Of a stretch of 56,015 nt of DNA, positions 1-56,015 are shown piece by piece. The stretch is from Nitrospirota bacterium (GTDB lineage: Bacteria; Nitrospirota; Thermodesulfovibrionia; Thermodesulfovibrionales; SM23-35), in contig JACAFF010000024.1 of the NCBI GenBank assembly GCA_013388455.1, positions 1-56,015 on the forward strand, written 5' to 3'. Position 1 is the first letter of the stretch. Each line of letters starts with the position of its first letter. The notes beneath the pieces are model-generated. The model saw nothing but the letters and a program-made list of their open reading frames with translations, was not told the origin of the DNA and did no database searches. Made by a program: the position numbers and the translations under genes.

Positions 1-64
1 AATGTTTGCTCAATATTGTTTCAATAGCTTTGTCTTTGATTGTTTCAAATGTCTTTTGATCCAA
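1..64 (-). CDS. 5' end of an unidentified gene running off the left edge
   Basis: A reading frame on the minus strand begins with TTG at 62-64, 7 nt behind a strong AGGAGG site (72-77), and stays open to the window edge. Only about 21 residues are visible, starting MDQKTFETIKDKAIE. The family cannot be named from so little. The ribosome-binding site and spacing are the main evidence that it is a real start. Confidence 0.5.
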   Translation of the reverse strand, partial: MDQKTFETIKDKAIETILSKH

Positions 65-199
65 CTTGTATCCTCCTCTTATTTTTCTACTCTTAGACAC
101 AACATTATTCTAACACCCGGATTCTTTACGGAACAGAGTTGTCTGAAACTCGTCTTTTCGGTCCTGATCAGAGCAAGCAAACGATGGAGGAGGATTGTG

Positions 200-310
200 A
201 TGGATGAGATGGAGCTGAAACAAATCGATGCTCTCAGGAAAGAACTTGCTCTTGATGCTCCTGTTCAAACAACGGTAAAAAAACAATTGAAGGAAACTAT
301 ACATGCGTGA
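200..310 (+). CDS. mini-ORF of 36 residues, unknown or a gene remnant
   Basis: ATG at 200 lies behind a strong GGAGGAGG site. The product starts MDEMELKQIDALRKEL, is charged and probably helical, and stops at TGA 308-310. A longer reading from position 2 has no ribosome-binding site and an N-terminus unlike a protein, so the short start is preferred. I do not recognise a family. It may be the surviving 5' end of a degraded gene. Confidence 0.3.
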   Translation: MDEMELKQIDALRKELALDAPVQTTVKKQLKETIHA

Positions 311-374
311 TACCAAGCATTTTCGTTTTTACAGGAGAAAAAGGACTCGACCGGAATTAAGTTCTACATTATAA
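303..374 (+). CDS. mini-ORF of 23 residues overlapping the previous one
   Basis: ATG at 303 overlaps the end of the preceding mini-ORF by 8 nt and has AAGGA about 8 nt upstream. The product is strongly basic (starts MRDTKHFRFYRRKRTRPEL). It could be a tiny basic peptide coupled to the upstream ORF, or the same decayed gene continuing in another frame. There is no family assignment. Confidence 0.15.
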   Translation: MRDTKHFRFYRRKRTRPELSSTL

Positions 375-628
375 TTTATTTATATTTGTCATCATACTTG
401 TCCAAATAAATATCTCGACAACCGGAAAGCAAGGCATATGGCTAAATTGACGGAGCAAAATAACGGGTGATCTTATTCCCGAAGGCTTTCGGGGCGGAAT
501 CAAAGCGGAGGTCTCGACTAAGAGAGCAAAAAAAACTATTGACATTATTAATAATAAAGGATTACTTTTTTATCATAGTAATCAGGGTAATGGGGTATCT
601 TACTTAACATCAAAGGGGAGGATTTAGC
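375..628. other. non-coding leader region before the secreted beta-helix protein
   Basis: No convincing gene is seen here. A hairpin with stem CCCGAA/TTCGGG lies at 478-493. It is followed by a stretch containing CAAAGC and CTAAG that faintly recalls c-di-GMP-I riboswitch cores, but the set of conserved positions is incomplete. A possible -35 TTGACA lies at 539-544, though no good -10 stands at standard spacing. The ribosome-binding site of the next gene (GGGGAGG) is at about 614-620. Confidence 0.3.
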
Positions 629-2593
629 ATGATGAAATTTATCAAAATAGGCGTTCCTTTCTGCACAAGATGCTTTAGTCTTACAGCCATAGTATTTATT
701 TTTTCTTTTGTACTTTCAGCAGCATGTTATGGTGCTGTATTTAACGTATCAACTCCATTAGAACTTCAACAGGCATTGAATACTGCTTCAAGTAACAGTG
801 AGGATGACACAATCAATATTGCTGCCGGGACATACAGTATAAATATTACGCATATTTATATTCCTACTACAGAAAACTACAGCCTTACAATTACAGGTGC
901 CGGCGCAGGTTCAACCATCTTTGATGGCGGAGGAAGTGTCCAGATTTTAAACATTGATACCACCGGTTTAGTTTCTGATTCAGATGCACATATATCTGTA
1001 ACCGGAATTAGCTTTGAAAACGCAAATAATAGCAGTCAGGGAGGGGGTCTTGCCATAAAGACAAACAATGCCAGCATAACTATCCAGAATTCAGAATTCA
1101 TTAACAGTGCTGTCGCTGATTTTGGTGGTGGTGCCTATGCACATGCTTATAATACTGGAACTATAACCATCGCCAACAGTACATTTACCGGTAATTCTGC
1201 TGCTTCCCTTGGTGGCGGCGTTTTTGCTTACTCCTGTCTCGGTTCAGTAATCCTAACTAATAACATATTCAGCAGCAATGATACTTCTTCTCTTGCCGGA
1301 GGTGCTTATGCAGGTTCCTCCGGAACAATAATCTTCACCAACAATATATTCACCGGCAATTCTGCTTCTGTGTATGGCGGAGGTGCTTACGTTTTTTCCT
1401 CCGGAACAATAACCTTTACCAATAATACGTTCACCGGCAATTCTGCTTCTCAGTATGGTGGAGGTGCTTATATCGCTTGTGCTACTGTTTCTGCCGTGTC
1501 AGATATATACAACAATATACTATGGGATAACACTGCATATTTAGGTGGTAATGACGGAGATGATTTATATGTAAATTCTGATATAGATATGAATAACACA
1601 GGCTCTCCGGTAAACCTGTTTAATAATGACATCGGTATTAATGCAAACTTTTCTACAGCAATGAGTGAAGACCTTGTTGTAACTGATATAGACATTTACA
1701 GCCAGGGCTCTAACATTAAGACAGACTGCTTACTTACAGCAGACCTTCACCTTCAGTCCGGTTCTCCCTGTATAGATACAGGGAACAACTCTGCTCCTTC
1801 CCTGCCGTCAACAGATTTTGACGGTGATGCAAGGATAATAAACGGAGTAGTGGATATAGGAGCAGATGAAAAAACGACATCCACACAGATTGCAGTTTCA
1901 CCATCTTCATATGATTTTGGCACTGTAACTGTTGGCAGTTCTTCTTCACCCGTTACTTTTACTATCTCAAATACCAGCACAGAAGATATTATAATAAGCA
2001 ATATAGATATTACAGGCACAGACAGCGACCAATTTACTCTTCAGACAGGCACATGCACAAGTCTTGCTCCAACAATCACTTCAGGTGGAAGCTGCACTGT
2101 TACAGTAACATTCTCTCCAACCTCGGAAGGATCAAAAAGTGCATCACTTCAGATAATATCAAGTGATTCAGGTTCTCCTAATCTGAACGTACTACTTAGC
2201 GGGACAGGCGGAACACAGGCTGCTGGTCTGCCTGATCTTACCGGTCAATGGCTCACAATGGAACAGACCTGCAAGACAAAGAAGAGCGGGACAAAGTGTA
2301 AAATAAAAGGGAAGCTAAGTATTCAAAATATTGGGAAACAAGATGCAACAACGTCTTTTGTGAGATATTATCTTTCAACTGACAATATATATAATGCAGG
2401 TGACACACCCCTGAAACAGGTTTCTACAGGAAAGGTGAAGGTAGATAAAAATAAGGAAAAGAAATTGAGTTACAGTTTCTCCTCAGGCCAGTCTGCCTCA
2501 GGACAATATGTAATTGCTGTGATTGATGCCGACAATGAAATCGTGGAGTCTAATGATAACAATAATAATATCGCCTATGGTCCTATTCCATAA
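629..2593 (+). CDS. secreted right-handed beta-helix repeat protein with choice-of-anchor-D and CARDB-like domains
   Basis: A 654-residue exported protein. Residues 1 to about 35 form a long signal peptide (basic start, hydrophobic core, cleavage near SAACYGA). Residues of about 40-340 are rich in NN.F.GNSAS..GGGAY motifs typical of polymorphic outer-membrane or parallel beta-helix repeats. Residues of about 425-530 look like an ASH/choice-of-anchor-D domain ([18 protein letters not shown]...[10 protein letters not shown]). The C-terminal 120 residues (LPDLTGQW...IVESNDNNN) resemble CARDB, a cell-adhesion-like domain. The start has a good GGGGAGG site. A surface or secreted structural/adhesive role is likely; no catalytic motif is seen. 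The gene is followed immediately by a terminator that overlaps its stop codon, so it is monocistronic. Confidence 0.8.
1185..1470 (+). repeat. 81-83 bp tandem repeats inside the beta-helix gene
   Basis: Units of about 81 nt recur at least three to four times. For example, TTCACCGGCAATTCTGC starts at 1349 and at 1430, and CCGGAACAATAA starts at 1320 and at 1401. The older units near 1185 and 1268 have diverged. Each unit encodes one roughly 27-residue coil of the helix. Near-identity of the last two at DNA level suggests recent duplication and possible length variation. Confidence 0.75.
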
Positions 2594-2608
2594 ATAGGAC
2601 ATTTTTTT
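2580..2608 (+). terminator. rho-independent terminator overlapping the stop codon
   Basis: An 8-bp perfect stem GTCCTATT (2580-2587) / AATAGGAC (2593-2600) with loop CCATA is followed by A and seven T (2602-2608). The stop codon TAA lies within the loop and 3' arm. Confidence 0.85.
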
Positions 2609-2668
2609 AAAAAATTGTTATGTCTTATTAATGATGGAGAGCTATTTTTTTGACTGCATAATATTCCT

Positions 2669-2806
2669 ATGAGAACAACGCCGAGCCCAAGCTATAGCAT
2701 CACAGTCAGACTCGAGATAATAAATTAGGTCGGCATGTTTGGAAAAACTGCCACAGCTATCGGGGAAGCAGGCGGTTATATCGACTCTGTTGATAGAGAG
2801 AGATAA
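2669..2806 (+). pseudogene. remnant of NAD-dependent malic enzyme (N-terminal ACT-like segment)
   Basis: Reading from ATG 2669 gives MRTTPSPSYSITVRLEIIN, a TAG stop (2726-2728), then VGMFGKTATAIGEAGG and YIDSVD before a second stop at 2804-2806. This matches, from memory, the N-terminus of bacterial NAD-dependent malic enzymes, where a short ACT-like segment reads ...SYSITVRLEI.NK.GM.GKV.TAIGEAGGDIGAVDIV. Only about 45 codons survive; the catalytic body is absent and mgtC follows directly. It is therefore a truncated relic left by a deletion, with an additional nonsense mutation. The assignment rests on recalled family sequence and needs a database search. Confidence 0.55.
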
Positions 2807-2840
2807 AGATTCTTAAAAATGTGTTATATTTAATCAAAAT

Positions 2841-3545
2841 ATGCTTGAATTTAATATTGTTCTATCTGAATTAAGCAAACTTATAATAGCAGCCCTTCTC
2901 GGGGGAGCAATCGGCTTTGAACGTGAATCGCATGGTCAGGCTGCTGGCATCAGGACAAATCTTCTCGTAAGTCTTGGAGCATGCTTAATGATGATGCTTT
3001 CCCTGAATATGGAAGCACTCTTCCGCCATCTAAATGTTGATTCAGTAGTCCGTCTTGATCCAGCAAGGATAGCATCTTACGCAATCGCAAGCATGGGTTT
3101 TATGGGTGCTGGTGCTATTATAAAAGGAAAAGGTTCTGTTCGAGGTCTAACTACTGCTGCAGGATTATGGCTTGTTACAGGTATAGGACTCGCAGTGGGT
3201 GCTGGTTATTTATTCCCTGCTATTACATGTACTATTTTAAGCCTTATAGTTCTTTATAATGTGCGGCTTCTCAAACCATTTTTTTCAAGAGATATATACA
3301 CGATTCTAATCCTGAAATTTGATGGAAAAGAATGTCCACTTGATCATATCAAAAAAATCTTTTCTGAGTTTCCTGAACTTAATGTCCAGTATATAAACTT
3401 CCTTCAAAGCTTCTCGCCACCATCAATAATCTACAGAATCCGTTTAGTCAGCAAAGAACTTTCATACTGGCGGGAGATAGTCAGCAGAATATCGGTGATT
3501 CCTGGACTTTTAGAAATCTCATGGGAAGAAGGAAGCGTTCCTTAA
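2841..3545 (+). CDS. MgtC/SapB family inner-membrane protein
   Basis: A 234-residue protein with the MgtC N-terminal membrane domain. It opens with the family signature (GGAIGFERESHGQAAGIRTN, then LLVSLGACLMM) and continues with ARIASYAIASMGFMGAGAI, RGLTTAAGLWL and several hydrophobic helices over residues of about 5-145. A soluble C-terminal ACT-like tail of about 85 residues follows. MgtC proteins are linked to magnesium limitation, acid or membrane-potential stress; the molecular activity remains debated. No ribosome-binding site precedes ATG 2841, while TTATAT lies about 12 nt upstream, so a leaderless transcript is possible. It is convergent with the aldolase gene, only 6 nt apart. Confidence 0.85.
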   Translation: MLEFNIVLSELSKLIIAALLGGAIGFERESHGQAAGIRTNLLVSLGACLMMMLSLNMEALFRHLNVDSVVRLDPARIASYAIASMGFMGAGAIIKGKGSVRGLTTAAGLWLVTGIGLAVGAGYLFPAITCTILSLIVLYNVRLLKPFFSRDIYTILILKFDGKECPLDHIKKIFSEFPELNVQYINFLQSFSPPSIIYRIRLVSKELSYWREIVSRISVIPGLLEISWEEGSVP

Positions 3546-3551
3546 TATTGG

Positions 3552-4898
3552 TTAAGATTCTAATAAATCTATATTAATCTGCTTTTTGACAACTACAGGT
3601 TTTACTGTCCTTCTTACTATATCAGTTGTGTTTGCAACTTTCAGTTTATTAAAAAGTAATTCAAACTTGTCCGCAAGTTCTTTCATAATAGGTTCTTTGA
3701 TATTAGAAGGTAAATCCCACCATTTCCTCTTTAAAGGACCAAAGCCTTTCTTTCGAGTACTATAAATAAACTGTTCTTCAGTCTGTCCCTCCTTCCATTC
3801 CTTTGTGTATTCCTGCTTGATAAAATCATATACCTCTTTTCTGAATTCAGCAGGAAGATGACGGCTGTCATAGATGATATTCTGAAAACCTGTAGCAAGA
3901 TGAACTTCAGATGTGCCTGTTTCAGGAAACATATTGAAAGCATCTTCAGGAAGAGTTGAAGCGCCATGCTGGACACATCCTGAAAGACCGTATTCTTTTC
4001 GTGCAAGGTTTGAAAGAACCCTGAGAGTTTCAAAATCTATCTTCACCTTTGCAAGTGTTCCATCAGGAAGCACAATCCCGCCATGGCTCGTTCCAGTCTG
4101 GACACTGAGTTTGCTCAATCCTTTTCCTGCTTTGAACACAGCTTTAAATCCATCAAGATAAGCCTTCAATTCATCAGGTGTGCTGTTCTTTCCGCCTATC
4201 TCGCCAATCTCTCCACCGATAGAAATATCTACACCCTGAGGTTGAATTTCTCTTATATATGTTGCAAGCGCTGCTGTCATCTCAAAGTTTGGTCTTTGCT
4301 GTTCCATAATTGTTTCTTTATCTATATCAACAATTGTAGATGTATCAATATCAATGTTATAAAATTCGGCATCTATTGCCTCTTTTATCAAACCTTTAAC
4401 ATAATCAGTTTCTAACTTTGCATCTGATAGGTAATTCTTCCTGACGAGCTGGAAATGATCACCCTGAATAAATACAGGGCCCTGAAAACCCTCTTTTATC
4501 GCTGCTGCAAGCACTACAGCTGAATATTCAAGTGGTCTCTGTTTTGTATATCCTATCTCTGAACGGGCTATCTCAAAAATAAATGCACTGACATTCATAT
4601 CTATAGCTTTTTTGAATATCACTTTGGCAACATCATACGTTAGGCCTCTTATATTTATAGCTGGGACCGTAAAATTAGGGTATGCTCTTCCCATCTCCTC
4701 ATAGAGTGACTGAATTGACGATGGAATTGCACCTGCTTCTTTTGCTATCTCCTTTATTAGTAATAAAAGAGCATTTCTTTTACCGTCTTCTGAAAATACA
4801 GCCTCATAGATAAGACTGTCCATAATCTTTTTCAATTCATTCAAATCTTTTATCCTCACTCCATCTTTGCTGATTTCCAGAACATTTTTTAAATCCAT
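3552..4898 (-). CDS. class II fructose-bisphosphate aldolase family protein
   Basis: A 448-residue TIM-barrel aldolase of the long class II type. Visible family elements are NFTVPAINIRG near the N-terminus, the metal-site region VFIQGDHFQL, YNIDIDTSTIVD, SIGGEIGEIGGKNST, the phosphate-binding TGTSHGGIVLPDG, and GCVQHGASTLPEDAF. These residues suit a zinc-dependent cleavage or formation of a ketose bisphosphate. At 448 residues it is longer than the usual 285-345 residue FbaA, with about 90 extra N-terminal and about 60 extra C-terminal residues. Such long members are annotated as class II FBA, but their exact sugar substrate is less certain. The start has AGGAGG 7 nt upstream. It is monocistronic and diverges from rtcA. 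Confidence 0.75.
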   Translation of the reverse strand: MDLKNVLEISKDGVRIKDLNELKKIMDSLIYEAVFSEDGKRNALLLLIKEIAKEAGAIPSSIQSLYEEMGRAYPNFTVPAINIRGLTYDVAKVIFKKAIDMNVSAFIFEIARSEIGYTKQRPLEYSAVVLAAAIKEGFQGPVFIQGDHFQLVRKNYLSDAKLETDYVKGLIKEAIDAEFYNIDIDTSTIVDIDKETIMEQQRPNFEMTAALATYIREIQPQGVDISIGGEIGEIGGKNSTPDELKAYLDGFKAVFKAGKGLSKLSVQTGTSHGGIVLPDGTLAKVKIDFETLRVLSNLARKEYGLSGCVQHGASTLPEDAFNMFPETGTSEVHLATGFQNIIYDSRHLPAEFRKEVYDFIKQEYTKEWKEGQTEEQFIYSTRKKGFGPLKRKWWDLPSNIKEPIMKELADKFELLFNKLKVANTTDIVRRTVKPVVVKKQINIDLLES

Positions 4899-5083
4899 GA
4901 TTATACCTCCTGAGAATTTCTTTATTTAATTATCCGATATACTTTTCTTTTATATCATTTAAGAATAAAAAATTCTATCTATAAATAATAATTTATATAA
5001 TGCGATAAATAATTTTTTTTTAAAATGTGCCCATTTTTTATTCGATTAATTATAGTAAAATTACTATCAGGGAAATTATATTA

Positions 5084-6136
5084 ATGATAACAATTGATGG
5101 GAGTTATGGTGAAGGCGGGGGACAGATTCTGCGGTCTGCCCTCAGTCTCTCCTGCCTACACAGAAAACAGTTCAGGATTTTTAATATAAGGAAAGGAAGG
5201 AAGAAACCAGGCCTTATGCCGCAACATTTGACAGCAGTTAGAGCAGCTCAACTTCTTTCAAATGCTGAAGTAAAAGGCGATTATACTGGTTCAACAGAGC
5301 TTTTATTTTTACCTAAAGAAGTAAAGAATGGAGATTTTTTCTTTGATATTGGAACTGCAGGCTCCACATCATTGGTGCTTCAGACACTGATACCTTCTCT
5401 CGTATTCTCAAAAGAAAAATCTACAATAATTCTTAAAGGTGGCACCCATGTGCCTTTCAGCCCATCCTTCCATTATCTTTCAGAGGTTTTTGCTCCATTC
5501 TTAAAAAAATTGGGGATAGAAATAAATCTTACAATAGAATCTTATGGCTTTTATCCAAAAGGAGGGGGGAAGATCAGAGCTGAAATTTCTCCAGCAAAAG
5601 ATATCAAGTCATTAAAAATCCTTGAAAGAGGTCGATTGATTGAGCTAAGTGGTTACTCTGCTGTAGGCAATTTACCTTTATCAATAGCTGAACGCCAGAA
5701 AAATGCTTTAATAAAAACTCTTATGAACCATGCCCTCAAACCATCTTTAGAACAGGGGGATGAGATAAGATTTGATATTGAACTACTTGACGTGCAAACT
5801 CCTGGTCAGGGAACTTTTGTATTCTTTAAATCTGAATTTGAACATTCAATAGCAGGATTTAGTTCTCTCGGTGAAAGAGGTAAAAAAGCTGAAAAAGTTG
5901 GGGAAGAAACTGCTTATGAGTTTCTTCGTTTTTTCTCTGCTAATTCGGCCCTCGATCCTCACATCGCAGATCAAATAGTTCTGTATCTTTCATTAGGCAA
6001 AGAGCGATCGATGTTTTCAACTTCATGCATAACACATCATTTAATGACTAATTTATGGGTTATCAAATTATTTCATGACTATTCTTATTCTATTGAAGGC
6101 AATTTAGGTAATTCAGGTATAGTCACAATAAATTAG
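5084..6136 (+). CDS. rtcA: RNA 3'-terminal phosphate cyclase
   Basis: A 350-residue enzyme of the RtcA family, which converts RNA 3'-phosphate to 2',3'-cyclic phosphate through an AMP-enzyme intermediate using ATP. Diagnostic segments are IDGSYGEGGGQILRSALSLS at the N-terminus, KPGLMPQHLTAVRAAQLLS, DIGTAGSTSLVLQTLIP, KGGTHVPFSPSFHYL and YPKGGGKI. The C-terminal ADQIVLYLSLG...FSTSCITHH.MTNLWVI carries the catalytic His region. ATG 5084 is chosen because the conserved N-terminus begins there; an upstream in-frame start would add 19 atypical residues. No rtcB or rtcR homologue is present in the window. Its 3' end overlaps the convergent thioesterase gene by 4 nt. Confidence 0.9.
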   Translation: MITIDGSYGEGGGQILRSALSLSCLHRKQFRIFNIRKGRKKPGLMPQHLTAVRAAQLLSNAEVKGDYTGSTELLFLPKEVKNGDFFFDIGTAGSTSLVLQTLIPSLVFSKEKSTIILKGGTHVPFSPSFHYLSEVFAPFLKKLGIEINLTIESYGFYPKGGGKIRAEISPAKDIKSLKILERGRLIELSGYSAVGNLPLSIAERQKNALIKTLMNHALKPSLEQGDEIRFDIELLDVQTPGQGTFVFFKSEFEHSIAGFSSLGERGKKAEKVGEETAYEFLRFFSANSALDPHIADQIVLYLSLGKERSMFSTSCITHHLMTNLWVIKLFHDYSYSIEGNLGNSGIVTIN

Positions 6137-6537
6137 AAGGCTTCAAAAACGCTCCTTATCTCATCAGGGATTCTCTTTGGCTTACCATCCCTTCCGATAC
6201 AGGCCACTTTTACTGTGGAATCTACAAGAACCTTATCATCTCTGAGAATCTGATGATTAAGGGTAATTGTCACATTTTTCATTTCTACCAATTCTGTCGT
6301 TACCTCGATAATATCACCAAGCATGGCGGGTCTTTTATAATCTATGTCAACGTGTATAACAACAAAAAAATATCCATTATTATGATATTGAGTTACATCT
6401 ACACCTTTCTCAGAAAAAAATTCTGTGCGCGCCCGTTCCAGATATTTAAGATAATTGGCATAATAAACAACACCACCTGCATCTGTATCTTCATAATAAA
6501 TTTTTATTTTAAAAGTTTTTTCAATCTCTTTTTTCAT
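6133..6537 (-). CDS. YbgC/4-hydroxybenzoyl-CoA thioesterase family acyl-CoA thioesterase
   Basis: A 134-residue single hot-dog fold protein. The signature YYEDTDAGGVVYYANYLKYL contains the catalytic Asp, and LERARTEFF follows. YbgC enzymes hydrolyse acyl-CoA or acyl-ACP at the cytoplasmic face of the membrane and often sit with tol-pal genes. Here pal and cpoB are 5 kb away and on the other strand. ATG 6537 lies just after the stop codon of the upstream Smr gene (1 nt gap), so the two are probably translated from one message. Confidence 0.85.
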   Translation of the reverse strand: MKKEIEKTFKIKIYYEDTDAGGVVYYANYLKYLERARTEFFSEKGVDVTQYHNNGYFFVVIHVDIDYKRPAMLGDIIEVTTELVEMKNVTITLNHQILRDDKVLVDSTVKVACIGRDGKPKRIPDEIRSVFEAF

Positions 6538-6538
6538 A

Positions 6539-7159
6539 TCATGTTTTGAGAATAATGTAAGTTGCTCCTAATCCACCATCACAATCTCTTGCACTGGAAT
6601 AAGCAAGTATCCACTTTCTAAATGAACCACGAAGCCATTTCTGTAATGCTTCTTTCAGAACCGCTCCTTTTGGAGACCTGAGCCCTCTGCCATGTATCAC
6701 CTTAATACAGAATAAACGTCTTTTTAAAGCATCCTTAAAGAATCTTGAGAATGCATCCTTTGCCTCATCGAGTGTCATCCCGTGCATATCAATATAGTCT
6801 TGCACAGAAAAATGTCCCTGATGAAGTTTTTCTGCAACATTTTTAGGAATATCCGGATGCACCCATTCGATATATTCTCCGGTATCTGATAACCTTATTT
6901 TTTTCTTTCCCTTCACGATTTCTCTTAAGACCTCTATCGAATCATCCTGCAGTTGTTTAAGAAATTTAATTTTTACGTGTCTTTCATAAGGGATATCCCT
7001 GAATTCTTTTATCTCTCTGACATCAGACATAGCCTCAGTAAAAATCTCTTCATCTGTCCTATTATCCTTAATGGTACTTTGACAAAATGTTAGATTGATA
7101 TTATCGAGAGCTTCTTTCAGATCCCTGAATGATTTATAAGAATGTTTTGTGGGTTTCAT
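6539..7159 (-). CDS. Smr-domain protein
   Basis: A 206-residue protein with a C-terminal Smr domain (residues of about 120-206). It has DYIDMHGMTLDEA (the DLHG-type motif), CIKVIHGRGLRSPKG (HGxG motif) and a final SSARDCDGGLGATYIIL. Stand-alone Smr proteins are nicking or RNA-endonuclease domains related to the MutS2 C-terminus. In E. coli such proteins (SmrB) cleave mRNA at collided ribosomes. The N-terminal 110 residues are charged and match the usual extension of the YdaL/SmrB type. An AAGGA site precedes ATG 7159. The next gene (thioesterase) follows with 1 nt spacing. Confidence 0.85.
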   Translation of the reverse strand: MKPTKHSYKSFRDLKEALDNINLTFCQSTIKDNRTDEEIFTEAMSDVREIKEFRDIPYERHVKIKFLKQLQDDSIEVLREIVKGKKKIRLSDTGEYIEWVHPDIPKNVAEKLHQGHFSVQDYIDMHGMTLDEAKDAFSRFFKDALKRRLFCIKVIHGRGLRSPKGAVLKEALQKWLRGSFRKWILAYSSARDCDGGLGATYIILKT

Positions 7160-7474
7160 TCTTATAATAGCGTCCTTCTTATAAATTATTCTTTATAGAG
7201 TAATTTTATAACAGTTTCTTGTTTATGTTCAAATTTTTAATTCTTGATTTATAGCGAACTGTTCCAATGATCGTCATTATCCGGCTTGACCGGATGATCC
7301 AGTTCTTTTTTAAAAATTTTTTGATACTGGATTCCGCATAAGTGCGGAATGCCCAAAAAAAGACCAAAAAATTAAACAGTCTTGAAACTCTCTGAGTATT
7401 CATATCCCATAATCACAGGTATCTCAAGACTATCAAATTGCTATAATAGTAACCATATCATGAAAGGAAAATGA
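7160..7474. other. intergenic region with palindromic repeats, no gene
   Basis: This 315-nt gap between the divergent smr and ampG genes holds two palindromic repeat units (7272-7353). A 65-codon frame at 7206-7403 on the minus strand is composed largely of these repeats and lacks coding character. ATG 7460 opens a 4-codon frame (MKGK stop) just before the ampG TTG start, with GAAAGGA serving as the likely ribosome-binding site for ampG. Confidence 0.5.
7272..7353. repeat. pair of REP-like palindromic units
   Basis: Unit 1 (7272-7302) has stem ATCCGG/CCGGAT around CTTGA, flanked by CGTCAT and GATCCAG. Unit 2 (7327-7353) has stem ATTCCGCA/TGCGGAAT around TAAG, flanked by CTGG on the left. The flanks CCAG and CTGG make the two units inverted relative to each other. 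This matches the widespread CGTCATTCCCG...CGGGAATCCAG style of intergenic palindromes found in many Deltaproteobacteria and Nitrospirota, here with diverged stem sequences. Confidence 0.65.
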
Positions 7475-8725
7475 TTGAGAATAGACATCAACCCATATCT
7501 TCAGGTTTTTAAAAACAGGAATATTGCTATTATTACATTTCTCGGCTTTGCGTCAGGACTTCCTTTATCTCTTACCGGCGGAACATTACAGGCATGGATG
7601 ACTGTTGAAGGTGTTGATTTACGTACAATAGGAATTTTCACGCTTGTCGGTATACCATACACTCTGAAATTTCTGTGGTCACCGATAATGGACCGTTTTG
7701 TTCCCCCAATCTTAGGCAGACGCCGTGGCTGGATAATCATTACACAAATTAGCTTAATAATAGGCATTTCATTAATGGCATATAGTTCTCCACAACAAGC
7801 CCCCTTCTTTCTGGCAGTTCTTGCACTTGTGGTAGCGTTCTTTTCTGCTTCTCAGGATATTGTTATTGATGCCTACCGAACAGATATCCTGCGTGAACAT
7901 GAACGTGGAGTCGGGGCTGCAGTATTTGTAATGGGATACAGGATAGCACTGCTTGTGTCGGGTGCTCTGGCCTTCGTCATATCTGAATATATATTCTGGA
8001 GAAATACATATTTGTTAATGGCAGGCATAATGGGAGTTGGTGTAATAACAACACTTCTCGGTAATGAACCTGATAAAAAAACGATTCCTCCTCATAATCT
8101 CCAGGAGGCAATTGTAGGTCCTATGAAAAATTATTTCTCAAGAGATTCTGCAACGCTGCTTCTGATACTTATTGTTCTTTATAAGTTGGGCGATGCTTAT
8201 GCAGGAACTCTGACTACCCCCTTTCTGATAAGGGGGATAGGCTTTTCAGTTGGAGAAGTAGGAACTATAAACAAAGGACTCGGATTCGCTTCACTGATTG
8301 TTGGTGCAATATTTGGCGGTACTTTGATGGTTAAACTGAAACTCTTTCGCTCTCTCCTTGTCTTTGGCATTCTCCAGGCAATATCAAACCTCTCCTTCAT
8401 GGTTCTTGCCTGGTTTGGTAAAAGTTACACTCTTTTAATTTTTACAGTAGCCTTTGAAAACTTCGCTGGGGGCATGGGAACATCGGCTTTTGTTTCTCTC
8501 CTGATGGCTATGTGCAACCACCGCTATACAGCAACACAATATGCCCTTTTATCATCACTCGCTGCAATAGGCCGCATCTTTATCTCACCCACATCCGGAT
8601 TCCTTGTCGAAGCAGTAGGATGGCCAAATTTCTTCTTCGTCACATTCCTTGTTGCTCTGCCAGGTCTTTTGCTATTATGGATACTTCGAGGTGCGATTAC
8701 TGGGTTATCTGAAGAAAAAAGTTAA
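7475..8725 (+). CDS. ampG: AmpG-like MFS permease (muropeptide uptake)
   Basis: A 416-residue, 12-helix major facilitator. The start (ITFLGFASGLPLSLTGGTLQAW) and YTLKFLWSPIMDRF, then GRRRGWI, SQDIVIDAYRTDIL and ERGVGAAVFVMGYRIA, are characteristic of AmpG, which imports GlcNAc-anhydroMurNAc peptides during cell-wall recycling using the proton gradient. Translation starts at TTG 7475 behind AAAGGA; ATG 7471 is out of frame. The neighbouring convergent gene encodes a DUF1460 amidase-like protein, which supports a murein-recycling role. Nothing in the sequence shows beta-lactamase regulation. Confidence 0.85.
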   Translation: MRIDINPYLQVFKNRNIAIITFLGFASGLPLSLTGGTLQAWMTVEGVDLRTIGIFTLVGIPYTLKFLWSPIMDRFVPPILGRRRGWIIITQISLIIGISLMAYSSPQQAPFFLAVLALVVAFFSASQDIVIDAYRTDILREHERGVGAAVFVMGYRIALLVSGALAFVISEYIFWRNTYLLMAGIMGVGVITTLLGNEPDKKTIPPHNLQEAIVGPMKNYFSRDSATLLLILIVLYKLGDAYAGTLTTPFLIRGIGFSVGEVGTINKGLGFASLIVGAIFGGTLMVKLKLFRSLLVFGILQAISNLSFMVLAWFGKSYTLLIFTVAFENFAGGMGTSAFVSLLMAMCNHRYTATQYALLSSLAAIGRIFISPTSGFLVEAVGWPNFFFVTFLVALPGLLLLWILRGAITGLSEEKS

Positions 8726-8733
8726 CACAGATT

Positions 8734-9570
8734 CTACTTGAAAGCTTTTGGCCTGAATACAATAATGCCAGGCTTATCTGATACATATTGTATTAAATCC
8801 TGATCAACCACTTTTCTGATCTCTTTCTGAGAACAAGCATGCCTGATAAAAATATTTTTATCTTCTTTTATTATAATTCCAACATGAGAGACATCGAGTC
8901 CAGATAATCTGGAATAAATGCCAACATAGTCACCAGTTATTAATTTACTAAAAACGGAGTCATCAAATCTCTCACATGGTATATATCGAATTTCCCTTTC
9001 TGTAGACAAAATTCCCGGTAAAAATAATGTTCCGTTCTCTTTTATATTTAAATTTTTTATTATTATATCTATTTTTTGACCACCAATTATATCTGTGACC
9101 TCATCAACAAAATCTGAATTGTATTCCAACCAGTCTGTAAAAAAATGATTTCTATTCTCAAAAGAAACAACCCCATTTTTATATCTAACCCTTTTCAAAT
9201 TTATTACAAATTCAGAAAATGATCTTGATAATCGCATTGCTTCTACATAATCAAGGAATGTAAAGCAGTCCATTTTTTCAAGATTTATAATAAAGATTTC
9301 AGGAGTATCCTGACGGCCTATTAAGGTTGATTCTCCATATTCTACACCGATGAAATAATGAGAAATAGTATTAATTCTCTCTGAAATATCTTGAATACAG
9401 GAGGCTCTTTGTATAATATTATTAATCTCCTTCATAGTAAATTTCCCCAAAATTATCCTCTCTGCCATTCTCATATCATTATTATCATATTCATCGAAAA
9501 TAAATGATTCAAGCCACTGAGAAATAAGGTAAACCCAAATCCAGCAATAAAGAGGTTTCATTCCAAGCAC
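8734..9570 (-). CDS. DUF1460 family protein, N-acetylmuramoyl-L-alanine amidase-like
   Basis: A protein of up to 278 residues. The family core is seen in ISHYFIGVEYGESTLIG, NLEKMDCFTFLDYVEAM (nucleophile Cys in MDCFTF), RVRYKNGVVSFENRNHFFTDWL and LDVSHVGIIIK with the catalytic-type His. DUF1460 (NlpC/P60-like fold) proteins include periplasmic amidases that release peptide from murein fragments, which suits the convergent ampG 8 nt away. The N-terminus is odd: the first codons (MLGMKPLYCWIWVYL) lie in the terminal repeat of a MITE-like element, so the original signal sequence may have been replaced. The hydrophobic LYCWIWVYLI may still act as a membrane signal. Confidence 0.75.
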   Translation of the reverse strand: MLGMKPLYCWIWVYLISQWLESFIFDEYDNNDMRMAERIILGKFTMKEINNIIQRASCIQDISERINTISHYFIGVEYGESTLIGRQDTPEIFIINLEKMDCFTFLDYVEAMRLSRSFSEFVINLKRVRYKNGVVSFENRNHFFTDWLEYNSDFVDEVTDIIGGQKIDIIIKNLNIKENGTLFLPGILSTEREIRYIPCERFDDSVFSKLITGDYVGIYSRLSGLDVSHVGIIIKEDKNIFIRHACSQKEIRKVVDQDLIQYVSDKPGIIVFRPKAFK

Positions 9571-9671
9571 AGCGAGGAATCTCGTTGTTTAAGAAAAGAT
9601 TGCACATACCTTTCAGGTGCTCGCAATGACACTTATAGCAAGGGATTACGTTGCTTATCGCTGGATTTGGG
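9534..9671. mobile_element. MITE-like element, about 138 bp, imperfect terminal inverted repeats
   Basis: CCCAAATCCAGC at 9534-9545 and its exact reverse complement GCTGGATTTGGG at 9660-9671 bound a non-coding segment. The similarity continues weakly inward. The interior (about 9558-9632) contains AGCGAGGAATCTCG and CTCGCAATGACA, echoing the dispersed TCATTGCGAG...AGCAATCTC repeats common in Nitrospirota and deltaproteobacterial genomes. The left end lies inside the 5' coding part of the DUF1460 gene. No transposase is present, so any movement would need help in trans. Target-site duplication is not clear. Confidence 0.5.
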
Positions 9672-9692
9672 ATAAATATATGTGAGACTCTA

Positions 9693-10664
9693 CTATCTAT
9701 TTAATATCTTTGCTGCTTCTTTTGCAAAATAGGTAAGAATAATGTCAGCACCTGCTCTTTTAATTGATATGAGTATCTCCATCATTATCCGCTTTTCATC
9801 AATCCAGTTTAGCTTCCCCGCTGCTTTTACAAGAGAATACTCGCCGCTCACATTATAAGCTGCTACAGGAATATCAAAAGAGTCTTTTACGTCAGAAATT
9901 ATATCCAGATAAGCAAGTGCTGGTTTTACCATAACAATATCTGCGCCTTCCTCTATATCGAGTGCTACTTCCTTAAGTGCTTCTCTCCTGTTTGCGCTAT
10001 CCATCTGATATGAACGCCGATCCCCAAACTTGGGAGAAGATTCTGCAGCTTCTCGAAAAGGTCCATAAAATGCCGATGCATATTTTGCAGCATATGACAT
10101 AATAGGTATTTCAGAAAATCCCTCATCATCAAGTGCAACGCGGATTGCCTCAATGCGGCCATCCATCATATCAGATGGAGCAACCATATCTGCACCAGCC
10201 TTTGCGTGTGATACAGCTTCTTTTGCAAGCAATTCAAGGGTAGGATCATTCTGGACATATCCATTTTTAACAATACCGCAATGTCCATGGTTTGTATATT
10301 CACACATACATACATCTGTTATCAAATAAAGTTCTGGAACTGCATCCTTAATCGCCCTTATTGCATTTTGAACAACCCCATATTCATCATACGCACCTGA
10401 ACCTATATCATCTTTATATTCGGGGATTCCAAAAATTATTACGGCAGGTATGCCAAGAGAATGTATCTCTTTCGCATGTTTAACCACTTTATCAACAGAC
10501 TCCTGAAAACATCCTGGCATCGATGATATTTCTTTTCTAACACCTTTTCCAAAAGTAACAAAAAGTGGATATATGAAATTATCAGGAGAAAGTGAAGTCT
10601 CCCTCACCATTCTCCTGATTGTTTCATTTTTTCGTAATCTTCTTGGCCTGTGGATTGGAAACAT
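9693..10664 (-). CDS. hemB: delta-aminolevulinic acid dehydratase (porphobilinogen synthase)
   Basis: A 323-residue HemB, which condenses two 5-aminolevulinate molecules to porphobilinogen for haem, sirohaem and other tetrapyrroles. It has RPRRLRKN near the start, the metal-site region [17 protein letters not shown] (cysteine-rich, as in zinc-type enzymes), [27 protein letters not shown] with the first active-site Lys, and [12 protein letters not shown] with the Schiff-base Lys. Full length. It lies 17 nt downstream of the A-type Fe-S carrier gene and is probably cotranscribed with it. High haem demand is consistent with the octaheme cytochrome encoded later. Confidence 0.95.
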
Positions 10665-10681
10665 CTGTTATACTTTAATTT

Positions 10682-11005
10682 TTAGCCGCAGGAGTCACAT
10701 CCGGAATTACAGGAACCACAAGATGGAATTCCGCCGGTAAGTACAAAACCCTCTCTTTCATCGTCTGAATAATAATCAAGTTCCATCCCTGCAAGGGAAC
10801 TTATTAAATGTTTATCAACAAAGACTCTTAAACCGTTTTTTTCGATAACTTCATCATTGGGCATTTGTCCTTCTTGTAAATTAAGACCATAAGATGGCCC
10901 GCAACAACTTTCGCCTGCTAAATAAACACGTATCCCCCATTCAGCCTTACCTTCCTGAACAAGTAACGCCTTTGCTTTCTCAGCAGCCTTATCCGATATC
11001 GTCAT
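10682..11005 (-). CDS. A-type iron-sulfur carrier (IscA/HesB family) with Cys-rich tail
   Basis: A 107-residue HesB-like protein that carries or delivers Fe-S clusters. The family pattern includes ISDKAAEKAKALL, GIRVYLAGESCCGPSYGL and a C-terminal tail SCGSCNSGCDSCG with four Cys, denser than the CGCG motif of classical IscA. GGAGG lies 7 nt before ATG 11003-11005, which decides the start over an ATG two codons upstream and over a long upstream extension. Some HesB-like proteins of anaerobes end in selenocysteine. Here the frame ends with TAA after Gly, so it is not a selenoprotein. It precedes hemB in the same orientation. Confidence 0.85.
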   Translation of the reverse strand: MTISDKAAEKAKALLVQEGKAEWGIRVYLAGESCCGPSYGLNLQEGQMPNDEVIEKNGLRVFVDKHLISSLAGMELDYYSDDEREGFVLTGGIPSCGSCNSGCDSCG

Positions 11006-11278
11006 TCTCATACCTCCAAAAGTTAATTTATATAATTTAATAAATTTATTTATAAAAAGTAAAATAAAATTCAATACTCTTCGTAATCCTTGTTATAAGA
11101 TGGTAAATAATTACTGATCTTATACTTCCTTATAAAGGAATGCATTTATAATTAAATCTATTTATTATATTGAATATTTACTATTATTTGGCTTATGACA
11201 AAAATTATTGAAACAGTAATTACTTTTATATTAATATTTATCAATTAGCATGAAGAGAATTGCAAACAGGAGGTTTAC

Positions 11279-11845
11279 ATGAAAAAAGTTCTTGCAATAT
11301 TTTTATTATTGACCCTTGCAGGTTTCGGTTGTGCACCTAAGAAGGTTGCAGTAACCGGAGAACCTGAACAACAGCAACAAACAGGGATATCTTCACAAGA
11401 AACTTCCAAGAGAGATATAAAGCCCGAAGAAAGGATTACAGAACAGCGACTCGCTAAGATAGAATCGGAGGATGAAATAAAACAGACAAAAGAAGAGAGT
11501 GGCAGATTCAGTGATATATATTTTGATTTTGATATGTATGATATCCGATCTGATGCAAAACCTGTTTTAGAGGAAGTTGCTTCCTGGATGCTGAAAAACA
11601 CCAACGCCAAACTTTTAATTGAGGGGCATTGTGATGAAAGAGGCACCAATGAATATAACCTTGCCCTTGGAGACAGAAGGGGAAAAGCAGCAAGAGATTA
11701 CCTTATTGCACTGGGCGTAGCATCACAAAGAATTGAAATAATAAGCTACGGAGAAGAAAAACCTACTTGTACAGATCAGACAGAAGAATGCTGGGCAAAA
11801 AACCGGAGAGCTCATTTCATAATAGTTAAGGAACCGGTTAAATAG
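11279..11845 (+). CDS. pal: peptidoglycan-associated lipoprotein Pal
   Basis: A 188-residue outer-membrane lipoprotein. The signal peptide ends in a lipobox (LTLAGFGC, lipidated Cys about residue 18). A Gln/Glu/Lys-rich linker follows to about residue 78, then an OmpA-like peptidoglycan-binding domain with IYFDFDMYDIR, LLIEGHCDERGTNEYNLALGDRR and SYGEEKP, the Pal signature for binding meso-diaminopimelate. The start has AGGAGG 6 nt before ATG 11279. It overlaps the next gene by one base (TAGTG), so pal and cpoB are translationally coupled. The rest of the Tol system (tolQRAB) is not in this window. Confidence 0.93.
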   Translation: MKKVLAIFLLLTLAGFGCAPKKVAVTGEPEQQQQTGISSQETSKRDIKPEERITEQRLAKIESEDEIKQTKEESGRFSDIYFDFDMYDIRSDAKPVLEEVASWMLKNTNAKLLIEGHCDERGTNEYNLALGDRRGKAARDYLIALGVASQRIEIISYGEEKPTCTDQTEECWAKNRRAHFIIVKEPVK

Positions 11846-12768
11846 TGGGGGAAAGACTAATATCAATCTTTATCAAATCCTTTAAAATTGCATATTGTGT
11901 AGTATTTATTTTATTCTGCCTCTTGTTTGCCTGTGTAACAAGACAGGACGTTGATATGGTTAGATATGACATTAACAAACTTCAAATGCAGAATATTGAA
12001 CTCAAAAATGAAATAAACTCTTTGCATGAGAAAACAAAAGGGGTTGCAAAAGAGGATTCATTTAACGTTGTAAGAGCAAGTCAGGCTGAACTTCAGAGCA
12101 CCCTCAATAATTTATCGAAGGATATTCAGAATCTCAGTGGAAGGTTTGATGAGAGTAAATTTTATACAGAAAATACACTGAAAAATATGACAACAGAGAT
12201 AGATATTATTAAATTACAAATAACAAGTCTTGAAGGACAGATAAAAGATATCAAAACTAAATTGGATACCATGGAAAATCAGATACAACAACAGAAAGAA
12301 AAAGCAAAGGAACAGAAAAAAGAAGAAATAGACTTATCTAAAAAAGAGGAGACTTCAGGAGAGGATGCAAGTTATGGAGCAAAGGCAAAATATGATGCTG
12401 CATATGCCACATTTGAGAGTAAAAAATATAGAGAGGCAAGAGACCAGTTTGAATATTTTACAAGAGAATTTCCAAATAATGATCTAACTGCCAATGCATA
12501 TTTCTGGATTGCAGAAACATATTACAGGGAAAAAGACTATGAAAATGCAATTCTTGCCTATGAGACATTACTAAAAAAATATCCGGAAAACAAAAAAATA
12601 CCAAATGCTCTTTATAAACAGGCTCTCTGTTTTATTGAAATAGGAGAGAACAAGGTTGGAAGGGTATTGCTTGAACAGGTGATTGACCGCTATCCACAAT
12701 CAACTGAATCAAAGCTTGCTCAGAAAAAACTTGATGATCTAAATAAAAAACCAAGTAAAAAGAAATAA
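11845..12768 (+). CDS. CpoB/YbgF-type tol-pal coordinator, lipoprotein form
   Basis: A 307-residue protein. A GTG start overlaps the pal stop codon. The N-terminus is a signal peptide with a possible lipobox (FCLLFAC, Cys about residue 30), unlike the usual cleavable signal of E. coli CpoB. Residues of about 36-165 are predicted coiled coil with a Lys/Glu-rich linker. Residues of about 175-305 form TPR repeats (YDAAYATFESKKYREARDQFEYF, AYFWIAETYYREKDYENAI, ALYKQALCFIEIGENK). The family couples Tol-Pal constriction to septal peptidoglycan synthesis. The gene order pal-cpoB supports the call. Confidence 0.85.
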   Translation: MGERLISIFIKSFKIAYCVVFILFCLLFACVTRQDVDMVRYDINKLQMQNIELKNEINSLHEKTKGVAKEDSFNVVRASQAELQSTLNNLSKDIQNLSGRFDESKFYTENTLKNMTTEIDIIKLQITSLEGQIKDIKTKLDTMENQIQQQKEKAKEQKKEEIDLSKKEETSGEDASYGAKAKYDAAYATFESKKYREARDQFEYFTREFPNNDLTANAYFWIAETYYREKDYENAILAYETLLKKYPENKKIPNALYKQALCFIEIGENKVGRVLLEQVIDRYPQSTESKLAQKKLDDLNKKPSKKK

Positions 12769-12827
12769 TAGATTTTACTTATTTTCTAAAAGCATTTTAT
12801 AATCCTAAAAGGAATAGGGACAATTTT

Positions 12828-14477
12828 ATGACAAGAAAACGAATTGTTGCTATCCTTACTTTTTTCATCACTTTTTATATCCCTTTCATTTCTTATTGCC
12901 AGGATGAACAAGCTATTGACATAATTATTCAAAAAGATGATTGTCTAATAAAAATTGCAGAAAAATATCTTGAAAACCCTACTAAGTGGAGAGAACTTGC
13001 CAGAATAAATTCACTACATAACCCGGATTTGATCTATCCTGGACAGACTCTGCGCATTCCTATAAAACTTTTAAAGGGAAAACAGACTGATGGCGTAGTA
13101 AGTTTCATTAAAGGTAGTGTCCTTTACCAACCACCTAATTCGACTGAATGGAAAATGCTTTTTCTAAATGATCATATAAAAGAGGGATACAGGATAAAGA
13201 CAGGAGATCAAAGCCGTATCGAGATTACATTTCAGGATAATCATTCTTTGCTTCAGGATTCAAATACAACTCTGGAATTATTCACCTCCCGTGAAAAAGC
13301 TAATTTTTATACTTACCAAAAATTATTTTTACTGACAGGTAAAACTATCACAAAGATTAAAAAAGCTACAGGTCGAGAATCCAGATTTCAGATAGACTCT
13401 CCTTCCGCAATCTGCGCAGTAAGGGGAACTACCTTTAGGACTTCTGTGGATGAGAATAATATAACACGTGCTGAAGTACTTCAGGGCAATGTTAATGTTG
13501 AAGCTATGAATCAAGTTGTGACTGTTGAGGAAGGTGAAGGAACCCTTGTAAGGAAAGGAGAAAAACCTTTAGTTCCTCAAAAACTTTTACCTCCACCCGC
13601 ATTGATTAAAGTTGAGCCGATTTATAAAAATTTTCCGATTGTTCTTTCATTCACAAATATTGAGAATGCAGTCTCTTATAGAGTTATATTTTCACAGGAT
13701 AAAGATATTAAAAACATAGTTTATGAGAGAGTAATAAAACCACATGAAACTTTTGAAATCTATCCTGTAGAAGACGGAACCTATTATCTGGAAACTCGGA
13801 GTATAGACAATTTAGGCATCGAAGGTTTATCCTCTCAAGCGATACCCATCAAGATAAGAATTAATCCCGTGCCTCCTTTTCTCGAAATCCCTGCTGACCA
13901 AACTGTGTATAGAAAAAAATCGATATTGCTAAAATGGCTTGGTGTTAATGATGCCGTCAAATATCATATTCAAATATCTGAAGATAGAGAATTCAATATA
14001 ATTTTTGATGAAAGCAAGGACATTAAAGACACCGTTTATAAAACAAAAAATCTGGATTATAAGACCTATTATTTTAGGATAAGTTCAATTGCTGATGATG
14101 GATACCAAGGAGCATGGTCAAACATCCTGAGTTTCACAATTCAACCAGCTCCACCTGTGGAAGTCCCTGAGATAGTTGATAAAAAAATAAATATAACATG
14201 GCTGGATTTGGGAGTTAATATGAAATACCGTTTTCAATTGTCGACTGATAAAGAATTCAAAGATATACTTATTAATCAATTGGTTGAAAAATCGGAAATT
14301 AAAATACAAAAACCCAAAAAATCTGGGACATATTTTGTGCGTGTAAGTCCTATTGACCCTATGGGCTCTGAGGGGGACTTCTCCGAACCTCAGATGTTTG
14401 AGATTAAAAAATCTCCTTTTTATAAATTGCTTGGTATTTTAGGAACACTGGGATTTTTGTTTTTTCTGACATTCTGA
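12828..14477 (+). CDS. LysM-FecR domain envelope protein with fibronectin-like repeats
   Basis: A 549-residue exported protein. It has a signal peptide (residues 1 to about 24), a LysM domain of about 33-78 (DDCLIKIAEKYLENPTKW, INSLHNPDLIYPGQTLRIP) for glycan binding, then a FecR domain of about 88-205 (IKEGYRIKTGDQSRIEITF, SAICAVRGTTFRTSV). About three beta-sandwich repeats follow (residues 235-520, each with KYH.QIS.D..F style strands), and a hydrophobic C-terminal segment ends ILGTLGFLFFLTF. Proteins of this layout are found next to CHASE2 sensors, and a CHASE2 kinase follows 33 nt downstream. A role as envelope ligand or scaffold for that sensor is inferred. Confidence 0.8.
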   Translation: MTRKRIVAILTFFITFYIPFISYCQDEQAIDIIIQKDDCLIKIAEKYLENPTKWRELARINSLHNPDLIYPGQTLRIPIKLLKGKQTDGVVSFIKGSVLYQPPNSTEWKMLFLNDHIKEGYRIKTGDQSRIEITFQDNHSLLQDSNTTLELFTSREKANFYTYQKLFLLTGKTITKIKKATGRESRFQIDSPSAICAVRGTTFRTSVDENNITRAEVLQGNVNVEAMNQVVTVEEGEGTLVRKGEKPLVPQKLLPPPALIKVEPIYKNFPIVLSFTNIENAVSYRVIFSQDKDIKNIVYERVIKPHETFEIYPVEDGTYYLETRSIDNLGIEGLSSQAIPIKIRINPVPPFLEIPADQTVYRKKSILLKWLGVNDAVKYHIQISEDREFNIIFDESKDIKDTVYKTKNLDYKTYYFRISSIADDGYQGAWSNILSFTIQPAPPVEVPEIVDKKINITWLDLGVNMKYRFQLSTDKEFKDILINQLVEKSEIKIQKPKKSGTYFVRVSPIDPMGSEGDFSEPQMFEIKKSPFYKLLGILGTLGFLFFLTF

Positions 14478-14510
14478 AACTGCTCTTTATAACAAAATCA
14501 TTTTATATAT

Positions 14511-16649
14511 ATGAAAATTCGTTATATATTTTTGACTGCTATCTGTATCGCTTTCATATTTATTGCAGAATACCTCGGATTTTTTACAGGAATCAATCAT
14601 TATCTTTATGACCTTTCTTTCAGAATCAGGGGGGATATGGTATGCAACAAAAATATAATAATTGTCGCTATTGATGAAAAATCGCTCAATAAACTGGGAC
14701 GCTGGCCCTTAAGAAGAATTAATTATGTAAAATTAATTGAACGAATAGAGCAGGCGAGTGCGATAGGATTTGATATTATCATGTCCGAACCTTCAGAAGA
14801 TGATGAATTCCTCGGAGATCTTATTAAAAGTCAGGGAAGAGTCATAATGCCGATATATATTGATAATCTTTTTAATATTATCTATCCGATAAAATCTTTA
14901 TCTCCTCATAAGACTGGCCATATTCACATAGAGCAAGATATTGATGGGGTTGTAAGAAGCGTATTTCATACACTTAATTTTAAGAATACCGATATCCCCT
15001 CTTTCACCTCTGCCATCTATGAAACAATAACAGGCAAACCTTTTCAAAACCTTGATACTGCTTTTATTTCCCGCAAGTCCTCATACGAAAATGTAATATT
15101 GCAAAAAGACATAATGTATATTAACTTTTATGGAAATACAGAGACATTCAAGCATATTTCGCTTGTTGATGTGATTGAAGGTCATTATCCTTTAGATTTT
15201 TTCAAAAATAAAGTGGTTCTCGTTGGCGTAACAGCAGCTGGCATTGAAACAAAAATGCTTACGCCTTTTACACAGAAAAGGGACAGGATGTCCGGCATTG
15301 AAATTCATGCAAATATCCTCAATAATCTAATCGATAAAAATTATATAAAAGATATTCACCCCTTCGTCAGATGGCTCGGCATTATTATTCTGTCTGTTGC
15401 CTCCTTTATAATCTTCATAAATATAAATGAAAAAAAATTCATTATTGTTCTTCTGATATTCCTTCTGCTCATCACTGTTATTATCTTTACATTGTTTATC
15501 TTGTTAAATTTATGGATACCTCCAACGGTATATTATTTTTCTGTTTTGACTGTTTTTTTCACAACTTATATTTTTAAACTCGAAAATATAGGAAAATTTC
15601 TCTTCTTTGCTAAAGAAGAGTGGGAAAAAACTTTCAACGATATAAATGAAGCCATTATTGTTCATGATATTGATTTTAATATCATCCGCATGAATAAAGC
15701 AGCTGAAGAAATGATAAACCGTCCTTTCTTTGCAGAGATAAAAAAACAATGGAATAAACAGATGCAAAATATAGTAGCACCTATTGAAACAGAAAAAAAG
15801 ACTAATAAATCATCTTCCGCAAAGAATTCTATTACTTATAATCTCTATGACCCGGATATGGACAGATTTTTAGAAATAAAGACAATAGCACGTTACGATG
15901 CAAAAAATAACATTTTGGGAGCAATAAATCTTATCAGAGATATTACGGAATGGAAACAAGCAGAGGAAAAAATTAAAAGAAGCGAAGAGGAATTGCGGAA
16001 TCTTACTGCATACCTACATAAAGTAACAGAAATAGAAAGAACAAATATTGCACGGGAAATTCATGATGAACTGGGTTCATCACTTACAGTTTTAAAGATG
16101 GACCTTTCATGGTTAAAGATGAAATTGCCGGAAAACAGTTTTCAATTAACTGAAAGAATAAATGAAATGATAAGCATTATAGATAAGACAATTAAGACAA
16201 TGAAAAGAATTTCAACTGATTTAAGGCCTGGCTTATTAGACGATTTAGGTCTTGCAGCAGCTATTGAATGGCAGGCTCAGGAATTTCAAAAAAGGACTGG
16301 AATAAAGAGCGAAATCAACATAGTTCCGAAGAACTTATCTTCAGATAAAGATCGCAACACAGCAATATTTCGTATCTTCCAGGAAACACTTACAAACATC
16401 GCACGCCACGCACATGCAACAAAAGTTAATATTTCTTTAATGAAAAAAAGCGGCAATATTGAATTGCAAATTCAAGACAATGGCAAAGGAATCACAGAAG
16501 ATGAAATCAATAATCCTAAATCTTTCGGTCTTATAGGAATGAGAGAACGTGTGAAAATATTCGGAGGAAATATTATCATAAAAGGCATGAAAGACATGGG
16601 CACTCAGGTTACTGTAAAAATTCCTTTTAATGAATCTTCTGAAAACTGA
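14511..16649 (+). CDS. CHASE2-PAS sensor histidine kinase (HisKA_3 type)
   Basis: A 712-residue membrane sensor. An N-terminal transmembrane helix and periplasmic CHASE2 domain (FRIRGDMVCNKNIIIVAIDEKSL, GRWPLRR, VVLVGVTAAGI) are followed by three helices at about 285-365, a PAS domain at about 370-490, then HisKA_3 with the phospho-acceptor His in EIERTNIAREIHDELGSSLT (about residue 518). The HATPase domain has an N-box (ETLTNIARHAHA) and DNGKGI. It should phosphorylate the NarL-type regulator encoded next. The start lacks a strong Shine-Dalgarno site. It lies in one transcriptional run with the LysM-FecR gene. Confidence 0.9.
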   Translation: MKIRYIFLTAICIAFIFIAEYLGFFTGINHYLYDLSFRIRGDMVCNKNIIIVAIDEKSLNKLGRWPLRRINYVKLIERIEQASAIGFDIIMSEPSEDDEFLGDLIKSQGRVIMPIYIDNLFNIIYPIKSLSPHKTGHIHIEQDIDGVVRSVFHTLNFKNTDIPSFTSAIYETITGKPFQNLDTAFISRKSSYENVILQKDIMYINFYGNTETFKHISLVDVIEGHYPLDFFKNKVVLVGVTAAGIETKMLTPFTQKRDRMSGIEIHANILNNLIDKNYIKDIHPFVRWLGIIILSVASFIIFININEKKFIIVLLIFLLLITVIIFTLFILLNLWIPPTVYYFSVLTVFFTTYIFKLENIGKFLFFAKEEWEKTFNDINEAIIVHDIDFNIIRMNKAAEEMINRPFFAEIKKQWNKQMQNIVAPIETEKKTNKSSSAKNSITYNLYDPDMDRFLEIKTIARYDAKNNILGAINLIRDITEWKQAEEKIKRSEEELRNLTAYLHKVTEIERTNIAREIHDELGSSLTVLKMDLSWLKMKLPENSFQLTERINEMISIIDKTIKTMKRISTDLRPGLLDDLGLAAAIEWQAQEFQKRTGIKSEINIVPKNLSSDKDRNTAIFRIFQETLTNIARHAHATKVNISLMKKSGNIELQIQDNGKGITEDEINNPKSFGLIGMRERVKIFGGNIIIKGMKDMGTQVTVKIPFNESSEN

Positions 16650-16650
16650 A

Positions 16651-17283
16651 ATGATAAAGATACTCATTGCAGATGATCATACGATGTTTCGGGAAGGGTT
16701 GAAACGTATCATCGCAGAATATCCTGATTTGATTGTTTCTGATGAAGCAAGAAATGGAAATGAAGTTATAGAAAAAATTTTTAATAATGATTTTGATATA
16801 ATCCTGCTTGATATCGCTATGCCAGGTTTGAATGGCCTTGAAGTTCTTAAACAGTTAAAAAAAGAAAAGCCAAAAATGCCTGTGCTGATTATAACTGCGC
16901 ATCCTGAAGAACAATATGCAGTTCGAGTAATGAAAGCAGGTGCATCTGGATATATTATGAAAGAGAGTGCTCCTGATGAACTGATTAAAGCTATTCGTAA
17001 AATCTCTCAAGGCAGAAAGTATATTACATCTTCTCTTGCAGAAAAATTAGCTTTTGAAATTCAAGAAGATGCTCAAAAGCCTGCTCATGAAATACTTTCA
17101 GACCGTGAATACCAGGTTCTACTTATGATTGCTTCAGGAAAGACAGTATCACAAATCGGGAAAGAACTCTTTCTAAGTGTAAAAACTGTGAGCAGTTACA
17201 GAACGCGCATTTTAGAAAAAATGAAGATGAAAACAAATGCAGAATTAACTCATTATGTAATAAAAAACAACCTGCTACCATGA
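16651..17283 (+). CDS. NarL/FixJ family response regulator
   Basis: A 210-residue two-domain regulator. The receiver domain has the acidic pair in ILIADDH (D8, D9), phospho-acceptor Asp in IILLDIAMPG (about D54), Thr in VLIITAH and Lys in YIMKES. The C-terminal LuxR-type helix-turn-helix reads LSDREYQVLLMIASGKTVSQ...LSVKTVSSYRTRIL. ATG 16651 starts 1 nt after the kinase stop codon and gives the conserved MIKILIADD start; an upstream in-frame ATG (16630) inside the kinase gene is possible. It is cognate to the CHASE2 kinase by position and class. Confidence 0.9.
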   Translation: MIKILIADDHTMFREGLKRIIAEYPDLIVSDEARNGNEVIEKIFNNDFDIILLDIAMPGLNGLEVLKQLKKEKPKMPVLIITAHPEEQYAVRVMKAGASGYIMKESAPDELIKAIRKISQGRKYITSSLAEKLAFEIQEDAQKPAHEILSDREYQVLLMIASGKTVSQIGKELFLSVKTVSSYRTRILEKMKMKTNAELTHYVIKNNLLP

Positions 17284-17652
17284 TATTTATTTTTCATCCA
17301 CATTTTTCATAATACAACCCGAGTTTAACTTAAAATACAATTTTTCAAAGGTGTTCAGAATAATTCTGTGAAGATAGTTTATTTATTTATTAACCCGAAA
17401 AATGCAATTAGAATAATGTAGATGTTATGAGAAAATTTCGAGTTAAAGAAATTTTCGAGCAATATCTGCATTATTTTTATTAATTTCAAATGTAGGACAA
17501 ATATCTACAAAAAATTAAGAATACTCCTACAAAATCTTAAGACAAATACCACTATTTTCAACCATTTATATTTGTTAAAAATAACTAAAGAGATATCTAA
17601 TATTAAATGAGCAATTTTAATGAATTAAAAAAATAAGAAAGATATTAAAACT
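17284..17652. other. 369-nt intergenic region, AT-rich, with one long hairpin
   Basis: No gene is visible. The only clear structure is the hairpin at 17412-17478. The rest is strongly AT-rich. A promoter for the lone receiver gene at 17653 must lie in the last 100 nt, but I cannot single out convincing -35 and -10 boxes. Confidence 0.5.
17412..17478 (+). terminator. long imperfect hairpin with T-run, probable terminator of the fecR-chase2-narL unit
   Basis: AATAATG (17412-17418) pairs with CATTATT (17469-17475), AGAT with ATCT, and the apical GAAAATTTC (17431-17439) with GAAATTTTC (17448-17456) around GAGTTAAA. The 3' arm runs into TTTTT at 17474-17478. The structure is also nearly symmetric, so it could act on both strands or form a small structured RNA. 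Confidence 0.5.
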
Positions 17653-18126
17653 ATGAAAGTTCTTATTGCAGATGACTCTGCAGAAATCCGAAAAAGGCTT
17701 AGTAATATGATTTTGAATATTCAAAAAGTTGATTTAATAGAACAAGCTGATAATGTTGAAGAGGCAATACAAATAATTCAGAATTCTAAACCAGATGTTG
17801 TTATTCTCGACATACAGATGTCCGGAGGAAATGGAATAGATGTTTTATCAACAATAACAAAGAAAAACAATTATCCAGTTGTGATAATGCTTACAAATTA
17901 TCCCTATCCACAGTATCGTGACTTATGCTTCGAATACGGTGCAGATTTCTTTTTTGACAAATCGGATGAATTCGAAAAGGTCTCTGAAATCTTTCTTCAT
18001 ATTTCATTAACAAGCATTCAGAAAAATAAAAAGGACAAAAATATAAAAGGGGAGGATATATATGATGGCAAAATTAATGATAAATATGAGAGAACAAAAA
18101 TTTCTATGGATGAAACAGAAAACTGA
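17653..18126 (+). CDS. stand-alone receiver (CheY-like) protein
   Basis: A 157-residue protein with one receiver domain (residues 1 to about 120): DD at 7-8, phospho-acceptor D53 in VVILDIQMSGGNG, T81 in MLTNYP and K103 in FDKSD complete the active site. No output domain is seen. The last 35 residues are a polar, lysine-rich tail that overlaps the next small ORF in another frame. Partners are unknown. Nearby PilZ and pilus genes suggest motility or surface regulation, but this is inference. Confidence 0.8.
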   Translation: MKVLIADDSAEIRKRLSNMILNIQKVDLIEQADNVEEAIQIIQNSKPDVVILDIQMSGGNGIDVLSTITKKNNYPVVIMLTNYPYPQYRDLCFEYGADFFFDKSDEFEKVSEIFLHISLTSIQKNKKDKNIKGEDIYDGKINDKYERTKISMDETEN

Positions 18127-18283
18127 GAAGACAGATTATGAAAATAAACCTAAAAATGCTAACAAATGTAAAATCTGTTCTATGAAGACATATCAGAAAG
18201 ATAGCATATGCGTATTATGCAAAACAGGTATAAAAAAACAATATGAAGAATTGGAATCTCTTCTAAAATTACATCAACAATGA
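18062..18283 (+). CDS. small Cys-rich (zinc-ribbon-like) protein, unknown
   Basis: A 73-residue product with two Cys pairs, CKICSM and CVLCK, spaced 15 residues apart, typical of a small zinc ribbon. The start ATG 18062 has a strong GGGGAGG site 6 nt upstream, even though this lies 65 nt inside the receiver gene in another frame. That signal, rather than similarity, is the evidence for expression. The final 20 residues are helical and charged. The function is not recognised. Confidence 0.55.
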   Translation: MMAKLMINMREQKFLWMKQKTEKTDYENKPKNANKCKICSMKTYQKDSICVLCKTGIKKQYEELESLLKLHQQ

Positions 18284-18355
18284 TATATGATAGGAAATAC
18301 TGGTTTGAATCAATGAATTGTTTTACTACTATGAATAGTTTAAAAGAGGCAGACT

Positions 18356-18661
18356 ATGCAGAAAGAAAATCAGTTTAATACAAAACAGGAATTAACAAAA
18401 ATATCAAAAGAGGGATGGATTAGATTAAAAAATCTGAAAGAATCATTTCTAAAAGAATTCGATAAAATACTAAATATCGAAATTGACCTTCATTATTCTA
18501 AACATGTGCCAGTAGAGGATATGATATCTATTATTGCTGAAACTTCCAGAAAAAGCGGAATTGATTGTATTGTAGCTTTAAACCATTTTCAGTTCACAAA
18601 AGAAGAAATAAAAGAATATTTTAAAATACACAACCATTCAATAATTGAAATCCTACCTTAG
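18356..18661 (+). CDS. hypothetical protein, 101 residues
   Basis: ATG 18356 is preceded by AGAGG. The product is basic and helical at the N-terminus (residues of about 10-45, with LKNLKESFLKEFDKILN). A C-terminal half follows with VPVEDMISIIAE and FTKEEIKEYFKIH, resembling a small alpha/beta domain. No signal peptide, no Cys, no recognised family. It sits between the Cys-rich mini-protein and the PilZ gene in the same direction. Confidence 0.5.
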   Translation: MQKENQFNTKQELTKISKEGWIRLKNLKESFLKEFDKILNIEIDLHYSKHVPVEDMISIIAETSRKSGIDCIVALNHFQFTKEEIKEYFKIHNHSIIEILP

Positions 18662-18830
18662 TAGTATTGACTATCTATCCTGAAAGAATCAAAATAACAT
18701 TAGGAAAACTTTTAAGATGGAAGTTGTTAATTTTATAGTGAATTTTCCTGTAGACTTTCGAAAAATTAATTTGATAAAATTGTTGTCGTTTTTTTATTAG
18801 TGAAAAGGAAATAAGAAATTTTATAGGCTT

Positions 18831-19127
18831 ATGAATAATAACAGCGATAAGGGTATTTTCCCAGATCAACGAAAACACTCAAGAAATGACTTTCCCTTTC
18901 TAACTATAGAATATACACTCAATTCTACATCTAATTCAGAGACCTGTATTGGGTTTGTGCTCAATATAAATACATCTGGTTTATGTCTTAAAACAAATAA
19001 AGATATAAAAGAAGGACAGATTATAATAATCAAAAATCTTCTCTTTTCAACTTCTAAAAAAGCAATTGTTCGCTGGATACAACGATCAGATAGTATTTAT
19101 CATAAGGTTGGTTTAGAATTTATTTAA
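18831..19127 (+). CDS. PilZ domain protein (c-di-GMP receptor candidate)
   Basis: A 98-residue single PilZ domain. The c-di-GMP-binding arginines are in DQRKHSRNDF (RxxxR near residues 14-20), and the second motif is NINTSGLCL (D/N-x-S-x-x-G). VRWIQRSD and VGLEFI close the barrel. Both binding motifs are present, so ligand binding is plausible. It is convergent with the TPR gene. Type IV pilus genes lie 12 kb away. A direct link to them is not shown by the sequence. Confidence 0.8.
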   Translation: MNNNSDKGIFPDQRKHSRNDFPFLTIEYTLNSTSNSETCIGFVLNINTSGLCLKTNKDIKEGQIIIIKNLLFSTSKKAIVRWIQRSDSIYHKVGLEFI

Positions 19128-19138
19128 TCTAAACTCAG

Positions 19139-20518
19139 CTATTCCACAATTTTTTTGAAATCCTCATCTTCAATTAGATTTCTAAATTCCTCATCTTCTT
19201 TTGCCATAATTTTACAGGCAGGATTTATCATAATGGCTTTCGACAGATCTGACAGGGCATTGGTTTTATCCCCTTTTAAAGAATAAAGACATGCTTTGTT
19301 GTACCACGCCTCATGGAAATCAGGTTTTAAATCAAGTGCCATCTCAAAGGCTTTTAATGCATCCTCGTATCTTCCAAGCCTTCCGAGTGCTAACCCTTTG
19401 TTATACCATGCATCTGGAATGGGCTTCAGTTTAATCGCCCGGTCATAAGCTTTTAAGGCTTTCTCAGGAAGACCTAATTGAATAAGTGTAAAACCTTTAC
19501 TATGCCAGAGGTCTGGGGAATTGGGTTCCAGTTCAATCGCATTATCATATGCTTTGAGAGCTTCTTCATAACGACTTAGATGCCCTAAAACTAACCCGCT
19601 GCTGTACCATGTGCGTGCATCGTGAGGATTTAATTCTAATGCCCTATCGAATGCTGTAAGAGCCTCTTCATAACGCTCAAGCCTATCAAGTACCATTCCT
19701 TTGATATGCCATGCCCGCACATCCTGCGGCTCTAATTCCAGATATCTTTCAATAGCAGCAAGCGCCTCTTGATTCTTGTTTATTCGAATAAGAGACATAC
19801 ATAAATTGTTCCATGCAAGAGCAAATAAAGGTTTCACCTCAATTGCTTTCTGATAATATTCTTTTGCTCTAAGAAAATCGCTATTTTCATACTGTAAGTT
19901 TCCAAGAATTACATAAACTGATTCATTTCCAACAAGTATATTTAAATTTTTTTCAATGTCGTAAATCCTATGTGAAAGCAAGGTGCATATGCTTTTTTCG
20001 AAGAATCCAAACTTCTTCTCTCTGTCAACTGTTACATATAAATCTATCTTCTCTGGAAATATCTGAGTTTTCTCTAATATCTGCAAAATACTATCGCGAA
20101 TTTCATTTGCACTTAGAGAAATCTGTTTATATTGTTCTAATTTTTCAAGAAGCTTTAATTGAGGGAAAAGAATATGTAAAGTATTATGAAGCTTTTCGCT
20201 CTTTCCTTTATCTTCTATTTCTGGTAGCTTCTGATGTATGCTTTTTTCTTTACATTGACCCTCGAGAATCTTCATTTTTTCATTCATATCTTTTAGCTGT
20301 AACATAACATTTTCTTGAAATGCTTTCTCACTCTGTTTTATCTGTTCATATATTGCTTTAGTATCCCTTTTCAGTTTTTCTATATAATCTTTCTCTTCAT
20401 GAACAGATATATTCTTTCGACTCCTATAAAACGCATAGATAATAATCATAGCCAAAATACCAAGAAGAGCTGATATTAGTAACCACCATTTTTCTACAAA
20501 GATTGTTATGTCAAACAT
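19139..20518 (-). CDS. membrane-anchored TPR repeat protein
   Basis: A 459-residue protein. Residues of about 8-30 form one transmembrane helix (WWLLISALLGILAMIIIYAFY), so most of the protein is cytoplasmic or periplasmic depending on topology. Residues of about 40-100 are a charged coiled coil. From about residue 200 there are seven to eight TPR units with the W-x-x-G/N-x-x-L...Y-x-x-A-L-x-x-Y/F-x-x-A pattern (for example AWHIKGMVLDRLERYEEALTA). The role is protein-protein scaffolding, and partners are unknown. It lies 45 nt downstream of thi4 on the same strand and may be cotranscribed. Confidence 0.8.
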   Translation of the reverse strand: MFDITIFVEKWWLLISALLGILAMIIIYAFYRSRKNISVHEEKDYIEKLKRDTKAIYEQIKQSEKAFQENVMLQLKDMNEKMKILEGQCKEKSIHQKLPEIEDKGKSEKLHNTLHILFPQLKLLEKLEQYKQISLSANEIRDSILQILEKTQIFPEKIDLYVTVDREKKFGFFEKSICTLLSHRIYDIEKNLNILVGNESVYVILGNLQYENSDFLRAKEYYQKAIEVKPLFALAWNNLCMSLIRINKNQEALAAIERYLELEPQDVRAWHIKGMVLDRLERYEEALTAFDRALELNPHDARTWYSSGLVLGHLSRYEEALKAYDNAIELEPNSPDLWHSKGFTLIQLGLPEKALKAYDRAIKLKPIPDAWYNKGLALGRLGRYEDALKAFEMALDLKPDFHEAWYNKACLYSLKGDKTNALSDLSKAIMINPACKIMAKEDEEFRNLIEDEDFKKIVE

Positions 20519-20563
20519 TTTTTATTCTCTTCTTTATTATAAATTTCGCTGTATTCTTACCTT

Positions 20564-21358
20564 TCAGCTTTTCTTGGATGCATCTTCGAAGGCATTCAAG
20601 ATTAGTCCTGCTACCTTCTCTCCTGAAAGAAGCATTCCTCCAAAAATCGGACCCATACGTGGCCCTCCAAAAGTTGCATTAGCAGCCATTCCTGCAACAT
20701 ACAGACCAGAAAAAACTTCTCGTGTGTTTTCAAGTGTCAAGATTTCTGCTTTATCTGCCCACATTGACTTTTCTCCTTCAATCTTACCACTTGGTGTATT
20801 AAGGTTCCCAGGGACTTTATTCTGGACTAACCTGACAACCTCAGCATCATGACCTGTTGCATCTATAATGAATCGTGAACGAACAGCCAGAGGATCAACG
20901 TGAAATCTTGCAATCTGGACCGGTGTCCAATTCAATACTAAGCCTATCACACGGGAAGCACGCATCATTACGTCCTCAGCGCTTATACAATTGAATATAG
21001 TCAAGCCTGCCTTCACAGTTCTGGAAATTAGAGTAGATATTGCCTCGATAGAATCTGCTGTATAATAGTTTTTCTTGAACTTTCGATATTTAATACCAAA
21101 TTCCTCAAGAATTCCCAATGCATCTTCTTGAACCACTATCTCATTAAACAGCATGCCACCACCCCACATTCCTCCACCAACACTCAATTTGCGTTCATAA
21201 AGCACTACTTTTTTTCCAGCCTTTGTCAGAAAGTACCCAGCAACTAAACCTGAAGGTCCTCCCCCAACAATCGCCACGTCTGTAATAACATTATCGATTA
21301 ACTTCCTAAAAAACCGTTCAATAATTGATTTTGTTATTATTGATTCATTTAGTTTCAT
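20564..21358 (-). CDS. thi4: thiazole synthase Thi4, sulfide-dependent type
   Basis: A 264-residue Thi4 family enzyme that makes ADP-thiazole from NAD, glycine and a sulfur donor. The FAD/NAD-binding GGGPSGLVAG (residues 32-41) and GGGMWGGGML are clear, as are DATGHDAEV and the C-terminal GMAANATFGGPRMGPIFGGM. At the position of the suicidal Cys of yeast Thi4 there is His (RFHVDPL, H153). In archaeal and anaerobe enzymes this marks the catalytic, sulfide-dependent form. No TPP riboswitch core (CTGAGA / ACCTGATCTGG) is visible upstream. GAGG precedes the start. It diverges from the selenium operon. Confidence 0.9.
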   Translation of the reverse strand: MKLNESIITKSIIERFFRKLIDNVITDVAIVGGGPSGLVAGYFLTKAGKKVVLYERKLSVGGGMWGGGMLFNEIVVQEDALGILEEFGIKYRKFKKNYYTADSIEAISTLISRTVKAGLTIFNCISAEDVMMRASRVIGLVLNWTPVQIARFHVDPLAVRSRFIIDATGHDAEVVRLVQNKVPGNLNTPSGKIEGEKSMWADKAEILTLENTREVFSGLYVAGMAANATFGGPRMGPIFGGMLLSGEKVAGLILNAFEDASKKS

Positions 21359-21654
21359 ATTTAACCTCTTTAGAAAATATTTTGATATTTCACTTTTATA
21401 AGATCAGAAATAGACAACATATTTTAAATCATTTTCAATAAATGTTGGGATAATTATCTACCTGAATCTATCCTATAAAAACTCTCAAGCTTTTTAATAA
21501 TTGCCATAAAAAGCCTGAAATAATCTAATTATTGATAATTTCTATTGATTTGTAGATTTTCATAGGAAATAAATATTTTACTTTAATAAGATGTGAAGCT
21601 ATATTTGTAATAGTAATTCTGATAATTAAAATCCCGGGTTAAAAGGAGACGTCT

Positions 21655-22749
21655 ATGTCATCATTTAAAAACTTCTTTGCAACAAAATGGGGAATCATTG
21701 GAGTTGGGATATTCATCGGTATCTTAGCACCTCTGTTACAAAAACTTGGCAATCCTGGGAATATGGGAATTTGTGTTGCCTGTTTTGACCGTGATATCGC
21801 AGGCGCTCTCGGTCTGCACAGAGCTGCTGTTGTACAGTATATGCGTCCAGAGATAATAGGCTTCGTCCTCGGCTCATTGGTAGCGGCATATCTTTTTAAA
21901 GAATTCAGACCAAGAGCAGGATCTGCACCTATTGTCCGGTTTGTTTTAGGTATCTTTGCAATGATTGGAGCCCTGGTATTTCTCGGTTGTCCATGGCGAG
22001 CCTTGCTACGCCTCGCTGGCGGCGACTGGAATGCTATTCTTGGTTTATCCGGCCTCGTAACAGGCATCTGGATAGGCACAAGGTTTCTAAAAGGCGGTTA
22101 TAATTTAGGGCGCACTCAACAGACATACACATCTGTAGGATGGATTTTCCCATTAGTTATGCTTGGATTTCTTATAATGATGCTCATTGATCCCCAGGTA
22201 GAAGGACAGAGCAGAAGCAAAATTCTTTTCTATAGTCTTAAAGGTCCGGGCTCAATGCACGCCCCTCTTTTTATTTCTCTTATAGTTGGCCTCGGCGTGG
22301 GGTTTCTGGCACAACGAAGCCGTTTTTGTACAATGGGTGCATTCCGAGATCTAATTTTATTCAGGCAGTCACATCTTTTTTTAGGAGTTCTCAGCTTAGT
22401 CATAGCAGCATTTGCTACAAATCTGATTCTCAAGCAATTTCACCCCGGTTTCGCCGGTCAACCTGTAGCACATACTATGCATATCTGGAATTTTGCAGGG
22501 ATGGCACTTGCAGGTCTCGCTTTTGCCCTTGCTGGAGGTTGTCCGGGTCGTCAGCTCTTTCTGGCAGGGGAAGGAGATGGAGATGCTGCGGTATTTGTTT
22601 CAGGGATGATCGTCGGAGCTGGTTTTGCCCATAACTTCGGGCTGGCAAGCTCTCCCAACGGAGTTGGGCCTAACGGCATTATTGCAGTAATTATAGGATT
22701 GGGAGTTTGTCTGTTTATAGGAATCACAATGAGAAAACAAGCATCATAA
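21655..22749 (+). CDS. yedE: YedE-type selenium/sulfur membrane transporter
   Basis: A 364-residue polytopic membrane protein of the YeeE/YedE family. Two half-repeats each carry a conserved Cys region: FLGCPWRALLRLAGGDW in the first and GGCPGRQLFLAGEGDGDAAVF in the second, with RSRFCTMGAFRD between. Members of this subgroup are associated by comparative genomics with selenium use and formate dehydrogenase; related YeeE proteins move thiosulfate through Cys relays. AAAGGAG precedes the start. It is the first gene of a run ending at the DUF1858-like gene, with a tusA-like gene 11 nt downstream, which supports selenium supply as its job. Confidence 0.85.
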   Translation: MSSFKNFFATKWGIIGVGIFIGILAPLLQKLGNPGNMGICVACFDRDIAGALGLHRAAVVQYMRPEIIGFVLGSLVAAYLFKEFRPRAGSAPIVRFVLGIFAMIGALVFLGCPWRALLRLAGGDWNAILGLSGLVTGIWIGTRFLKGGYNLGRTQQTYTSVGWIFPLVMLGFLIMMLIDPQVEGQSRSKILFYSLKGPGSMHAPLFISLIVGLGVGFLAQRSRFCTMGAFRDLILFRQSHLFLGVLSLVIAAFATNLILKQFHPGFAGQPVAHTMHIWNFAGMALAGLAFALAGGCPGRQLFLAGEGDGDAAVFVSGMIVGAGFAHNFGLASSPNGVGPNGIIAVIIGLGVCLFIGITMRKQAS

Positions 22750-22760
22750 GGAGGATTGAT

Positions 22761-22979
22761 ATGAGCAGTACTGTTGATGCAAGAGGGTTGTCTTGCCCCC
22801 AACCTGTTTTAATGACTCTGGATGAAATCAAGAATGTTAAAAAAGGTGAAATAGTTGTCATGGTAGATACTGATACATCAAAGGAAAATGTAAGTCGTGC
22901 AGCAAAAACACAGGGTTGGGAAGTTGTTGAGATAAAACCGGAAGGGGAAGGATACCGGCTTACAATACGAAAGGATTAA
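22761..22979 (+). CDS. TusA/YedF-like sulfur or selenium carrier
   Basis: A 72-residue TusA-fold protein. DARGLSCPQPVLMTLDEI holds the single active Cys (C12) in the C-P-x-P motif that forms persulfide, or here possibly perselenide. ATG 22761 has AGGAGG 6 nt upstream and matches the conserved N-terminus; an upstream in-frame start inside yedE is rejected. The pairing yedE-yedF is a known selenium-linked arrangement. It probably passes Se or S from the transporter towards the downstream DUF3343 protein and SelD (inference). Confidence 0.88.
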   Translation: MSSTVDARGLSCPQPVLMTLDEIKNVKKGEIVVMVDTDTSKENVSRAAKTQGWEVVEIKPEGEGYRLTIRKD

Positions 22980-22980
22980 T

Positions 22981-23532
22981 ATGCCTTTATTCAAGATGTT
23001 TAAGAAAAAAGTTAAAATTGAGTCTGAATCAAACAAGCAGGATAGAGGTATACTCGTATTTGAAAATACAAGCGAAGTTATAAGAGCAGAAAATATTCTC
23101 AAAACAGATGGCTGGGAGATAAGAGTTATGGGACCTCCTCCTGAAATACGAACTGGATGTGATCTTGTAATTGAATTCCCCTTGATTGAGGAACTAAATA
23201 TCTTAAGAAGGCTTGAGGATTATAAATTAAAACCTCTTAATGTGGTACCTGTAAGTAATGCTTTACTCAAACCTATAGATTTGTTCCATATAAAAGACTT
23301 CGGACAATATCTTATGGTGAGGGCAGCAAATATGAAAATTACTGTTGATAAAAATAATCTGACAATTGTGAATATTTCAGGAGGTGGATGCCCTGATGTT
23401 CCCTATCTGGCAAGTGAAATGGTCGGCAAACACCTTGCTCAATCACCTTCTCCAAAATCTATAGGTCATACGCTTTGTGGCTATGCTTTGCAATTGGCAT
23501 ATGAAGAGATAAAGAAAAAATGCTTGCTGTAG
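22981..23532 (+). CDS. DUF3343 (putative Se/S carrier) protein with extra C-terminal domain
   Basis: A 183-residue protein. Residues of about 20-93 match the DUF3343 pattern (GILVFENTSEVIRAENILKT, PPPEIRTGCDLVIEF with one conserved Cys). Residues of about 105-183 form a second region with ISGGGCPDVPYLASEMVGK and GHTLCGYALQLAYEE, bearing two more Cys; I do not recognise this domain. It begins 1 nt after the tusA-like stop and overlaps the next gene by 13 nt, so it is part of the selD operon. It may carry selenium between TusA-like protein and SelD or its partner kinase (inference). Confidence 0.7.
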   Translation: MPLFKMFKKKVKIESESNKQDRGILVFENTSEVIRAENILKTDGWEIRVMGPPPEIRTGCDLVIEFPLIEELNILRRLEDYKLKPLNVVPVSNALLKPIDLFHIKDFGQYLMVRAANMKITVDKNNLTIVNISGGGCPDVPYLASEMVGKHLAQSPSPKSIGHTLCGYALQLAYEEIKKKCLL

Positions 23533-24407
23533 TTGGAACAATCCCTCAAAATAATTTCCCCCTTGTTTCAGGTGCAATCTTAATACAAAATAACAAGCTG
23601 CATATTCAAAATCATTCCTTTGCCATTAACAGAGGAACACCAGCCCTGATTGCAGCAGCAATCAAAACACTTGACTTCATGGGCAAGCCAGGTCTCTCTG
23701 CTTATCTTGCAGGAGATGTTGGTTTAGGAGACGGCAGCCGACGCCTTTATAAGTTTCTGACAGAGCATATTGGATCAGCAAATTTTACGACAATTACATT
23801 CCATTATTTACAACCTGACGTTGACTGGTGTAATAAAGTGATCTTTGCGATTGAAGAAATGGCATTTCGTCCTGTTTTAATTGCTGATGCAGGATTTATG
23901 TACATGGTAAAAATGAGCGGCAATGCACCTTTGTTTGATCTATTCACACCTGATGTAGGAGAACTTGCTTTTTTGGCAGATGAAGAAGCACCACATCCAT
24001 TTTATACAAGAGGTTTTATTCTGCACGAGGAAAATTTTGTTCCTGATTTAATTAAACGCGCATATTTACACGAAAATGCCGCACGTTATCTGCTCGTAAA
24101 AGGCAAACAGGATTATATTACCGATAAGGAAGGGATCATCGCGGTCGTGAACAGCCCCGATGAACCAGCTCTGGAACCTATAGGTGGTACGGGTGATGTC
24201 ATTACAGGGATTGTCTCTGCCCTCATAGAGTCTGGATTAGAAATAGGTAATGCATCTGTCATTGCTGCACGGACAAACAGACTTGCAGGATATCACTCTA
24301 TGCCAACTCCTGCCACTCAGGTTTCAGAAATTATCGAGCACATCCCACGTGCTCTTGAGACTGTTTTAAATTCAACAGATAGTTTTGATATACTAAAAAG
24401 TGTTTAG
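23520..24407 (+). CDS. ribokinase-fold protein resembling NAD(P)H-hydrate dehydratase (YjeF C-domain)
   Basis: A 295-residue protein with a ribokinase-like core. PIGGTGDVITGIVSALIESG (about residues 218-237) is the ATP-site/anion-hole motif G-G-T-G-D, preceded by YLLVKGKQDYI and FTPDVGELAFLADEE, and near the N-terminus NRGTPALIAAAIKTL. This fits the ADP/ATP-dependent NAD(P)HX dehydratase or carbohydrate-kinase superfamily, but the usual YjeF N-domain is missing. Its place between a DUF3343 gene (13-nt overlap) and selD suggests a specialised selenium-related substrate. This is inference only. Confidence 0.6.
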   Translation: MLAVVGTIPQNNFPLVSGAILIQNNKLHIQNHSFAINRGTPALIAAAIKTLDFMGKPGLSAYLAGDVGLGDGSRRLYKFLTEHIGSANFTTITFHYLQPDVDWCNKVIFAIEEMAFRPVLIADAGFMYMVKMSGNAPLFDLFTPDVGELAFLADEEAPHPFYTRGFILHEENFVPDLIKRAYLHENAARYLLVKGKQDYITDKEGIIAVVNSPDEPALEPIGGTGDVITGIVSALIESGLEIGNASVIAARTNRLAGYHSMPTPATQVSEIIEHIPRALETVLNSTDSFDILKSV

Positions 24408-24440
24408 ATTAAATTTTAAAAACAAGGAATATCAATAGGA

Positions 24441-25496
24441 ATGCCAAAAAAAGTTGTAGAACTGCCTAAGCTTGCAGAACAAGCACGTGCTGCGGGTTGA
24501 GCTTCAAAAATAAGTCCGGGAGACTTAATAGATATTCTGGACGGTCTGCCTTCCGAAAAAGATCCAAATCTTTTAGTAGGAATGGATACAAGTGATGATG
24601 CGGGAATATATCGTCTTACTGATGAAATTGCGTTGATACAGACACTGGATTTTTTTACTCCTATTGTAAATAACCCTTATGATTTCGGAAGGATCGCTGC
24701 TGCCAATTCGTTAAGTGATGTCTATGCAATGGGAGGCAAACCACTGACTGCTATGAATATCGTATGTTTTCCCATAAAGGAAATGGACAAATCAATCCTT
24801 CGTTCTATTCTCGAAGGTGGTCTTGAGGTCATCCATAAAGCCGGTGCAATTCTGGTAGGTGGACACAGTGTAGAAGATCCGGAATTAAAATATGGACTTT
24901 CTGTAACTGGAGTTGTTCACCCGGAAAAATTTCTGACCAATGCAGGAGCTAAAGCCGGAGATCTTCTTGTTCTAACAAAGCCATTGGGGACAGGAGTTCT
25001 TGCAACCGCGTTAAAAGGTAAAATGCTTGAAAATACTACAACTTCTGTAATTACCGAGCTAATGGCTACCTTGAATAAGGATGCTTCTGAAGTTATGGTG
25101 GAGATCGGGGTTAATGCATGCACAGATATCACTGGCTTCGGGCTTTTGGGGCATGCCCTCGAAATGTCTGTAGCAAGTAAGGTATGTTTTAGAATATACG
25201 CTGATAAGGTGCCTATAATTCCAGAAGCTCAAACATTTGCAACTATGGGCATGGTTCCTGCAGGCAGTTTTTCTAACCAGAAATACTGTTCTAAACATCT
25301 GGAAATTAAACCTTCAATTGACCCAATCCTCTTAGACCTACTATCTGATGCACAAACATCAGGAGGATTATTAATATCTATTCCTTTAGAAAAAGCAGAC
25401 CTGCTCGTTCATAAATTAAAGGAAAAAGGCACACCTGCAGCCAATATAATAGGGGAAGTATTAACAAAACCTGCTGGAATGATTCAGGTTTGGTAA
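24441..25496 (+). CDS. selD: selenophosphate synthetase SelD containing selenocysteine (in-frame TGA)
   Basis: A 351-residue enzyme that makes selenophosphate from selenide and ATP for tRNA-Sec loading. Reading through TGA 24498-24500 gives ARAAGUASKISPGDL, aligning Sec with the catalytic Cys17 of E. coli SelD (GCGCK). The second Cys of that motif is Ser here. Downstream: LVGMDTSDDAGIY, RIAAANSLSDVYAMGG, VGGHSVEDPELKYGLSVTG, ACTDITGFGLLGHALEM, LSDAQTSGGLLISIP, full length. A SECIS-like hairpin follows the TGA by 11 nt. ATG 24441 has AATAGGA directly upstream. A conventional gene finder would start at 24582 and lose the catalytic loop. Confidence 0.95.
24512..24526 (+). promoter_or_regulatory. 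SECIS-like hairpin of selD
   Basis: AAGTC (24512-24516), loop CGGGA, GACTT (24522-24526): a perfect 5-bp stem beginning 11 nt after the TGA. That is the same distance as between UGA and the minimal upper stem-loop in E. coli fdhF. The loop is G-rich as in bacterial SECIS elements bound by SelB. The stem is short, so pairing alone is modest evidence; its position is what convinces. Confidence 0.65.
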
Positions 25497-25723
25497 AAAA
25501 TTCTCAGAATAAAACAACAAATTTCTCGCCTGAAATGACTGTTTTAGAAATATTACAAAATAACAGAAAGACTGAAGTGATTTTTAAAAAATACGAAGCA
25601 CAAACAGGAAAATGCATTCTGTGCAGTCATCTTTTTGACCCTATAAAAGTTATTACTGAAAAATATGATTTAGATTTAGAAAAATTCTTGAAAGATTTAG
25701 AAGCTTCGATAGTTGAATTTTAA
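25490..25723 (+). CDS. DUF1858-like small redox-disulfide protein
   Basis: A protein of up to 77 residues. From MTVLEILQNNRKTEVIFKKY to KCILCSHLFDPIKVITEKYDLDLEKFLKDL it follows the DUF1858 (hybrid-cluster-protein-associated) pattern: Thr-Val-x-x-hydrophobic start, C-x-x-C (here CILC) and a helical end. Start is TTG 25490, overlapping the selD stop by 7 nt, or ATG 25535 without the polar leader. As last gene of the selenium operon it may be a redox partner or carrier in that pathway; no direct evidence. Confidence 0.6.
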   Translation: MVKNSQNKTTNFSPEMTVLEILQNNRKTEVIFKKYEAQTGKCILCSHLFDPIKVITEKYDLDLEKFLKDLEASIVEF

Positions 25724-25726
25724 AGA

Positions 25727-25762
25727 ATAGGAAGGACGAAGAATATTCTCCGCCCCTCCTAT
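25727..25762. terminator. inverted repeat between convergent operons, probable bidirectional terminator
   Basis: ATAGGAAGGACG (25727-25738) pairs with CGCCCCTCCTAT (25751-25762) with two mismatches around a loop that itself contains AGAATATTCT. It lies exactly between the stop codons of the selD operon and the cytochrome gene. A T-run is lacking on the plus side, so its efficiency is uncertain. Confidence 0.45.
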
Positions 25763-25781
25763 AGTGCACTATTAATATGCT

Positions 25782-27062
25782 TTATTTATGGTGTGTTGCT
25801 CTCATGGTTTGAGCAAGTTCCTTAATATTCCCGAGGTCTTTTACCATCATTGCCCAACCATACCAGTAGGCATAATCCGGATTGACATGGAAGAAAGCCT
25901 GGTATGTTCTCATTCGGTGCTTCATGTACATCTGAAATAAAACCTGATCTATGTATGAAAGTTTATTGGTATCACCTCCGCCTGTATGCATGAAATACAG
26001 AAAATCTGGATATGCAAAGGTATAGTTATCAGGCTTTTTTATAATTCCATCTTTATAAAGACCTGCAACTATCTCTATTGCTTCAGCAAGTAAGCGATCA
26101 GCTTTCTGCATCATAGAATCACCCATTTCAAGTTGTTGACGTGCATATTGGGCAGAATGGCAGTTAGTGCACCTTTTTATCATTTTGTTGCGTTCAGTCT
26201 GCCATGCTTCTTCTGTAAGCCTAACCATATCTACTGATTTTACTGCTTCGAGCCGCGCAGTGGGCTCGCCAGTTTCGGGGTTAATGACACCGAGGGCTTT
26301 TAGAATAGTAATTCTATCAGCTTTCCATTGAGGGTCTTCCGGTAAGGGCAGTCTTACCCCAAGAAATCCCCACGCTGTGCGGTTTTCATGGGTACCGCCT
26401 GGTAGATGACAGTACTGACAGGATGGAGCCTGAGCATTTTCTGGTAAATTGCCAGAGTTTTTCACAAACCAGCGTGTTCCGTGTTTGGCACTTTCCCACA
26501 TCTCCCATTGTGGATGATCATAACCCATGTGACATTGCTGACATGCTTTAGGATCTAAAGCCTCCTTTTTTGAAAAACTATGTCTGGTATGACACTCATC
26601 ACAAGAATTATTCTGATACCGATAACCTTTTGCTGATTGTTCCTTTTTCTGAGCTTCGGTTTTGATTCCCATATTATGGCAACCTCCGCAACCTCTTCCG
26701 CCCTCCATAAGCTCATCTGGTTCCACATGTGTAATGGGCAAAGCATTCATCGAAGTCCATCCAAAATTGTGCTTTCCTTTTGAAAATTCATCAAACTGTT
26801 TCTTATGACACCGAGCACAAAGATTTTCGTCTGGAAGTTCTGCGAGCTTGACATTCTGAGGTCCGGTATGTTTATTCCCATGGCATGTTGAACATGTTAC
26901 TTCCTTAGTGCTATGTTTGCTGGCTTCCCAGTCTTTCACAAGTCCTGGAGTTACACCCATATGACAGTTAACACAAAACTCTGCATGTGCCAATGAATTA
27001 TCCATTAACCCCACATATGAAAAGAGAAGGGAAAATGATATGATAATAATTAGTTTTTTCAT
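25782..27062 (-). CDS. octaheme c-type cytochrome, hydroxylamine oxidoreductase (HAO)-like
   Basis: A 426-residue periplasmic protein. The signal peptide is residues 1 to about 27 (ends SLAHA). Eight CxxCH haem sites start at Cys 30, 57, 82, 125, 154, 174, 215 and 298, an HAO-family layout, followed by a haem-free helical C-terminus with FFHVNPDYAYWYGWAMMV. HAO-like octahaem proteins oxidise hydroxylamine or hydrazine, or reduce nitrite or hydroxylamine, depending on whether a Tyr cross-links the catalytic haem; several Tyr are near the C-terminus, but an alignment is needed to decide. AGGGGG precedes the start. It follows the selenoperoxiredoxin and PerR genes on the same strand. Confidence 0.85.
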   Translation of the reverse strand: MKKLIIIISFSLLFSYVGLMDNSLAHAEFCVNCHMGVTPGLVKDWEASKHSTKEVTCSTCHGNKHTGPQNVKLAELPDENLCARCHKKQFDEFSKGKHNFGWTSMNALPITHVEPDELMEGGRGCGGCHNMGIKTEAQKKEQSAKGYRYQNNSCDECHTRHSFSKKEALDPKACQQCHMGYDHPQWEMWESAKHGTRWFVKNSGNLPENAQAPSCQYCHLPGGTHENRTAWGFLGVRLPLPEDPQWKADRITILKALGVINPETGEPTARLEAVKSVDMVRLTEEAWQTERNKMIKRCTNCHSAQYARQQLEMGDSMMQKADRLLAEAIEIVAGLYKDGIIKKPDNYTFAYPDFLYFMHTGGGDTNKLSYIDQVLFQMYMKHRMRTYQAFFHVNPDYAYWYGWAMMVKDLGNIKELAQTMRATHHK

Positions 27063-27170
27063 GACATCCCCCTTTTTAAAATGTTAGTATTGTCAAAAGT
27101 TTTTTCTCAAAAAGACTTAAAACCCTTAATTATCAATGCATAGTTTATTTTTTGCTTGCCTCCTTCTCTC

Positions 27171-27260
27171 CCCGCCCGCGGGGGATACTGTAAAGATCCT
27201 TTGTTCCCCGCCAAAGGGGTATACTGTAAAGATATCTCTTGTTAGGGGATAATATTGTAA
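27171..27260. repeat. 36-bp-period repeats in the leader of the octaheme cytochrome gene
   Basis: Two modules, CCCCGCCCGCGGGG + GATACTGTAAAGAT (27171-27197) and CCCCGCCAAAGGGG + TATACTGTAAAGAT (27206-27233), are followed by a decayed third (AGGGG + ATAATATTGTAA to 27260). ATACTGTAAAGAT starts at 27185 and 27221, 36 bp apart. Each C/G block is itself palindromic. They sit between prxU and the cytochrome gene, about 110-200 bp before the cytochrome start, so they could be regulator-binding sites or a small dispersed-repeat cluster. Confidence 0.6.
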
Positions 27261-27353
27261 CTCCCCTCTCAGTTTGTTTTCATATCCCGTACTTTTTCCC
27301 ATGAAACTTTTGACATTACCAAAATATTTTCTAATGAACTCTATTTAATGCGT

Positions 27354-28076
27354 TTAGTCAAAAGCCATCTTTGTCTTCCAAACCTTCCATACATTTCCGA
27401 CAAGGTCTGGTCCTGGTTTTAAAGTTATCTTGCCGGGTTTCCATCCTGATGGCATTGCTTCTGTCCCTTTACTTTTCCGTACATGTTGGAACGCCTGTAT
27501 CTGCCTGATAGATTCACTCACATTCCTACCAACAGGTGGAGTCAGTATCTCGTATCCCTGAATTATTCCATCAGGGTCAATTATAAATCTTCCCCTTGTT
27601 TCAACACCTGCATTATCATCATATACACCGTAAACACTCCCAACTTTTCCTCCGGTGTCAGATAGCATAGGGAAGGGTATTCCGCCTTTTACCATTTTTG
27701 AAAGTTCGTGGTCATTCCACATCTTGTGAACAAATACACTGTCGATACTCATAGAGAATATCTCGACACCAAGTTTTTTAAACTCAGGGTATTTTTCAGC
27801 AACTGCTGAAAGTTCTGTTGCTCACACAAAGGTAAAATCACCCGGATAGAAACAAAGTAAAATCCATTTCCCAAAATATTCTGATAGTTGTAAATTGACG
27901 AATTTCCCCTGATGATAAGCTGGAGCAGTGAAATCCGGTGCTTTTCGCCCGATAAGAATCATGGTCTTTTCCTCCTTTTTCATAGGCTGTTCATTTTCCG
28001 GTATTTTTTCTTTTTCCTTTTCTCCAACAACGCCTCCGGTTGGTCGTGCACAACCGGGTTTAAATTCTTGCGGCAT
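27354..28076 (-). CDS. prxU: selenocysteine-containing peroxiredoxin (AhpC/Prx1 family) with in-frame TGA
   Basis: A 240-residue peroxiredoxin that reduces peroxides. Reading through TGA (27822-27824) gives CFYPGDFTFVUATELSAVAE, placing Sec exactly at the peroxidatic Cys of Prx1 proteins (FTFVCPTEL). The frame continues with IFSMSIDSVFVHKMW, GRFIIDPDGIIQGYE and ends GWKPG...WKTKMAFD. The usual resolving-Cys motif EVCPANW reads EAMPSGW, so it is a one-Sec enzyme needing an external reductant. The start at 28076 has AGGAGG and gives a 38-residue hydrophilic extension. An internal ATG 27962 also has GGAGG and would place Sec at residue 47, the usual position. A SECIS-like hairpin follows the TGA. 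Confidence 0.93.
27794..27811 (-). promoter_or_regulatory. SECIS-like hairpin of the peroxiredoxin gene
   Basis: On the minus strand TTTCAGC, loop AGTT, GCTGAAA form a perfect 7-bp stem starting 10 nt after the TGA. Position and size fit a bacterial SECIS element read by SelB. The loop has GU-type bases but not the full E. coli AGGUCU loop. It lies in codons for a segment (ELSAVAEK) that is itself conserved. Confidence 0.7.
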
Positions 28077-28130
28077 AAAAACCTCCTTTCATATTATTTT
28101 TTTAAAGTGTTATTAAGAATCAATAAAACA

Positions 28131-28167
28131 GTGCAATCTATAAACAAAAATATGTTTAAGATTGCAC
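28131..28167 (-). repeat. long inverted repeat in the prxU leader
   Basis: GTGCAATCTATAAACA (28131-28146) and TGTTTAAGATTGCAC (28153-28167) form a 15-bp stem with one bulged base around AAAATA. It lies about 55-90 nt before the prxU start and about 120 nt after perR. On the minus strand it is followed by TGTTTTATTG, so it could be a perR terminator/attenuator or a structured 5' UTR of prxU. Confidence 0.55.
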
Positions 28168-28254
28168 TCACCCTGTGCAAATTTCTGAACTTCCTCATAG
28201 TTAGAGATTCAGCAAATCGTGTTTCAATTGTCGCAATTTGATAATTTATCTTAT

Positions 28255-28271
28255 ATAGTAATAATTCCTGT
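28255..28271 (-). promoter_or_regulatory. degenerate PerR-type box upstream of prxU
   Basis: ATAGTAATAATTCCTGT matches the perR-promoter palindrome (ATAGTAAT-N-ATTACTAT) at 13 of 16 positions. On the minus strand a TAGACA (28274-28269) stands at its upstream edge and an AT-rich AGATAA (28251-28246) 17 nt further, resembling the arrangement at the perR promoter. It is placed just behind the perR stop codon, so prxU probably has its own PerR-controlled promoter. Confidence 0.45.
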
Positions 28272-28288
28272 CTAAAATAAAAGATATA

Positions 28289-28705
28289 TTACCTTCTTAA
28301 GCATTTAGGGCAGAGACCTTCAAGAACTACTTTCTTGTTCACTACCTTAAATTGCTTTTTAATGTCTTTTGGAATCGTCAGATTGTCATATTCTTTATTA
28401 TGGAAATCTATAATAATATTACACTTTATACACCTGAAATGATGATGGGTCTCAATATCAGGATCATATCTCTTGGATTGTCCATACCCCTCAACAATAT
28501 TTGCGATACCAATTCTGGAAAATGTTAAAAGTGTCCTGTTCACCGTGTCAAATGATATATTTGGTATCTTTTTTCTTATCCTCTTATATATTGTATCTGC
28601 GGAAGGATGATTCTTTGCCTTAAGAAATTCCTGATAAATAGCAGTGCGCTGAGGGGTTATTTTCAGCCCATTTTCTCTGGATCTATTAAAAAATTCAACC
28701 ATCAT
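28289..28705 (-). CDS. perR: Fur-family peroxide-type regulator (PerR-like)
   Basis: A 138-residue Fur-family repressor (147 if started at ATG 28732). The winged helix is at ENGLKITPQRTAIYQEFL...NISFDTVNRTLLTF. The metal-sensing HHHFRCIKCNIIIDF and C-terminal CPKC give the two CxxC pairs of the structural zinc site. Its context next to a peroxiredoxin favours PerR over Fur. Start choice: the predicted promoter -10 ends at 28740, so transcription should begin near 28733, making ATG 28732 leaderless. The ATG at 28705 has TAAGG 8 nt upstream and is preferred. The gene is probably autoregulated. Confidence 0.85.
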   Translation of the reverse strand: MMVEFFNRSRENGLKITPQRTAIYQEFLKAKNHPSADTIYKRIRKKIPNISFDTVNRTLLTFSRIGIANIVEGYGQSKRYDPDIETHHHFRCIKCNIIIDFHNKEYDNLTIPKDIKKQFKVVNKKVVLEGLCPKCLRR

Positions 28706-28739
28706 TGCTTTTGCCTTAACTCCATTATTCATAATTTAA

Positions 28740-28768
28740 ACTATATAGTAATTATTACTATTTGTCAA
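28740..28768 (-). promoter_or_regulatory. perR promoter with embedded 17-bp operator
   Basis: On the minus strand TTGACA (28768-28763), a 17-nt spacer and TATAGT (28745-28740) form a near-consensus sigma-70 promoter. The spacer is almost filled by a perfect inverted repeat, ATAGTAAT-T-ATTACTAT (28745-28761), with the 7-1-7 style of Fur/PerR boxes. Binding there would block RNA polymerase, so autorepression is expected. Confidence 0.8.
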
Positions 28769-28895
28769 GAAATATATACTTATATTTTACTATATTACGG
28801 AAATATCATTTATGCACTATTTAAAAAATCACAATTGGACTATTAATCCGAAAGCTGAAATTGTTTATAATCAAAACCATTCTAAGACAGTTTTC

Positions 28896-28972
28896 TGGTC
28901 GGGGCGAAAGGATTTGAACCTTCGACACCACGGTCCCGAACCGTGTGCGCTACCAGGCTGCGCTACGCCCCG
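28896..28972 (-). tRNA. tRNA-Pro (anticodon CGG)
   Basis: A complete cloverleaf on the minus strand: acceptor CGGGGCG/CGCCCCG, D-arm with AGCGCAGCCTGGTAGCGCA, anticodon stem CACGG/CCGTG with loop TTCGGGA (anticodon CGG at 28938-28936) and a T-arm with GGTTCAAATCC. An encoded CCA (28898-28896) is present. It decodes CCG. Confidence 0.95.
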
Positions 28973-28990
28973 ATTGAAAATAATAACATA

Positions 28991-29842
28991 TCAATAAAAT
29001 AAAATATAATCGGCATCCCCGTGTGTAATATTTTGAGGATCAATGTATCCAGGGATATAAGGCAATAATACTCTATAACTAATTTTTTTTGAGAGATTCG
29101 CTATTTGTTCAGGAATTCCTCTTTTCCATGCATGTCCGTTTCCCGTCAGAACAATAACCTTTTTATCAGAATTTTTCATAAAGAACTCAAAAACATTCTT
29201 AGCCATTACTCGATCCCATATGAGTTGTGCTTCACAGAAAAATATAAAATTTTTGTTATTATGTCCATGCATAGCATAAGCCCTCCTGATAAATTTCATA
29301 TATTGCTCATCTACAGCACATCCTGTTTCAGGAGGGAGTTTAGAAAGTTCGTCTTTTGATAAGGATGAAAATCCTGATCTTGCTATTTTTCTTGTAATTT
29401 CTGGAGAGATATTTAAACCAATAGTTGGAATTTCATATTTTTTTAAATAAAGAAAAATATCTCTATATAAATACCATGGAAAATTCCAATTTTCGTAATA
29501 TGCTTTGATAAAATCATCCGTAGATAGATCACCTGATACCCAACGATTGAGAATATCCTGATTTTCAGCAATAAACATTTCAAGGCCTATAGCTACTGGC
29601 AATTTCATATCTTTAAATGTCTTTATAATATCAAGTTGCATTCGGTGATGGATTTCCTGATCGTGATTTTCACCCACAAAAACAATGTTTACTTTTTTTA
29701 AGTCTGAGAGCATCTGTTGATAGCTAATATTTTTTTTATCTGCTGTTCTAAATACTTTTATACCATCAGCATATGTTTTTATCTGAAAACATAGTTGAAA
29801 AAATAGTATAGTCAGAAAAAAGAGTAAAAATTTCCTGAGCAT
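28991..29842 (-). CDS. ChaN-like haem-binding uptake protein (exported)
   Basis: A 283-residue exported protein with a signal peptide (residues 1 to about 25, ...KTYA). The Pfam Cofac_haem_bdg/ChaN core is recognised by VFVGENHDQEIHHRMQLDII, AIGLEMF, LNRWVSGDLSTDDF, NWNFPW.LYRDIFLYLKKY, FIRRAYAMHGH and KVIVLTGNGHAWKRGIPEQI. It has no lipobox Cys. ChaN proteins bind haem cofacially and are tied to iron or haem stress; related folds include Tiki-type metalloproteases. The context (tRNA, then PerR and cytochrome genes on the same strand) is compatible with haem metabolism but not proof. Confidence 0.8.
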   Translation of the reverse strand: MLRKFLLFFLTILFFQLCFQIKTYADGIKVFRTADKKNISYQQMLSDLKKVNIVFVGENHDQEIHHRMQLDIIKTFKDMKLPVAIGLEMFIAENQDILNRWVSGDLSTDDFIKAYYENWNFPWYLYRDIFLYLKKYEIPTIGLNISPEITRKIARSGFSSLSKDELSKLPPETGCAVDEQYMKFIRRAYAMHGHNNKNFIFFCEAQLIWDRVMAKNVFEFFMKNSDKKVIVLTGNGHAWKRGIPEQIANLSKKISYRVLLPYIPGYIDPQNITHGDADYILFY

Positions 29843-29913
29843 ATATTTAAGAATAACATAAAATCATTGCATACTCGACATATAAAACATCACTCTGATA
29901 AAATTGAATTGAA

Positions 29914-30678
29914 ATGGACCATTATATACCTTATATAAAAAGGAAGATTATCTTAAAGGCCGGAGAGTCTTCCGAGAGAAAAGAAGATTACATAGCTGTT
30001 GAAAAGAAACTGAATATTACGTTGAATGAGAAGTGCATCATAAGTCTTTTTTGCACACCGTCGCAAATAAAAGAATTAATCACAGGCCTTTTGTTTACTG
30101 GGGGGATATCTGATGGGGAAATCTCTCCAGATATATTAAACATATCATATGGAGATGAAATCAATGTTGATATAGCTGCTAAAAATATTCCGATGAAAAA
30201 TCTCAATGTCTCGAGACATCTTGGCGGTTTTACCTTTACAAAAGATAGAATTTCGAAACCAATCACAGATCGTCTCTCTGTATCCTTTAAAGTCATTAAA
30301 GGTTTATTTGATAAATTTCAGCAGAAATCAGAACTTTTCAGATTAACCGGATGTTTTCATAGTGCAGCACTCGCAGATACAGAAAAAATTCTCGCATTTG
30401 CTGAAGATATTGGCAGACATAATGCTGTTGATAAAGTAATTGGAAGCATTCTTCTTCAAGATATTCCTTTTTTTGAGAAAATTATGCTTGTAAGTTGCAG
30501 ATTATCTTCAGAAATTGTATTAAAATGCAGCCACCTTAATATTTCAATACTTGCGAGCAGAGCAGCTCCTACGGATCTTGCTATTAAAATTGCTGAAGAA
30601 TCTCGGATCACTCTTATTGGTTTCATGAGGGACAATCGGTTTAATATTTACACGCACAACCACAGAGTAATTCTATGA
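29914..30678 (+). CDS. fdhD: formate dehydrogenase sulfurtransferase FdhD
   Basis: A 254-residue FdhD, which transfers sulfur to the molybdenum or tungsten bis-MGD cofactor of formate dehydrogenases. Recognisable segments are IKELITGLLFTGGIS, LTGCFHSAALAD (single Cys where E. coli has a CxxC pair), AEDIGRHNAVDKVIG, LVSCRLSSEIVLKCS, LASRAAPTDLAIKIAEE and TLIGFMRDNRFNIYTH. Formate dehydrogenases are frequent selenoproteins, so its location 5 kb from selD is coherent. No fdh structural gene is in the window. Confidence 0.88.
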   Translation: MDHYIPYIKRKIILKAGESSERKEDYIAVEKKLNITLNEKCIISLFCTPSQIKELITGLLFTGGISDGEISPDILNISYGDEINVDIAAKNIPMKNLNVSRHLGGFTFTKDRISKPITDRLSVSFKVIKGLFDKFQQKSELFRLTGCFHSAALADTEKILAFAEDIGRHNAVDKVIGSILLQDIPFFEKIMLVSCRLSSEIVLKCSHLNISILASRAAPTDLAIKIAEESRITLIGFMRDNRFNIYTHNHRVIL

Positions 30679-30702
30679 AACATCTGAATTTACTCCTTCT
30701 TG

Positions 30703-32076
30703 CTATTTAATCCCATATTTTTGTAAACGATGGCGGAATGATCTGAAGGAGAGATGAAGGAGTTTTGCAGCCTCTGTCTTAACACCGTTCGCTTTTTCGA
30801 GCGCTTTAAGAAGATATTTCTTTTCAATACCTTCAATAAATTTTTCAAAATCAATACCTTCATCTGAAAGCTCAGGGATTATATTAATCAATTCAGAATA
30901 TACAGGTCCTCTTGTTATTTCCAGAGGAAGGTCAGAAGGGGTTATCTCATATTTATCGGTAAGCACAGCTATCCTTTCAACAACATTCTCAAGTTCTCTC
31001 ACATTCCCTTTCCATGTGTAATCCATCAATAATTTCATAGTATCAGGCATTATTTTTCTCGGGATCCCAGATGATTTTTTAAAAAAGTGGTTTACAAGCA
31101 ATGGTATGTCTTCCTTTCTCTCACGTAAAGGCGGAATATCTATTGGAACAACATTCAGTCTGTAATATAAATCTTCCCTGAATCTCCCGTTTTTAATTTC
31201 TTCTCTTAAATCCTTATTTGTTGCAGAAATAATCCTTACATCTACTTTTATATCTGCTGTTCCACCAACGCGTCTAAAAGTAGCATTTTCAAGAACCCTT
31301 AGTAACTTAACCTGAAGATTAACCGGCATTTCGCCAATCTCATCCAAAAAAAGACTGCCACCGTCTGCGATTTCAAACAGTCCCTGTTTATTATACATAG
31401 CTCCTGTAAAGGCACCTTTCATGTGCCCAAAAAGTTCCGATTCAAGAAGTCCTTCAGGAAATGCTGTGCAGTTTATAGTTACAAAATTTTTATCTTTTCT
31501 AGCACTCAAATTGTGGATTGCAGATGCAAATAACTCCTTTCCAGAACCACTCTCACCAGTTATTAAAACATTAGAATTACTTTGCGCTATTCTTGGAATC
31601 AGTCTGAAAAGTTCTTGCATCCTCGGGCTCCTGCTGATAATATTGTCGAGAGAGCAGGTAGTTTCTACCTTTTCTCTCAAAACCAAAATTTGCTCACTCA
31701 ACATCTTCTTTTCTATTGCATTCTTGACAATTAATCTAATCTCATCTATATTGAATGGTTTATTAACATAATCGTAAGCGCCCATTTTCATTGCTTCAAT
31801 AGCCTTTTCATTAGTACCAAAAGCTGTTATCATAATTACAATTGTATTGGGAGATATTCCTTTAATCGTTTTTAAAACTTCAAATCCATCTAACTTCGGC
31901 ATTTTCATATCAGTAATAACAAGATCAAAGATATCTTTCTCAACATATGAAATCCCTTCGAGTCCATCTGATGCGGTAACCACCTCATATCCCTCCCCTT
32001 CAAGGAGTATCTTCAATACTTCCCGCATGCTTTTTTCATCTTCTATAATAAGTATTTTACCTTTAAGCTTTTTCAT
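30703..32076 (-). CDS. pilR: sigma-54-dependent response regulator, PilR-like
   Basis: A 457-residue NtrC-family activator. The receiver has acidic IIEDE and phospho-acceptor D56 (VITDMKMP). The AAA+ domain has Walker A GESGSGKELFASAIH, the sigma-54 contact loop ELFGHMKGAFTGA and Walker B GGSLFLDEIGEMP. The C-terminal Fis-type HTH is AAKLLHLSFRSFRHRLQKYGI. It overlaps the kinase gene upstream by 14 nt and ends the pilus block, so PilR (activator of pilin transcription) is the likely identity. The pilin gene is not in the window. Confidence 0.85.
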   Translation of the reverse strand: MKKLKGKILIIEDEKSMREVLKILLEGEGYEVVTASDGLEGISYVEKDIFDLVITDMKMPKLDGFEVLKTIKGISPNTIVIMITAFGTNEKAIEAMKMGAYDYVNKPFNIDEIRLIVKNAIEKKMLSEQILVLREKVETTCSLDNIISRSPRMQELFRLIPRIAQSNSNVLITGESGSGKELFASAIHNLSARKDKNFVTINCTAFPEGLLESELFGHMKGAFTGAMYNKQGLFEIADGGSLFLDEIGEMPVNLQVKLLRVLENATFRRVGGTADIKVDVRIISATNKDLREEIKNGRFREDLYYRLNVVPIDIPPLRERKEDIPLLVNHFFKKSSGIPRKIMPDTMKLLMDYTWKGNVRELENVVERIAVLTDKYEITPSDLPLEITRGPVYSELINIIPELSDEGIDFEKFIEGIEKKYLLKALEKANGVKTEAAKLLHLSFRSFRHRLQKYGIK

Positions 32077-33661
32077 CTACATCCGTTAGAATAATCTCAA
32101 AATCTGTTCCAAGACCAACACTGCTTTCAACCTTTATTTTGCCTTTATGTTCGTCAATAATTCTATAAGCAATTGCAAGACCAAGACCTGTCCCGTGCTC
32201 TTTTGTTGTAAAAAATGGATAAAATATTTTTTCAATATCTTTTTCTTGTATCCCAATCCCTGAATCTTTAAAATGTATGTGTATAAAACCATTTGAATGT
32301 TCCGTTGAAATAACAAGTTTCCCTCCCATAGGCATTGCATCTAAAGCATTTAAACCAAGATTCCAGAATACCTGTTTTATTTTCTCAGGATCAACATTAA
32401 CTTGAAGCGCACCAGAATAAAGCTTTACAATTTTTATATTATCTTTGTTGTGCTCCACATTTTTAAGAAATTCGACAGTCTCATCCAAGATTTCATGTAT
32501 ATCGATGCTTTTCATCTCAAGCTTAGAAGGTCTTGAATATGTTAAAAAATCTGATATAATTCGGTTCAGACGTCCCATCTCTTTAAGAGCAATCTCCATG
32601 AGTCTTTCCTTATGATCCTTTGGAACTAAATCTTCTCGAAGAATCTCTATAGAACTCTTCAGCGATGCAAGCGGGTTCCGTATCTCATGGGCAATACTGG
32701 ATGAAAGCTCACCGATAGCTGCCCATTTCTCCTTCTGCTTCATCTCTGCTTCAAGCTGTTTTTTTTCTGTAAGGTCTTGAAATATGATAATATAGCCTTT
32801 TATTTTATCATCAATAGCTTTAAGCGTCGAAACACCAAGCCCTATAATTTTTTGGGTTCCTTCAATCATTATTGAATATTCTTTTCTACCCTCGGAGAAA
32901 GGGAAAGCAAAAAAAGGCAAAATGGAATCTATTTTTTGACCAATGATTGCTTCTTTTTTCACTGCAGTTATCTTTTCAGCCGCTCTGTTGAATATTAAAA
33001 CCTTACCCCATATATCAGTTGTGATAAGACCACTATGCATATTATCAATAACTTCTTTATTAAAAAACTCAAGGTCTCGAAAATCAAAATCTTTCTCCTC
33101 TAATTTTTTTACTGTCTTCTCGAGTCGAGATGAAAGATATCCGCTTAAATAAGCAGTGAGATAAAAAGAAATAATGTGAACAAAGACTTTATAAAGATAA
33201 TTTTTTTCTTCTCCTGTATTAAAGGTTAGACTTGGCAGAAAATTATAAACCTCATTTATTGCAAGTGTGATATATAATAAACTGCTTAGGGTTGCTATGA
33301 AATAACCAGCCCTTTTATTTAACACTATACTTGAAGATATAACAACCAGAATTAGGGCAAAGGAAAACCAGCTTTCGATTCCTCCAGTAATAACAATGAG
33401 AGCCATCGTGAATATCACGTCAAGTATCAATTGTATATAAGCGAAGACTACGAGATTTCTAATCCTGAAAAGTAATACTGAATAAATAATAGTAAGGATA
33501 TAGACTGAAATTATGAGACGGCTGAGTATAAAAACAGATGTAAATCCGTGTAGACCACTTAAAAAAAATGAGGACCCAAGGAGTAAACTAATAAAGATAG
33601 CCCTAAAGAATATTAGGGCCTTAATCCTCTTTCTTAATGACTCAACATCTTCTAAGGTCAT
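32063..33661 (-). CDS. pilS: membrane sensor histidine kinase, PilS-like
   Basis: A 532-residue kinase. About six transmembrane helices occupy residues 10-185, as in PilS, which senses pilin in the membrane. A PAS domain follows (about 205-310), then HisKA with SSSIAHEIRNPLASLKSSIEI (phospho-His) and HATPase_c with NLGLNALDAMP, DSGIGIQ, FFTTKEHGTGLGLAI. It lies 7 nt after pilC and overlaps the pilR-like gene by 14 nt. NtrB-like kinases have the same soluble part; the N-terminal membrane bundle and location favour PilS. Confidence 0.85.
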   Translation of the reverse strand: MTLEDVESLRKRIKALIFFRAIFISLLLGSSFFLSGLHGFTSVFILSRLIISVYILTIIYSVLLFRIRNLVVFAYIQLILDVIFTMALIVITGGIESWFSFALILVVISSSIVLNKRAGYFIATLSSLLYITLAINEVYNFLPSLTFNTGEEKNYLYKVFVHIISFYLTAYLSGYLSSRLEKTVKKLEEKDFDFRDLEFFNKEVIDNMHSGLITTDIWGKVLIFNRAAEKITAVKKEAIIGQKIDSILPFFAFPFSEGRKEYSIMIEGTQKIIGLGVSTLKAIDDKIKGYIIIFQDLTEKKQLEAEMKQKEKWAAIGELSSSIAHEIRNPLASLKSSIEILREDLVPKDHKERLMEIALKEMGRLNRIISDFLTYSRPSKLEMKSIDIHEILDETVEFLKNVEHNKDNIKIVKLYSGALQVNVDPEKIKQVFWNLGLNALDAMPMGGKLVISTEHSNGFIHIHFKDSGIGIQEKDIEKIFYPFFTTKEHGTGLGLAIAYRIIDEHKGKIKVESSVGLGTDFEIILTDVDEKA

Positions 33662-33668
33662 TCACATA

Positions 33669-34877
33669 TTATTTTATAAGGGTAATAAGCTTGAATATCG
33701 GTAGATACATTGACACAACAATAAATCCAACGGTGCCACCAAGAAATATCATCAGGAGTGGTTCCATCATTGCTGTAAGGTTTGAAACAGCAGCATCAAC
33801 CTCATCATCATAAAAATCTGCAATCTTTGCAAGCATCGCATCAAGAGCACCTGTTGATTCACCAACTGCAATCATGTGAGTGACCATAGGCGGGAATACT
33901 TTTGCCTTTGTAATAGGTTCAGCAAGGGTTTTTCCGCCCACCACCCCTTTTCTTACATCAAGAATTGCATATTCAATAACCTTATTCCCAGAAGTCTTGG
34001 CAGTGATCTCAAGTCCATCTAATATGGGAACACCACTGCTTACAAGTGTACCCAGCGTCCTTGTAAATTTTGCAACTGCAACCTTATTAAGAAGAACGCC
34101 AAATATGGGTAATTTTAGTAATATTCTGTCGATTATATATTTGCCTTTCTCAGTCCTTCGAACTTGGATGATAAAAACAATCAAGGCTATAATTGCTCCA
34201 AGTGTCATCAGTCCACCAATACCCGCAATAAAACTGCTGATACCAACGATTATTCTCGTCGGTAATGGCAAAGTACCACCAAGTTGAGCAAACATCTTTG
34301 AAAATGTTGGAACTACAAAGATCATTATGATAGCAATTACTCCAACGGCAACTGTTGTTACAACAGCAGGATAGACCATCGCTCCCTTTACTTTCTTTTT
34401 CAATTTCATTGCCTTTTCAATATACGCTGCAAGCCTGTTAAGTATTGTATCAAGTATACCGCCAGCTTCACCTGCTGCTACCATATTCACATATAGTTCA
34501 CTGAATATTCGGGGATGTTTTTTAAGAGCATCTGCATATGTTGAACCTGATTCGACGTCTAATTTAATCTGTTGCAATGAGTTTGCTAAAGTCCTGTTTT
34601 CTACCTGATTAGAGAGAATATCAAGTGCCTGCACGAGGGGGAGTCCAGCATCAATCATTGTAGCAAACTGTCTTGTGAATACTACAATATCTTTATCTTT
34701 TACTCCACCACGAAACCCAATTTTTCTAACCTTCTTTGTTTTCTCCGTAACAAGTGTAGCAGTAATATTCCTTTTTCTGAGTTGTGCAATTACCTCTTCC
34801 TTAGAGGCTGCAGTCATTTCTCCAGACTCGATAATCCCTTTTGGTGTTTTTCCTGACCATTGAAATACTGTTGCCAC
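33669..34877 (-). CDS. pilC: type IV pilus inner-membrane platform protein PilC
   Basis: A 402-residue GspF/PilC family protein. It has an N-terminal region (FQWSGKTPKGI...LRKRNITATLV) and two homologous T2SSF domains, each with cytoplasmic helices and membrane segments: FTRQFATMIDAGLPLVQAL...VYPAVVTTVAVGVIAIIMIFVVP, and FTRTLGTLVSSGVPILDGL...MIAVGESTGALDAML. A last transmembrane helix follows (MEPLLMIFLGGTVGFIVVSMY). It is the rotor platform worked by PilB and PilT. Spacing to pilT is 2 nt. Full length. Confidence 0.95.
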   Translation of the reverse strand: MATVFQWSGKTPKGIIESGEMTAASKEEVIAQLRKRNITATLVTEKTKKVRKIGFRGGVKDKDIVVFTRQFATMIDAGLPLVQALDILSNQVENRTLANSLQQIKLDVESGSTYADALKKHPRIFSELYVNMVAAGEAGGILDTILNRLAAYIEKAMKLKKKVKGAMVYPAVVTTVAVGVIAIIMIFVVPTFSKMFAQLGGTLPLPTRIIVGISSFIAGIGGLMTLGAIIALIVFIIQVRRTEKGKYIIDRILLKLPIFGVLLNKVAVAKFTRTLGTLVSSGVPILDGLEITAKTSGNKVIEYAILDVRKGVVGGKTLAEPITKAKVFPPMVTHMIAVGESTGALDAMLAKIADFYDDEVDAAVSNLTAMMEPLLMIFLGGTVGFIVVSMYLPIFKLITLIK

Positions 34878-34879
34878 TT

Positions 34880-35974
34880 TTATGCCCTCCCTTTGCTAGA
34901 GGTTGTTACAGTACCCTTCTGAATCATTGCAATTAATTCATCGGGTACAGGTGATCTCCCTATAGCATCTTCATACGTTAAATACCCTTTTATATATAAA
35001 TCGTATAAAGATTGATTCATCGTCTGCATACCAAATTTTGCCTGTCCTGTTTGCATCATAGAATATATTTGATGTATCTTGTCTTCTCTTATCAAATTTC
35101 TAATAGCAGGATTAGGGACAAGCAGTTCAACAGCAAGGACTCTACCAACTCCACTCTTTTTGGGTATTAGTTGCTGTGCAAAAATACCTTCAAGAACAAA
35201 AGATAATTGCACCCGTATCTGTTCTTGCTGATGAGGAGGAAAAACGTCAATGATACGGTTTATAGTTTGAACAGCAGAATTAGTATGCAATGTGGCAAGA
35301 GTAAGATGACCTGTTTCTGAAACAGTAAGAGCGGCTTCAATTGTTTCAAGATCTCGCATTTCACCTATTAGAACCACATCAGGATCCTGTCTAAGGACAT
35401 ATCGCAATGCAGCTTTAAATGACACGGTATCGGCATTAACTTCCCGCTGATTAATCAGACATTTTTTATGAGGGTGTAAATATTCTATAGGGTCTTCTAT
35501 AGTTATTATATGGTCACTCCTCTCTGAGTTTATTCTATCCACCATAGCTGCCAGGGTTGTAGACTTCCCGCTTCCTGTTGGCCCTGTCACAAGTATCAGT
35601 CCTCGCGGTTTTTTTACAAGCTCATTCACAATTTCTGGCAGGCCAAGTTCCTTAAAACCCCTTATTTCGAAAGGTATGGTTCTGAAAGCTCCAGCTACAG
35701 CACCTCTCTGCATAAATATATTAGCTCTAAATCTACTTAAACCTTTAACACCGAAGGAAAGGTCGAGTTCATTGCTTTCTTCAAATCTGTGCTTCTGAGC
35801 ATCTGTGAGTATACTATAACACAAACTTTTTGTATCAGCAGGACTAAGCTGCGGATGGTCAATATTGATTAGTCTTCCATCTATTCTCAATCTTGGCGGA
35901 CTTCCGGTGGTGATATGCAAGTCAGAAGCATTCTTTTCAATCATCATCTTTAATAAATCATATAAAGTAGCCAT
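34880..35974 (-). CDS. pilT: pilus retraction ATPase PilT
   Basis: A 364-residue hexameric ATPase that drives pilus retraction and twitching. It starts with KNASDLHITTGSPPRLRIDG. Walker A is GPTGSGKSTTLAAM, the Asp box is HIITIEDPIEYLH, Walker B is DPDVVLIGEMRDLETIE, the His box is TGHLTLATLHTNSA. The PilT-specific C-terminal motif region (AVELLVPNPAIRNLIRE) is also present. It follows the two pilB-type genes by 68 nt and shares their orientation. Confidence 0.95.
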   Translation of the reverse strand: MATLYDLLKMMIEKNASDLHITTGSPPRLRIDGRLINIDHPQLSPADTKSLCYSILTDAQKHRFEESNELDLSFGVKGLSRFRANIFMQRGAVAGAFRTIPFEIRGFKELGLPEIVNELVKKPRGLILVTGPTGSGKSTTLAAMVDRINSERSDHIITIEDPIEYLHPHKKCLINQREVNADTVSFKAALRYVLRQDPDVVLIGEMRDLETIEAALTVSETGHLTLATLHTNSAVQTINRIIDVFPPHQQEQIRVQLSFVLEGIFAQQLIPKKSGVGRVLAVELLVPNPAIRNLIREDKIHQIYSMMQTGQAKFGMQTMNQSLYDLYIKGYLTYEDAIGRSPVPDELIAMIQKGTVTTSSKGRA

Positions 35975-36042
35975 AATTTACTCCATTATATATTAAATTT
36001 TAATTTCAACAATTTCAAATTTTTATTAAACATCTGAAATAT

Positions 36043-37848
36043 TTAGTCTCCAAATGTAACTCTTAATACTTCTTCTATTGAAGTTACCCCTTCTTTTACT
36101 TTTGTGAGTCCACTCATTCTTAACGTCTTCATTCCTAATCTGATCGCTGTTTTCTTTAATTCATCCGCAGATGCTCCTTCAAGAACCATCTCCCTAATTT
36201 CATTACTAACCGGCATAATCTCATATAATGCTATCCTACCTTTATATCCTGAATTGCTGCAAACAGAACATCCTCTTCCTTTATAGCATTTTACTGTTTT
36301 TGCTTCTTCTTCTGAAAAACCAAGCTGAGTAAGGGCAGACGCAGGAATCTTTTCCTCTTCTTTACACTCCTGACATACTTTTCTTGCCAGCCTTTGAGCA
36401 GCAATAAGAATAACCGATGCTGAAACAAGGAATGGTTCAATTCCCATATTCAATAATCTGCTTATACTGCTCGGTGCATCATTCGTATGCAAAGTGCTTA
36501 GGACAAGATGACCTGTGAGGGCTGCTTTCACTGCAATCTCGGCTGTTTCAAAATCACGAATCTCACCCACTAATATAATATCAGGACTCTGCCTTAAAAA
36601 AGCCCTGAGTGCCGATGCAAAAGTAAGTCCTATTTCCTCCTTAATCTGAACCTGATTCATACCCAGAAAATTATATTCAACAGGGTCTTCAGCCGTCATA
36701 ATATTAATCCCTGGTTTATTAAGATAATTAAGTGCCGAATATAGTGTTGTTGTCTTACCACTTCCTGTTGGCCCTGTAACAAGTATCATTCCGTATGGCT
36801 TATTTAAAGAATCCATAAATTTCTTCAAAGAATCTTCTTCAAATCCCAGTTTTGTGAGATCAACTTGAAGATTAGATTTATCCAGAATCCTTAGAACTGT
36901 CTTTTCACCAAAGAGACAGGGTAGGACAGAGACTCGAAAATCCACTTCTTTTTTCTTTCCAAGTCTTAACTTAATTCTACCATCTTGAGGAAGTCTTCTT
37001 TCAGCAATATCCAGTTTTGACATTATTTTAATTCTTGAAGTAATTGGATTCTTTATTTTCAAAGGAAGGTTCATTGCATTAAACAGAACTCCATCAACCC
37101 GATATCGCACCCGTAATGTATTTTCATACGGCTCTATATGTATATCACTGGCCCCTCCCTTTATAGCATTTATAAGGATACCATTTACAAGTTTTACGAC
37201 TGGCTCATCTACTTCTCTTATAATTCCTTCGTCTGTTGGAATAAATGCCTCAACGCTGTCAAGTGCATCTCCCACAACTTTATCAAACTCTCTAACATCC
37301 ACCATAATTTCATCATCGACTGAAGTAACAACTTCATCTTTTAATTCATCCTCAGAAATTGTAAAGTCTTTTGCCTGTAATGTTTTTGCCGGACCATCTT
37401 TTGATGACATTAAAGCACTTCCGGCACTCTTGTAATACGTTGTAATTGCATTAAGAATCGCTGATTCACCTGCCACTACAACCTCAACATTATAACCAGT
37501 CATAAATTTTATATCATCTATAACAAATACATTTGATGGGTCTGCCATTGCAATTGTCAAAGTCGCTCCTAAACGTGCAACTGGGATAATAAGATATTTC
37601 CTTGCAATTTCGTATGGAACAAGTTTTAAAACAGATGGTTCAATCTTGTAATCATCGAGGTTTATTGAAGGAATACCCCATTGTTTGCTGAGAAAATTAA
37701 CTAATTTTTCCTCAGTAATATAACCCAATTTTATAAGGTTTGCTCCCAATTTACCGCCCTCTTTTTTTTGTAAAGCAATCGCTTCCTTAAGTTGTTCTTC
37801 TGTGATGAGATTAGATTTTGTAAGTAAAATACCTAATTTAGGTGCCAT
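36043..37848 (-). CDS. pilB: pilus assembly ATPase PilB, copy A
   Basis: A 601-residue extension ATPase. N-terminal MshEN/GspE-N domain (about 1-150, LGANLIKLGYITEEKLVNFLS; KFMTGYNVEVVVA). The motor domain has GPTGSGKTTTLYSALNYLN, TAEDPVEYN, LRQSPDIILVGEIRDFET, ALTGHLVLSTLHTNDAPSS, a zinc-binding four-Cys loop (CQEC ... GRGCSVCSNSGYKGR) and ITSIEEVLRVTFGD. It is a tandem paralogue of the next gene. A notable difference is Ser in LRQSPD, where nearly all relatives have Asp. Both copies look intact. Confidence 0.92.
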   Translation of the reverse strand: MAPKLGILLTKSNLITEEQLKEAIALQKKEGGKLGANLIKLGYITEEKLVNFLSKQWGIPSINLDDYKIEPSVLKLVPYEIARKYLIIPVARLGATLTIAMADPSNVFVIDDIKFMTGYNVEVVVAGESAILNAITTYYKSAGSALMSSKDGPAKTLQAKDFTISEDELKDEVVTSVDDEIMVDVREFDKVVGDALDSVEAFIPTDEGIIREVDEPVVKLVNGILINAIKGGASDIHIEPYENTLRVRYRVDGVLFNAMNLPLKIKNPITSRIKIMSKLDIAERRLPQDGRIKLRLGKKKEVDFRVSVLPCLFGEKTVLRILDKSNLQVDLTKLGFEEDSLKKFMDSLNKPYGMILVTGPTGSGKTTTLYSALNYLNKPGINIMTAEDPVEYNFLGMNQVQIKEEIGLTFASALRAFLRQSPDIILVGEIRDFETAEIAVKAALTGHLVLSTLHTNDAPSSISRLLNMGIEPFLVSASVILIAAQRLARKVCQECKEEEKIPASALTQLGFSEEEAKTVKCYKGRGCSVCSNSGYKGRIALYEIMPVSNEIREMVLEGASADELKKTAIRLGMKTLRMSGLTKVKEGVTSIEEVLRVTFGD

Positions 37849-37874
37849 AACATACCTTAATAATATAAATTTTA

Positions 37875-39683
37875 TTAATCTCCAAAAGTAACACGCAAAA
37901 CCTCTTCTATAGTGGTAATACCATTCTTAATTTTTGACAGGCCACTCATTCTTAATGTCTTCATCCCTAACCTGATAGCCGTTTTTTTCAATTCATCAGC
38001 AGAGGCTCCTTCAAGAATCATTTCCTTAAGTTCTTCTGACAGTGGCATAACCTCATATAAAGCTATCCTGCCTTTATATCCAGAATTATTACATGATGAA
38101 CATCCCTTGCCTTTGTAACATTGTATACCTTTTGCTTCATCTTCTGGAAAGCCAAGTTGAATTAGAGCAGAAATTGGCACCTTATCCTCCTCTTTGCAAT
38201 TAGGACATATTTTTCTTGCTAATCGCTGGGAAGCAATAAGAATCACTGAAGCTGAAACAAGGAATGGTTCAATTCCCATATTCAATAATCTGCTCACAGT
38301 GCTTGGAGCGTCATTCGTGTGCAGGGTACTCAGGACGAGATGACCTGTTAAAGCTGCTTTCACTGCAATCTCGGCTGTTTCAAAGTCACGAATCTCTCCA
38401 ACCATAATAATATCAGGATCCTGTCTTAAAAATGATCTGAGTGCTGCTGCAAATGTTAGCCCTATATCTTCTTTAACATGCACCTGATTTATTCCAAGGA
38501 AGTTATATTCAACAGGATCCTCAGCTGTGGAAATATTTACTCCTATTTTATTAAGATAATTTAATGCAGAATATAGAGTCGTCGTCTTACCACTTCCTGT
38601 TGGCCCAGTCACAAGAATCATGCCATATGGTTTATCCAGTGCATCCATAAATATTTTCAGGGAATCTTCCTCAAACCCAAGTTTTGTTAGATCCACCTGA
38701 AGGTTTGTTTTGTCGAGAATTCTCAAAACAGTTCTTTCTCCAAAAAGGCATGGAACAGTAGATACACGAAAATCTATTTCTCTTTTTTTCCCAAGCTTTA
38801 GCTTAATTCTTCCATCCTGCGGGAGCCTTCGTTCAGCAATATCGAGATTTGCCATTATTTTTAACCTTGATGTAACAGCATTCTTTATCTTTACAGGTAG
38901 GTTCATAACAGTATACATAACGCCATCAACCCTTTGTCTTACCCGCATGGAAGTTTCATATGGCTCTATATGTATATCACTTGCCCTTTCCTTTATCGCA
39001 TTTATAAGTATACCATTAACAAGTTTTACAATCGGCCGTTCTACTTCTTTTACAGCTTCTTCTTCCTTTTCTTCGACAACCTCTATATCATCAAGAGCCT
39101 CTCCCACAACTTTATCAAATTCATCAACATCAACAACAAGACTTTCATCTATTGAAGTCGTCATTTCTTCTTCCTTTAATTCCTCTTCAGAAAGAGTATA
39201 ATCTTTCGCCTGTAATGCTTTAGCTGACAACTTCTTTGAAGCTATAAGTGCATCATCTGTTTTCTTATAATAGGTTGCAATTGCATTTAAAATTGCTGAT
39301 TCTCCTGCCACTACAACATCAACATTATAACCAGTCATAAACTTTACATCATCTATAGCAAATACATTTGTTGGGTCCATCATTGCAATTGTTAATGTGG
39401 CACCGACACGGGCAACAGGTATAATAAGGTATTTTCTTGCAATCTCGAGTGGAATAAGTTTTAAAACAGATGGATCTATTTTATAATCAATTAGATTTAT
39501 TGCTGGCACATTAAACTGCTTGCTCAGAAAATTAACAAGTTTTTCTTCGGTAATATAACCTAATTTGATAAGATTTGTTCCAAGTCTTCCGCCTTCCTTT
39601 TTTTGTAAAGTAATTGCTTCCTTAATCTGTTCTTCTGTTACAACATTTGCCTGCAAGAGTAATTGACCTATTTTTATAGCCAT
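37875..39683 (-). CDS. pilB: pilus assembly ATPase PilB, copy B
   Basis: A 602-residue PilB with the same domain order as its downstream neighbour: MshEN domain, acidic linker (EVVEEKEEEAVKE, richer in Glu than copy A), Walker A GPTGSGKTTTLY, Walker B LRQDPDIIMVGEIRD (canonical Asp), TLHTNDAPS, and zinc loop CPNC ... GKGCSSCNNSGYKGR. It is first in the pilus run (pilB-pilB-pilT-pilC-pilS-pilR). The two copies end in the same residues (EEVLRVTFGD), pointing to a tandem duplication. It lies 26 nt before copy A. Confidence 0.92.
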   Translation of the reverse strand: MAIKIGQLLLQANVVTEEQIKEAITLQKKEGGRLGTNLIKLGYITEEKLVNFLSKQFNVPAINLIDYKIDPSVLKLIPLEIARKYLIIPVARVGATLTIAMMDPTNVFAIDDVKFMTGYNVDVVVAGESAILNAIATYYKKTDDALIASKKLSAKALQAKDYTLSEEELKEEEMTTSIDESLVVDVDEFDKVVGEALDDIEVVEEKEEEAVKEVERPIVKLVNGILINAIKERASDIHIEPYETSMRVRQRVDGVMYTVMNLPVKIKNAVTSRLKIMANLDIAERRLPQDGRIKLKLGKKREIDFRVSTVPCLFGERTVLRILDKTNLQVDLTKLGFEEDSLKIFMDALDKPYGMILVTGPTGSGKTTTLYSALNYLNKIGVNISTAEDPVEYNFLGINQVHVKEDIGLTFAAALRSFLRQDPDIIMVGEIRDFETAEIAVKAALTGHLVLSTLHTNDAPSTVSRLLNMGIEPFLVSASVILIASQRLARKICPNCKEEDKVPISALIQLGFPEDEAKGIQCYKGKGCSSCNNSGYKGRIALYEVMPLSEELKEMILEGASADELKKTAIRLGMKTLRMSGLSKIKNGITTIEEVLRVTFGD

Positions 39684-39796
39684 GTTTTAAACATATCTGA
39701 AAATTTAGTTAAAGTCAACTCAATATAATGATAATTTGCAAATAATATCCAGTATACTTTATCATAAATAAAATTTAGGAAAAATCTTATACTGAA

Positions 39797-40228
39797 ATGA
39801 ATAAAACTGACAGAAATATACCTTCAGCAAATGACCTGGAAAGAGCTGAAAGATTACGAGAAATAATTGAAAATCTTCATGAGGTTAATAAAACAACGCC
39901 AGTTATTGTTGAAGGGAGAAAAGACGCTTCAGCCTTAAGGGCTTTAGGATTAGTAGGGCAGATAATTACACTCCATAATGGGAAAAAACTATATGAATTT
40001 TGTTCAGATATTTCAGAAAGGTTTGAGAGGGTTATTCTTCTTCTTGACTGGGACAAGAAAGGAGAAAATTTAAATAAAATAATTTCGGATAATCTAAAGG
40101 GCCTATGGGAGGAATTCGCTCCATTCAGAGAAATATTAAAACTGCTATGTCAAAAAGAGATTTGTCATATTGAAGGAATACCAAAACTGCTTAGGCGACT
40201 TGAGGGCAATGAAAGCTCTTGGCAATAA
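39797..40228 (+). CDS. small stand-alone Toprim domain protein
   Basis: A 143-residue protein composed mainly of a Toprim fold: catalytic Glu in TPVIVEGRKDASALRALGL and the acidic D-x-D motif in VILLLDWDKKGENL. Small Toprim proteins of this sort (OLD/RNase M5-like and archaeal mini-primases) act on nucleic acids, but the substrate here is unknown. The C-terminal 50 residues (LCQKEICHIEGIPKLLRRLEG) are basic. The yraN start codon lies inside its last codons, so the two are translated together. Confidence 0.7.
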   Translation: MNKTDRNIPSANDLERAERLREIIENLHEVNKTTPVIVEGRKDASALRALGLVGQIITLHNGKKLYEFCSDISERFERVILLLDWDKKGENLNKIISDNLKGLWEEFAPFREILKLLCQKEICHIEGIPKLLRRLEGNESSWQ

Positions 40229-40559
40229 AGGTGAAGATTTCGCTGTTAATTTCTTGAAAAAAAAAGGATACAGCATCCTTGCAAGAAACTATAAAACGTA
40301 TATTGGTGAAGTTGATATTATTGCAAAAGAAGGTGAAACGATAGTTTTTGTTGAAGTTAAAACACGTGCAAATGACTCCTTCGGTTATCCTTTTGAGTCT
40401 GTAACCAGAAGAAAAAAAGAAAAAATGAGAAATCTAGCTCTGCTTTATCTGAAAAAACTGGGCGATGATCCTCCCGTAAGATTTGATATACTGAGTATTA
40501 TGTATGGTGATAACAATAAAAAAGAGATAGAACATATTGTGGATGCCTTTGAGGTCTAA
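40209..40559 (+). CDS. YraN/UPF0102 family endonuclease-like protein
   Basis: A 116-residue protein with the UPF0102 pattern of a restriction-endonuclease fold: KGEDFAVNFLKKKGYSILARN, GEVDIIAKEGETIVFVEVKTR (E-x-D...E-V-K catalytic motif) and TRRKKEKM. The family is predicted to be a Holliday-junction-like nuclease. ATG 40209 is chosen because the conserved N-terminus starts there with GAGG upstream. It overlaps the Toprim gene by 20 nt. The stop codon lies 5 nt from the convergent galE end. Confidence 0.85.
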   Translation: MKALGNKGEDFAVNFLKKKGYSILARNYKTYIGEVDIIAKEGETIVFVEVKTRANDSFGYPFESVTRRKKEKMRNLALLYLKKLGDDPPVRFDILSIMYGDNNKKEIEHIVDAFEV

Positions 40560-40564
40560 ATACC

Positions 40565-41600
<1,036 letters not shown>

Positions 41601-41621
41601 CATAATTTGTTTCTAAAATGG

Positions 41622-42044
41622 TTATTTCGTTTTTTCAGACTCTTTTTTCTCTGACTTCTTTTTTGTGTCTTTTGTTTTTTTCAATTCCTCATAATCAATA
41701 AATTCCAGAACAGCCATTGGCGCAGAATCATTTACCCTGTTTCTTGTCTGAATCATTCTCAGGTACCCACCATTTCTTCCAGAAAATCTTGGAGCAATTT
41801 CGGTAAATAGTTTTGAAACAGAATCCCTGTTGGAAAGATAAGAAAATGCAAGTCGCTTTGCGTGAAGGTCCCCCCTTATACCAAGGGTAACCATTTTTTC
41901 TGCAATTCTCCTTACTTCCTTTGCTTTTGCAATGGTAGTCTCAATTCTCTCATCCCTTAAAAGAGAATTAACAAGCCCTCTTAATAAGGCTTTTCTCTGA
42001 TTTGCGGTTCTGCCGAACAACCTCCCGTCAACTTTATGTCGCAT
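41622..42044 (-). CDS. rplQ: 50S ribosomal protein L17
   Basis: A 140-residue L17, lining the peptide exit side of the large subunit. MRHKVDGRLFGRTANQRKALL, LRGLVNSLLRDERIETT and RNGGYLRM.QTRNRVND are family hallmarks. ATG 42044 gives the canonical MRHK start; a GTG six codons upstream is disfavoured. It overlaps the rpoA end by 11 nt. The C-terminal 25 residues are an unusual Lys/Glu-rich tail (KKTKDTKKKSEKKESEKTK), longer than in E. coli L17. Last gene of the superoperon. Confidence 0.95.
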   Translation of the reverse strand: MRHKVDGRLFGRTANQRKALLRGLVNSLLRDERIETTIAKAKEVRRIAEKMVTLGIRGDLHAKRLAFSYLSNRDSVSKLFTEIAPRFSGRNGGYLRMIQTRNRVNDSAPMAVLEFIDYEELKKTKDTKKKSEKKESEKTK

Positions 42045-43083
42045 TTTGGACAATACCTCCACTATTTTGAATATTCATCTTCTTCTGTAACGCTTCTAAA
42101 TCAACCCGCATTCCGAGACGGAGTCCCATCCCATGTAAAATATCCTTAATCTCATTCAGGGATTTTCGCCCAAAGTTCTTTGTCCTGAGCATCTCTTGCT
42201 CAGTCTTTTGAACAAGATCAGCAATTGTTTTAATATTTGCATTTTTAAGACAGTTATACGATCTAACAGAAAGCTCCAACTCTTCAACACTCTTTAGGAG
42301 ATTGGAGTTAAATACTGGATCTTCGTTCGATGGAGTTACAAAAGAAATTGGTTCAGTAGATGCCACCTCTTCTTGAATCTCCTCTTCATTCAACACAAAA
42401 AGATTCAAATGTTCTATGATGATAGAAGCTGCTTTTGAAATTGTTTTTTCAGGTGTTATACTGCCGTCTGTCCATATTTCCATTACAAGCCTGTCGAAAT
42501 CAGTCTCCCTACCAACCCTTGCTTTCTCAACAGTAAAATTTACTTTTTTTACAGGTGTAAAAACAGAATCAACAGGAATCACCCCCATTGGCAGGTCTTC
42601 CTCTTTATTTAATTCAGCAGGAACATATCCTTTTCCTTTTTTAATGTAAAGCTCTGCTTCAAAAAAAGCATCCTTATCTAAATTTGCTATGATTTGTTCT
42701 GGGTTCAATATGTCAAAAAAAGCATCCTTCTGAATATCTGCACCAGTAACTGTTTTAGGTCCCTTAACATTAATTTTGGCTATCCGTATGCCATTAGTAT
42801 ATAATTTGAATCTCAACTTCTTAATATTGAGAATAATATCAATTACGTCTTCTTTAACCCCTTTTATAGTCGAAAACTCATGTAGTGCACCTGGAATCTT
42901 AACAGCGGTTACTGCTGCACCTTCAACAGAAGACAGAAGAACCCTCCTCAGGGCATTTCCCAGAGTAGTCCCAAATCCGCGCTCTAAAGGCTCAGCTATA
43001 AGTTTTCCGTACGAATCTGTTAATGTCTCTTCATCAAATCTAATCTCGTCGGGTAGCTGAAACCCTATTTTTTTCAGGTCCAT
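42034..43083 (-). CDS. rpoA: RNA polymerase alpha subunit
   Basis: A 349-residue alpha subunit. N-terminal dimerisation/assembly domain: EPLERGFGTTLGNALRRVLLSSVEGAAVT, IKGVKEDVIDIILNIK. Flexible linker of about 232-262. C-terminal DNA/activator-binding domain: LELSVRSYNCLKNANIKTIADLV, KNFGRKSLNEIKDIL with the UP-element contact residues. It is separated from rpsD by a 192-nt gap carrying direct repeats, so an extra promoter for rpoA-rplQ is possible. AGGAGG precedes the start. Confidence 0.97.
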   Translation of the reverse strand: MDLKKIGFQLPDEIRFDEETLTDSYGKLIAEPLERGFGTTLGNALRRVLLSSVEGAAVTAVKIPGALHEFSTIKGVKEDVIDIILNIKKLRFKLYTNGIRIAKINVKGPKTVTGADIQKDAFFDILNPEQIIANLDKDAFFEAELYIKKGKGYVPAELNKEEDLPMGVIPVDSVFTPVKKVNFTVEKARVGRETDFDRLVMEIWTDGSITPEKTISKAASIIIEHLNLFVLNEEEIQEEVASTEPISFVTPSNEDPVFNSNLLKSVEELELSVRSYNCLKNANIKTIADLVQKTEQEMLRTKNFGRKSLNEIKDILHGMGLRLGMRVDLEALQKKMNIQNSGGIVQNAT

Positions 43084-43130
43084 ATGGCCTCCTTCAATTA
43101 TTTCCGATAATAAAATACTACTTCTAATAA

Positions 43131-43158
43131 ATCAGTCCTTAAAAATCAGTCCTTAAAA
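43131..43158. repeat. 14-bp tandem direct repeat in the rpsD-rpoA gap
   Basis: ATCAGTCCTTAAAA occurs twice back to back (43131-43144 and 43145-43158). On the minus strand it gives two TTTTAAGGACTGAT units about 50-75 nt before rpoA. It may be part of a local promoter or regulatory site. No hairpin is obvious. Confidence 0.5.
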
Positions 43159-43275
43159 ATATCAATTATCAAAATATTCTGATTTTAAAATTTTTAAAAA
43201 CAATGGCGATTTGATTATTGGCCATTGGGAATTAATTACTATCATTTTCTGTACTTTATTTTGATTTAAAAATTT

Positions 43276-43902
43276 TTACTTGGAATAAAGCTCAACGATT
43301 AGCTGTTCCTGAACAGGCAGTTGTATATCCTCACGAGATGGAATCTGTAAAACCTTACCTCTTAGATTAGCAATATCCACTTCAACCCAAGCAGGCATTC
43401 CTCTATGTTCGCTTTTAGAAATGCTATCTGTAATTTCTGGAATATCTTTGCTTGATTCCTTTACCTCAATTATATCTCCCCCCTTGATTGTATACGATGG
43501 TAGATTTACCCTTTTGCCATTTACTAATATATGACCATGTCCGATAAGCTGCCTTGCCTTTCTCCTGTTTGATGCAAAACCCATTCTATAAACTATACTA
43601 TCAAGCCGACTCTCAATGATTTGAAGTAATTTATCTCCTGTAATACCCTTCTTTCTTTCTGCTTCAGAGAAATATCTCCTAAACTGTCTCTCGAGTATTC
43701 CATACATTCTTCTTACTTTTTGCTTTTCTCTAAGCTGCACTCCATAATCAGACAGTTTTCTGTAACCCTGACCGTGTTGTCCAGGAGGATATTTTCTTCT
43801 TTCGATAGCACATTTTTCTGTATAACACCTGTCACCTTTCAAAAATAATTTATCTCCTTCTCTCCGACATATTCTGCATAATGAACCTATATATCTTGCC
43901 AC
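43276..43902 (-). CDS. rpsD: 30S ribosomal protein S4
   Basis: A 208-residue S4, a primary 16S rRNA binder that nucleates 30S assembly and in many bacteria represses its own operon. It is the zinc-binding (C+) version: [10 protein letters not shown] and CYTEKC near the N-terminus. The S4 RNA-binding fold is at [31 protein letters not shown]. It starts 1 nt before the rpsK end (adjacent genes), and the first strong gap in the alpha cluster follows it. Confidence 0.97.
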
Positions 43903-44289
43903 TTATACTCTCCTCTTTTTTGGTGGTCTGCATCCGTTATGCGGAACAGGTGTAACATCTTTTATGAGATTAATCTCAAGACCTGCTGCCTGGAGAGCTC
44001 TTATTGCGGACTCCCTCCCAGCTCCAGGTCCTTTTACATAGATATCAACTTGTTTCATGCCTAAATCCATTGCTTTCTTTGCTGCTGATTGAGCCGCAAT
44101 CTGCGCAGCATATGGAGTCCCTTTTCTTGATCCCTTAAATCCTAAATTTCCTGCACTTGCCCACGTTATAACATCTCCGTTAGGATCTGTTATGGTAATG
44201 ATTGTATTATTAAAAGTAGCCTGAATATGTGCAGAACCATATGTTATATTTTTCTTATCCTTTTTAAGTCCTTTTTTCCTTTGAGCCAT
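43903..44289 (-). CDS. rpsK: 30S ribosomal protein S11
   Basis: A 128-residue S11 of the 30S platform near the mRNA exit. The sequence [47 protein letters not shown] and the end [18 protein letters not shown] are standard. Spacing to rpsM is 4 nt and to rpsD 0 nt. Nothing unusual. Confidence 0.97.
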
Positions 44290-44293
44290 GCTA

Positions 44294-44668
44294 TTATGCC
44301 TCTTTTTTCTTGCCCATTACTGCTTTTCGTGGGCCTTTTCGTGTACGTGCGTTAGTTCTTGTCCTCTGTCCTCTTAAAGGAAGTCCTAAACGGTGCCTTT
44401 GTCCTCTATAGCTTCCGATATCTATAAGTCTTTTGATATTCATTGAAATATCACGCCTTAAATCTCCTTCAACTCTATAATCCCTTTCAATAATAGTTCT
44501 TATCTTAACTATCTCTTCATCACTCAGGTCTTTTACCCTTTTATCAGGATTTATATTGGTCTCGGATAGTATTTTATTTGATACAGATCTTCCAATACCA
44601 AAAATTCTCGTCAAACCGATTTCTACACGTTCGTTTTTAGGCAGATCAACTCCAGCAATCCTTGCCAA
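44294..44668 (-). CDS. rpsM: 30S ribosomal protein S13
   Basis: A 124-residue S13 in the head of the small subunit, contacting tRNA and L5. Starts [20 protein letters not shown]; helix-two-turn-helix [20 protein letters not shown]; end [19 protein letters not shown]. It lies 45 nt downstream of rpmJ. Standard length and motifs. Confidence 0.97.
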
Positions 44669-44713
44669 TTTTCATCTCCTCATTTCATTTGATTTTTAAT
44701 TAAATTACTTTTA

Positions 44714-44827
44714 CTACCCCTGTCTTTGCTTATGTCTTGGGTTATCACAAATAATCCGTAAAATACCTTTTCTCTTTATTATCTTACATTTAGCACATAT
44801 TGGTTTAACAGAAGAACGAACCTTCAT
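44714..44827 (-). CDS. rpmJ: 50S ribosomal protein L36
   Basis: A 37-residue L36 too small for most ORF lists. It reads [17 protein letters not shown], then [20 protein letters not shown], with the zinc ligands Cys-x-x-Cys, Cys and His of the C+ form. GAGGATATT lies directly upstream of ATG 44827. It stands between infA and rpsM as in most bacteria. Confidence 0.95.
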
Positions 44828-44841
44828 AATATCCTCTTTCG

Positions 44842-45063
44842 CTATTTAAATCTATATGTTATTCTTCCCTTTGTTAAGTCATAAGGAGACAACTCTACAG
44901 TAACTTTATCTCCTGGTAAAATCTTTATAAAATTCATTCGCATCTTGCCTGAAACATAAGCAAGAATTATCTGCCCGTTTTCAAGCTCGACTTTAAACAT
45001 TGCGTTAGGCAGAGTTTCAACAATTTTACCTTCAACCTCTATATTGTCTTCTTTTGGTGGCAT
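44842..45063 (-). CDS. infA: translation initiation factor IF-1
   Basis: A 73-residue OB-fold protein that occupies the 30S A site during initiation. [63 protein letters not shown] is the complete family sequence. It lies between map and rpmJ, 21 nt and 14 nt apart. Confidence 0.96.
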
Positions 45064-45084
45064 TAACTGAATAATATAACTTTT

Positions 45085-45834
45085 TTAATTTAATTTAGTC
45101 AATATTCTCGGTTCATCTGATGTCACAAGTAAAGTGTGCTCGAAATGTGCTGATAATTTACCATCTATGGTTACAGCTGTCCATCCATCATCAAGAATTA
45201 CTACCTCATGCCCACCTTCGTTTACCATTGGTTCAATGGCAAGTGTCATACCGGGCCTTAATCTTGGCCCCCGACCAGGAGACCCAAAGTTTGGAATCTG
45301 TGGATCTTCATGTAATTCTCTCCCAATACCATGACCAACAAATGCCCTTACTACAGAAAAACCATTTTCCTCAACATGCCTCTGTATTGAATGGGATATA
45401 TCTGAAACTCTTTTATCAGACCTCGCATTTTCTATGCCTTTGTAAAGAGCTTCTTCAGTAACCCTTAAAAGTGTTTCAACTCTTGAATTTACTTTACCAA
45501 CCGGAAAAGTATAAGCAGCATCTCCATAAAAACCGTCTTTGAAAACACCCAGGTCAATCCCTAATATATCACCGTCTTTCAGTATCTTATTAGATGGGAT
45601 ACCGTGTACTACTTCATTATTTACGGATGTACAAATACTCGCCGGAAACCCTCTATATCCTTTAAATGCAGGGAGCCCGCCGTTTTCTATAATAAAAATC
45701 TCTGCAAGCCGCTCAATTTCTTTTGTTGTAATGCCTGGCTTTATTTTATCGCTAATGTAATTCAGAGTCTTTGCAACTATCAGACATGCCTGAGCAATCT
45801 TTTCTATCTCTTCTTCTGATTTCAAAATAACCAT
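45085..45834 (-). CDS. map: methionine aminopeptidase, type I
   Basis: A 249-residue metalloprotease that removes initiator Met. Ligand segments: GIDLGVFKDGFYGDAAYTF (two Asp), GHGIGRELHEDPQIPN (His), MTLAIEPMVNEGG (Glu) and SAHFEHTLLVT (His, Glu). The N-terminus lacks a zinc-finger extension, as in type Ia enzymes. It follows secY directly (16 nt), with no adk between them, unlike many operons. Confidence 0.96.
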   Translation of the reverse strand: MVILKSEEEIEKIAQACLIVAKTLNYISDKIKPGITTKEIERLAEIFIIENGGLPAFKGYRGFPASICTSVNNEVVHGIPSNKILKDGDILGIDLGVFKDGFYGDAAYTFPVGKVNSRVETLLRVTEEALYKGIENARSDKRVSDISHSIQRHVEENGFSVVRAFVGHGIGRELHEDPQIPNFGSPGRGPRLRPGMTLAIEPMVNEGGHEVVILDDGWTAVTIDGKLSAHFEHTLLVTSDEPRILTKLN

Positions 45835-45850
45835 CTATTTATTTAAATTC

Positions 45851-47158
45851 CTATCCCCTTCTTCCCTTTATCCTGCCCTTTTTGAGAAATCCTTCATATG
45901 AACGCGTGATCAAATGGGATTCTATCTGTGATACAGTATCTAAAGCTACACCGACTGCTATTAGTAGAGAAGTTCCACCGAAATAAAAAGGCACATGAAA
46001 CCGGCTAATAAGAATTTCAGGGATAATACATACAATTGCAAGGTATAAAGCACCAACAAATGTCAAACGAGATAACACCCTGTAAATATATTCAGATGTT
46101 TTTTGTCCAGGCCTTATTCCGGGTATGTATCCGCCATATTTTTTAAGGTTATCTGCAATATCAACAGGATTAAAAATAATAGCAGTATAAAAATATGCAA
46201 AAAAGAATATCATACCTACATAAAGCACTGAATAAAGAATAGTACCAGGAGCAAGCTGTCTTGCTATTGCCTGTACCCATGGTATTGCTATAAAACCTGC
46301 TACTGTAGCAGGAAATATCAAAATCGAAGAGGCAAAAATCGGAGGGATAACTCCAGAAGTGTTAATTTTTAATGGAAGGTGTGTCGATTGCCCTCCATAG
46401 ACTTTTCTACCTACTACCCTTTTTGCATATTGAACAGGAAGCTTCCGTTGTCCACGCTCAATATAAATTATAGCAGCAACAACCGCTATCATCATTATAA
46501 TAAGGAATATTACGAAAAAGATTGATATTTCACCTGCCTGTATGAGCCTTATTGTACTAATAATGGCATTCGGGAACCGCGCCACAATCCCTGCAAATAT
46601 AATCAGAGATATACCGTTCCCTATGCCTCTCTCTGTAATTTGTTCACCAAGCCACATAATAAAAGCTGTTCCAGATGTTAGAGTAATCATTGTCATCAAT
46701 CTAAATGACCACCCTGGATTTTGAACAAATGCACCACCAGCCATGCCCTCAAGCCCTGCTGCTATTCCAAAAGATTGTATAGCGCTTATAATAACAGTGC
46801 CATATCTTGTATATCTTACAATCTTTTTTCTACCTGCTTCACCCTCTTTTGCAAGTTTTCCGATAGCAGGGATAACAACAGTTAAAAGTTGTAAAATAAT
46901 AGAAGCACTAATATAAGGCATTATCCCAAGAGCAAAAATTGTTACCCTTGAAAGAGCTCCTCCTGAGAACATATCAAAGAAACCCATGAGTGCCCCACCT
47001 TTTTCTGCAAGAAACTTACTGAGTTCCTCCCCATTAATTCCAGGAGTAGGGATATGAGCTCCAATTCTATAAACAGCAAGAAGAGCTAATGTAAATAGCA
47101 CTCTACTCTTTAATTCAGGTATTTTAAATATGTTCTGAAAACTTGAGAGAATACCCAA
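45851..47158 (-). CDS. secY: protein translocase subunit SecY
   Basis: A 435-residue channel subunit with ten transmembrane helices. The start is FKIPELKSRVLFTLALLAVYRIGAHIPTPG, the plug/TM2 region FDMFSGGALSRVTIFALGIMPYI, and the C-terminal cytoplasmic loop GIRPGQKTSEYIYRVLSRLTFVGA. It works with SecE, SecG and SecA to export proteins such as Pal and the cytochrome encoded here. It lies 3 nt after rplO. Confidence 0.97.
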   Translation of the reverse strand: MGILSSFQNIFKIPELKSRVLFTLALLAVYRIGAHIPTPGINGEELSKFLAEKGGALMGFFDMFSGGALSRVTIFALGIMPYISASIILQLLTVVIPAIGKLAKEGEAGRKKIVRYTRYGTVIISAIQSFGIAAGLEGMAGGAFVQNPGWSFRLMTMITLTSGTAFIMWLGEQITERGIGNGISLIIFAGIVARFPNAIISTIRLIQAGEISIFFVIFLIIMMIAVVAAIIYIERGQRKLPVQYAKRVVGRKVYGGQSTHLPLKINTSGVIPPIFASSILIFPATVAGFIAIPWVQAIARQLAPGTILYSVLYVGMIFFFAYFYTAIIFNPVDIADNLKKYGGYIPGIRPGQKTSEYIYRVLSRLTFVGALYLAIVCIIPEILISRFHVPFYFGGTSLLIAVGVALDTVSQIESHLITRSYEGFLKKGRIKGRRG

Positions 47159-47161
47159 AGT

Positions 47162-47602
47162 CTATACTACCTCTGCTTTACCACCTGCTGCGGCTATCTT
47201 GGAAAGCGCAGAAGCACTGAATGCAACTGCCTTTATTGTAATAGGTCTGTTTATTTCACCTTCTCCAAGCACTTTGAGCCCGTGCTTTAACTTTTTTATT
47301 ATACCTTTTTCAAAAAGAATTTCAGGTGTGATTGTATCTAAGTCTTCAATTTTGCTTATATCTTTCAAATTAATAAAAGCGTATTCTTTTTTAAAATAGT
47401 TTTTAAATCCTCTCTTTGGAAGCCGCCTCTGTAATGGCATCTGACCACCTTCAAACCCCGGCCCTTTAGTTCCACCTGAGCGGGATTTCTGTCCTTTATG
47501 ACCTTTACAAGAGGTTTTGCCATGACCCGATCCTATTCCTCTTCCAACTCTCTTCTTCCTTTTTCTGCTACCATCAGCAGGTTTTAAATCCTGAATCCTC
47601 AT
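47162..47602 (-). CDS. rplO: 50S ribosomal protein L15
   Basis: A 146-residue L15. N-terminal Gly/Lys/Arg-rich stretch [25 protein letters not shown] that threads into 23S rRNA, followed by [17 protein letters not shown] and the globular C-terminus. It overlaps the rpsE end by 4 nt. In many bacteria rpmD (L30) would stand between rpsE and rplO; here there is no room for it. Confidence 0.96.
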
Positions 47603-48105
47603 GACACCTCCTGGGGTTCCTCTTCACCTTTACCCCTTATTTTTATAACACTATCAGGGTCTTTCAAGCTCTTAAGCCCATTCAGAGTTGCTTTAACAGA
47701 ATTGAATGGATTATGACTCCTAAGAGATTTAGAAACCACATTCTGAACTCCTGCAACTTCAAGAATGGCTCTTACAGCTCCTCCTGCTATAATGCCCGTT
47801 CCTTTAACAGCAGGATTTATTACAACAATCCCTGATCCAAATCTTCCGATAACCCTGTGCGGTATTGTTCCATCTTTGATTGGGAATTTTATAAGTGACT
47901 TCTTTGCTTGCTCTATAGCTTTCCTTATGGCCTCAGGAACTTCTGATGCCTTACCCTTTCCTACACCAACTGTTCCCTCTCCATCTCCAACAACAACAAG
48001 AGCGGTAAATGAAAAGCGCCTTCCACCCTTAACTACTTTTGCTACTCTGTTAATATATATAACCTTATCTTTTAAATTCAGTTCTTCCGTATAGATTTTC
48101 TGCAC
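47599..48105 (-). CDS. rpsE: 30S ribosomal protein S5
   Basis: A 168-residue S5 of the decoding-accuracy region. [62 protein letters not shown] and [26 protein letters not shown] are family signatures. ATG 48105 follows rplR by 8 nt. Standard length. Confidence 0.97.
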
Positions 48106-48113
48106 AAAACCTC

Positions 48114-48476
48114 CTAAAAATCTAATCCTGCTTCCCTTGCAGATTCAGCGAGCACTCTGACACTTCCGTGGTAGAGATAACCACCCCTATCAAACACAAC
48201 CTTTCTAATACCTTTTTCAATAGCCTTCTTTGCTATAAGTGCACCTACTAATTTTGCCATCTTCTTATTGCCTTTATGTGACTTTTCATCTGCAAATTCT
48301 TTATCAAGACTTGATGAACTAATTATTGTATGTCCTTTAGAGTCGTCTATTATCTGGGCATATATGTGATTTAAACTCCGATAAACAGATAATCTGGGCC
48401 TTTCAGGAGTCCCGATAACCTTTTTCCTTATCCTTTTATGACGCCGCTCTTTAGCTTCTTTTGTAAATTCTGACAA
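48114..48476 (-). CDS. rplR: 50S ribosomal protein L18
   Basis: A 120-residue 5S rRNA-binding protein. Basic N-terminus [26 protein letters not shown], then [15 protein letters not shown], and C-terminal [26 protein letters not shown]. It lies 15 nt after rplF. Nothing unusual. Confidence 0.97.
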
Positions 48477-48491
48477 CTCTACCTCCTTAAA

Positions 48492-49034
48492 CTATTTCTT
48501 TCCCGCTTTCCCGACCTTTAATTTAATTCTTTCACGATTATACCTGATACCCTTTCCTTTATACGCATCAGGTGGCCTTAATGCTCTGAGGCTGGCGGCT
48601 ACTTGTCCGAGTTGCTGCTTATCGATGCCGGTAAGTGTAATCTGAGTCTGTTTTGGATCTAAAGAGGCTTTAATACCCTCTGGCAATTGAAATTCGGCAA
48701 CATGGGAATATCCAAGTGACAGAATAATCTTATCGCTGGATACTTGAGCTTTATAGCCAACTCCAACGATGTCAAGTACTTTCTGATAACCCTGAGATAC
48801 ACCAATAATCATATTTGATATCATACTTCTTGTAAGTCCATGGAGTTCTTGCTCAGCCTTTGAATCACCAGAGCGCTGAATAATCACAAAGCTATCATTT
48901 ACTGAAACTGATATCTTGTCAGGGCATCTCCAGTTCAATTCACCTTTAGGCCCTTTCACGTGAATAATCTTATTGTTTATGTCTACCTGAACTTTTTCTG
49001 GTATCTGTATTGGTTTTTTACCAATTCTTGACAT
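48492..49034 (-). CDS. rplF: 50S ribosomal protein L6
   Basis: A 180-residue two-domain protein near the factor-binding site. MSRIGKKPIQIPEKVQVDIN, VKGPKGELNW, the centre LDIVGVGYKAQV, and C-terminal IRALRPPDAYKGKGIRY with RNA-binding residues (here ASLRALRPPD). Standard length. 16 nt after rpsH. Confidence 0.97.
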   Translation of the reverse strand: MSRIGKKPIQIPEKVQVDINNKIIHVKGPKGELNWRCPDKISVSVNDSFVIIQRSGDSKAEQELHGLTRSMISNMIIGVSQGYQKVLDIVGVGYKAQVSSDKIILSLGYSHVAEFQLPEGIKASLDPKQTQITLTGIDKQQLGQVAASLRALRPPDAYKGKGIRYNRERIKLKVGKAGKK

Positions 49035-49050
49035 CTTGGTCTATTCTCCT

Positions 49051-49443
49051 TTACCACACATAACAGATAACTTCTCCTCCAATTCCTTCCCTTCTACATA
49101 CCTTATCACTAAAAATCCCTTTTGAAGTTGTCATAATTGCTATTCCGAGTCCGCCCATTACTTTAGGTATCTCTTTTTTTCCTGAGTAAACCCTTCTACC
49201 CGGCTTACTCACTCTTTTCAATCCCGTAATAACGCATTCATTATCCGTATATTTCAGAATTATTCTGAGAATGCCCTGTCTTCTATCTTTCAGAATTTTA
49301 TATGCTCTTATAAAACCTTCCTCTTTCAATATCTTTGCTATCTCAATCTTCATCTTAGAAATGGGGATATCAACTTTTTCCGCCTTGATACGGATTGCAT
49401 TTCTAATCCTTGTAAGCATGTCTGCAATTGGATCAGTTAACAT
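49051..49443 (-). CDS. rpsH: 30S ribosomal protein S8
   Basis: A 130-residue 16S rRNA central-domain binder; in E. coli it also represses the spc operon. [13 protein letters not shown] at the start, [31 protein letters not shown], and [13 protein letters not shown] at the end. It lies 25 nt after rpsN. Confidence 0.97.
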
Positions 49444-49468
49444 TCAACCTCCCTAAGGTTTATGTGAA

Positions 49469-49654
49469 TTACCAGCTCGCTTTTATAACACCAGGTATCT
49501 GGCCTTCAAGTGCTAACATTCTGAAACAAATTCTGCATATGCCAAATCGACGTAAATAAGCCCTTGGTCTACCGCACAATTTACATCTATTATGTGCCCT
49601 TACCCTAAACTTTGGCGGTCTTTTAGCCTTTTCCATCATACAAATCTTTGCCAT
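49469..49654 (-). CDS. rpsN: 30S ribosomal protein S14, zinc-binding short type
   Basis: A 61-residue S14 of the type Z form. [20 protein letters not shown] holds two Cys pairs for zinc, and the end [15 protein letters not shown] is standard. The first residues ([16 protein letters not shown]) include an additional Cys. It lies between rplE and rpsH. Confidence 0.96.
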
Positions 49655-49685
49655 TCTTCACTCCTCAAACCAACTTATATTATCA

Positions 49686-50225
49686 TCAGTTCCTGAAGGG
49701 CATACCGAAATAGCGCAAAAGGGCTTTACTTTCTTTATCAGTCTTAGCTGTTGTGCATACTGTAATATCAAGCCCATGAACCATTTCTACCTTATCGTAT
49801 TCTACTTCAGGAAAAATGAATTGTTCTTTTATACCTATATTATAATTCCCTCTTCCATCAAAAGACTTTCCTGCTACGCCTTTAAAGTCTCTGATTCTTG
49901 GCAACGCAATATTTATAAATCTATCAAGAAACTCATACATAATTTTCCCACGAAGTGTAACCTTACAACCGATTGGAGTGCCTTTCCTTAATTTGAACGA
50001 TGCGATTGATTTCTTTGCTTTTGTAATAACTGCCTTCTGACCGGTTATGGCACCAAGTTCTTTCTGGGCCGCATCAAGTAATTTTATATTTTGTATAGCC
50101 TCACCAAGGCCTACATTTAATACAATCTTCTCTATCTTAGGAACTTCCATTACATTTTTATATGAGAATTCCTTCATCATTTTAGGTACAATCTCTTTTA
50201 GATATCTCTCTTTAAGTCTTGGCAT
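49686..50225 (-). CDS. rplE: 50S ribosomal protein L5
   Basis: A 179-residue 5S rRNA-binding protein that bridges to S13. [80 protein letters not shown] and [13 protein letters not shown] are family hallmarks. ATG 50225 gives the usual MPRLKERY start; a TTG two codons upstream overlaps the rplX stop and is less likely. Confidence 0.96.
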
Positions 50226-50227
50226 TA

Positions 50228-50548
50228 TCAACTGTCGATCACCTCATTGCATTTTTTACAACTACGCACCTTCTTATTATTCTCTAAATAAGTATTCCCA
50301 ATCTTTGTGGGTTTATCACATTTTGGACAGATTAACATCACATTCGATATATGAAGAGGTGCCTCTTTTTCAATAATTCCTCCCTGTGCATATTTTTTTG
50401 AAGGTTTCATATGTCTTTTAATCATATTAATCTTCTCTATAAGAAGCATATTCTTTGCTGAATACACTGAGAGAACCCTTCCTTTTTTACCTTTTTCCTT
50501 TCCTGCAATAACAAGAACCGTATCGTTTTTCTTTATCTTTAGACCCAT
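50228..50548 (-). CDS. rplX: 50S ribosomal protein L24
   Basis: A 106-residue assembly-initiator protein. KOW motif at [23 protein letters not shown]; then [31 protein letters not shown]-terminal zinc-ribbon-like part with CPKC ... CKKC follows. ATG 50548 has AGGAG upstream and matches the family start; a longer frame reaching 50653 overlaps rplN and is rejected. Confidence 0.96.
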
Positions 50549-50555
50549 ATATCTC

Positions 50556-50924
50556 CTATAAAACCTCTGGTGCCAGTGAGATAATTTTTGTGAATTCTTT
50601 CCATCTAAGCTCTCTTGCAACAGGCCCAAAAATTCTTGTACCAACAGGTTCACCCTGTGCGTTTATAAGAACAACAGCATTTTGGTCAAAACGTATATAA
50701 GAACCATCAGATCTTCTATGCTCTTTTTTTGTTCTTACCACAACTGCCTTTGCAACGGTTCCCTTTTTAATGTTGCTGTCAGGCAATGCTTCCTTTACGC
50801 TGACAACCACAATGTCTCCAAGCCGTGCATATCTTTTATGAAATCCACCGAGAACCTTGATACATTGAACTTTTTTAGCACCTGAATTATCTGCTACTTC
50901 GAGCATACTCCTCAACTGAATCAT
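50556..50924 (-). CDS. rplN: 50S ribosomal protein L14
   Basis: A 122-residue intersubunit-bridge protein. [74 protein letters not shown] and [11 protein letters not shown] are fully standard. It lies 23 nt after rpsQ and 7 nt before rplX. Confidence 0.97.
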
Positions 50925-50947
50925 ATTTCATCACTCCCAATCAGCCT

Positions 50948-51175
50948 CTAATCTATTACCATCCACTTTTTCTCTTTGCTTAGTGGTCTTGTTTCTATAA
51001 TCTTTACAATATCTCCAACTTTACATTTGTTATTTTCATCATGTGCTTTTAGTTTTGTTATCCTCTTCACTGTTTTCTTATAAATAGGATGCTGAAAAAG
51101 TCTTGTGACAGCAACAACAACTGTCTTATCCATCTTGTTACTGATTACTTTACCTGTATAAATCTTCTTAGGCAT
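50948..51175 (-). CDS. rpsQ: 30S ribosomal protein S17
   Basis: A 75-residue S17, a primary 16S rRNA-binding OB-fold protein: [41 protein letters not shown] with [18 protein letters not shown]. Slightly shorter than the E. coli protein. 18 nt after rpmC. Confidence 0.96.
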
Positions 51176-51193
51176 CTATCCCTCTTCTTTCCT

Positions 51194-51412
51194 CTATCTT
51201 ATTGCTTTCTCAAGACTTCGTATATTTTTTGACTTCTCAGTAATTAGGGTCAAAACCCTTGCTATATCCTTTTTCACAAAATGGATACGCTTTGGATTTT
51301 CTATTTCACCAGTTGCCTGTTGAAATCTTAAATTAAAGAGTTCCTTCCTTAAATCCTGTTCCTTTTGTTTAAGCTCTTCTATTGTCAACGCTCGAAGCTC
51401 GGATGGCTTCAT
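51194..51412 (-). CDS. rpmC: 50S ribosomal protein L29
   Basis: A 72-residue two-helix protein near the peptide exit tunnel, where trigger factor docks. [43 protein letters not shown], then [14 protein letters not shown]. It overlaps rplP by 4 nt (ATGA type), giving translational coupling. Confidence 0.96.
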
Positions 51413-51828
51413 AAAACCTCCTCATTTCTCTTTACAAACCGTGTAGCAATAGGCAACTTATGAGAGGCAAGCCTCATAGCCTCTTTAGCAGTAGATTCGT
51501 TTACTCCTGACATTTCATAAATAATTCTTCCAGGCTTTACCACAGCTACCCAATATTCTGGTGCTCCTTTACCTTTTCCCATCCTTGTTTCAGCAGGCTT
51601 CTTGGTAATTGGTTTATCAGGAAAAATGCGAATCCACAACTTACAACCCCTTTTAGCATGTCTTGTAATTGCAATTCTTGCAGCTTCAATCTGTGCACTT
51701 GAGATCCATCCTGGTTCGAGTGCCTTTAATCCATATTCTCCGAAAGAAACAGTTGAACCACTATATGCTTTACCATTCATTCTACCTTTCTGCATTTTTC
51801 TGAATTTAACTTTTTTGGGCATTAACAT
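51409..51828 (-). CDS. rplP: 50S ribosomal protein L16
   Basis: A 139-residue protein near the A site. [78 protein letters not shown] and [10 protein letters not shown] are standard. The MLMPK start is common in the family, so ATG 51828 is kept over the internal ATG. 7 nt after rpsC. Confidence 0.97.
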
Positions 51829-51835
51829 AATTAAA

Positions 51836-52483
51836 TTACAACTCCTTAGCTGTGCTTTCAGGCATTATATCACCATGATACATCCATACCTTAACGCCAA
51901 TAATACCATAGGTCGTTCTGGCCTGTGCAAATCCATAACCAATATCTGCTCTGAATGTATGAAGAGGAACCCGTCCTTCCCTGTACCATTCGGAACGTGC
52001 TATTTCGGCTCCAGCGAGTCTGCCTGAACAAGCTACCTTAACACCAAGCGTTCCAAATCTTAGAGCAGAAGCAACAGATTTTTTCATAGCACGTCTGAAC
52101 GCTACCCTTTTTTCGAGTTGAAGTGCTATATTTTCAGCTACAAGTTGAGCATCTATCTCTGGTTTCCTTATCTCTTTGATATCGATAGCTATTTCTTTAC
52201 CAGCCATCTGCTTGAGTTCTTTTCTGAGCTTTTCGACCTCTGTTCCTTTTTTGCCAATAATTATGCCAGGTCTTGCTGTATGAATAATTATCCTGATATT
52301 CTGGCCTGTTCTTTCTATTTCTATTTTAGGGACACCAGCATGAAAGAGTCTTTGCTTAAGAGTTCTTCTTATATTGATATCTTGAAGAAGCTGTTCGTTG
52401 TATCCTCGTTTGACATACCATCTCGAGTCCCAGTTTTTTATAATTCCCAGCCGATTCCCTATAGGATGCGTCTTTTGACCCAA
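51836..52483 (-). CDS. rpsC: 30S ribosomal protein S3
   Basis: A 215-residue mRNA-entry-site protein. [24 protein letters not shown] motif in [20 protein letters not shown], and the C-terminal [49 protein letters not shown]. 13 nt after rplV. Normal length. Confidence 0.97.
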
Positions 52484-52496
52484 ATCTACCTCCTGC

Positions 52497-52832
52497 TCAT
52501 TCCTTTTCAGATAAGATTAAGGTTATATGGGAAGTTCTTTTCTTTATCATATTTGCCCTCCCCATTGCCCTCGGTTCAACCCTTTTCATTACAGGCCCCT
52601 GATCAACAAATGCCTTAACAATCATCATATCCTCTGGATTTACAACCTTCTTTTGTTCTGCATTCGCCATAGCCGATTTAAGAACCTTTTCAATAAATTT
52701 TGAGCCTCTGTAAGGCATAAACTTAAGAAACACAAGAGCATCTCCAGCACTTTTATTTCTTATGAGATCAACAACCCTGCGTGCTTTCCTCGGTGTAATC
52801 CTTGCATATTTTAAGATTGCTTTAGCTTCCAT
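52497..52832 (-). CDS. rplV: 50S ribosomal protein L22
   Basis: A 111-residue protein with the beta-hairpin that lines the exit tunnel: [50 protein letters not shown] and [28 protein letters not shown]. The macrolide-relevant loop is conserved. 7 nt after rpsS. Confidence 0.97.
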
Positions 52833-52839
52833 CCTCTTT

Positions 52840-53124
52840 TTATCCTTTTGGAGTTGCTACTTTTTCAGCACCAGCATGGCTTCTAAATGTCCTTGTCGGT
52901 GCAAATTCCCCAAGTTTATGTCCTACCATATTCTCTGTTATATAAACAGGAATAAATTTTTTACCATTATGCACTGCAAAAGTATATCCTATGAATTCAG
53001 GTACAATTGTTGATCGTCTCGACCATGTCTTAATAAGCTTCTTCTCTCCACTTTCAATCATAGCCTTTACCTTCTTCATCAGTTTTTCATCAACAAATGG
53101 ACCCTTTTTTAAAGATCTCGGCAA
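52840..53124 (-). CDS. rpsS: 30S ribosomal protein S19
   Basis: A 94-residue head protein: [74 protein letters not shown]. Standard. It starts 1 nt after the rplB stop. Confidence 0.97.
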
Positions 53125-53125
53125 C

Positions 53126-53944
53126 TTACTTCCTCCTCTTAAAAATAAACTTGTCAGTTCTCTTATTATGTCTTGTTTTTACACCCTCGGGTTTTCCCCA
53201 TGGCGTACACGCTGGCCTTCCGCCTGAAGCCTTTCCCTCACCTCCACCAAGTGGATGGTCAATAGGATTCATAGCAACACCTCTAACATGCGGCCGCTTT
53301 CCGAGTGCTCTTATTCTACCTGCTTTTCCATAAGATATGTTTTCATGATCCATGTTACTAACCTGTCCTATTGTTGCCATACAGCTTGATGGAATTAGAC
53401 GCACCTCATTTGATGAAAGCTTGACCTGAACATAATCATCCTCTTTGGCTATTAACTGTGCTGAAGTGCCTGCACTTCTAACAAGTTTTGCCCCTTCTCC
53501 AGGTCTTATCTCGATATTATGAATAAATGTTCCTAAGGGCATATCACTCAAAGGTAAAGCATTTCCTACTTTTATTTCAGCACCTTTTCCTGATACCAGT
53601 TCTTCTCCTACCTGTAACCCCACAGGTGCTATTATGTATCTTTTTTCACCATCTCGGTAGTTAATAAGAGCGATCCTTGCTGACCGATTCGGATCATACT
53701 CAATAGATGCAACTTTACCAGGCACTCCTATTTTATCCCTTTTAAAGTCTATGACCCTGTATGTCTTTTTGTTTCCACCACCTCTATGCCAGGCAGTAAC
53801 ATGACCTATATTGTTTCTCCCTCCAGTCCTTTTAAGGGACTTAAGCAATGGTTTATATGGTTTATCTTTAGTTATATCTGCAAAGTCAGAAGCACTCTGA
53901 AATCTCCTGGCTGGTGATGTAGGGTTGAATTTTTTAATACCCAT
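53126..53944 (-). CDS. rplB: 50S ribosomal protein L2
   Basis: A 272-residue protein near the peptidyl-transferase centre: [54 protein letters not shown] and the C-terminal [19 protein letters not shown] with [24 protein letters not shown], which includes the conserved functional His. It overlaps rplW by one base. Confidence 0.97.
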
Positions 53945-54234
53945 TATGTTCCCTCAATAAAATCAAGTTTCTCTCCCTTTTTTAAGGTAATGATTGCTTT
54001 TTTCCGATCAGGCCTCTTTCCAATTGACCTTCCATATCTCTTAAATTTACCTTTTATATTTAAAGTAGAAATTTTTTCTACTTTAACCTTAAAAATCTCT
54101 TCAATTGCCTTTTTTATTTCAATCTTGTTGGCATCAGCAAATACCTCAACAAGTATCTTATTTTCTCTTTCTTTAAGATTACCACCCTTCTCCGTAAAAA
54201 GTGGCTTCTTAATTATGTTATAAAGTTTTTCCAC
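53944..54234 (-). CDS. rplW: 50S ribosomal protein L23
   Basis: A 96-residue exit-tunnel protein that docks trigger factor and [47 protein letters not shown], then the rRNA-binding [31 protein letters not shown]. Start and stop overlap rplD and rplB by one base each. Confidence 0.96.
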
Positions 54235-54860
54235 TATCCCTTTATCTCCTCTAACCGTTTAATTGCATCTTTTGTCATTAAAAGGATATCATGAACAATA
54301 ACGTCATATGTGTTCAGATCCATCACTCTTGTGACATCTACACCAGGAATATTTCTGGTTGATAATAAAATTGCATCGTCTTTTTCGGGAATTACGATGA
54401 GAACGCTTTTTTTCTCAAACCCAAAGTTTTTTAATATTTCTATCATATTTTTTGTCTTTGGCTTTTCTAATGATAATTCATCTATTACAACAACTTCACC
54501 ATTTGAAATCTTTTCATTTATTGCAGATAATAATGCAAGTCTTTTTTGTTTTTTAGGCAGTGCACAGGAATAGTCTCTAACTTGAGGTCCAAATACAGTT
54601 CCACCACCACGCCACAAAGGTGACCTGATACTCCCTGCCCTTGCTCTGCCAGTATGTTTCTGTCTCCACGGTTTTTTCCCGCCACCTCTAACCATTCCCC
54701 TTGTCTTTGTAGCAGCAGTCCCCTGTCTCTGATTTGCAAGAAAATTCACGATAGCTTCGTGAATCACTCCCATATTCGCTGAAACAGCAAAGATACCATC
54801 ATTCAAAGTTATTTTCTCAACAGTATTATTATTTCTATCCTTTACTTCAATCTCTGGCAT
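54234..54860 (-). CDS. rplD: 50S ribosomal protein L4
   Basis: A 208-residue protein with a tunnel loop and, in E. coli, autoregulation of the S10 operon. QGTAATKTRGMVRGGGKKPWRQKHTGRARAGSIRSPLWRGGGTVFGP is the conserved loop; KNMIEILKNFGF follows. ATG 54860 is preferred because AGGAAGG lies 7 nt upstream; the ATG two codons earlier touches that site. It overlaps rplC by 14 nt. Confidence 0.96.
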   Translation of the reverse strand: MPEIEVKDRNNNTVEKITLNDGIFAVSANMGVIHEAIVNFLANQRQGTAATKTRGMVRGGGKKPWRQKHTGRARAGSIRSPLWRGGGTVFGPQVRDYSCALPKKQKRLALLSAINEKISNGEVVVIDELSLEKPKTKNMIEILKNFGFEKKSVLIVIPEKDDAILLSTRNIPGVDVTRVMDLNTYDVIVHDILLMTKDAIKRLEEIKG

Positions 54861-55470
54861 ACTCATCCTTCCTGATTTCTACAAAAAGACCTCTTGCACC
54901 GGGAACCGCACCCTTTATAAGGAGAAGATTCTGATCGGGTCTCACATCGATTATCTCAAGATTCTTAACAGTCACGTTTTCACTGCCCATATGCCCTGGA
55001 AGTTTCTGATTCTTCCAAACCCTTGAAGGAAAAGAACTTGCACCAATTGAACCGGGTGCCCTATTAAACATCGAACCATGTGAACCAGGACCTCCTGAAA
55101 AATGGTGTCTTTTCATAACACCTTGAAATCCCTTGCCTTTTGAAACACCAGATATAGAAACTTTCTCACCTTTTGAAAATTGCTCAACCGTTATAATATC
55201 TCCAACTTTAAGTCCGCTTAAAGGAAACTCTCTCAATATTCTATATGGTTTAACCCCTGCCTTTTTAAAAACACCTAATGTTGGCTTATTCAATTTCTTT
55301 TCATTTATCTCTATAAATCCTAATTTTACAGCCTCGTATCCATCTTTCTTAATAGTTTTTACCTGAACAACACAACATGGACCAGCCTCAATTACAGTCA
55401 CAGGACATGCTTTCCCATCTTCTGTGAATATCTGAGTCATTCCAACTTTTTTACCTAATATCCCAACCAT
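54847..55470 (-). CDS. rplC: 50S ribosomal protein L3
   Basis: A 207-residue early-assembly protein: GILGKKVGMTQIFTEDGKACPVTVIEAGPCCVVQ, SGVSKGKGFQGVMKRHHFSGGPGSHGSMFNRAPGSIGASSFPSRVWK and GHMGSENVTVKNLEI are family hallmarks. The gap to rpsJ is 72 nt of AT-rich sequence. Confidence 0.97.
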   Translation of the reverse strand: MVGILGKKVGMTQIFTEDGKACPVTVIEAGPCCVVQVKTIKKDGYEAVKLGFIEINEKKLNKPTLGVFKKAGVKPYRILREFPLSGLKVGDIITVEQFSKGEKVSISGVSKGKGFQGVMKRHHFSGGPGSHGSMFNRAPGSIGASSFPSRVWKNQKLPGHMGSENVTVKNLEIIDVRPDQNLLLIKGAVPGARGLFVEIRKDEYARD

Positions 55471-55542
55471 AATTTTTTACCTTAAATATTTATATTTTAT
55501 ATATATTTTCAAACTTATATATAAGGTCCTAATTTTTAAATG

Positions 55543-55848
55543 TTAAAGTTTTATTTCAACATCAACCCCTGCTGCAAGTTCAAGTTTCATAAGAGCATCG
55601 ACAGTTTGTGGAGTTGGATCAACAATATCTATTAACCGTTTGTGAGTTCTGATTTCAAATTGCTCTCTTGATTTTTTATCCACATGAGGCGATCTAAGAA
55701 CAGTAACCCTGCTTATCCTTGTTGGTAAGGGCACTGGTCCTGATATCCTTGCCCCTGTTCTCTGGGCTGTATCCACAATCTCCTTAACAGACCTGTCAAG
55801 TAACCTGTGATCATAAGCTCTCAATTTTATTCTTATCTTCTGATTCAC
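55543..55848 (-). CDS. rpsJ: 30S ribosomal protein S10
   Basis: A 101-residue S10, also the NusE transcription antitermination factor: [78 protein letters not shown]. It follows tuf by 38 nt, the usual str-S10 junction. Confidence 0.97.
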
Positions 55849-55886
55849 TATTGTCTCACTTTTATATTTTTACATTGCTAATTTTT

Positions 55887-56015
55887 TTATTCTATTACCT
55901 CAGTAACTACACCTGCACCTACAGTCCTTCCACCTTCCCTGATTGCAAACCTTAACTCCTTCTCCATAGCTATAGGAGATATAAGCTCAACTGTCAGGTT
56001 TACATTGTCTCCAGG
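55887..56015 (-). CDS. tuf: elongation factor Tu, C-terminal end (partial)
   Basis: The last 42 codons of EF-Tu enter from the right edge on the minus strand: [20 protein letters not shown], then [22 protein letters not shown] and TAA at 55887-55889. This is the domain III end that binds the tRNA T-stem. The 5' part, and presumably fusA, rpsG and rpsL, lie beyond the window. Confidence 0.96.

Follow-up and report, generated by a model that had tools for sequence, protein, structure and literature searches.

The window, a stretch of 56,015 nucleotides from a Nitrospirota bacterium, carries on its minus strand two open reading frames (28076-27825 and 27821-27354) that lie in the same register and are separated only by a TGA; an earlier, sequence-only reading had given these coordinates and this register exactly. 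Read through the TGA (27824-27822), which is the single interruption of the frame 28076-27354, they encode a 240-aa AhpC/Prx1-like protein with the active site PGDFTFV-U-ATEL. The TGA thus falls at the position of the peroxidatic cysteine of Prx1/AhpC, again as that reading had it. The NCBIfam PrxU profile (NF040737) matches the joined protein at 422 bits (E 5.7e-127, cut-off 270) and spans both sides of the TGA. Because the protein match continues on either side, the TGA is not a chance juxtaposition. By comparison, the AhpC model TIGR03137 gives the joined protein 191 bits, below its cut-off of 272. Among solved structures the protein comes closest to Prx1-type enzymes, with which it shares about 40-45% identity. 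The joined protein has the Prx1 fold, with a confident core and low confidence at the N-terminal arm and the C-terminus in the fold model, and the in-frame TGA sits at the U of PxxxTxxU (PGDFTFVU). The C-terminal resolving cysteine (EVCP) of a typical 2-Cys peroxiredoxin is missing, the region reading EAMPSGW as had been noted before. Judged from its sequence, the locus is prxU, encoding a predicted Prx1/AhpC-type peroxiredoxin with selenocysteine (Sec) as its peroxidatic residue, and it is an ordinary PrxU of an already known family. Sec peroxiredoxins are among the standard listed bacterial selenoproteins (PMC13188914, PMC9312934, PMC1794560). The features of the locus are collected in Table 1.

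Table 1. Positions in the window of prxU, its sequence elements and the nearby selD gene
Feature	Position	Strand	Basis
Shine-Dalgarno AAGGAGGT for the first start (ATG at 28076, long form)	28081..28088	-	duplex energy -12.1 kcal/mol
prxU	27354..28076	-	240 codons, Sec = codon 85, TAA stop; NF040737 match
GCARPTGG motif, residues 8-15, invariant Cys9	28032..28055	-	G, C, R, P in 81/81
Internal Shine-Dalgarno AAGGAGG within the coding sequence	27971..27977	-	conserved anti-Shine-Dalgarno pairing
Internal start ATG (M39), predicted 202-aa short form with Sec47	27960..27962	-	ATG 77, GTG 2, TTG 1 of 80
Cys75, ten residues N-terminal to Sec	27852..27854	-	Cys in 79/80
TGA, predicted Sec codon at the peroxidatic position (PGDFTFV-U-ATEL)	27822..27824	-	TGA in 80/80 relatives
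Predicted bacterial SECIS hairpin, 7 bp, loop AGUU	27794..27811	-	comparative pairing evidence
EAMPSGW at the resolving-Cys site (EVCPxxW), no Cys	27441..27461	-	motif read in alignment
selD with its own in-frame TGA (24498-24500)	24441..25496	+	TIGR00476, 379 bits across the TGA

Selenocysteine is strongly supported as the reading of the TGA. All 80 relatives, taken from GTDB genomes of about ten phyla, have TGA at the same codon. Their lineages include Nitrospirota, Deltaproteobacteria lineages, KSB1, Acidobacteria, Chloroflexota, Spirochaetes, Calditrichaeota and Cloacimonadota, among others; those beyond Nitrospirota were drawn from one scan of genome contigs plus plasmids, and two scans of viral contigs for PrxU relatives returned none. 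The sequence-only reading had proposed that a genome lacking selA, selB and selC, or relatives with other stops at this codon, would speak against Sec. The source genome (2.1 Mb, 99.4% complete) contains selA (622 bits), selB (364 bits) and tRNA-Sec (selC, 73 bits), as well as selD (379 bits), and no relative has another stop in place of the TGA, although L020 has an additional TAA at codon 70. This damaged gene (L020/L112), whose genome belongs to the same family, also lacks C-terminal glycines that are otherwise invariant and is either a decaying copy or an assembly error; the same genome holds a divergent Cys peroxiredoxin (L131, G136:C54:19922-20548) with GDFTCVCPTE and FIPCGW. Such a copy would count in favour of prxU being a pseudogene or of its TGA being a sequencing error. 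However, the TGA is kept over about ten phyla, the hairpin downstream covaries and the Sec machinery is complete, leaving this explanation a negligible probability, and on conservation we discarded it. The selD gene about 2 kb from prxU has its TGA in the context AAG-U-ASKIS and encodes a selenoprotein SelD, of a known kind.

The 18-nt hairpin begins after 10 nt from the TGA, and its stem (27811-27805 pairing with 27800-27794) lies precisely where a 7-bp hairpin had been described from the sequence alone; the loop is of the RGUY type. Among 76 distinct sequences, 98.7% of hairpin cells are paired, compared with 89.7% (maximum 91.5%) in 500 within-column synonymous shuffles. One pair alternates between GC, AT, CG and TA among the relatives, and compensatory stem changes include CTCGGC/GCCGAG, CTCTGC/GCAGAG, CTCCGC/GCGGAG and TCGTC/GGCGA, the last of which changes amino acids on both sides. 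Since the folding energy of the hairpin in the source window is by itself unremarkable (z -1.5), and a scan with Rfam for a SECIS family gave no match, it is the comparative data that identify the hairpin as a working bacterial SECIS.

The protein does not begin where peroxiredoxins usually do. Residues 1-38 form an N-terminal extension of 38 aa ahead of the usual start, which the sequence-only reading had overlooked. Near its tip is the GCARPTGG motif, in which G8, C9, R11 and P12 are invariant in 81/81 and are each encoded by 2-6 different codons, and differences in arm length among relatives are of whole codons only. Given that these residues are invariant while their codons vary freely, we conclude that the arm is translated and under selection at the protein level. 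No GCARPTG motif was found outside prxU in the source genome and 20 related genomes. The structure model predicts the arm to be disordered (pLDDT 33-46) and does not place C9 near Sec.

At the usual peroxiredoxin start there is a second, internal initiation site, likewise missed before. Across 80 genes the longest anti-Shine-Dalgarno match at this site averages 7.6 nt, as opposed to 4.62 +- 0.15 in 200 synonymous shuffles, and it is at least 6 nt long in 95% of genes versus 23% in the shuffles. The Glu codon within the site is GAG in 72/73, compared with 32% elsewhere. In three genes (L060, reading GTT AAA GGA GGT, L081 and L087) the signal occupies the same place and is built from other codons; what is conserved here is therefore the signal and not the protein, and the ribosome-binding site of the second start has been selected beyond what the protein needs. 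Mean duplex energy is -12.7 kcal/mol at the internal start and -11.4 kcal/mol at the first, against -4.5 kcal/mol at 1053 other in-frame ATG, GTG or TTG codons, and in 97.5% the first ATG is preceded by a strong ribosome-binding site. This layout recurs in a second PrxU subclade (UPTEL; L113-L115, L134), where the start lies 1-2 codons further upstream. We infer from these signals that prxU probably makes a 240-aa form bearing the Cys arm and a 202-aa armless form with Sec47, and it is likely that both forms accumulate.

Two other explanations of these signals were considered. The first is that just one start is functional, either the internal start almost exclusively, with the upstream stretch as a rarely translated leader, or the upstream start alone. 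Initiation at the internal start does produce a protein of just the length that is classical for peroxiredoxins (in Peptoclostridium acidaminophilum, 203 aa), but the arm is conserved as protein behind a first ATG with a strong ribosome-binding site, and conservation of the internal site exceeds what the protein requires. Because either start on its own leaves one of the two signals unexplained, we regard a single start as improbable. The second is that the internal Shine-Dalgarno acts as a ribosome pause ahead of the slow Sec codon and initiates nothing, which would fit the fact that anti-Shine-Dalgarno pairing is the feature conserved at the site. Nevertheless, a start codon stands at proper spacing in 80/80, the three that are not ATG are GTG, GTG and TTG, all of them start codons, and in the second subclade the ATG has moved together with the internal Shine-Dalgarno; a pause without initiation is accordingly very improbable. 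Two in-frame starts remain our preferred reading.

The PrxU of P. acidaminophilum (WP_084481301.1; NF040737; doi 10.1515/BC.2001.123) is 70% identical over its full length to the protein described here. The two share the position of the Sec codon, the absence of a resolving Cys, the GCARP arm and an internal Shine-Dalgarno with its start, and apart from the sequence of the arm linker nothing of substance differs between them. The annotated form in P. acidaminophilum has 240 aa, and a protein begun at the internal start would have exactly 203 aa. The protein reported from this organism by Sohling and colleagues in 2001 is said to have 203 residues, with Sec47. If correct, the dual start and arm would explain this gap in length between the annotation and the published protein, and would make prxU a selenoprotein gene in which initiation at two sites is under selection over about ten phyla. 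Pairs of N-terminal proteoforms arising from in-frame alternative starts have been described in Salmonella (PMC11005335). They resemble the prxU case in having one gene, two in-frame starts and two N-termini; by contrast, the prxU pair is deduced from conservation across many phyla, and what its long form gains is a conserved Cys motif. Within the literature covered, which was incomplete, we found no description of PrxU isoforms or of a dual start, nor of such a proteoform pair for a bacterial selenoprotein. The selenoprotein itself was to be expected; what was not expected is the arrangement of two starts together with a Cys arm.

The sequence-only reading had presented the lost resolving cysteine as a special trait of this protein. 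This does not hold, as the residue is absent from every PrxU read, in which the motif is EATPSGW or a near variant, including that of P. acidaminophilum (AEVAPSGW). AhpC (TIGR03137) has the same fold and PxxxTxxU/C active site, but differs from this PrxU in having Cys for Sec, a resolving Cys in EVCP and no arm, and in the same phylum AhpC proteins of the Cys type read EVCP or EACP where the motif is readable, and none of them has the arm. Sec, the arm and the missing resolving Cys together mark one clade of the tree (support 100/99). The resolving Cys was exchanged for the arm Cys once on the tree (n = 1), and because this is one evolutionary event the correlation is weak as to function. Besides Sec, nearly all relatives have two cysteines, that of the arm and C75. 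The proposal that catalysis rests on Sec alone overlooked the invariant C9 and the near-invariant C75.

Since the C-terminal resolving Cys is absent, we tentatively propose that the arm Cys serves as a resolving or relay thiol for the oxidised Sec. In the scheme that we envisage, SelB and tRNA-Sec would insert Sec at the TGA by means of the hairpin just downstream. The first start would give the 240-aa form, with GCARPTGG near the tip of a flexible arm, and the second the 202-aa form of ordinary peroxiredoxin length. Sec would reduce peroxide and become Se-OH, the arm Cys of the same or a neighbouring ring subunit would form a selenenylsulfide with it, and a thioredoxin-type reductant would open this bond, with armless subunits sharing arms or being reduced directly. 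A reductant of this type is plausible from the gene content, two source-genome proteins matching the thioredoxin-reductase model at 294-308 bits, short of the cut-off of 343. The arm Cys, if it acts in this way, suggests a recycling route for an enzyme without a resolving Cys. Alternatively, both forms may exist with an arm that is redox-inactive and docks a partner or metal or targets the enzyme, Sec being reduced by thioredoxin (1-Cys) or pairing with Cys75, which is itself conserved and could be the alternative partner of Sec. A bare Cys site would not require a motif as long as GCARPTGG, and the restriction of this motif to prxU in the genomes scanned points the same way; on the other hand, the arm Cys is invariant and occurs in just those proteins that lack the resolving Cys. 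We would stop short of favouring this alternative but take it seriously. As an explanation of the locus as a whole, a Sec peroxiredoxin with two in-frame starts and the arm-Cys scheme is likely the best available. More speculative is the extension that prxU genes across phyla make armed and armless enzymes, that the arm Cys took over the resolving role when Sec replaced Cys, and that mixed rings have a tuned number of arms.

Next to prxU, at 25782-27062 on the minus strand, the octaheme c-type cytochrome that had been pointed out before does have eight CXXCH motifs; its resemblance to hydrazine dehydrogenase is distant (85 bits against a cut-off of 900). It belongs to none of the neighbour clusters common to at least three loci, and a link between it and prxU was dropped. 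Among 83 loci, the genes recurring near prxU encode Fur-family regulators (about 10), rubrerythrin-like proteins (about 9) and FAD-disulfide oxidoreductases (about 20), the latter two names being our own reading of the sequences. These recurrent neighbours fit a role in peroxide defence in anaerobes. In the window a Fur-family regulator lies upstream of prxU (28289-28732, minus strand), for which the best model is PerR at 104 bits, below the cut-off of 180.
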